Below, piece by piece: positions 1 to 22,659 of a DNA stretch of 22,659 bases (the first letter of the stretch is position 1; every line of letters begins with the position of its first letter). A program made the translations under genes and the position numbers. The stretch spans positions 1 to 22,659 of the IMG/VR virus record IMGVR_UViG_3300027793_000297. The stretch is one strand, 5' to 3'. The notes below the pieces were generated by a model. It was not told the DNA's origin, did not search any database, and saw nothing but the letters and a program-made list of their open reading frames with translations. Source of the stretch: a virus.

Positions 1-3000
1 GACTTACCTGAGACGTAAAGCATGACGTCATCACCGAAAGTCTCCAAGAACTCGGGGATTGCTTCTTCGTAGTCCTTTTCCTGCATGTCGGAGAACGTCT
101 TGATGAGTTGCGACATGTAGACGTCACCCTGTTTGGTGTCGATTTCGAACTTGGTGGCACCTGATGCTGGTCCAACGAACTGATTGACGGCACGGAAAAT
201 CGTCAGGATGCGTGCCTTGCCGACAGCGTCGTTGAACAAAGATTCTCGGCCTTCTGGAGTGGTGCGGTCGTACTTGCCTGTTGCGTCCAGAGCGCGCACG
301 GTTTCCACGTAGGTTTGGCCGAACACGCCATCCAGTTCTGTGGGGTCGGCTTTGATTGCGCTGACCAGTTTGCGGATGTAGCCAGGAGTGAAGTCCAGAA
401 TGTCGCTGCCAGGTGTTCCGTAAGGAACCAAGAACTTGCGTAGATCGTTCTCTTTGGGGGCGAACTTGAGGAACTGGTTGGTGGCTATCTGTGCGACAGG
501 GCCGAGTGACGGGTTGAACTGGAAACCCATCGACAGACCCTTTACAGGGGCAGCCAAAGGTGCGGTCAAACCAGTGAACAGTTGGCTGGCCTTGTCCGAG
601 ATCGGGTAGTTGAACATGTACTGACCGGACTGCGGGTCCTTGTAGAAGAACCCTGTTCCGTCACCCTCAAGGTCCATGTTCGTCATACCGACGAATGTGC
701 GCTGAACACGGCGGAAGTTGGTCGGGTCTGCCGCGAACTGGGTAACGTACTTGCTCAAAACTTCACGCCATGCGGCAGCAAACGGGGCCATGACACGCAA
801 CGCATCTTCGACGTTGGTGCGATCAGCCGCATCGTAAAGGATTTCTTTCATGCGGATAGTGGCACGATTGCCCGCGTATTCGGCTAGTTGCTCAACGGTG
901 CCAACGCCTGTGGCGCTGTCACGGAGGTTCTTCAGTTCTGTGAACAGTTTGTTGCCACGCCCACCACCGATGTACTGGTTGGGGGTCATGCCGATTTTGG
1001 CTGCATCTGCTTCGATGTTGCGGATCATCTGATCGAACGACTTGGATGACAGAAGGTTGGCGTTCTCACGGACGTTCTTGTAGTAGTACTGGCGCCAGAT
1101 CGGGGACTTCTCCAAATAGTTGGTACCCGTTTGGATGAGGCCGTTGAAGAAGAAGTCGCTGAACTCACGCCACTTATTGAGCCACTTCATCTTGTATGCG
1201 GCAGGGTCTTCCTTGTGGCGCATAGCGAACCCTGTGAACGCAGGGATGAGTTCGTTGTTGGCGTTGTCTGCGCTGTTGTAGATCGTGTCGATGACGCGCA
1301 TCAGTTCTGCGTCGTAGGGGCGTCCCTTTTCTGCAACACTAAACGGCCCTGACGCAAAAGCGCGGCCCTTGTCCAAGACTCCTGGGGTGATAGTGGTGCG
1401 TTCAAGTTTGTAGACGGGGATTGCCTCGTAGATGTCGCGTTCTACGAACTGGCCTGGCTTGTTGATCGCATCAACGTCGATCCGCTTGCGCTTTACGTTG
1501 GTGACAACGAAGTCACGGTCAGCAAAGTTGTCTTTGCCTTTGAAAACGGTGCCAACGCCAGGCTTGCCTTCGACGTAGATGAAGTCTTCTGGGAGTACGT
1601 CGCGGCCGACGACGAACTCGTCTGCGATGGCTCGGCTGTTGCCTGGCTCAATGATTGGGACTCGGTTGTTGGCGATGATGACACGCAGTTCCGGGGTGTC
1701 ATACCACTTGTCAGTGCGGCCGAACACTTCGGTCTGAATCCAGGTGCGGAGGAACTCGTCGGGGTCGTCTGAAAGTGTGCGTGGGAGACGCAGACGCATG
1801 CTCTTGCCACCCTCCACGCCATACACGTAGCCGTTCTGGGCCACGTCAATAAGTGACTGCTTGACATCAGGGACAGTGTCCAGATACTCCATGACTTCGT
1901 CGATGTTCTTGGTTTTGCCAACGCGGGCCATAGCACGGCGGATCACCGGATCTTTGTTGAGCATGCGCAACTGGTCAAGAATGCCCATCGTGTGCAGTTC
2001 AGGATTATCGAGACGTGTGGTGAACCCGTACTCGCCGTTCATGATGACTCGTTCGATGGCGTCAGTTGGGTTGCCGATGTGCTTCATGGACTTGACGCCC
2101 TGTGCACGGAAATAGGCTTCCTCTGACGGCAACAGTTCGTCGCCATACTTTTCCAACGCTTCACGGGCGGCGGGTGTGAATGCTTCACCTGCGATTCCAG
2201 CGGTTCCACGTTTGCCAAGCACCCACGAGAAGAATGCGTACGGTTTGTTGAACATGCTGGCCAGGCTGCTGTCGTTTTCAAGGTACAGGTGGGCCTGTCC
2301 GTCGAAGATGTTTCGCAGGAAGTAGCCAGGGTTCATCAGGGTGAGTGGCTTCCAGATTTCGTTTTGGAAGAACTCGGTGGCCTCAAAGACTGCGCGCTGA
2401 TCTCCTGTCCCGGTCTTGGTTATGCGCTGCATGCTCTTGCGCCAGAACGGGTTGGTTGCTAGGGCGCGCATCTTTCTGACGTCGGGCAGGTATTGGACGT
2501 TGTTCAACAGTTCCACGAAGATGGTGGGACTGATGATCTTGGCGTTGAGGTCGTCGATTGAGTTGATTTGTACGCCTTCGCCAGCAAGTGTTTCGATGAT
2601 CTGCCGTTCGTCGAGGCCGTAGTTGTCGACGAGCATGCGCACCAGGTTGTGCCCTGGGTTCTTGCCGATTTCCGTGGCGATGCGCTGCCGCATTTTTGCG
2701 ACCAGTTCATCCTGTTTTTTGATTAGGTTGGAAATCGCAACTTCGGGAACCTTGTAGCCGTGGCGCAAAGTTTCTGCAACCACGTCGTTGATTGCGTTGC
2801 GTGCCTGATAGACGCCGACAGGGTTGGCGGTGCTGGCGTTGTACGCCATCATCGTCTTTCCGAGCACTTGCTGGTACACCTCTGTGGGAAGTTTCCCGCC
2901 GAGGGTTTTGAGGAAACGGTCCACGTTGCGAACGGCCTCGAAACGATCCTGCGGATTGCCTTTGACAAGCATCATGCTTTCCGGGGTGACAGTCGTCCAC

Positions 3001-4478
3001 TTGGTGATGAACTTCTTGACAGCGGGGACACGCATGTAGGTGGCGTTGGCAAGTTCGCTCAACGGGCGGACACGAGCGGCGGCAAGGTCACGAATGTCAG
3101 TTACAAACGTGCCTGGACGCTGATCAGGTGTTTCACGCAGTTTGGCTGCAGCCTCAGCAAACACGCCGCGGATACCACCCTGTTGGGCGGTGTCCAACAC
3201 TTTCAATGCCTGCTGCCCTGTGATCTTGCCTTCGTAAATGTCGTTCTGGATGCGCCACGCGTGATAGTGGCGCTTCGTCTCAACGGCTTCCTCAAGTTCA
3301 GCAATCCTCTTTTTGGCGCCGTTGACGTCGTTGCGGAACGCTGCGGTCTGACGTTCGTCCAAGCGGATACGGCGACGTTCCTCAAATAGACGGTCAAGTT
3401 CGCCGCGTGCCTCATCCAACGATCCTTTGAGGCGGGTGGTTTCTTCTGTGTATTCGTCAACGATGCGTGTAGCGGCGCGTTCGAAACGGCGGGCGCCACG
3501 GTTCTTGGACCACCATGTACCGAACTCAGATGCGTCAATCGCTTCACGTGCCTGACTGATAACCCCCGCTTCCGAAAGTTCATCAGCGCGTTGCAATGCC
3601 CGTGTTTCGCTGTAGATGCGTGGCGCTGCCTGCCCCAAACGTGCTGCCTCATCAGCCGAATCCAAGGTCTCCCGCAACACCTGCTGTGCTGCTGCTGCAT
3701 CTGCCGTCTTGCCAGCCTTCGTTAGTTCGTCAATGTGAGCCATCAACGCCGTCGTGTCAGGGATAAGTGCACCTGATGCAAGTTTGACTCCGCCGATTTC
3801 GCCAGTGAGTTGCAAACCTTTCTTGACTTTGCCAAGCGCAATCGTCGGGTCAATGAACTGGATCGCGGCGTCGATCGAACCTGACAGGAGACGGTAAGCC
3901 AAACTTTTTTCTGGGAGGAGTGCGCTTGCTGCGGAACGGCCAATAGTGAACGCGGAACCGTTGATGGTGCCGCGGTACTGGCGTGCACGCTCAGACTGTG
4001 CTTCTGCGACAGCACCGCCAGCAAAGAAACCGTCGCCAGCGCCGTCAGGGTCAGCGAGCAACGAGCCGAGCGTTGTGGACTTGAAGATACCGGATACCGT
4101 CGGTTCGGGTTTGACGACCTGTGATGCGACGTTTTGGATCAACTCCGGTGCGAGGCTGAGGCCTGCCATCGTGTAACGGGACACAGTTTTGACAGGGTCG
4201 TAGAAGAACTTTTGTACAAACCCTTTAGGGGTTTCCTGTTGCGTCAAATCCTTCTGCGCAGAAATGTTGTTCGCAAGTTCAACCGCTTGAGGTGACGCGT
4301 TCGCTTTCGCAAGCGCTAACGCAGTGGACGGTTTGACGTACTGTGCTTTTTGGTAGATGCCAGAAACAGCGGAAGAGATTTGTGGGGTGACGTTCGCTTG
4401 GACCCGTTCGCGCAACTTCTGCTTGGTTTTGATTTCGTTGTATGCAGCCTCAAGACCTTGAGGGGTTGTGAAATCCAT
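1..4478 (-). CDS. Giant internal virion-type structural protein, C-terminus cut by window edge
   Basis: A single frame stays open from the ATG at 4478 to base 1, giving at least 1492 residues with no stop in the window. It begins three bases after the stop of the upstream small gene, with a GGGG-containing ribosome site in front. Its place after terminase and portal and its size suggest a large structural or ejected virion protein. I see no signal peptide. A charged, heptad-like stretch near residues 345-400 (LKGSLDEARGELDRLFEERR) probably forms a coiled coil. Near residue 1230 lies MAPFAAAWREVLSKY, similar to an 'APF..AW.E' motif I recall from very large phage virion proteins. That match is from memory. 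It could also be a tape-measure analogue, but long hydrophobic stretches typical of tape measures were not obvious. The reading frame is certain; the role is inference. Confidence 0.8.
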   Translation of the reverse strand, partial: MDFTTPQGLEAAYNEIKTKQKLRERVQANVTPQISSAVSGIYQKAQYVKPSTALALAKANASPQAVELANNISAQKDLTQQETPKGFVQKFFYDPVKTVSRYTMAGLSLAPELIQNVASQVVKPEPTVSGIFKSTTLGSLLADPDGAGDGFFAGGAVAEAQSERARQYRGTINGSAFTIGRSAASALLPEKSLAYRLLSGSIDAAIQFIDPTIALGKVKKGLQLTGEIGGVKLASGALIPDTTALMAHIDELTKAGKTADAAAAQQVLRETLDSADEAARLGQAAPRIYSETRALQRADELSEAGVISQAREAIDASEFGTWWSKNRGARRFERAATRIVDEYTEETTRLKGSLDEARGELDRLFEERRRIRLDERQTAAFRNDVNGAKKRIAELEEAVETKRHYHAWRIQNDIYEGKITGQQALKVLDTAQQGGIRGVFAEAAAKLRETPDQRPGTFVTDIRDLAAARVRPLSELANATYMRVPAVKKFITKWTTVTPESMMLVKGNPQDRFEAVRNVDRFLKTLGGKLPTEVYQQVLGKTMMAYNASTANPVGVYQARNAINDVVAETLRHGYKVPEVAISNLIKKQDELVAKMRQRIATEIGKNPGHNLVRMLVDNYGLDERQIIETLAGEGVQINSIDDLNAKIISPTIFVELLNNVQYLPDVRKMRALATNPFWRKSMQRITKTGTGDQRAVFEATEFFQNEIWKPLTLMNPGYFLRNIFDGQAHLYLENDSSLASMFNKPYAFFSWVLGKRGTAGIAGEAFTPAAREALEKYGDELLPSEEAYFRAQGVKSMKHIGNPTDAIERVIMNGEYGFTTRLDNPELHTMGILDQLRMLNKDPVIRRAMARVGKTKNIDEVMEYLDTVPDVKQSLIDVAQNGYVYGVEGGKSMRLRLPRTLSDDPDEFLRTWIQTEVFGRTDKWYDTPELRVIIANNRVPIIEPGNSRAIADEFVVGRDVLPEDFIYVEGKPGVGTVFKGKDNFADRDFVVTNVKRKRIDVDAINKPGQFVERDIYEAIPVYKLERTTITPGVLDKGRAFASGPFSVAEKGRPYDAELMRVIDTIYNSADNANNELIPAFTGFAMRHKEDPAAYKMKWLNKWREFSDFFFNGLIQTGTNYLEKSPIWRQYYYKNVRENANLLSSKSFDQMIRNIEADAAKIGMTPNQYIGGGRGNKLFTELKNLRDSATGVGTVEQLAEYAGNRATIRMKEILYDAADRTNVEDALRVMAPFAAAWREVLSKYVTQFAADPTNFRRVQRTFVGMTNMDLEGDGTGFFYKDPQSGQYMFNYPISDKASQLFTGLTAPLAAPVKGLSMGFQFNPSLGPVAQIATNQFLKFAPKENDLRKFLVPYGTPGSDILDFTPGYIRKLVSAIKADPTELDGVFGQTYVETVRALDATGKYDRTTPEGRESLFNDAVGKARILTIFRAVNQFVGPASGATKFEIDTKQGDVYMSQLIKTFSDMQEKDYEEAIPEFLETFGDDVMLYVSGK

Positions 4479-4481
4479 GCG

Positions 4482-4889
4482 TTACCCCAGATCTTCGGAG
4501 TATGCGTTGAGCAGATCACCTAGGTCTTCGGTTGGGAATAGTTCGTAGATCGCCCGCAGTTCCTCGATTGCACGCTGATCGTTAGTCAACATCATCGGAA
4601 TACCAGCCTGTGCCGCGTTCATGCCAGGACCAAAGTTCGCTCCAGCAGTGATCGGTTCGTTCGGGCGTGTGGTAGGTGCACCAAGTTGCACAACCTGACC
4701 GGGAACAGGACGGCGCGCAGGTGCTTGCTGCGCCTGCACATCGGTTGGTGCTGCACCCATCGGCACTGCTGCCTGGGCACGCATCTGCTGTGTGGCCTGA
4801 CCATAGGTTTGACCTGTGGCAGCCTGACGTGGGACGCGTGCCTGTCCAGCCATGAGGTCGGTGCGGTTGCTGTAGTTGACGTCAGACAT
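4482..4889 (-). CDS. Small Pro/Gln/Ala-rich protein between portal and giant virion protein
   Basis: 135 residues. The start codon directly follows the portal stop (TAA then ATG), and its own stop lies three bases before the giant gene, so all three are one transcription unit. Residues 1-90 are low-complexity and rich in Gln, Ala, Pro and Gly (for example GQATQQMRAQAAVPMGAAP) and look disordered. The last 35 residues are more ordered and acidic (IEELRAIYELFPTEDLGD) and may form a helix pair. I do not recognise the family. Position suggests a virion assembly, scaffold-like or portal-associated role, but nothing in the sequence proves this. Confidence 0.75.
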   Translation of the reverse strand: MSDVNYSNRTDLMAGQARVPRQAATGQTYGQATQQMRAQAAVPMGAAPTDVQAQQAPARRPVPGQVVQLGAPTTRPNEPITAGANFGPGMNAAQAGIPMMLTNDQRAIEELRAIYELFPTEDLGDLLNAYSEDLG

Positions 4890-6644
4890 TTAGGCCCCTA
4901 GTTGTGCGAGTAGTGCGTCAATGTTTGCGGGAGGCGGCGGCGCCTGAACAGGAGCCTCAGCACCCATGCCAGGCATCGCCAAACCGGGCATCGTTTCAGG
5001 TGCGCCAGGAGGCATCGCTGTTGCTTGACGATCCTGGGCACGCTGGTTCGTGCGACGCACCGCTTCGTACAGCGAAACGTCCTGCTCCACCACCAACTTG
5101 GTGAGGTATGCAAGATCTTCAGGCTGGTACGGTCCCTGCGGGTTCGCTGCCTGCTGCTGAATAGATGCGAGCAGTGCGGCTTCGACACCTTCAGCGATGA
5201 TCTGGTCGTGTTCAAAATCGGGGTCGGAGATCAGCGGGTCGGCTTCGCGTGCCGATTCTTTGGACATGAGTCCGATGCCAAGACGTTGACCGAGGCCGAT
5301 GACAAGGTTGTTGACGTCTGATCCTGATGCCGAGTATGCGACATAGTGGAAGTCGGTTTGCCACACCTTGTTTGGGGTGTATGTTTCCTGACCCGTCGTG
5401 CGGCGTCCAGGCATGAAAAACGACTTGGTGGTATCACCCCAGTACGACTTCTCAATCGCGATCGCGATCTTGTCCTCATGCAGCAGACTGTTAGCGAACA
5501 GTTCCTGTGCTTCCTGCACACGGTAGTCAACGGTTGCGGAGAGGACTGCTTCGCCGCGGCGACCAGTACGAATGTTCGTTGCTGACTCGCCACCGAACTC
5601 TGCGGGGATCGCACCCTCCAAACGCTCCTGACGTTCCAAACGATCTAGTGCGGTATCGGTTTTGTAGCCAGGGTTGATTTGGTTTTGGCGGATGTCGCCA
5701 CCTTTGACGATGCCGAGGATGCCTGCTTTGCCGTCAGCCAACTGCACCACTTCAGGGTTCTCACCTGGGCGGGCGACAAGGTATTCCTCAGGGAAGATGC
5801 CGCGCTCAATCGCAATCTCAGTGAGAGCCTGCAAGCGTGCACGGGTGTAGTACATGCCGAGTACGCCGTCGAACTGTCCGCGGGGACGGTCTAGGGTGAT
5901 TCGTTGTGGTACGACTGCGAGTGGCGTCTGCGCTCTGTTGGGGATCGCTTCTAGAAGGATTGCTTCTAGTCCTGCTCGTTCTGCTGGGTTGAGTTCCGGG
6001 TTATCTTCGGCACCGAGGACAGCCAACTGGATGCTGTCTGCGCACACGTATTCGAGGAGGGTGTAGCGGGAGTCTGAGTCGACGCGGCCCATACGCAACT
6101 GGCCGCCGACCAGGTCGCCGTAGTTGGACAGGAGCCAGTTTGCGGAGACACGGCTGGTAAAGATGCAGTTCTCTGGGACGAGGTCGTCGTCTTCCATCGG
6201 GGCTGCAAACGTGTCGAGCGGGTTGCGGATTTCCCACTTGGGGGTCAAAGTTTTGAAATCTGGTTTGAGGTAAACGGGGCTTGCCGAGTATGCAAGGAGG
6301 TGGCGGGCGCGGCGACGCAGTTTCATCTGCATCCGGTTTTCGTCCCAGATGGCGAGCAGCGCCTTCTTGCGCATGCGTGCCATTTTCTTGGACTGTTCCG
6401 AACCTTCCTTTACAGGCGGAAAGTACGGTGACGGCATCGTCGACGAGACGCGCATGGACATTTGGTCCAAACCTTGTACGAGCAGGTTGGCGACGTTGGA
6501 CTTTGCGTTACGATCAAGTTCGTTCAACGGGACGACAACGTCACCGTTTGCGAGGTCGCGGACGCGACGCATCTGTTCGTGCAACGGTCCAGCAGCGAGT
6601 CGTCGCTGGTGGTACAGGTCGATAATGTCGTCAAGCGACCGCAA
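4890..6644 (-). CDS. Phage portal protein
   Basis: 584 residues, the usual size for a portal subunit. The dodecameric portal forms the DNA entry and exit channel at one capsid vertex and docks terminase. The N-terminal 150 residues show the typical portal beginning: helices with LHEQMRRVRDLANGD, then VANLLVQGLDQMSMRVSSTMP and a conserved-looking LLAYSASPVYLKPDF strand, followed by IRNPLDTFAAP. The middle carries a helix-rich ERLEGAIPAEFGGESATNIRTG stem-like region and the tail is Pro-rich. I chose the TTG start at 6644 because AGGAGG lies seven bases before it (6657-6652) and no ATG fits. The gene is followed immediately by the next ATG. The family call rests on pattern and synteny with terminase. 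Confidence 0.85.
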   Translation of the reverse strand: MRSLDDIIDLYHQRRLAAGPLHEQMRRVRDLANGDVVVPLNELDRNAKSNVANLLVQGLDQMSMRVSSTMPSPYFPPVKEGSEQSKKMARMRKKALLAIWDENRMQMKLRRRARHLLAYSASPVYLKPDFKTLTPKWEIRNPLDTFAAPMEDDDLVPENCIFTSRVSANWLLSNYGDLVGGQLRMGRVDSDSRYTLLEYVCADSIQLAVLGAEDNPELNPAERAGLEAILLEAIPNRAQTPLAVVPQRITLDRPRGQFDGVLGMYYTRARLQALTEIAIERGIFPEEYLVARPGENPEVVQLADGKAGILGIVKGGDIRQNQINPGYKTDTALDRLERQERLEGAIPAEFGGESATNIRTGRRGEAVLSATVDYRVQEAQELFANSLLHEDKIAIAIEKSYWGDTTKSFFMPGRRTTGQETYTPNKVWQTDFHYVAYSASGSDVNNLVIGLGQRLGIGLMSKESAREADPLISDPDFEHDQIIAEGVEAALLASIQQQAANPQGPYQPEDLAYLTKLVVEQDVSLYEAVRRTNQRAQDRQATAMPPGAPETMPGLAMPGMGAEAPVQAPPPPANIDALLAQLGA

Positions 6645-6655
6645 GGGTCAGCCTC

Positions 6656-7045
6656 CTACTTGCCGTGTGAACGGAGACCGCCACCGCCGCGCATAAAACC
6701 GCGCATACCTTCAAGCATTGAACGCGTGCCAAACTCAACAGTGCGACCACTCAACTTGTCGGGTTTGGCTGGACCCATAGAAAACGGTCCCTTCTCTTGG
6801 ATGCCTCTTGCGTTGTTATTGGACCGCCAGTTTCTGTTGTAATCTACGACGTTGCGGAAAGAGGTGCGTTCAGCAGCGGAACGTGGAATCTGAGTCTGGG
6901 TTTGTTTTTGTGCTCGCAAACGATCAGCGCGGGCGTCAAAGTATCTGTCTACCTCTGCCTTGTACTGGGCTGTGTTGTCAAGGTCAAATGTTTGACCTCC
7001 GCTGTCCTTGCCGCGCGTTTTACCGGACTTCTTTTTCGCTGCCAT
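6656..7045 (-). CDS. Small basic protein between terminase and portal
   Basis: 129 residues from the ATG at 7045, which has GGGAGAA just upstream. A longer reading upstream would overlap the terminase gene and lacks a ribosome site. The N-terminus is strongly basic (MAAKKKSGKTRGKDSGG), followed by a charged helix with DRYFDARADRLRAQKQ, then a glycine- and arginine-rich C-terminus (GFMRGGGGLRSHGK). It has no membrane segment or catalytic motif. The stop codon is part of the TAGGAGG that serves as the portal ribosome site, so it is probably co-translated with portal. I do not recognise the family. A nucleic-acid-binding or head-assembly role is possible from charge and position only. Confidence 0.75.
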   Translation of the reverse strand: MAAKKKSGKTRGKDSGGQTFDLDNTAQYKAEVDRYFDARADRLRAQKQTQTQIPRSAAERTSFRNVVDYNRNWRSNNNARGIQEKGPFSMGPAKPDKLSGRTVEFGTRSMLEGMRGFMRGGGGLRSHGK

Positions 7046-7080
7046 GATGTTCTCCCGTCTCAGCCGTCCAAGATAACACA

Positions 7081-9060
7081 TCAAATCCAAGACGGACGCC
7101 AAAGCCGGGGTGGTGCTTTGACGGGTGCGAGTTGTGGCATGTGAAGTTCCGCGAACCAGTGGGCCATCACCAGGTCGGTGCCGTTCTTTTTGTCTTTCGT
7201 CCATGACGTCATCTCGTCGATGAACGCCAACGTCGCCCAGTTCTCACGCATAGATGGGAGCCGTACCTGGCCTGTGCGCCACAGTGGTGGCAGCAGCGCT
7301 TCGACGCCAAGGTTCTCGTCAAGTTTGTTGCGGGAGGTGGTGTGGGGGACGATGTTGACTCCGTGGAGTGCCTGCCACTTGCGAACAAAGTCGTGGGCGA
7401 GGAGGAATCGTTGGGCGGCGTTGATTTCAACAATCCAGTGGGAGATCGGGTAGCCGACGTCGAACGATTTGTTTTGCCACTCTTCCATAATCCCCGAGTA
7501 GGCACGGCTCCCGGTGTCGTAGCCCAAGAGTTCTTCGGCGGTGAGTTTGACGCGTTGCAGGTCAACGAGGTAGCGGAGGTTGGTGGATGGCTGGTAGAGC
7601 CACCATTCGATTGCCCAGAACTGGGTGGGGGAGGGGTCGACGGAGCAGATGGAGATGATTGGGGGTTCAAGTCCCATGGGGATGTGGCCGGGGCGTCGGT
7701 CTGTGTCGATGCATCCTGGGTACATGACGCCGTCTGGTCCGATGCCACCTGTTGCCCACACGCGTTCGATGAGGTAAGAGCCGACGTCAAGGTCTTCCTG
7801 TTGGTAAACGACTTTGAACTTTTGAGGGGTGTTGTACCGGATGTACGAGAGGTCTTTCCACGGGATGCGTTGAGGGTCAAGCAAAGGTCCGTTTGGCCAG
7901 CCAGGTGCCGTCTTTTTGAGGGATGCGGGTCCGGTGTCTAGTTCTTCGTAGTAGGCCTTGTAAACGATGTGATGGTATTTGGCCCGCTTCACAGGTTCCG
8001 CCAAATCCTCCCCCGTCTCCTCATCAAAGTCGTCATAAGCAATCTTCGACAGGCAGTGGGCGTACAGGTCCTGGGGTCCGAGCCTTTGGCCGATGACGGC
8101 GAGGACTCCGCCTGGTTCGACACGGGCTTCAGCCATCGAATCCCAGCGTTCCAACAGTTTGTCTCGGGCTACGGACTCTTTAGAGTTCTCCGGGGAGGCG
8201 ACGTCGTCGAAAAGGACGAGGTCGGCGCGGTGTCCGATGAACTCTGACTCGATGCCGTACGCGGAAACGGTGGGTTCTTTGTTGTCGAGCCCTGAGATCC
8301 CGTATTGTTCAACGATGAACTCTTCGGCCCGCCACAAAGCACCGACGTTGGCGGGTTTGAACCGCCCATAATCCAAAGACAGGCAGGCTTCGGCGTCTAA
8401 AGCCAACCCTTTTTTGATCATTTCGGGGTCTGGGCGTAGCGGGACGGTGCGTTCGAGGGTTTCGCGGATGCGGCGCGAGTACATTTTCGCCAAAGTTTGC
8501 GAAACCGACCCGATCATCACTCGGATTGCCCGGTTCCGGACGATGGACCACACCGCAACGTCGTGGAACAGGGTGGACTTGCCTGCTCCTGGCGGACAGT
8601 TGAGGACGAGGAACTCTTTTTCGGGGGATTCCAGGTAGCCAACAATCTTGTACGCGGCATCCACCTGCCACTGGCTAGGGACACGCCCCAAATAGACACG
8701 TCGGAAGTAGTCGAAATCCTCCAACCCTTTCTGGGCACGGGGGTTCAACCTGTTCGTCGGCCTCACCGGAGGCACAGACGTGTCGTTCACAAGCGCACGA
8801 GCAAGAGCGGCTTCCTTCTTATGCCCGTCAGCCGACGCCCGCTTCCCCTCAAGGAGATCAGCGGACGCGTTCTCCACCCGCAACTTCTCCGCCTTCGCTT
8901 TCCAGTTCACCGCCGTCCGATACGACACCCCAGCCAACTTCGCAGCCTCACGCATCGTCAACCCAGACTGAACAGCCTGCCAAAAAATCGCACGATCCTC
9001 AGCCGGAACAGCCCGCTTCCCCTTCGCCATCAACAGATAACATACCACCGTCACCCACAA
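7081..9060 (-). CDS. terL: Terminase large subunit with N-terminal HTH segment
   Basis: 659 residues from the TTG start. This is the packaging motor: an ATPase domain that pumps DNA through the portal and a nuclease that cuts concatemers. Walker A is at residues 156-163 (PPGAGKST) and Walker B at 281-286 (LVLFDD). The C-terminal nuclease part has acidic residues in SICSVDPS, VEINAAQRF and the final DLVMAH. Residues 30-60 (LTMREAAKLAGVSYRTAVNW) form a clear helix-turn-helix of the kind normally found in the small terminase subunit, and no separate small subunit is visible. A perfect AGGAGG (9071-9066) lies five bases before TTG 9060 and eleven before GTG 9054. The first ATG (9030) has no good site, so the non-ATG start is favoured. 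Confidence 0.93.
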   Translation of the reverse strand: MWVTVVCYLLMAKGKRAVPAEDRAIFWQAVQSGLTMREAAKLAGVSYRTAVNWKAKAEKLRVENASADLLEGKRASADGHKKEAALARALVNDTSVPPVRPTNRLNPRAQKGLEDFDYFRRVYLGRVPSQWQVDAAYKIVGYLESPEKEFLVLNCPPGAGKSTLFHDVAVWSIVRNRAIRVMIGSVSQTLAKMYSRRIRETLERTVPLRPDPEMIKKGLALDAEACLSLDYGRFKPANVGALWRAEEFIVEQYGISGLDNKEPTVSAYGIESEFIGHRADLVLFDDVASPENSKESVARDKLLERWDSMAEARVEPGGVLAVIGQRLGPQDLYAHCLSKIAYDDFDEETGEDLAEPVKRAKYHHIVYKAYYEELDTGPASLKKTAPGWPNGPLLDPQRIPWKDLSYIRYNTPQKFKVVYQQEDLDVGSYLIERVWATGGIGPDGVMYPGCIDTDRRPGHIPMGLEPPIISICSVDPSPTQFWAIEWWLYQPSTNLRYLVDLQRVKLTAEELLGYDTGSRAYSGIMEEWQNKSFDVGYPISHWIVEINAAQRFLLAHDFVRKWQALHGVNIVPHTTSRNKLDENLGVEALLPPLWRTGQVRLPSMRENWATLAFIDEMTSWTKDKKNGTDLVMAHWFAELHMPQLAPVKAPPRLWRPSWI

Positions 9061-9383
9061 ACCAACCTCCTACTTGTGGAAGACAAAAAGGTTCCACCCC
9101 ACCGACACGAACCCCAACAGGTTCTTCCAAAAAAAAGTTTGCGGATAGGTGGGGTGGTCACACAAACCTCTGCTATCCTGACCGCACACGTCACGCTGGG
9201 AAGCGTTGCGAACCCAAAAAATACGGTTCTCCTAAACGATTAGATTCCTCCTCGCGACAACAACCGCCAGGGCAGCATCGCCAGATCGCACGGACTAGTG
9301 GCCTGAAAAGGGGACCGTAGGTGTTCGTCTTCTTTCGGTATCCAGACAGACGGGTTCAGACGCTAAACAGAACTTGGGGGGCT

Positions 9384-9408
9384 AAAAACGTCCGCCCAAC
9401 AGCGGACG
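9384..9408 (-). terminator. Intrinsic terminator, minus strand
   Basis: A perfect 7-bp stem (CGTCCGC 9389-9395 with GCGGACG 9402-9408) and a 6-base loop is followed, on the minus strand, by five T residues (9388-9384). It would stop transcripts coming from the MoxR-VWA operon before they enter terminase. There is no T-run on the plus side. Confidence 0.65.
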
Positions 9409-9618
9409 CAAAACAGGGCCAACGAAGTCATAGGTTTACAAAAAGAAAAGAAAAAACCACGACCAGCCAACAGCCCCCTAAATGCACACACCGCCCATCC
9501 GGGTAATAGATACCCACTGGACCCGTAGCCTCGGCATACCCCCAGTTGCCTAGCCCGTGCAGCGATTGAGCCAATGCCTGGGTCAGTGATACGAGTCGAA
9601 CACGCTGAATGGGTGCGG

Positions 9619-9698
9619 CTGCACGCGCATGCGTGCGCCGCCCCTTAGAAACGCACGCGAATGCGTGCGTGGGGCCCCGCCGCCGAAGGCGGTGGGGC
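9619..9698. repeat. Cluster of three strong hairpins
   Basis: Three stem-loops follow each other. The first is GCACGC 9621-9626 with GCGTGC 9631-9636. The second is ACGCACGC 9651-9658 with GCGTGCGT 9663-9670, loop GAAT; on the minus strand it is followed by TTTCT. The third is an 11-bp stem 9674-9684 with 9688-9698, loop GAA, with one G-T pair. The first two share ATGCGTGCG. They could be tandem terminators of the island operon, or protein-binding sites for packaging or replication. Confidence 0.7.
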
Positions 9699-9918
9699 GC
9701 GCGGATTTTTGGTTCTAACCTCACTCTGAGTGGTCGCCAAACTCGAGCACGACCACCGCGAGCGAGGCCAACGGCCGAAGCGAGCCGCGCAGATTTCCGA
9801 GCAGCAGTCACCTCGAGCACGCACCAAAGGCCGACCAACCTCGAGCCACTCGACATCGACGACCCCACGCGCGGCGCTCCAAACGGCTCCGGCTTGGTAG
9901 CGGCACCCACACGCCAAA

Positions 9919-9978
9919 CGACCCACCAACGGCCACCACAAGCGCGCAGAACGCGCCTAGCGGGGCTGTGGTGGGTCG
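9919..9978. repeat. Nested and competing inverted repeats just after the 295-aa gene
   Basis: CGACCCACCA (9919-9928) is the exact inverse of TGGTGGGTCG (9969-9978). Within it, CCACCACA (9933-9940) is the inverse of TGTGGTGG (9967-9974), so the two stems exclude one another. A further GCGCG/CGCGC stem (9942-9946 with 9952-9956) sits in the loop. On the minus strand this structure comes directly after the stop of the island's last gene and could act in transcript ending or stability. There is no following T-run. Confidence 0.65.
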
Positions 9979-9985
9979 TGGGGGG

Positions 9986-10873
9986 TCAGTGGCTCGACGT
10001 GTGGCGTTCGATGAGTGCTCGCTCGAGTAGTGCGCCCATGTGTCCGGCGATGTCCTCGACGTGCTCGAGGTCGACGTCTTCGGCGTGTTCTGCCCATGCT
10101 CCGTTGACGTGGTAGTGCTCGACGGTTCCGTCGTCGGTTCGGGCGTACATGGTGACGCCGAACGGGTGCGCGATCGCGGTGGCTCGGGCGAGTGTTCCGT
10201 CTTCGAGTGCGGCGCGGTGCGTGACGATGATGATCGACGCGTCGTGTGCGGCGCATCGTCGGGCGAGGTCGTCGTCTGCGAAGGCGTCGCCGGGTCGGGT
10301 GTACTGGCCGACTTCTGCGATCGCGACGGGGAGCACGTGACGTGTCTCGATGTCGTGGGCGACTTGGTCGGGTGAGCCGATTTCGACGGCGTAGACGTGT
10401 GCGACGTCGTCGTCGTCGACGTGGCTCGCGATCTGCGACTCGATCACGGGGAGCGTTTCGCGGAGCACCTTTCCGTAGGCGTCGACCTGTTGCTCGCGCA
10501 GTTCGTCGAAGTGGTCGGCGGCCTGCTCGAGCGCGTCACCGACGAAGTCGACGCCCGAGCGCTTCGCTTCGACGCGGCGGCGGAGCCGGGCGACGTGTGT
10601 GGCGCTCGACCGGAGCGCGGCGGCGAGGCTCGGGAACGCTTCGAGACGTTCGTCGATGACTGCGTCGACGAGTTCGGCATACCGGGTCGACATTCTCGAC
10701 GCGAGCGTCGTCAGGTCGTCGAGCGCTTGCTCGACTCCCTGCTCGAGCGCTTCGGGCTTGACGTGCTCGACGGGGTTGTCGAGTGCGGCCAGTACTCGCT
10801 CGAGCGTGGCCTCGGTGCGTAGGAACGCGTCGCGCACTTGCGCGAGCACGTCGTGCGGCTGGTTGGTGGTCAT
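9986..10873 (-). CDS. Unknown 295-aa acidic, helix-rich protein; last gene of MoxR-VWA operon
   Basis: No family recognised. Residues 1-150 are almost wholly helical with heptad-like spacing (for example HFDELREQQVDAYGKVLRE near 121-139), suggesting a coiled coil or helical bundle. Residues 157-255 look like a small alpha/beta domain: VAHVYAVEIG, then ASIIIVTHR (212-220) and GVTMYARTDDGTVEHYHV (239-256). The C-terminus is acidic and rich in His. There is no signal peptide or membrane segment. The ATG at 10873 overlaps the stop of the preceding microprotein gene (ATGA) and has AAGGAGAA upstream. As the distal operon gene it takes the position where third-component proteins of MoxR-VWA systems are found, but no known effector motif is visible. 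Confidence 0.85.
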   Translation of the reverse strand: MTTNQPHDVLAQVRDAFLRTEATLERVLAALDNPVEHVKPEALEQGVEQALDDLTTLASRMSTRYAELVDAVIDERLEAFPSLAAALRSSATHVARLRRRVEAKRSGVDFVGDALEQAADHFDELREQQVDAYGKVLRETLPVIESQIASHVDDDDVAHVYAVEIGSPDQVAHDIETRHVLPVAIAEVGQYTRPGDAFADDDLARRCAAHDASIIIVTHRAALEDGTLARATAIAHPFGVTMYARTDDGTVEHYHVNGAWAEHAEDVDLEHVEDIAGHMGALLERALIERHTSSH

Positions 10874-11037
10874 GGTTGGGTTCTCCTTGTGTTGTTGTTG
10901 TGTTGGTGGGTGCGGCGCCTCGCGGCGCGGCGATCTTGTTCGGCTCGTTCGATCTGGCGTCCGGCGATGCGTCCGAAGACGTACCCGGTCGCGAGTCCGG
11001 TGAGCATCATGAGGGCGAGTGCGGCGTCGATCGACAT
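10870..11037 (-). CDS. 55-aa single-pass membrane microprotein in MoxR-VWA operon
   Basis: MSIDAALALMMLTGLATGYV begins one hydrophobic helix (about residues 5-25, with GxxxG-like small residues), followed by a strongly basic, polar tail of about 30 residues (RQIERAEQDRRAARRRTH). By the positive-inside rule the tail should be cytoplasmic. Its start overlaps the stop of the 24-aa gene by one base (TGATG), and its stop overlaps the start of the 295-aa gene (ATGA), so translation is coupled on both sides. GC-rich codon use matches the island. No family recognised. It may anchor one of the soluble partners to the membrane or perturb the membrane itself. Gene reality rests on the two coupled junctions plus a clean membrane helix. 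Confidence 0.75.
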   Translation of the reverse strand: MSIDAALALMMLTGLATGYVFGRIAGRQIERAEQDRRAARRRTHQHNNNTRRTQP

Positions 11038-11111
11038 CACTGGCCTCTCAAGTACTGGGCGGCGACGATGATCGACACGATGAGGAAGAGTGCGACGTCG
11101 TTTGTCGGCAT
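11037..11111 (-). CDS. 24-aa membrane microprotein in MoxR-VWA operon
   Basis: The whole product is MPTNDVALFLIVSIIVAAQY plus LRGQ: a short polar N-terminus, one hydrophobic helix of about 16 residues and a small basic end. It starts two bases after the VWA stop (TGA-CG-ATG), and its TGA overlaps the next ATG by one base. The ribosome site is weak (CAGGAC), so it is probably translated by coupling from the VWA gene. No family recognised. The size and layout recall small toxic or regulatory membrane peptides, but this is only an analogy. A chance open frame of this length is possible; the tight junctions and hydrophobicity argue for a real gene. Confidence 0.6.
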   Translation of the reverse strand: MPTNDVALFLIVSIIVAAQYLRGQ

Positions 11112-11113
11112 CG

Positions 11114-12451
11114 TCAGGCGTCCTGTCGTGAGTGGTGCTCGAGATAGCGGCCGATCGACGGCGTCGGCATTTTGCCGCGCGCCATAGCGCGAAGCGTGTC
11201 GATCGCTTCGGTTGCGTTGTGAACCTGCGTCACTCGATGTCGACGGAGCCGGGCGACCATGTCGCGCGCCAGTGACGTCGTCGAGCGTGTGCGCCCGGTG
11301 ACGTGTCCGTCGCTCACCCATAGGACGGGCATCCCGGCGCGGCGGCGGTAGCGCTTCACGGCGTACTCGAGCGCCGTCCCGTCGCATCCGTTGCCGCCGG
11401 GCACGTCGGGCATCTCGCGCACCCGGCGGCCGTCCTTTGCGATGAGCCACGTGTTTGCTCGACCGCTGTCGCCGTTGTCGCTCGCGGAGTAGCCGACGAC
11501 GACCGCGCCGCGCGCCGCGTCGATCACGTCGTCGATCTCTTCGGTCGACCAGTGCATCGAGCCGGAGAGATCGAGCACGAGCAACGCGTCGACGGCTCGT
11601 TGACGTGTCGTGAAGACTCGACGGTCGGGGTCGGTGAGGAGTCGCGACATTTGTCCGATCTTCGACCCGGTCGTCGACGGTCGTCGACGTGCGCCGACTT
11701 TGCCGCGGTGTGCGACGTCGAGCCGGGTTGCGCCCGGTATCGCGCGCACCCATAGGTCGCGGCCTTGCTCGATGTCGGGTGAGTCGCCGCCGGGCGGCCC
11801 GTCGACGGGTGTCGGTGTCGGTTTCCCGGCGAGCGTCGGCACGTCGTCGAGCACCTGCACGATGCGCGACGCGATGTGCGCGAGCACGTCGGCGTCGTAC
11901 TCGGCGTCGATCGGTCGACGATCTAACACCCCTTTCACGCCGTCGCGGAGCGTTTGCAACGCGTCGCGAAGTCTCGGGTGTTGCGCACCTAGTGCACGGA
12001 GCACGGAGCGCGCGCCGGGCGTGTGCAGGTGCTCGAGCGCGGCGACCGTCGCGTCGTGCGGCGTCATCTGCTCGAGTCGCCCGGCGACCAATTTCGCGTA
12101 GTCGACGTCCCACTCATGCTCGCCCTCGAGCGCGGCCTCGGTGAGCGCTTGCGCGCGCCACAGCCCGGCCACGTCGAGCGCGGTCTCTCGATGACGTCCG
12201 GCTCGTCGCATCTGTCGCGCGGCGTACGTGCGCCACTGACCGACGACGTCGTACCGGGCGCGAACGAGCGCCATTGTGCGCAGTGTGCGACCTAGTGGCG
12301 AGTCGAGTCGCGACGCTTCGAGTCGCCCGGCTTCGACGTCGACGCGAGTCGCCGCCGCGATCGGTGGCGCGTCCTTCGAGCGCCACGCGGCCGGGGTTGC
12401 GCCGTCGAGTCGACGGTCGAGCCACTCGGGACGAACGGGTGCAACGGTCAC
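11114..12451 (-). CDS. VWA-domain protein, partner of the MoxR ATPase
   Basis: 445 residues from the GTG at 12451, which overlaps the ATPase stop (GTGA). The frame stays open far upstream because the region is GC-rich, but only this start is coupled. Residues 1-200 are helical, residues 208-228 are a Pro/Gly-rich linker and residues 285-425 are a von Willebrand factor A domain. The metal-binding MIDAS is complete: D294-L-S296-G-S298, T359 (CDGTALEYA) and D381 (VLWVSDGHVTG). Organisation (helical N-part, C-terminal VWA) resembles ViaA, CobT and other VWA partners of MoxR ATPases, which bind metal and present substrates to the ATPase ring. The substrate here is unknown. Composition matches the island and not the flanking phage genes. 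Confidence 0.9.
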   Translation of the reverse strand: MTVAPVRPEWLDRRLDGATPAAWRSKDAPPIAAATRVDVEAGRLEASRLDSPLGRTLRTMALVRARYDVVGQWRTYAARQMRRAGRHRETALDVAGLWRAQALTEAALEGEHEWDVDYAKLVAGRLEQMTPHDATVAALEHLHTPGARSVLRALGAQHPRLRDALQTLRDGVKGVLDRRPIDAEYDADVLAHIASRIVQVLDDVPTLAGKPTPTPVDGPPGGDSPDIEQGRDLWVRAIPGATRLDVAHRGKVGARRRPSTTGSKIGQMSRLLTDPDRRVFTTRQRAVDALLVLDLSGSMHWSTEEIDDVIDAARGAVVVGYSASDNGDSGRANTWLIAKDGRRVREMPDVPGGNGCDGTALEYAVKRYRRRAGMPVLWVSDGHVTGRTRSTTSLARDMVARLRRHRVTQVHNATEAIDTLRAMARGKMPTPSIGRYLEHHSRQDA

Positions 12452-13179
12452 GGGCGCACCTGCAACGCGTTGACGCGCGCCGCTTCGACGATGCTCTCGC
12501 GGTGTTGCGGTAGCGCGATTTCGAGCGCCCGGTCGAGCGAGTGAACGCGCATCAACTCGACGACCGCGAGGAACGTGCGCAAACTGACGCGCTCGTGCTC
12601 GTCGGCCTTCGACAGTGCTCGAGCAGGCTCGCGGAGAAACTCGGGGAGACGTGCGAGCGCCGCCGGGTGCGGTTCGTCGATGTTGATCGCGATCGGGAAA
12701 CGGTCGCGGAGCGCTTCCGGGAGTAGGTGCGGCTCGACGTTCGTTGTCGCGATCGCCTGAAACTCGGCGCCCGGCTTCACGATGTCGCGCGTCTCGGGGT
12801 TCTGCCATTCGCACGACTCGAACGAGTCGGTCGCAAGGAGCAGACTCGACAGCGCTTCGCCGCCGGCCTTGTCGATTTCGTCGAACACGAGTCGAGACTC
12901 GCCGCGACGCCATGCGCGAGGAACAGCGCCCTCGTGGAATGACCAGCGCGTGCCGTCTTCCGGCTTCCACTGTCCGAAGATTTGCGCGTCGGTCATGTCC
13001 TCGACACACTGAACGCGGAGCGCGCCGTTTTTCGGTGCGTACAGCGAGCGCGCGCCGTACGTCTTGCCAGTGCCGGGCGGCCCCCACAACAGCACTCGTG
13101 AGAGGCCAGCGCGGAGCACGTCGTCGAGCGCTTGCCAGCAGGGTGGCAACGCGTCGAGCGTCGGGTCGATGGTGGTCAT
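12448..13179 (-). CDS. MoxR-type AAA+ ATPase
   Basis: 243 residues, short for a MoxR protein (usually about 300 or more), so the C-terminal lid is reduced. Walker A is GPPGTGKT (33-40), Walker B LVFDE (97-101), sensor 1 the Asn of AIATTNVEP (147), and arginine-finger candidates lie in LRDRFPI (R158, R160). FHEGAVPRAW and LLLATDSF match the segments around the AAA+ pore and the second helix of this clade. CobS-like ATPases are close alternatives. Family members form hexameric rings that remodel or metallate partners together with a VWA protein, here encoded next with a GTGA overlap. The start is supported by GAAAGGAAA at a normal distance. It opens the five-gene island operon after a 383-base leader. 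Confidence 0.93.
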   Translation of the reverse strand: MTTIDPTLDALPPCWQALDDVLRAGLSRVLLWGPPGTGKTYGARSLYAPKNGALRVQCVEDMTDAQIFGQWKPEDGTRWSFHEGAVPRAWRRGESRLVFDEIDKAGGEALSSLLLATDSFESCEWQNPETRDIVKPGAEFQAIATTNVEPHLLPEALRDRFPIAINIDEPHPAALARLPEFLREPARALSKADEHERVSLRTFLAVVELMRVHSLDRALEIALPQHRESIVEAARVNALQVRP

Positions 13180-13319
13180 GTTCGGGTTTCCTTTCGTCGT
13201 GTCGGGCGGTTGCTCGACGACGTCGACGATAGTCGATCGTTGCCGGGTTCGTGGTGGATTTCGTAGCGGCGTTCGTTCGAGCTCGATTCTGCGACACGGT
13301 GCAGATAGTGGCCCGGCCT

Positions 13320-13350
13320 CGGCCCCGGCGTCGATCGACGGGCGCGTCGA
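13320..13350. repeat. 31-bp direct repeat, copy 1
   Basis: Identical over 31 bases to 13398-13428, with one mismatch if extended by two to three bases. The centre of the repeat is the perfect 12-base palindrome CGTCGATCGACG. Copies start 78 bases apart in the leader of the MoxR-VWA operon, which fits a pair of binding sites. Confidence 0.85.
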
Positions 13351-13397
13351 GCGCTCCCGGGAGTCGACGCGGTGCTCGACGACGACGTCGACGGGCG

Positions 13398-13428
13398 CGG
13401 CCCCGGCGTCGATCGACGGGCGCGTCGA
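13398..13428. repeat. 31-bp direct repeat, copy 2
   Basis: Second copy of the repeat at 13320-13350, with the same CGTCGATCGACG palindrome. The sequence between the copies is also rich in GTCGAC-type words, so simple expansion of a low-complexity region is an alternative to selected binding sites. Confidence 0.85.
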
Positions 13429-13474
13429 ACGTATGTTCGAGCAGCACCCTCGAACGCGCAGAGTGGTTTTTCTA

Positions 13475-13490
13475 CTTACCGTTCAGTAAG
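13475..13490. promoter_or_regulatory. Operator-like palindrome upstream of MoxR-VWA operon
   Basis: CTTAC (13475-13479) and GTAAG (13486-13490) flank CGTTCA. Further GTTC/GAAC inverse pairs overlap it on the right (13481-13484, 13492-13495, 13500-13503). Nested dyads of this kind are common at TetR-like or phage repressor operators. The bound protein, if any, is unknown. Confidence 0.4.
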
Positions 13491-13562
13491 CGAACAGACG
13501 TTCGGTGAAGAAACTTTTTTTCCTAAGACGCGGCGGCGGCCGCCGACCCACCTAGATCTGGT

Positions 13563-13694
13563 TTACACATCGGTAGCGGTTGGTGTCCACATCGGTAGCG
13601 GCAGTTTGTTTTTGATGTTGTTGTTGGGTCGTGGTGTGCGGTCGACGGGTTGGACTGGCATCTTGTTCATCTTGGGCATGTGTTTGCGGTTCAT
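13563..13694 (-). CDS. 43-aa basic Pro/Met/Asn-rich peptide
   Basis: MNRKHMPKMNKMPVQPVDRT begins a 43-residue basic product ending LPLPMWTPTATDV. The ATG overlaps the stop of the zinc-ribbon gene upstream (ATGA), which is the main support. There are no Cys residues and no membrane helix. A longer reading of the same frame from 13796 would run inside the upstream gene and is not preferred. The end of the gene and the bases just after it carry a 14-base direct repeat (13566-13579 and 13588-13601). No family recognised. It is the last gene before the GC-rich island. Confidence 0.5.
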   Translation of the reverse strand: MNRKHMPKMNKMPVQPVDRTPRPNNNIKNKLPLPMWTPTATDV

Positions 13695-13828
13695 TGGTTT
13701 TTCTCCATTGGGATGTGTATGTTGCTGTGTCTTTGTGGGTTGCTGCATAGTGGTGCTGCGCTTGGTTTGATGTAGAGGGTTATGGTGCGTCCGCATTTGG
13801 GGCAGGTGTATGTTTCTGCTTTACTCAT
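13691..13828 (-). CDS. 45-aa zinc-ribbon-like protein
   Basis: MSKAETYTCPKCGRTITLYI opens with a CxxC knuckle (residues 9-12). A later Cys at 28 and His residues at 34 and 38 could complete a metal site (CSNP...H), so a small zinc ribbon is likely although the second knuckle is not canonical. The ATG lies eight bases inside the upstream gene, and the stop overlaps the next ATG. Such tiny zinc proteins are common in actinophages; their role is mostly unknown, and DNA or protein binding is a guess. Confidence 0.7.
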   Translation of the reverse strand: MSKAETYTCPKCGRTITLYIKPSAAPLCSNPQRHSNIHIPMEKNQ

Positions 13829-14024
13829 GGGCGTCTTCCCATTGCGCGAGTGACCATCCGCGTGGTTGTCCTTCGCGGTTGATGTACACCCAGTGTGGTG
13901 CGTCCGGGTCGCAGTTGCATCCTGTTAGTTGTCGTGGGTTGTGGGTTACGACGGTGTAGCAGGTTAGGCATCTAACGCTTGCGGGTTTTTCGTTTTGGTT
14001 TGGGTTCACCGGGGGGCCATTCAC
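13821..14024 (-). CDS. 67-aa Cys-containing small protein
   Basis: The product has CLTC (residues 19-22 counting from the GTG at 14024) and CNC further on, followed by DAPHWVYINREGQPRGW, suggesting a small zinc-binding fold. The start is uncertain: GTG 14024 lies right behind AGGAAAG, while GTG 14009 lies at a more usual distance from the same purine run. Both starts lie inside the end of the upstream gene (13972-14163). The end overlaps the next start by eight bases. No family recognised. Confidence 0.65.
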   Translation of the reverse strand: MNGPPVNPNQNEKPASVRCLTCYTVVTHNPRQLTGCNCDPDAPHWVYINREGQPRGWSLAQWEDAHE

Positions 14025-14163
14025 CTTTCCTGTAGAGGTGGCACCAGCAGTTGCATGATGCCACCTCTTTGTCAGGCCAGTTTGTGAGTATGAGTGTGAC
14101 CTCTCCGCAGTGGTCGCACCGTAACGTGTGGTTAGAAGTCTGGTTCTGTGTGGGGTTTGTCAT
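13972..14163 (-). CDS. 63-aa zinc-ribbon-like protein
   Basis: Two Cys groups, CDHCGE (residues 16-21) and CNCWCH (38-43), separated by about 20 residues, form a credible zinc ribbon. The C-terminus is very basic (EPKPKRKTRKR), which fits nucleic-acid binding. The start overlaps the upstream gene by 32 bases, and the end overlaps the following Cys-rich gene by about 50 bases, unusually dense packing even for a phage. The family is not recognised. Confidence 0.7.
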   Translation of the reverse strand: MTNPTQNQTSNHTLRCDHCGEVTLILTNWPDKEVASCNCWCHLYRKGEWPPGEPKPKRKTRKR

Positions 14164-14335
14164 TGGTGACTGCCCAGAGTTCGGCGTCGTCGAACTGTGC
14201 TACTCGTCGTGCGAGGTAGACGGTTTTGGCTTCGCCTTTGCTGTTGGTCACTTCGACCTGTTCCCCTACGTCACCGCGGTGTCGTGTTTTCACACCCCAT
14301 GTGTCGTCTTTGAGTTTGTACCAGGTGGTTGTCAT
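14132..14335 (-). CDS. 67-aa small beta-rich protein
   Basis: MTTTWYKLKDDTWGVKTRHR starts a compact, probably all-beta protein (QVEVTNSKGEAKTVYLARRV looks like two strands). The ATG at 14335 overlaps the stop of the coiled-coil gene (ATGA) and has GGAGGGGAA upstream. An upstream extension of this frame to 14485 is Arg-rich and lies inside the coiled-coil gene, so I exclude it. Similar short proteins are common in actinophages. Function unknown. Confidence 0.75.
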   Translation of the reverse strand: MTTTWYKLKDDTWGVKTRHRGDVGEQVEVTNSKGEAKTVYLARRVAQFDDAELWAVTNDKPHTEPDF

Positions 14336-14520
14336 TGTTCCCCTCCTTGGGATAGTGCGACGTGTAGTCGCTCGACCATGCTGGTGAGCATGGCGACCTT
14401 GTTCTCCAAGTCTTTGATGCGGTCTTGGAGTGCGTGCTTGTCTTCTCTCAGGGCTTCGATGACTCCTAGTTGTTCGGAGCACCAAGTCTGATAGGTAATG
14501 AGATCTGATGTGTCTGTCAT
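14332..14520 (-). CDS. 62-aa coiled-coil protein
   Basis: Residues 18-58 form an amphipathic heptad pattern (VIEALREDKHALQDRIKDLE, then NKVAMLTSMVERL), so a dimeric or trimeric coiled coil is likely. The start overlaps the WhiB stop (ATGA), and the stop overlaps the next start (ATGA). There is no DNA-binding or membrane segment. Function unknown. Confidence 0.75.
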   Translation of the reverse strand: MTDTSDLITYQTWCSEQLGVIEALREDKHALQDRIKDLENKVAMLTSMVERLHVALSQGGEQ

Positions 14521-14861
14521 GATCCGAGTGTATTACGTGTTTGTTTGCGACTCAAGTACTGTCTGCGTTCCGGCACGGTCAGCCCGCCCCACACGCCATG
14601 CCAGATGTCGTTGACGCACGCCCAGTCAAGGCAGCGTTGACGGACGGGGCAGGTGCGGCACAGTTCTTTCGCTGCGTCGTAGACGTGGGCGTGGTTGCCG
14701 CGTGCTTCATGGAAGAACATGTCGACGGCCTGGTCTTTGCAGGCTGCTAGTTCTTGCCAGTCAATGTCTTGGTCGGTGAGTTTGTAGTCCTGTAATAGGT
14801 TCACGTAGTCATAGGTTCCACGGCTGGAACCCTTCCCCCTTGGTGTTTTGCGAGTAGTCAT
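14517..14861 (-). CDS. whiB: WhiB-family iron-sulphur transcription regulator
   Basis: 114 residues with the full WhiB signature: Cys41, then C68-x2-C71-x5-C77 to hold a 4Fe-4S cluster, followed by GVWGG (89-93) and a basic tail (ERRQYLSRKQ) that contacts DNA. WhiB proteins bind the primary sigma factor and redirect transcription. Phage copies such as mycobacteriophage TM4 WhiBTM4 are known to interfere with host WhiB2 and block septation or superinfection. The N-terminal 30 residues are variable. The gene starts 53 bases inside the lytic transglycosylase gene and is followed by a coupled coiled-coil gene. The family is limited to Actinobacteria and their phages, which fixes the host phylum. 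Confidence 0.95.
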   Translation of the reverse strand: MTTRKTPRGKGSSRGTYDYVNLLQDYKLTDQDIDWQELAACKDQAVDMFFHEARGNHAHVYDAAKELCRTCPVRQRCLDWACVNDIWHGVWGGLTVPERRQYLSRKQTRNTLGS

Positions 14862-15327
14862 ACAGTGCTTTGGCGGCCTTCAGATTCGTGAGCGGGTCGA
14901 ACAACTGTTCGCACCCCACGGTACTGAGAATCCCCATAGTTTGCAGGTATCCGCCTGGGTACCAGCGTGTTGGCAGGCACCAGGAGCGGTCGTTGATTTG
15001 GGTGAGGCCGATGTCAGCGGACCCGTCCCGGTTGAGTGTCGTGTTGTGGGCGTTGGCCTGGCATCTGGACTCGCGCCAGATCACGTAGTCCAGGGTCGGC
15101 ATACTGTCGGCATGCCAGCCCGCCTCGGCTGCCAGCCCCCACCATTGGGGGCAGCGGGCCGTGGCAGGGACGGTCGTGGTTGGCGCGGAGACGGGCCTAG
15201 GAGCCTCCACAATCGCCGCATACGGGGTGGAGGGGGTTGGCTCAGGGGTCGGGGCATCCAGCCCCTGCGCACCCCAAATGAGGACCAGGCCTGCCACCAG
15301 GGACAGACCTCTTGCGATGATCTCCAT
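14809..15327 (-). CDS. Membrane-anchored lytic transglycosylase (lysozyme-like fold)
   Basis: 172 residues. Residues 4-22 are a hydrophobic signal or anchor (IIARGLSLVAGLVLIWGA). Residues 24-57 are a Pro/Thr linker ending PTTTVPATA. Residues 59-172 are a transglycosylase domain with the catalytic Glu86 in IWRESRC and the family's DIGLTQIND (105-113). It would cut peptidoglycan glycan strands outside the membrane. Several Cys residues (59, 89, 117, 139) could form disulphides, as expected for an exported protein. I chose ATG 15327 because it overlaps the methyltransferase stop (TAATG) and has GAGGTGG upstream. It lies far from the M15 endolysin, so the phage carries two wall enzymes. A virion-entry or late-lysis role are both possible. 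Confidence 0.88.
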   Translation of the reverse strand: MEIIARGLSLVAGLVLIWGAQGLDAPTPEPTPSTPYAAIVEAPRPVSAPTTTVPATARCPQWWGLAAEAGWHADSMPTLDYVIWRESRCQANAHNTTLNRDGSADIGLTQINDRSWCLPTRWYPGGYLQTMGILSTVGCEQLFDPLTNLKAAKALYDYSQNTKGEGFQPWNL

Positions 15328-15845
15328 TAGACCCACCTCACCCTAGTCGCCAGGTGGTGCTTGTGGGCTACTGCCCGTTCCATGCCGCCCGAACCTGGGA
15401 ACAGGTCATCGACCGTATCTTGCAATGGGTCGAATGCCAACAGGTCCAACACCCACTCATTGAACGAGTCAGGTTTTGCACCAACTGTTCCTGTCTTGCG
15501 TGTTGTTTGGCTGGCGTGCCAATCCCTCACCATTTCTCGTTCGTAGTTCTTGCGTCCACCCCGGAAGATCACTGGTTCCCATGCGTACTGCACTGTTGTC
15601 TTGCGTATCTGGTGAAACGTCTTCACCCACGCGGCAACACGTGCGTCAGCCGGACAGATTGGCAGCATCCACACCAGGTCAGATGGGTTGCATGACAACG
15701 CCCAACCGTCTGGGTATTCGTTGACTAACCGTTCAACAAGTTTCACGTGAGCCTCCTTCGTGTCCCAAACAAACGCTTCCGGATGTTCTTTGTATCTACG
15801 TTTTCCGTTGCCAAGATACGGCGGGTCCGCGTAAGCGAACCTCAT
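15327..15845 (-). CDS. DNA methyltransferase, DPPY class with beta-type motif order
   Basis: 172 residues. The catalytic DPPY motif is at 7-10 at the very N-terminus, and the SAM-binding FPGSG motif is at 149-153 near the C-terminus. This order (IV before I) is that of group beta amino-methyltransferases, which make N6-methyladenine or N4-methylcytosine. The protein is short for the class, so the target-recognition part (about 80-130) is minimal. There is no restriction enzyme nearby, so it is probably a solitary enzyme that protects phage DNA or marks it. The start overlaps the upstream stop (ATGA), and the end overlaps the transglycosylase start. Confidence 0.85.
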   Translation of the reverse strand: MRFAYADPPYLGNGKRRYKEHPEAFVWDTKEAHVKLVERLVNEYPDGWALSCNPSDLVWMLPICPADARVAAWVKTFHQIRKTTVQYAWEPVIFRGGRKNYEREMVRDWHASQTTRKTGTVGAKPDSFNEWVLDLLAFDPLQDTVDDLFPGSGGMERAVAHKHHLATRVRWV

Positions 15846-16297
15846 TGCTGTTCGATAATGATGGCAACAAGATCGCTGAACTCATCCAAATCCATGAGCA
15901 CGATCCCCTTGCTAGTGCCGTCAGGCATAGCGACCATCACGAAAGGTCGCAGATCACCAATCGCTTTAGCCGCGTCGCTCTGACTCTTTGCGAGAAAGTA
16001 CCGTGTCGCAATCGGACCAATCTGCGCGCCAGCCTTGACTTCGGTACGAAAAGCACCACCCCAGTTCTCCTCGTGACGCGTAAGGTGACCACCCAACCCA
16101 AGTTTGCGACGCGCGCGACGGGCTTTCGAATCACCTTTCGTTCTATTCCGTTTCCCACGAGCCGAAGGATCACCACATCCGCGTACACGTCGTCGTCCCT
16201 GTCGATCAACTCGACCAAGAGTTCCGAATAGCGGACACTTGTCCTTCTGGCTGCACTTACTGCGATCACCTTGGCACTCCCCTTTACGCTCGTCCAT
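15842..16297 (-). CDS. Possible ExK nuclease or resolvase-like protein with Cys-rich N-terminus
   Basis: 151 residues from ATG 16297; a GTG at 16324 is possible but would overlap the upstream microprotein further. Four Cys (8, 15, 21, 41) in the N-terminal part could bind zinc. A basic stretch follows (KRNRTKGDSKARRARRKLG). Then RHEENWGGAFRTEVKAGAQI (74-93) holds a TEVK ExK element resembling the active site of PD-(D/E)xK nucleases, with a possible early acid in RHEE. Its position next to recombination genes supports a Holliday-junction or other nuclease role, as similar actinophage proteins have been called resolvases. The assignment is tentative. Confidence 0.6.
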   Translation of the reverse strand: MDERKGECQGDRSKCSQKDKCPLFGTLGRVDRQGRRRVRGCGDPSARGKRNRTKGDSKARRARRKLGLGGHLTRHEENWGGAFRTEVKAGAQIGPIATRYFLAKSQSDAAKAIGDLRPFVMVAMPDGTSKGIVLMDLDEFSDLVAIIIEQQ

Positions 16298-16382
16298 GTC
16301 TGTCCCAGTATTTGAGGGCCGCACTGGTGAGCAGCGCTGTAACGACGCTTACCAACACGACGATCAGTACGTTGGCAATCAC
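16284..16382 (-). CDS. 32-aa single-pass membrane microprotein
   Basis: VIANVLIVVLVSVVTALLTS opens the product, followed by AALKYWDRHGRA: a single hydrophobic helix and a short charged tail. The GTG start at 16382 overlaps the RHH stop (GTGA), and GGAGG lies five bases upstream, inside the RHH gene. The end overlaps the nuclease-like gene by 14 bases. The strong ribosome site and coupled start make it a credible gene. Function unknown. Confidence 0.7.
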   Translation of the reverse strand: MIANVLIVVLVSVVTALLTSAALKYWDRHGRA

Positions 16383-16525
16383 TTGCGCCTCCGCAGATAC
16401 ATCGCCATGATCGCGTCACGAATCAGATCCGAACGCGAACGACGGGTACGTTCCTTCACATCGTCCAACACTTCCGCAAGATCACTGTCAATACGGAACG
16501 CGACGATCACACGCTTCTCGTTCAC
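16379..16525 (-). CDS. Ribbon-helix-helix DNA-binding protein
   Basis: 48 residues with the classic layout of Arc/MetJ/CopG proteins: a beta ribbon (KRVIVAFRI, 4-12), helix A (DSDLAEVLDDVKERT, 13-27), a turn, and helix B starting with the phosphate-contacting RSDLIRDAI (31-39). Such proteins bind operators as dimers and usually repress their own operon. The GTG start overlaps the stop of the annealing-protein gene (GTGA), and the stop overlaps the next start. It may control the recombination genes, but no matching operator was identified. Confidence 0.85.
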   Translation of the reverse strand: MNEKRVIVAFRIDSDLAEVLDDVKERTRRSRSDLIRDAIMAMYLRRRK

Positions 16526-17172
16526 TTGGCCCCCGACAACAACTGGATCATCTCCGACGCTTCGGACATCTTCAAGTGTGCAAGGTCATTGACCGGGCGG
16601 CCTGCCACATCTGAGGCGATCTTGAGTCGTTCCTCTTTGCTGTAGTTCTGAGCCATCGACAACGCAACGATCTTGCCGACCTGTGCTTTGGATGCTGGCT
16701 GCCCGGCGTTGTTCGGGTTCACCTGCGGTCGACGCTGCGGCTTGGCTTCCACCTCACGTGCAGTCGGGAAGATCTTGGTGACGGCGTTCATCGCCATAAC
16801 CTGCTCCGACTTCGGCATCGACGACGGCTGATCGCCCTCTGCACGTGCAACCTTTTCCATCTCTTCACGGGACGGGCGCGGAGCAGTCTTCGACTGGAAA
16901 ATGTAGTTAGCCAAAGCCCGGCCGATCGCGGATGTCTCTGCGTTCTCTACGTGTGATGTGCGGTTCACGGGTGACGCGTCACGTGTTTCCTCCGCATACC
17001 CTGTGGCAACAGGGCGCGGATCGCTGATGTCTTTGTAGACCTCGGCGCGGAACACGACACGGTTCTCGTCGTAGTGGTGGATCTGGGTGAACACTTGCCC
17101 GTTCGGGTACTGCTCCCAGAACTTTGCGAGCCGTGATTCCACGGTCTCGTAGTTGTCAAGGTTGAATCGCAT
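16522..17172 (-). CDS. ERF/Rad52-like single-strand annealing protein (probable)
   Basis: 216 residues. The central motif NAETSAIGRALA (77-88) resembles the 'E.SAIGRALG' signature of phage ERF/Rad52-like annealing proteins and their relatives, and the N-terminal 65 residues read as an alternating beta domain (VVFRAEVYKD, PVATGYAEE). A low-complexity linker (about 95-155) leads to a small helical C-terminal domain (KAQVGKIVALSMAQNYSKEE). It lies directly after a YqaJ-type exonuclease with AAGGAGG before its start, the usual pairing of exonuclease and annealing protein in phage two-component recombination. The match to a family is by pattern only. Confidence 0.7.
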   Translation of the reverse strand: MRFNLDNYETVESRLAKFWEQYPNGQVFTQIHHYDENRVVFRAEVYKDISDPRPVATGYAEETRDASPVNRTSHVENAETSAIGRALANYIFQSKTAPRPSREEMEKVARAEGDQPSSMPKSEQVMAMNAVTKIFPTAREVEAKPQRRPQVNPNNAGQPASKAQVGKIVALSMAQNYSKEERLKIASDVAGRPVNDLAHLKMSEASEMIQLLSGAK

Positions 17173-17184
17173 TGCTGTGCCTCC

Positions 17185-18120
17185 TTAGGCGTTGATACGG
17201 AATGTGCGGTAAACGGATTGCTTCTTGTACTTCTCAGCCAACGCTGGGTGGTCGGCCTCGAACTTCTTGGTGTCAAACCCTTTGCGGGAGTACTGCCTCC
17301 ACGACACGGTCATCCCGTTCGGGAGTTTGCCTGCCTCGGCGGTGCCAAGGATCTCACAGATCTGGGCTTTGAGTTGCTCGTGCTGTTTGTCGAGCGCCTC
17401 GGCTTCTTCCTCGATCTGTTGGAGTGCGAGCACAAGTTCCTGGGTCGCATCATCGAGTTCGATGACGGTGCCATCGCTGGCGCTGAACCGCCTGCTGACG
17501 TCCTCGTAGGCGTAGTGGACAGTCGGCGGGTAGACGCCGTTGTCGATGGCTTTGAGGAACTCGCGGCATGCCTCGATGTGTATCTGCTTCTCATCGCTGG
17601 TCACGACCTGTTCATGGAAGTGGACGCTCAGTGACGAGTCGAAGATGATCCATTGGACGACGTTGCTGTTGGTGCAGATCGCCTGCTGGACGCCCTGCCA
17701 ATACCAGTAGCGCGGCATCTTGCCGTCCCACTTGCGGCGGATCGTCTTGATCTCATACGGGATACCGGGGACGTCGACTGCGTCAAGCGTCGCAATCAAG
17801 CGCACCTGCTCATCGTCTGACTCATACACAAACATTTCATCGGGTTCAAACAACGGCAGGTTCAACAGGTCTGACGCCCACTCGCGCACCAGCGGCTCCA
17901 GTTTGACGCCGGACTTCATGGCATCGTTAGCCTCCAGCGGTGCGGGCGGTTCATCGCACAACAGTTCGGTCGCGAGTGCGCCGCTGCTGATGTACTTGTG
18001 TTCGTTGTGCACGGCGGCAGCAGCCGACGCGCTGATACGGGCACGGCCCTGCTCATCGCGGTGACGTACTGCCAACCATTCGGATGAGCCGTGTGCTGGC
18101 TTCGTGATTGTTCTGTGCAT
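17185..18120 (-). CDS. YqaJ-like viral recombinase exonuclease
   Basis: 311 residues. The nuclease core shows the family's opening GSSEWLAVRH (11-20), then ISASAAAAV, GVKLEPLVREW (71-81, catalytic Glu region), D113 in IATLDAVD, E123-x-K125 in PYEIKT, and WYWQGVQQAICT (139-150, the QxxxQ-like motif IV). This is the lambda-exonuclease fold, which degrades one DNA strand from ends to feed an annealing protein. Residues 225-265 form a long charged coiled coil (QQIEEEAEALDKQHEQLKAQ), and the C-terminus is basic. ATG 18120 has GGAGGG upstream and follows a promoter candidate, so the gene probably opens its own transcription unit. Confidence 0.9.
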   Translation of the reverse strand: MHRTITKPAHGSSEWLAVRHRDEQGRARISASAAAAVHNEHKYISSGALATELLCDEPPAPLEANDAMKSGVKLEPLVREWASDLLNLPLFEPDEMFVYESDDEQVRLIATLDAVDVPGIPYEIKTIRRKWDGKMPRYWYWQGVQQAICTNSNVVQWIIFDSSLSVHFHEQVVTSDEKQIHIEACREFLKAIDNGVYPPTVHYAYEDVSRRFSASDGTVIELDDATQELVLALQQIEEEAEALDKQHEQLKAQICEILGTAEAGKLPNGMTVSWRQYSRKGFDTKKFEADHPALAEKYKKQSVYRTFRINA

Positions 18121-18149
18121 GATGTGGCCCTCCTACGGCCATGTATGAC

Positions 18150-18179
18150 ATTGTAATACGTGTCGGGATTCTTTTCCAA
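18150..18179 (-). promoter_or_regulatory. Sigma-70-like promoter before the exonuclease gene
   Basis: On the minus strand TTGGAA (18179-18174) and TACAAT (18155-18150) are separated by 18 bases. They lie in one of the few true gaps of the accessory region (18121-18198), about 30 bases before the start codon. The -10 matches five of six consensus bases and the -35 four of six. A short AGAACT/AGTTCT stem at the stop of the preceding gene may be a weak terminator. Confidence 0.55.
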
Positions 18180-18198
18180 CACCAACCTCAAAGAACTA

Positions 18199-18471
18199 TT
18201 AGTTCTCCAGGTGGACGATCGAGGTCACCATCCGACTGAGGATGTGGGTCACCATGCCCACCGTCTCAAAGTCAGGTGCCTCATCAGGATCATAAGTAGA
18301 GGTAACAGAGACGTACCCTTCGAGAAGGTCGGGCAGCAAGAACCCGACCGTCTCGAAACGGGCCGTCGTTGGGTGATAGTCGGACAGGTCAATCCATCCG
18401 TTCTCCGAATCGAACGCATCCTCCCAAAGAACGCGGACGAGTTTGAGTTTCTCAGTCGAGCCAGATGACAT
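18199..18471 (-). CDS. 90-aa conserved-type actinophage hypothetical protein
   Basis: The sequence LVRVLWEDAFDSENGWIDLS followed by a TVGFLLPD segment and a C-terminal VTHILSRMV matches a kind of small protein I recall from many actinophages, in which a WxDA...GW pattern is kept, but I know no function. It is probably a small beta barrel. It has no membrane segment. It starts 20 bases inside the end of the phosphoesterase gene, and its stop is followed by the promoter gap. Confidence 0.75.
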   Translation of the reverse strand: MSSGSTEKLKLVRVLWEDAFDSENGWIDLSDYHPTTARFETVGFLLPDLLEGYVSVTSTYDPDEAPDFETVGMVTHILSRMVTSIVHLEN

Positions 18472-19453
18472 GCTCGGAGGTTACCCTCCCCTTCTCAGGG
18501 TCCACGAAATGCAGTCTTTGTGAGGGTTTCCCGACCGCTGCGACGAACGTCTTGGCGTACTGGTTGTCTGACTCCGGGGAACCCGTGACCCAGATACGGC
18601 CACCGTTCGCCATCGTCAAACTCATCGGGGTATGGAAGTGACCCATGAGCGCGTCCTGGAAATCCATGAACGTCGCCCACGCATTCACCTTGCGCAAGAT
18701 CGAGTACGACGGTGTCTGCCCACCGAACGACGGGATCTCGTCACCGTGCACAACCAACAGTTTGTAGTTCCCGATGGTGGCAATCTGATACCAGTCGGCT
18801 GACTGCTGCCAGGTCACGTTCTTCAACGGTGAGGTGCGCTCAGACGCAATCTGGTACGCCATACGGTCCACGTTGTCCGACCCAGGCATGTCACCCTTGC
18901 GTCCGATACGGCCATGGTTGCCGTACTCACACACGACGTGCACCTTCTGGAAGTGGGATGCCAGCGTGTACACGGTCTGCTCGATGATTGACGCGACCGT
19001 GAACATCTGCTCGAACAGGTGTGCTTCTACTTCGTACACCTGGCCGGGGAACACGGTCAATCCCTCCACCATGTCACCACCCAAGACGAGCACACAGTCC
19101 TTGACAGGGTGGTGGGCGCGTTGGATCTCGGTGATCTGAATGGTCTTGCTAATCATCTGGAGCATGCGTTCACGCAACACATCCATGTTGAACGACACCG
19201 ACAGTTTCCCTGCCTGCCAGTCGGTGAGGTGCACCAACGCGACCTCAGCCTTCTTTGAGCGCTTATCTTTCGGGAACGTCGGGATCTTGATTTTCGGTTG
19301 GGCAAGCAACGCATCTTTGGCTGCCTTGTACACGGCCTCCACAAGATCATCGTTCTTCCGTTTGGCTCGTGACTCTGCACGTTGCGCGTTCGCTAACGCA
19401 GCCTTTAGATCAGCGACCTCTTGTTCGAGTGCTGCCTGTTCGTGGAAGTTCAT
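18452..19453 (-). CDS. Calcineurin-like metallophosphoesterase (Mre11/SbcD-like)
   Basis: 333 residues. The N-terminal 50 residues are a coiled coil (LEQEVADLKAALANAQRAES). The metal-binding motifs follow in order: HLTDWQAGK (75-83, with Asp78 and Gln in place of the usual His), GGDMVEG (125-131), YGNHGRIGR (177-185), VVHGDE (235-239 region) and MGHFHTP (270-276). These make a two-metal phosphoesterase. Placement upstream of the exonuclease and annealing genes favours a DNA-processing nuclease over a general phosphatase. The Asp-x-Gln change in motif I is notable, because that His is usually a catalytic ligand. The ATG overlaps the upstream stop (ATGA). Confidence 0.88.
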   Translation of the reverse strand: MNFHEQAALEQEVADLKAALANAQRAESRAKRKNDDLVEAVYKAAKDALLAQPKIKIPTFPKDKRSKKAEVALVHLTDWQAGKLSVSFNMDVLRERMLQMISKTIQITEIQRAHHPVKDCVLVLGGDMVEGLTVFPGQVYEVEAHLFEQMFTVASIIEQTVYTLASHFQKVHVVCEYGNHGRIGRKGDMPGSDNVDRMAYQIASERTSPLKNVTWQQSADWYQIATIGNYKLLVVHGDEIPSFGGQTPSYSILRKVNAWATFMDFQDALMGHFHTPMSLTMANGGRIWVTGSPESDNQYAKTFVAAVGKPSQRLHFVDPEKGRVTSEHVIWLD

Positions 19454-19677
19454 TGGACTTTACCTGCCCTCACGTTGCGCAACCACAGCGTTGACACTTC
19501 GATGCCACGTGTCTTGAGAACTTTGTGGATCGCGGTGACCGAGATGCTGGGATCTGCCAATGCGGTCTTGAACTCCGCAAAGTCTTTTTTGGTCAGAGTC
19601 TTTTCGATCTCCGCCATCTTGTACGGTGTCCGACCGATCTTCGGCTCGGATGACTTGACCTCATTTAGAAATGACAT
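19450..19677 (-). CDS. 75-aa HTH-like small protein
   Basis: Residues 43-72 (SISVTAIHKVLKTRGIEVST and onward to LRNVRAGK) read as a helix-turn-helix with a basic end, as in many small actinophage DNA-binding proteins. The N-terminal half is charged (KMAEIEKTLTKKDFAEFKTA). AAGGGAG lies upstream of ATG 19677, inside the preceding gene, with an overlap of 17 bases. The stop overlaps the phosphoesterase start (ATGA). It could be a regulator or a nuclease accessory protein; the family is not identified. Confidence 0.75.
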   Translation of the reverse strand: MSFLNEVKSSEPKIGRTPYKMAEIEKTLTKKDFAEFKTALADPSISVTAIHKVLKTRGIEVSTLWLRNVRAGKVQ

Positions 19678-19969
19678 TGCGATGCTCCCTTACCATTTGT
19701 AGGCAACCGAGGTACCCGATTGCGTCACGGACATTGTCTGGATTCCATTGGTTTGTTCTGATCTCATGCATGAGGCGCGACAGTTTGACGCACACCATGT
19801 AGATGATTCCTTCTTCGACGCTCAACACGTCGTGCCCCATTACCGCGTTGAAGATGTTGACCGTCCGGTCATAGTCATCAAACGGGTGTGAGTAGGCGTT
19901 TTGACGCTCGCCTGTAATGAGGTTGTATGCCTCAAGTACGACGTCAGCGCCAGGTGTCTGGCCTGTCAT
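19661..19969 (-). CDS. DUF6378-like small helical protein
   Basis: 102 residues with the pattern I associate with DUF6378: GERQNAYSHPFDDYDRTVNI near the N-terminus, LSVEEGIIYMVCVKLSRLMH in the middle and DNVRDAIGYLGCLQMV at the end. The arrangement of acidic and helical segments recalls the all-alpha NTP pyrophosphohydrolase group (MazG-like), but a full catalytic EExxE motif is not evident, so activity is doubtful. The ATG at 19969 has AAGGGGAAA upstream and overlaps the preceding small gene by 26 bases. Confidence 0.8.
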   Translation of the reverse strand: MTGQTPGADVVLEAYNLITGERQNAYSHPFDDYDRTVNIFNAVMGHDVLSVEEGIIYMVCVKLSRLMHEIRTNQWNPDNVRDAIGYLGCLQMVREHRNVISK

Positions 19970-20102
19970 GTTTCCCCTTTATGAGTTGATCGAGGTGCTC
20001 GATCGTCTTGATGAACTCGTCCTGTTCGGCGGGTCCTACAAAGACTTTATCTAGCCACCTTCTTATTCTTTTCAACTCTATTTTTGTCAACCCGTTTCCC
20101 AT
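19944..20102 (-). CDS. 52-aa basic helical peptide
   Basis: MGNGLTKIELKRIRRWLDKV opens a 52-residue basic, helical product ending KGKHDRPDTWR. GGAGG nine bases before ATG 20102 supports the start, and the gene fills the only gap between its neighbours, overlapping the upstream membrane gene by 56 bases and the downstream gene by 26. No Cys or membrane segment is present. Function unknown. Confidence 0.65.
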   Translation of the reverse strand: MGNGLTKIELKRIRRWLDKVFVGPAEQDEFIKTIEHLDQLIKGKHDRPDTWR

Positions 20103-20334
20103 TGTCAAGCACCTCCTGCTTGGCGTGGGACTCTAGGTGCTTCTTCAGGGTTTCATCAACTTGGTCAATCTTGATCTCAAGGGTCTTGCCCTGGGCAAAG
20201 ACTTTTCGTACCATCTCGGTGAGCAACGCATGCTCGGCTGAGTCCTGACGGCGGGCTTGCTGGATCACGGCGACGAGGATGCCGCCAACGGCTGTGACGA
20301 TTGCAGCGACTACAAGCGCCCAGCCGCCGTCCAT
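20047..20334 (-). CDS. One-TM plus coiled-coil membrane protein (holin-like, DUF2746-type)
   Basis: 95 residues from ATG 20334, one base after the endolysin stop; a GTG at 20376 is possible but lies inside the endolysin gene. Residues 4-25 (GWALVVAAIVTAVGGILVAV) form one membrane helix, and residues 30-85 are a charged coiled coil with a basic end (KNRVEKNKKVAR). The same organisation is seen in the DUF2746-type proteins next to endolysin in mycobacteriophages, which are candidate holins or spanin-like partners. The assignment is by layout and synteny. Confidence 0.75.
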   Translation of the reverse strand: MDGGWALVVAAIVTAVGGILVAVIQQARRQDSAEHALLTEMVRKVFAQGKTLEIKIDQVDETLKKHLESHAKQEVLDNGKRVDKNRVEKNKKVAR

Positions 20335-20335
20335 G

Positions 20336-20926
20336 TCAGAAAGGACGCCCGCACTCACGGCAAGTGGCAGGCTCACTACTTTGCGTGGCGCCCTTCTTTG
20401 CCTTCCATTCCTTCACCAACTGCGGGACTTCGTCGCCTTCGGTGTAACGGATGTGCCACGGTTCGCTATCCAACTCGTGACTGAATCCGTACTTGTGTTC
20501 GTTCGCAAGCAGCCATTCCAGACGCTTACCGGACGCGTTCGCGATGTCGATGGCGATGCCGAGGTTGTGGTTAGACGTACCAGGCACAGCCATCGGAGCC
20601 ATCTTCGGCTTCAGATACCACAGTTTGCCCTTGTACACACGGGGCTTCTGCTTCATCATCTTCGGGGTCGGCTTGTCCGTGTGACGTTGGAAGAACCCGT
20701 ACTCCTGTGTCTCCAACGAACGATAGGTGTCAGCCTGCGAGGTGGGTGACAGGTCGATCCCGTCCGCGTTTGCTGCCTCATCCATCGCCTCATACGCGTC
20801 AGCAGCAAGATGATGCAACTTGCCTTTGCCTTCGATGCCGCGCAACAGGTTGTCAGGCAACTTGCCGGGGGTGACCCCCTTCAGATCAGCAGGAAGTTTG
20901 ACGGGACGAACAGGGAACTTGGACAT
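20336..20926 (-). CDS. M15-family peptidase endolysin (VanY/D-Ala-D-Ala carboxypeptidase type)
   Basis: 196 residues. The zinc site is complete: PGTSNHNLGIAIDI (115-128; His120, Asp127) and EPWH (155-158; catalytic Glu155, His158), with the upstream family motif YRSLETQ (68-74). It would cut peptide bonds in the stem peptide of peptidoglycan and end infection by lysis. The N-terminal 45 residues and the C-terminal CRECGRPF tail lie outside the catalytic domain; the latter has a CxxC that might bind metal. There is no signal peptide, so export needs a holin. Such membrane proteins flank it on both sides. Confidence 0.92.
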   Translation of the reverse strand: MSKFPVRPVKLPADLKGVTPGKLPDNLLRGIEGKGKLHHLAADAYEAMDEAANADGIDLSPTSQADTYRSLETQEYGFFQRHTDKPTPKMMKQKPRVYKGKLWYLKPKMAPMAVPGTSNHNLGIAIDIANASGKRLEWLLANEHKYGFSHELDSEPWHIRYTEGDEVPQLVKEWKAKKGATQSSEPATCRECGRPF

Positions 20927-20932
20927 TTAGTT

Positions 20933-21184
20933 TTACTTTCGGAATGCTTCCGAGATCTCGTCAGCGGTCAGTTCGCCATCCGTCGAAGCGGCAGCCAACT
21001 TCTGCAACACACCAGCCACAGCCATGAATCCTGCGATCAGCGCAGACTTCACAACCGACACACCGATCACCGCACCACCCGTGATCGCGGGTAGGGCGGT
21101 CGCAACAAACAGGGAGAACAGACGCTGGCCGAGATCCAGGGTCTTGGCAATGGTCTTGTTAGCGATACTCATGAACTTGCTCAT
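20933..21184 (-). CDS. Holin-like membrane protein
   Basis: 83 residues from ATG 21184, which has GGGGAGAAGG just before it; the frame extends upstream to 21313, but that part lies in another gene. Two membrane helices are likely (LFSLFVATALPAITGG and VSVVKSALIAGFMAVAGVL), followed by an acidic tail (DGELTADEISEAF). Size, helix number and position one gene before the endolysin fit a class II holin. The start overlaps the upstream stop (ATGA). Holins cannot be proven by sequence alone. Confidence 0.75.
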   Translation of the reverse strand: MSKFMSIANKTIAKTLDLGQRLFSLFVATALPAITGGAVIGVSVVKSALIAGFMAVAGVLQKLAAASTDGELTADEISEAFRK

Positions 21185-21339
21185 CCTTCTCCCCTGTCTC
21201 GGTAAGTGAGAACCGAGTGTAACACCAGGGCTACACCTGTCAGCCAAAGGGCTTGTTTCAGGGTTGGTCCTGAGAGTGTGATGAGGACTAGCCCTACCCC
21301 GGCGAGCGTCCATGTTTGTTCTTTGATGTAGTTGAACAT
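21181..21339 (-). CDS. 52-aa two-TM membrane protein of the lysis cassette
   Basis: MFNYIKEQTWTLAGVGLVLI opens a product with two short membrane helices (about 11-23 and 31-43) separated by a turn (SGPTLKQ), ending in a basic tail (YRDRGEG). It lies between the PA14-like gene and the holin-like gene, and its stop overlaps the holin-like start. It could be a second holin or antiholin. The ribosome site is weak. Confidence 0.7.
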   Translation of the reverse strand: MFNYIKEQTWTLAGVGLVLITLSGPTLKQALWLTGVALVLHSVLTYRDRGEG

Positions 21340-21351
21340 GGTCGGTCCAGA

Positions 21352-22572
21352 CTACCTCACCCTTCTTGGTGCGGGCATCGGGGCGGGAAGCACGAAAAGG
21401 ACAGCGGTGGCGGCCACAACTACACGGCGTTCAGCGACGCTGATCTTGGAGCCGACTGGCACGTAGTCGTCGTAGCCACCCGAGTAGATGTCCACGGTGG
21501 CCTCAAACTCTTCACGTTCTTCGATTGGCGCGTCGGCTGCTGGAGCGGGTATGGTGTCCTCTGTCAGTGACGCGACTGGCGAATCGGTTGCCGTCTCACC
21601 AACAACATCCATAACCGTGGGGGCTGGAGGGGCGGCAACCGAAACTTCTGTAACCTGTGCGGGTGCACTGGTTTCTACGACTGTGGTTGACGGTAGGGGT
21701 TCTGTTGTTGTCGTCGTTCGCGGCGTTGGGCGCAGTGTTGTGGTGGTTGTTTCGACGGGAACCGTCGTATCAACAACAGTTGTCGTGGTCTCCACAACAG
21801 TTGTCGCAGGCTCGGTCGTTGTTGGCGGCGGAGGCGGTGGTGGCGGGGGAGGCGGTGGAGCCTGAGTTGTAGAGGTGGTCGTAGTTGGCGGCAGGGTTGT
21901 AGTAGCCCTTTCTTCCACCGTTGTAGTTGTTGACTCCTGAGTGGTTGTCGTTTCCGGCACCGTCGTCGTAGTGGTCTCGGGCACCGTAGTCGTTGACGAG
22001 GTAGTGGTAGTAGATGTCGGGGTCAACGGTTCCCGTGTGAACGCCTGATCGGGCACGATCTCCCAATAGCCGTCTCCGATACGCCAAGCGAGCATGAAGC
22101 ATGTGCCACCACCCCACTCGTAGAACCAGCCATCGAGCGGATACGAACCAGCCTCGGGGGTAACGGTAACGATCTCGCTCCACTGACATCCTTTCAAATC
22201 CCAAGTGCCGAACTCTACGTCACCAATCTGCATGATTCCGCCATCGTCGGCGGCGACCATGAGTCGTATCTGTTCGGCCTCAGGGAATGTGATGAACCCT
22301 GAGTAGTGCAGCATGAAGAAGTCTGTCGGGCAGTCTTGGAATGGTTCGCCTTCGAAGTTGCGGTTGATGTTGTTCTCAACCTCGGACCCGCACACTTCGT
22401 ACAGGTCATCTACGCGTTGCGGTTCTTCTGTGTCGGGGATGATGTACCCGACTGCGTTGAGTCCCTCTACGGGTTCAGCGGATGCTGGTGCGAACCAGGC
22501 GAGTGTTGCTGCTGGTGCGAAAAGAATCCAGCGAAGGCTACGCCGCGGGCGGCGTCGGGGTGACGAACTCAT
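21352..22572 (-). CDS. Exported PA14-like protein with Thr/Pro stalk and C-terminal membrane segment
   Basis: 406 residues. Residues 1-32 are a signal peptide with twin arginines (RRSLRWILFAPAATLAW), probably cut after ASA. Residues 35-170 resemble a PA14 domain (FPEAEQIRLMVAADDGGIMQ; GSYPLDGWFYEWGGG), a carbohydrate-binding beta barrel. Residues 185-330 are a low-complexity stalk of ETTTT-type repeats broken by a run of 12 prolines. A hydrophobic stretch near 388-402 (RRVVVAATAVLFVLP) with a basic end could anchor the protein in the membrane. Either the phage displays it on the infected cell or it is a virion decoration. Stalks of this kind are common in Acidimicrobiia. The start lies inside the end of the upstream gene. 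Confidence 0.85.
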   Translation of the reverse strand: MSSSPRRRPRRSLRWILFAPAATLAWFAPASAEPVEGLNAVGYIIPDTEEPQRVDDLYEVCGSEVENNINRNFEGEPFQDCPTDFFMLHYSGFITFPEAEQIRLMVAADDGGIMQIGDVEFGTWDLKGCQWSEIVTVTPEAGSYPLDGWFYEWGGGTCFMLAWRIGDGYWEIVPDQAFTREPLTPTSTTTTSSTTTVPETTTTTVPETTTTQESTTTTVEERATTTLPPTTTTSTTQAPPPPPPPPPPPPTTTEPATTVVETTTTVVDTTVPVETTTTTLRPTPRTTTTTEPLPSTTVVETSAPAQVTEVSVAAPPAPTVMDVVGETATDSPVASLTEDTIPAPAADAPIEEREEFEATVDIYSGGYDDYVPVGSKISVAERRVVVAATAVLFVLPAPMPAPRRVR

Positions 22573-22659
22573 CTAGTTCGGCATTGTAGGTGTCGCCGAT
22601 GCCAGCGTACTTCCCCCGAAAGTTTCCGTTGTATGAGGTTTGCTTCCACGCCCCAGTCA
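22538..22659 (-). CDS. C-terminal end of a structural-type protein, cut by window edge
   Basis: Forty residues are visible, reading GAWKQTSYNGNFRGKYAGIG then DTYNAELDEFVTPTPPAA and a stop. A QTSYNxNFRxxYAGIGxTYD segment is one I recall near the ends of virion-associated proteins in marine and freshwater phages, so a structural role is likely. It overlaps the start of the PA14-like gene by 35 bases in another frame. The rest of the gene lies beyond the right edge. Confidence 0.7.
   Translation of the reverse strand, partial: TGAWKQTSYNGNFRGKYAGIGDTYNAELDEFVTPTPPAA

Follow-up and report, generated by a model that had tools for sequence, protein, structure and literature searches.

The window, a 22,659-nucleotide stretch of viral record IMGVR_UViG_3300027793_000297, carries on its minus strand five chained genes spanning nucleotides 9986–13179, upstream of the terminase and structural genes and on the same strand as these. 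They specify a MoxR-type AAA+ ATPase (12448–13179; 243 amino acids, ATG start), a VWA protein (11114–12451; 445 amino acids, GTG start) overlapping the ATPase frame by four bases, a hydrophobic 24 amino acid microprotein beginning MPTND (microprotein 1; 11037–11111; two-base gap to the VWA gene), a 55 amino acid microprotein with a hydrophobic N-terminus and a basic tail (microprotein 2; 10870–11037; one-base overlap) and a 295 amino acid third partner (9986–10873; four-base overlap). The G+C content at the third codon position is 73–84% across the five frames and exceeds the second-position value in every one. This chain, read from the window sequence, agrees in its coordinates with the original prediction, and the neighbourhood comparison proposed there revealed the same gene order with both microproteins in all six members of the phage subclade, the window included; since it recurs in this way, the order is more than chance. 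No known enzyme was recognised in the operon using Pfam, PHROGs, PADLOC and NCBIfam.

Components of the operon

The Walker A motif of the ATPase lies at 13060–13083 (minus strand). Walker A and B, both predicted to be intact, do not vary among the distinct MoxR sequences (36/36), nor do the sensor-1 Asn, the Arg finger and the sensor-2 Arg, all of these being assigned by position. The protein matches Pfam AAA_5 (E-value=4.8e-16; 59.5 bits against a cut-off of 22), phrog_16448 (1.5e-34) and phrog_249, "porphyrin biosynthesis" (1e-16). Its profile best matched Midasin among PDB entries (3.2e-44; matched in three stretches of a chain that contains several AAA modules), followed by NorQ (1.9e-8) and CbbQ (3.7e-7). 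The NCBIfam chelatase TIGR02442 gave an E-value of 0.11 and 10.9 bits where 779 are required, and PADLOC returned P-loop-type matches only, the best being IetA (3.5e-6).

The VWA protein consists of a mostly helical N-domain and a C-terminal VWA domain (residues 286–428). It matches phrog_33218 (5.8e-51), a family matched by 29/29 aligned relatives; Pfam VWA_CoxE scored 22.1 bits, below its cut-off of 26.4, and no NCBIfam family was found. An AF2 model (mean pLDDT 83.7, pTM 0.49) gave no Foldseek match below 0.001 when searched whole against the PDB, the VWA domain emerging on a second look, with the fold in residues 287–428 (Z 8.6, rmsd 3.0 Å, 127 residues aligned). No further, effector-type domain was found beyond residue 428 of the 445.

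A complete MIDAS consists of DxSxS, Thr and Asp. The DxSxS motif (residues 294–298; 11558–11572, minus strand) and the second Asp are kept without exception, in 38/38 distinct phage and 27/27 chromosomal VWA proteins. Assigned by spacing to the following helix, the Thr position is Gly in 34, Asp in two, Ala in one and Ser in one of the 38 phage proteins, and position 355 is Gly in all 27 chromosomal proteins. The loop (NGCD, residues 354–357; 11381–11392, minus strand) is thus atypical in lacking Thr; the flanking Asn354 and Asp357 are invariant in 38/38 phage proteins. The VWA assignment of the original prediction was confirmed, and DxSxS and Asp are in place; the complete MIDAS was not confirmed, Thr occurring in 0/38 phage and 0/27 chromosomal proteins.

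An HExxH motif is present in the N-domain of 45 of 65 aligned VWA proteins (27/27 chromosomal, 17/17 from large phages, and L151) and has been lost from the two subclades around the window (6/6 and 14/14; present in 0/20). In the window the corresponding residues 60–64 read MALVR (12260–12274, minus strand), and judged from these residues the N-domain looks like a dead metallopeptidase. The loss of HExxH had been missed earlier.

Microprotein 1 has a Kyte-Doolittle hydropathy of 2.15 over 17 residues, where 3.8% of 12,188 background small ORFs reach at least 2.0, and its MPTND start and hydrophobic core are kept in 6/6 subclade members. Microprotein 2, likewise present in 6/6, was aligned for three, with 47% and 30% identity to that of the window. 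The prediction of two tiny membrane proteins holds for their conservation and hydrophobicity, microprotein 2 scoring lower (1.75) than microprotein 1 in the window but reaching 2.46 in L103. Microprotein 2 weakly matches the Rz-like spanin family phrog_1026 (4.2e-4) and has no PADLOC match. In the sister subclade, too, the module comes with hydrophobic microproteins, though not in the same places. In L148 and L151 VWA is followed by a gene for a coiled coil joined to a hydrophobic end, and in L116 and L128 no microprotein follows the third gene in the ORF chain.

The third partner, described beforehand as unknown, had no match below 0.001 in Pfam, PHROGs, NCBIfam or PADLOC. The structure prediction that had been suggested gave a two-part model (mean pLDDT 76.6, pTM 0.59), with helical residues 6–151 and an alpha/beta domain at 158–293, but no named fold: PDB matches were to generic helical bundles, and the C-terminal domain remained without a fold name. 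The best matches among viral structures, 152, 240 and 234 amino acids long, are either uncharacterised or without a name (probability 1.0 but TM-score by query 0.28–0.34). The protein is homologous to the third gene product of the sister phages (hhalign E-value=1.6e-4, Probab=50.9; with another column rule, 1.3e-5 and 80.6, reversed control 0.43). A domain of approximately 110 residues in neighbours of the module may tentatively be linked by sequence to this family (E-value=1e-4, Probab=57; reversed 0.7); no link to the sister third family was supported (0.025, Probab=2; reversed 0.38). L111, of the sister subclade, does match the iterated profile of the domain at 1e-18, but L111 was itself included in that profile, which inflates the value. 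A large-phage look-alike bearing the motif YLLIMAVP was rejected, its hhalign values (0.1 and 0.2) being close to those of reversed controls (0.18 and 0.27).

Upstream of the operon lie two palindromes, CGAACN4GTTCG, at 13491–13504 and 13426–13439, and a near-palindrome, TACTGAACGGTAAGTA (13473–13488, minus strand), a possible second operator. The related TTACTG-N2-CGGTAA occurs upstream in L103 and L104 and was not found upstream in L105, L108 and L154. Every subclade member for which 500 upstream bases are available has the CGAACN4GTTCG core there (5/5), and over 20 loci box density is 0.76/kb upstream of MoxR against 0.066/kb elsewhere. In the sister subclade a box precedes only 1/14 loci (L111, an imperfect match). 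The boxes match the LexA operator of S. venezuelae, tCGAAC-N4-GNNCGa (PMC9380542), and are putative LexA sites. They had escaped notice in the earlier reading.

Distribution and divergence among phages

The module is carried by a group of uncultured phages whose hosts are probably actinobacteria. MoxR-VWA was found a few kb upstream of the terminase in 25 of 43 scorable terminase relatives (22 with both genes and three, at contig edges, with VWA only), usually together with the third gene and microproteins, and MoxR and VWA adjoin in 20/20 loci of the MoxR scan. The remaining 18 have no module within reach upstream; examined over whole records, 17 lack any VWA match, and L147 has one elsewhere in its record. 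On the terminase tree the presence of the module requires two changes, against 13.9 with shuffled labels. It occurs in 23/23 scorable members of one terminase clade, which is not the pattern of occasional cargo. The pair is also found in a group of larger, different phages (L004–L021). The non-coding element conserved upstream of the terminase had no Rfam match at the gathering score, and RNAalifold gave no supporting covariation.

Screening 50,697 named-phage records by tblastn with MoxR, VWA and the 295 amino acid protein gave no family match. At E 10, the MoxR matches were to generic ATPases in 80 records, cyanophage CobS among them, and VWA gave three chance-level matches; the VWA proteins of three relatives likewise found none. 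The family is therefore absent from this collection at that sensitivity (near records may be left out). PHROGs nevertheless contains the VWA family.

The third protein is the fastest-diverging product of the module, having the lowest or tied-lowest protein identity of four genes in all 30 close pairs from 22 loci, pairs which are not independent and two of which are identical or nearly so. From one phage to a close relative, replacement has affected either the entire cassette or the third gene with its surroundings. In L104/L108 the cassette blocks show 67–69% identity against 82–96% for most others, terminase and portal included; in L127/L129 VWA windows of 85–99% are followed by 57–73% in the third gene and by 93–99% from approximately 0.7 kb further. 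The module genes have different recombination histories, and every dN/dS value is below 1 (0.17–0.97 for the third gene). Replacement of the cassette would suit an interaction exposed to shifting pressure. Between the window and L002, rapid divergence is seen in other genes as well (WhiB 48%, exonuclease 54%). L104 and L108 differ in a second region, probably of tail fibre or surface genes, and the structural genes of L127/L129 are mosaic as well, which would allow for a virion protein that varies as the client.

Chromosomal relatives and known systems

One family of Actinomycetota carries a chromosomal MoxR-VWA pair of the same two protein families, with MoxR at most 49.5% identical to that of the window over 206 residues. 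The pair shares the atypical MIDAS and differs in its intact HExxH and in its neighbours, an SOS-boxed LysM-like gene (read in 23/24 loci), which resembles the YneA/ChiZ division-inhibitor type, together with nrdR and sometimes lexA; a dinB-type polymerase was also seen. The 31 chromosomal loci contain 69 LexA-type boxes against 1.14 expected. The box pairs sit between the VWA and LysM-like genes, and MoxR-VWA may not be under their control. Regulation of the chromosomal pair by SOS was set aside, because the loci with boxes ahead of MoxR are those in which lexA adjoins (L189, L190, L196, L207 and probably L197), and these boxes may be those of lexA. No phage genes were recognised by eye in 14-kb chromosomal stretches, and neither the third partner nor the related domain had a match in the 31 loci or three such stretches. 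These relatives in an SOS gene cluster had not been noticed previously.

RavA-ViaA, CbbQ-CbbO and NorQ-NorD are MoxR and VWA chaperone systems, and CobS-CobT, NorQ-NorD and CbbQ-CbbO serve in metal insertion or activation; beside the first three, the MoxR of the window is short and its partners are different. The closest described viral counterparts are set against it here by description, from excerpts of the sources. Group 2.2 jumbo phages also encode a MoxR adjoining a vWA protein, as MoxR-vWA-metallopeptidase pairs proposed to act in virion assembly (PMC7824862). The N-terminal HExxH of L004–L021 is like that of the jumbo-phage pairs, whereas the window has lost it and added a third partner and microproteins, and the records of its relatives are approximately 36–41 kb. 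The archaeal virus ATV encodes a MoxR ATPase with a VWA partner (p618/p892), assigned a chaperone role in tail development, and the excerpts of its description contain no such cassette (PMC4124505, PMC7911831). VMAP/MoxR-vWA ternary conflict systems share MoxR, vWA and a third protein, diversifying between relatives (PMC7159879). The window differs from their description in being phage-borne, with chained microproteins, no domain after the VWA and a third protein unlike any family in the four libraries searched; VMAP membership is not supported by these features. Titles and abstract beginnings in the literature on phage MoxR/VWA or RavA-ViaA contain no description of the five-gene module.

Possible functions

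The analysis bears out the operon as a genuine MoxR-VWA unit whose microproteins are conserved and whose third partner varies. MoxR and its VWA adaptor travel together, a fast-evolving third protein has been added, and hydrophobic microproteins accompany the module in most members. We tentatively propose, in a reading that may well prove wrong, that the operon is a putative phage AAA+ remodelling machine at the host membrane, with adaptors that can be exchanged and with envelope or division proteins of the host as its targets. MoxR would form an ATP-driven ring, which the VWA protein would couple to the third protein, the latter selecting the target through its helical and alpha/beta parts; the microproteins would tether the assembly to the membrane, and the machine would pull on or block an envelope or division protein without cutting it. 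Since LexA-type boxes precede the operon and the chromosomal relatives lie beside SOS genes, the operon may be switched on when infection triggers DNA-damage signalling, and the ancestral pair may have served a host SOS/division checkpoint. A more specific version is rather unlikely: the actinobacterial MoxR and HExxH-VWA would be a so far unrecognised AAA+ protease or remodeller of an SOS cell-division checkpoint acting on the adjoining membrane-LysM protein, and the phage version, with its peptidase motif lost, exchangeable membrane adaptors and LexA-type control, would seize or jam the division/envelope checkpoint of the host in the course of infection.

A serious rival, although a less probable one, is a virion-assembly chaperone that folds or processes a structural protein of the phage. 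A tail or fibre protein that varies would be the likeliest client, to which the third protein would adapt the pair. The roles given to the ATV and jumbo-phage pairs in the excerpts cited above argue for it, as do the position of the operon ahead of the terminase and structural genes on their strand and the possible co-varying clients in L104/L108 and L127/L129. It sits poorly with the conservation of terminase, portal and most structural blocks in L104/L108 beside the diverged cassette, with the 18 of 43 terminase relatives lacking the module there (17 without any VWA match) and with the occurrence of the pair in larger, different phages and in chromosomal stretches where no phage genes were recognised; it also leaves the hydrophobic microproteins and SOS-type boxes unexplained. 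Superinfection exclusion or anti-defence, the function first guessed, in which a membrane-anchored module blocks competing phages or host defence, is unlikely: the hydrophobic microproteins would suit it, as would a third gene that diverges fast and is replaced between related phages, but PADLOC matched only the ATPase, as a P-loop type, and not the VWA protein, third protein or microprotein 2, and presence in 23/23 scorable members of one clade is unlike sporadic defence cargo. Prophage-style exclusion in particular is made less likely by finding no Pfam integrase in the records of 27 relatives and no resolvase or S24 repressor in 12, the window's included, records which may be fragments.

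Enzyme maturation by metal insertion or activation, to which the NorQ, CbbQ and "porphyrin biosynthesis" matches point, is very improbable given the far better Midasin match and an operon with no known enzyme; no chelatase gene was recognised alongside and TIGR02442 gave just 0.11. The refuting case of ordinary chelatase genes without conserved microproteins is not borne out, the microproteins being kept in 6/6. It is equally hard to credit that the microproteins are ordinary spanin- or holin-like lysis proteins merely lying between the VWA and third genes. The spanin match that suggests this is weak, the window encodes VanY (1.9e-14) and lysozyme-like (5.6e-8) proteins at other sites, and in 6/6 members the gene chain ties the microproteins to the module, which in the sister subclade also has hydrophobic microproteins, in other positions.

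Viral MoxR-VWA pairs have so far been proposed as virion-assembly chaperones. The replacement of a partner gene or of the whole cassette between close relatives points to a variable opponent or client. A concrete lead comes from the chromosomal pair, which apparently has a protease motif and adjoins nrdR, sometimes lexA, and an SOS-boxed LysM-like gene. The role of that pair after DNA damage, and what a phage gains from an apparently peptidase-dead copy with membrane partners, are questions that can now be approached.

Distribution and genomic setting of the module

The original prediction of five genes chained by short overlaps (9986–13179, minus strand) was borne out in the window. They specify a MoxR-type ATPase, a VWA protein, two microproteins and a 295-aa third protein, and their G+C content is 67.5% versus 56.6% in the rest of this IMG/VR virus record (22,659 bases), the main genes of which lie on the minus strand. 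The window also encodes a WhiB protein (1.1e-19), a VanY peptidase, a lysozyme-like protein and a YqaJ-type recombinase, and from this gene content the host is likely to be actinobacterial.

A search with the window MoxR alone returned a single near relative (L002), and one with a two-sequence MoxR alignment returned 20 loci (60 stretches matched a pattern), in all of which a VWA gene adjoins that of MoxR. The best 80 of 120 terminase relatives were also kept; together with the window these gave 43 rows scorable for upstream DNA, 38 being dropped. The module lies approximately 2–4 kb upstream of the terminase in 25 of the 43, 22 having both genes and three (L118, L148 and L151, at contig edges) only that for VWA. 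No module was present at this place in the other 18 rows; 17 of these records, which may be fragments, gave no VWA match anywhere, and that of L147 has one elsewhere. On a terminase tree the module occurs in 23/23 rows of one supported clade plus L148 and L151, requiring 2 changes versus 13.9 with shuffled labels. It is therefore a core trait of the clade and not rare cargo, and its existence and conservation are very likely.

Pfam integrases were absent from 27 relatives' records (21 with a whole or partial module, the window excluded), as were resolvases and S24-type repressors from 12 records including the window; these phages are probably lytic, bearing in mind that the records may be fragments.

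Between the operon and the terminase is a non-coding element of about 180 bases (9211–9387, minus strand), near-invariant in 11 hits (10 different sequences, L022 and L103 being the same contig) and present in L139, which has no cassette at that place. It showed no covariation and no Rfam match at gathering score; a packaging site or regulatory element is possible. The sequence GCTACCGATGT occurs twice upstream of the operon (13567–13577 and 13589–13599) and is likewise paired in L103, L104 and L108. A gene resembling cytosine-DNA methyltransferases, judged from N-terminal sequence only, is found just upstream of the cassette in L003 (6473–7558) and farther upstream of the terminase in L135 (1948–3570) and L164 (1560–3203).

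Proteins of the module

The MoxR catalytic residues that were checked are all kept in 36/36 proteins. The best solved-structure match of the MoxR profile was Midasin (3.2e-44), which has several AAA modules per chain, followed by NorQ and CbbQ. The VWA protein was modelled (mean pLDDT 83.7) with a mostly helical N-domain and a predicted VWA domain at residues 286–428. The position expected for the MIDAS threonine is never threonine in 38 phage or 27 chromosomal proteins, the latter being the full-length VWAs of 31 loci. The metallopeptidase motif HExxH is found in the N-domain of 27/27 chromosomal, 17/17 large-phage (group L004–L021) and 1/1 L151 proteins; in that alignment column it occurs in 0/6 members of the window's subclade (subclade A) and 0/14 of its sister subclade. 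An unrelated HExxH match lies elsewhere in the L105 VWA. Because the motif is kept in relatives and absent from both subclades, the window VWA looks like a dead peptidase derivative, loss of activity being suggested by the motif only. Jumbo-phage vWA proteins are reported to have a metallopeptidase fused to them (PMC7824862), unlike the window's VWA, which is without HExxH.

Subclade A (the window, L103, L104, L105, L108 and L154) has the order MoxR, VWA, microprotein 1 (MPTND..., 24–27 aa), microprotein 2 (52–69 aa) and third gene (295–322 aa); L108 has an additional small ORF ahead of the last of these. The sister subclade, with 14 distinct VWA rows, has a third gene of 178–245 aa directly after VWA, except that in L111 a 26-aa ORF lies between them. 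A hydrophobic microprotein follows this third gene in L107, L111, L115, L117, L120, L132, L134 and L138 (20–52 aa) and in L113 (31 aa); L116, L127 and L128 showed none at that place, L114 lying outside this survey. Between MoxR and VWA, L127 and L129 encode a hydrophobic protein of 63 aa. The gene that follows VWA in L148 and L151 specifies a coiled coil of 116 aa ending in a hydrophobic C-terminus, and in L151 a 207-aa gene comes next; this arrangement is an indirect hint that coil and membrane part belong together. Judging by hydrophobicity only, the module likely acts at the membrane.

Searches of Pfam, PHROGs, PADLOC and NCBIfam with the 295-aa protein gave no match below 0.001. Its AlphaFold2 model (mean pLDDT 76.6, six-sequence alignment) predicts that the N-terminal half is helical and the C-terminal domain alpha/beta. 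Profile comparison with the sister third family gave E=1.6e-4 (probability 51) and, by another column rule, E=1.3e-5 (probability 81; reversed control 0.43), each E being for one comparison; by this measure the two families are homologous. A domain of about 110 residues is tentatively related to the 295-aa family (E=1e-4); its comparison with the sister third family gave no clear link. In sister phages it occurs in proteins of 148–277 aa encoded upstream of MoxR or between that gene and VWA (L127:3246–3701, L134:3961–4434, L116:3090–3569, L132:2903–3436), and it is also present in some large phages (L013:2444–2890, L009:3425–3934, L012:3943–4395). Three such proteins had no significant Pfam or PHROG match. 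These small proteins of MoxR-VWA phages display the pattern TxGWAxP...HPDRRRVRL...SVLRF...DxGxAxGxLxDAL. Proteins upstream of MoxR in the sister phages L113 (1213–1938), L107 (2875–3600), L117 (2016–2795) and L120 (2933–3655), with an acidic N-terminal helix similar to that of the third gene, look by eye and by comparison like its paralogs, such that MoxR-VWA would be flanked by two copies.

LexA-type boxes and chromosomal relatives

The palindrome CGAACN4GTTCG lies upstream of MoxR in all five subclade A members with 500 bases there (L154, with too little upstream DNA, was left out), twice each in the window and L105. Box density upstream of MoxR is 0.76/kb versus 0.066/kb elsewhere (20 loci). 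Of the 14 sister loci only L111 has a box, one imperfect match. The LexA motif of S. venezuelae is given as tCGAAC-N4-GNNCGa (PMC9380542).

Chromosomal relatives were found in 4 of 296 genomes drawn across the Actinomycetota, one on a phage-like contig, and a MoxR and HExxH-VWA pair in 74/150 genomes of one family of that phylum, a tally unchanged in a second draw with another centre. Among the chromosomal loci (L189–L191, L196–L223; L193, L194), box pairs 22–27 bases apart follow VWA in 30 of the 31 examined, within about 80 bases (about 430 in L223), L215 having a single box; 69 sites were counted in 31 loci versus 1.14 expected by shuffling. The protein gene after the boxes, extracted in 24 cases, specifies 135–147 aa in 21 and 190 and 192 aa in two; that of L200 appears to be read out of frame, and the remaining 23 products have a hydrophobic stretch and, by eye, a LysM-like end. 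Of two tested, one matched Pfam LysM just under the cut-off (7.8e-4) and the other gave nothing. YneA (PMC13396833) and ChiZ (PMC3989709) are described as SOS-induced LysM division inhibitors. nrdR is present in 29/31 loci, and lexA adjoins MoxR in 5 of 17 with at least 400 bases upstream; Pfam confirmed LexA in L194 and, in L193, both NrdR and a Y-family polymerase. Neither the 31 loci nor three 14-kb stretches had a match to profiles of the third partner or the related domain. A quick MoxR tree, which carried long-branch warnings, placed subclade A, sister phages and large phages each on one side of a branch, the chromosomal rows requiring two changes.

Rapid change and possible roles

Between the window and L002, protein identity is 89% for the portal, 86% for the terminase, 76% for MoxR, 49% for VWA and 38% for the third protein; beyond the module it is also low for WhiB (48%) and an exonuclease (54%). 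Across 30 close pairs (22 loci, terminases >84% identical), which are not independent, identity is lowest, or ties for lowest, in the third gene. Where defined and non-zero, dN/dS was 0.01–0.11 for the terminase and 0.17–0.97 for the third gene, and did not exceed 1; in a few pairs the VWA value exceeds that of the third gene. L104 and L108 have terminase proteins 99% identical, yet their whole cassettes differ (50–76% per 250-base window, 21% in one gapped window), the flanks being mostly 84–98%. Contig-wide, cassette blocks are 67–69% identical, a short block just upstream 78% and others 82–96%, save one largely unalignable region at about 7.7–11.4 kb (reversed coordinates of contig G002), which probably holds tail fibre or surface genes. 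L127 and L129 are 85–99% identical through VWA and 57–73% in the third gene; identity stays low for about 0.6 kb beyond it and then returns to 93–99%, and their structural genes are mosaic as well. Judged from these alignments, both differences are replacement or exchange events, and we infer a selective cause behind them.

A part in building the virion, above all its variable tail proteins, is a serious possibility, though less probable than the next reading. The reading that we prefer, though tentatively, is that the module acts on a target in the host envelope or division apparatus under SOS-type control, for which the boxes upstream of MoxR and the neighbourhood of the chromosomal pairs are the relevant observations. 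That it is, more narrowly, a captured, peptidase-dead SOS checkpoint machine is improbable.

Follow-up and report, generated by a model that had tools for sequence, protein, structure and literature searches.

A stalked protein with swappable heads and its small membrane partner as a candidate surface-display pair of Acidimicrobiia and their phages

Phages that apparently infect Acidimicrobiia carry a gene pair encoding a stalked protein with an exchangeable head and a small protein with two hydrophobic segments (the partner), described here from a 22,659-base IMG/VR virus record, the whole of which is referred to as the window. We put slightly short of even odds on the pair forming a previously undescribed two-part surface-display system of Acidimicrobiia and their phages, in which a swappable head, a stalk and a membrane partner would relabel the cell as infection ends. 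Our preferred account of its function, with a probability of roughly 0.4, is that the stalk protein is a lectin exported late and displayed on the infected actinobacterial cell, where it would cover glycans against phage adsorption.

The stalk protein gene (21352..22572, stop codon included; this and all other window features below lie on the minus strand) reads from ATG to stop and encodes 406 aa. Residues 1-32 (22477..22572) combine a basic n-region, a hydrophobic core and ASA (MSSSPRRRPRRSLRWILFAPAATLAWFAPASA) and read as a Sec signal peptide; signal peptides and membrane topology were judged by simple rules, by which 92 of the 93 complete phage relatives have a signal-peptide-like N-terminus. 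The head (residues 33-182; 22027..22476) is followed by a Thr/Pro-rich stalk (residues 183-350; 21523..22026; 62 Thr and 31 Pro among 168 residues) containing one run of exactly 12 prolines (residues 239-250; 21823..21858). A conserved C-terminal domain (CTD) of ∼50 residues (21355..21507) closes the protein, its motif in the alignment being FExxVDIYxGxxDxYVPxGSxIxVxxRR, then a hydrophobic stretch, then RR. Since all 93 complete phage relatives share this layout, each with a 50-residue stretch of ≥48% Thr+Pro, it is not a product of chance. Both the signal peptide and the long Thr/Pro stalk with 12 prolines had been named in a preliminary description of this DNA, and both are borne out. The C-terminal membrane anchor claimed there stands only in part: the hydrophobic stretch is real, but it is short (∼15 residues, VVVAATAVLFVLPAP, before the basic residues), so that “membrane-anchored” is a weak description of the stalk protein alone. 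Checked against sortase-type signals, the CTD has the hydrophobic stretch and the basic tail, and its conserved motif is YVPxGSxIxVxxRR, not LPxTG; sortase motifs differ between classes. In a separate observation, the signal peptide of a locus 98% identical to the window elsewhere (L002) lacks 27 nt between two copies of TTCGCACCAGCA (L002:1835-1919 versus window 22477-22572), a loss that shortens the hydrophobic core and might switch off export.

Modelling and sequence profiles place the head in the PA14 domain superfamily (Pfam PF07691). A PA14-like fold had been named in the preliminary description, which proposed structure prediction of residues 33-175; an AlphaFold2 model of the head, from an alignment of 30 relatives, gave that fold with a pLDDT of 93.1 and a pTM of 0.88. 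The best-matching solved structures were PA14 domains, namely those of the Clostridium anti-sigma factor RsgI3 (6qe7; Z 18.9, rmsd 2.1 over 138 residues; sequence profile E 2.6e-23), the ice-adhesin lectin MpPA14 (6x7j; Z ∼16, rmsd 2.4-2.6 over 148-149 residues) and the yeast proteins Flo1, Flo5 and Epa1 (Z 14-15, rmsd 2.4-2.8 over 148-150 residues). RsgI3 and MpPA14, the closest solved folds, are nonetheless non-phage proteins of other overall architecture. Pfam and PHROGs searches with the window stalk protein returned no match; in Pfam, PF07691 scored above cut-off (E 3e-11) for the swapped head of a related locus (L009). Apart from the PA14 head, the stalk protein is without a Pfam or PHROG family. 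The DDG motif of the head aligns with that of MpPA14, and 28 of 28 relatives retain both Asp109-Asp110 and four Cys without change. The head accordingly has, in its DDG loop, the two adjacent Asp residues that are a feature of Ca-dependent PA14 lectins, in which this pair binds calcium. These residues suggest that the PA14 head may bind glycans, and the four conserved Cys are in keeping with an exported domain.

The partner (21181..21339; 52 aa, from ORF reading and profile searches) is encoded directly downstream of the stalk gene, across a 12-nt gap in the window. The preliminary description had overlooked this gene, as well as the exchange of heads described below. Among 95 phage loci with enough sequence, it follows the stalk gene directly in 92, and in the remaining three (DSL-LC01, L118 and L162) it is fused to the C-terminus of the stalk protein; in a first count, 38 of 94 stalk-partner pairs were spaced as in an ATGA overlap. 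The association holds equally from the other side, the CTD being encoded directly upstream in 78 of 78 loci found by the partner alone. Pairwise similarities of the CTD are also more strongly correlated with those of the partner (0.46) than with those of the neighboring holin-like protein (0.24). In PHROGs, the 52-aa partner is itself phrog_29041 (E 5e-22, 28 of 31 members), an entry without a function label, for which PHROGs gives no link to a stalked protein; the same family also picks out the fused part of the DSL-LC01 protein, residues 891-935. A structure model of the fused C-terminus reached a pLDDT of only 45 and was discarded as unreliable.

The preliminary description had considered the stalk protein odd for a phage gene, yet IMG/VR scans found the stalk protein or its partner in hundreds of contigs, and the view of it as a rare oddity was rejected. 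Relatives numbered 16 for the whole protein, 201 for the CTD, 232 for the PA14 head and at least 590 for the partner, all counted as IMG/VR contigs and not as species; a set of 110 unique loci contained 93 complete stalk ORFs. Named phages in INPHARED gave little: the whole stalk protein had weak matches there (a Pelagibacter phage, E 0.1), the partner had no match, and the CTD was found in one named record, Actinomycetia phage DSL-LC01, assembled from a lake metagenome.

Several unrelated heads sit on the common stalk and CTD. They comprise two PA14 types, a short Trp/Cys-rich type (“TCQS..WQDCEAW”), a PPC-like type (our own reading), an “FDNGT” type and a large multidomain type, the names of the short, PPC-like and “FDNGT” types being descriptive only; these three had no Pfam match among the examples scanned, and the head of L065 comprises PA14 and fn3 domains (Pfam). 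From the first stalk codons onward, the window and L009 match at 99.9% identity over 3,550 nt, yet their PA14 heads differ. In L013, the upstream end and signal peptide are those of the window (98%) and lead into a head of the L009 type; L013 is 99.87% identical to L015 from nucleotide 36 of the ORF onward and divergent from it before that point. These identity patterns therefore put breakpoints at the head/stalk boundary and within the signal peptide, showing that heads have been exchanged exactly at the boundary between domain and stalk. A cellular ORF (L093:1378-4218, minus strand) encodes a Ser-rich, lipoprotein-like product with repeats such as MTSPDGIYWTPRTSAANN that resemble some heads of the phage stalk proteins, suggesting head exchange between hosts and phages; L053 and L071 belong to the same observation.

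The preliminary description placed the gene next to a lysis cassette, which was right and understated. In the window, the 3′ end of an upstream gene (22538..22657; a small phage protein, “MAHFAQL...WKQTSYNGNFRGKYAGIG”, read in frame and truncated where the contig stops) extends 35 nt into the start of the stalk gene; an intact homologue of it is present in 62 related loci. Downstream, the partner gene has an ATGA overlap with a gene for a holin-like small membrane protein of 83 aa (20933..21184), followed after 6 nt by an endolysin gene (20336..20926; VanY/M15 peptidase, Pfam PF02557, E 1.9e-14) and then by one for a small protein that has one transmembrane segment and a charged tail (20047..20376). 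The holin-like protein matched no named holin family in Pfam or PHROGs. It does match phrog_26427 (E 5.5e-20), labelled “nuclease”, a label ill-suited to a short hydrophobic protein encoded beside an endolysin. Among loci found by CTD and head, profiles showed 83 of 92 to have the holin-like gene downstream and 82 of 87 to have an endolysin there, with endolysin domains confirmed in the window and in examples. In the window's lineage, then, the pair opens a packed holin-like/endolysin operon. The sample found through the partner is rich in larger phages, and there a holin-like gene or known endolysin lay within the fetched downstream DNA in 35 of 72 loci; in these larger phages the pair stands among tail genes, for which reason the idea that it always belongs to a lysis cassette was rejected. 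What stays constant is the pair, which in the lineage of the window is most often found in the lysis cassette.

Other ORFs of the window were also noted. Far from the VanY endolysin, 14809-15336 encodes a hydrophobic N-terminal segment and an SLT_3 lysozyme-like domain (Pfam, E 5.6e-08) and is probably a second wall hydrolase. At 11114-13447 and 12448-13179, an AAA ATPase (phrog_16448, E 1.5e-34; MoxR-like by eye) has as its neighbor an ORF containing a VWA-like “DLSGSMHWS” stretch, and a 1,492-aa protein at 3-4478 runs off the contig end with no clear Pfam match (best E 0.12).

The module is found in cells as well. In 395 Acidimicrobiia genomes, the CTD profile (from alignment A5, which was effective; A2 and A3 were too divergent for a genome scan) and the partner profile matched the same seven genomes, at sites that were adjacent or fused, a coincidence with a chance of ∼3.5e-15 if matches were random, the genomes being related to one another. 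A phylum-wide sample of 198 genomes gave only two matches, both among these seven, and the partner was present in 16 of 200 genomes of one Acidimicrobiia family. Where neighboring genes were read, they were ordinary-looking chromosomal genes (aldo-keto reductase, sigma factor, ABC transporters), so cells use the module too. The preliminary description had likened the stalk to secreted proteins of Acidimicrobiia, and cellular proteins of this class indeed have the same stalk style and CTD; the homologue search it proposed found relatives both in Acidimicrobiia genomes and in hundreds of phage contigs. Its suggestion that the gene is host-derived fares less well: cells carry the same module, but a plain stray host gene is unlikely, given that diverse phages have the module in a fixed position and always as a pair. 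From the sites of the cellular copies and a WhiB-like gene read by eye, the host class is probably Acidimicrobiia, which as of 2019 had no cultured freshwater representatives (PMC6802176). The WhiB-like ORF (14517-14861) points to an actinobacterial host.

In the account that we prefer, the signal peptide would send the stalk protein through Sec late in infection, a timing suggested by the packed operon with lysis genes. The PA14 head would then bind glycan, and the Thr/Pro stalk would carry it across the cell wall. In the membrane, the CTD and its short hydrophobic tail would be held together with the two-transmembrane partner. Because the stalk protein would be made with tail and lysis genes, we propose that it coats the cell just before lysis. 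The likeliest benefit would be the occupation of surface glycans, keeping progeny and competing phages from adsorbing to the dying cell or its fragments. Shielding of debris fits the position with lysis genes better than exclusion does, since many phages make their exclusion proteins early (PMC9586334). Receptor matching would predict that the head is specially coupled to the neighboring tail protein, which was not supported: in a small sample, the pairwise similarities of the two correlated at Spearman 0.33, below the tail-endolysin value (0.39). A proposed analogy is Llp of phage T5, a phage-made envelope lipoprotein that blocks adsorption to infected cells and to lysed fragments (PMC9586334) and is thus likewise a phage surface protein acting against adsorption, debris included; it differs in being a small lipoprotein that acts on an outer-membrane protein receptor and has neither lectin head nor stalk. 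Among phages, the closest precedent for variable secreted cargo that carries a sorting domain of host type is Cryophage, which encodes variable, predicted secreted cargo with a C-terminal T9SS sorting domain, one of them with a PA14 domain, and for which superinfection exclusion was suggested (PMC7468147). Cryophage differs as a Bacteroidetes phage with a type IX secretion CTD, and the accessible text of that report describes neither a paired membrane protein nor a position in a lysis cassette.

Against this stands foremost the possibility that the pair controls lysis, the partner being a holin or antiholin and the stalk protein an exported sensor of outside signals that tunes lysis time, somewhat like T4 RI. 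The packed operon, the ATGA overlap with the holin-like gene and the endolysin all speak for it, as do the one- and two-transmembrane holin-like proteins of actinophage lysis cassettes: mycobacteriophage LysF1a and LysF1b are likewise small membrane proteins in lysis cassettes with an ATGA overlap (PMC13056207), although they are compared here by layout and not by sequence, and the accessible part of that report does not link them to an exported protein with a stalk. In the lineage of the window, the partner is, as a holin would be, a small membrane protein beside an endolysin, less often so elsewhere. Yet it does not occur as an independent lysis gene: the stalk CTD precedes every one of the 78 partner genes, and fusions are found in cells and phages, which largely disposes of the partner as an independent holin. 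Cellular loci with no evident lysis genes carry the pair and its fusions as well, the pair of large phages is surrounded by tail genes, and a long disordered stalk would conduct signals poorly. Control of lysis is thus the main rival, weakened by the constant CTD pairing and the cellular copies, and we regard it as unlikely.

Rather unlikely, too, is that the displayed lectin serves to stick infected cells to neighbors, particles or grazers, which would bring the release of progeny close to new hosts. The yeast Flo and Epa proteins, among the best fold matches, have a comparable layout of lectin PA14 head, Thr/Ser-rich stalk and surface anchor; as eukaryotic, GPI-anchored adhesins they differ in their anchor, share only 11-16% head sequence identity and have, to our knowledge, no two-transmembrane partner. 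Expression with lysis genes, moreover, would leave little time for gathering cells. That phages acquired a host surface protein of general benefit to the infected or lysogenic host is quite improbable; the presence of the same CTD and partner in Acidimicrobiia genomes agrees with it, as does the predicted temperate lifestyle of DSL-LC01 (PMC10611076), but the recurrent position with tail and lysis genes does not, the window leaves no room for a separate transcription unit, and no integrase stood out in it. Tail genes adjoin the pair in many loci and PA14 domains are known in other phage proteins, so a fibre-like decoration of the virion with an incidental signal-peptide-like start was also weighed; the conservation of that start, the hydrophobic C-terminus and the obligate membrane partner make it highly improbable.

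Acidimicrobiia have a wide distribution in freshwater and marine environments, and hundreds of contigs, apparently of their phages, encode the module. If the cell surface is indeed relabelled before lysis, a common unannotated gene pair would be explained, a handle on phage competition in plankton would be gained, and a surface-anchoring pair that hosts use as well would be exposed. The swappable heads make binding specificity directly testable.
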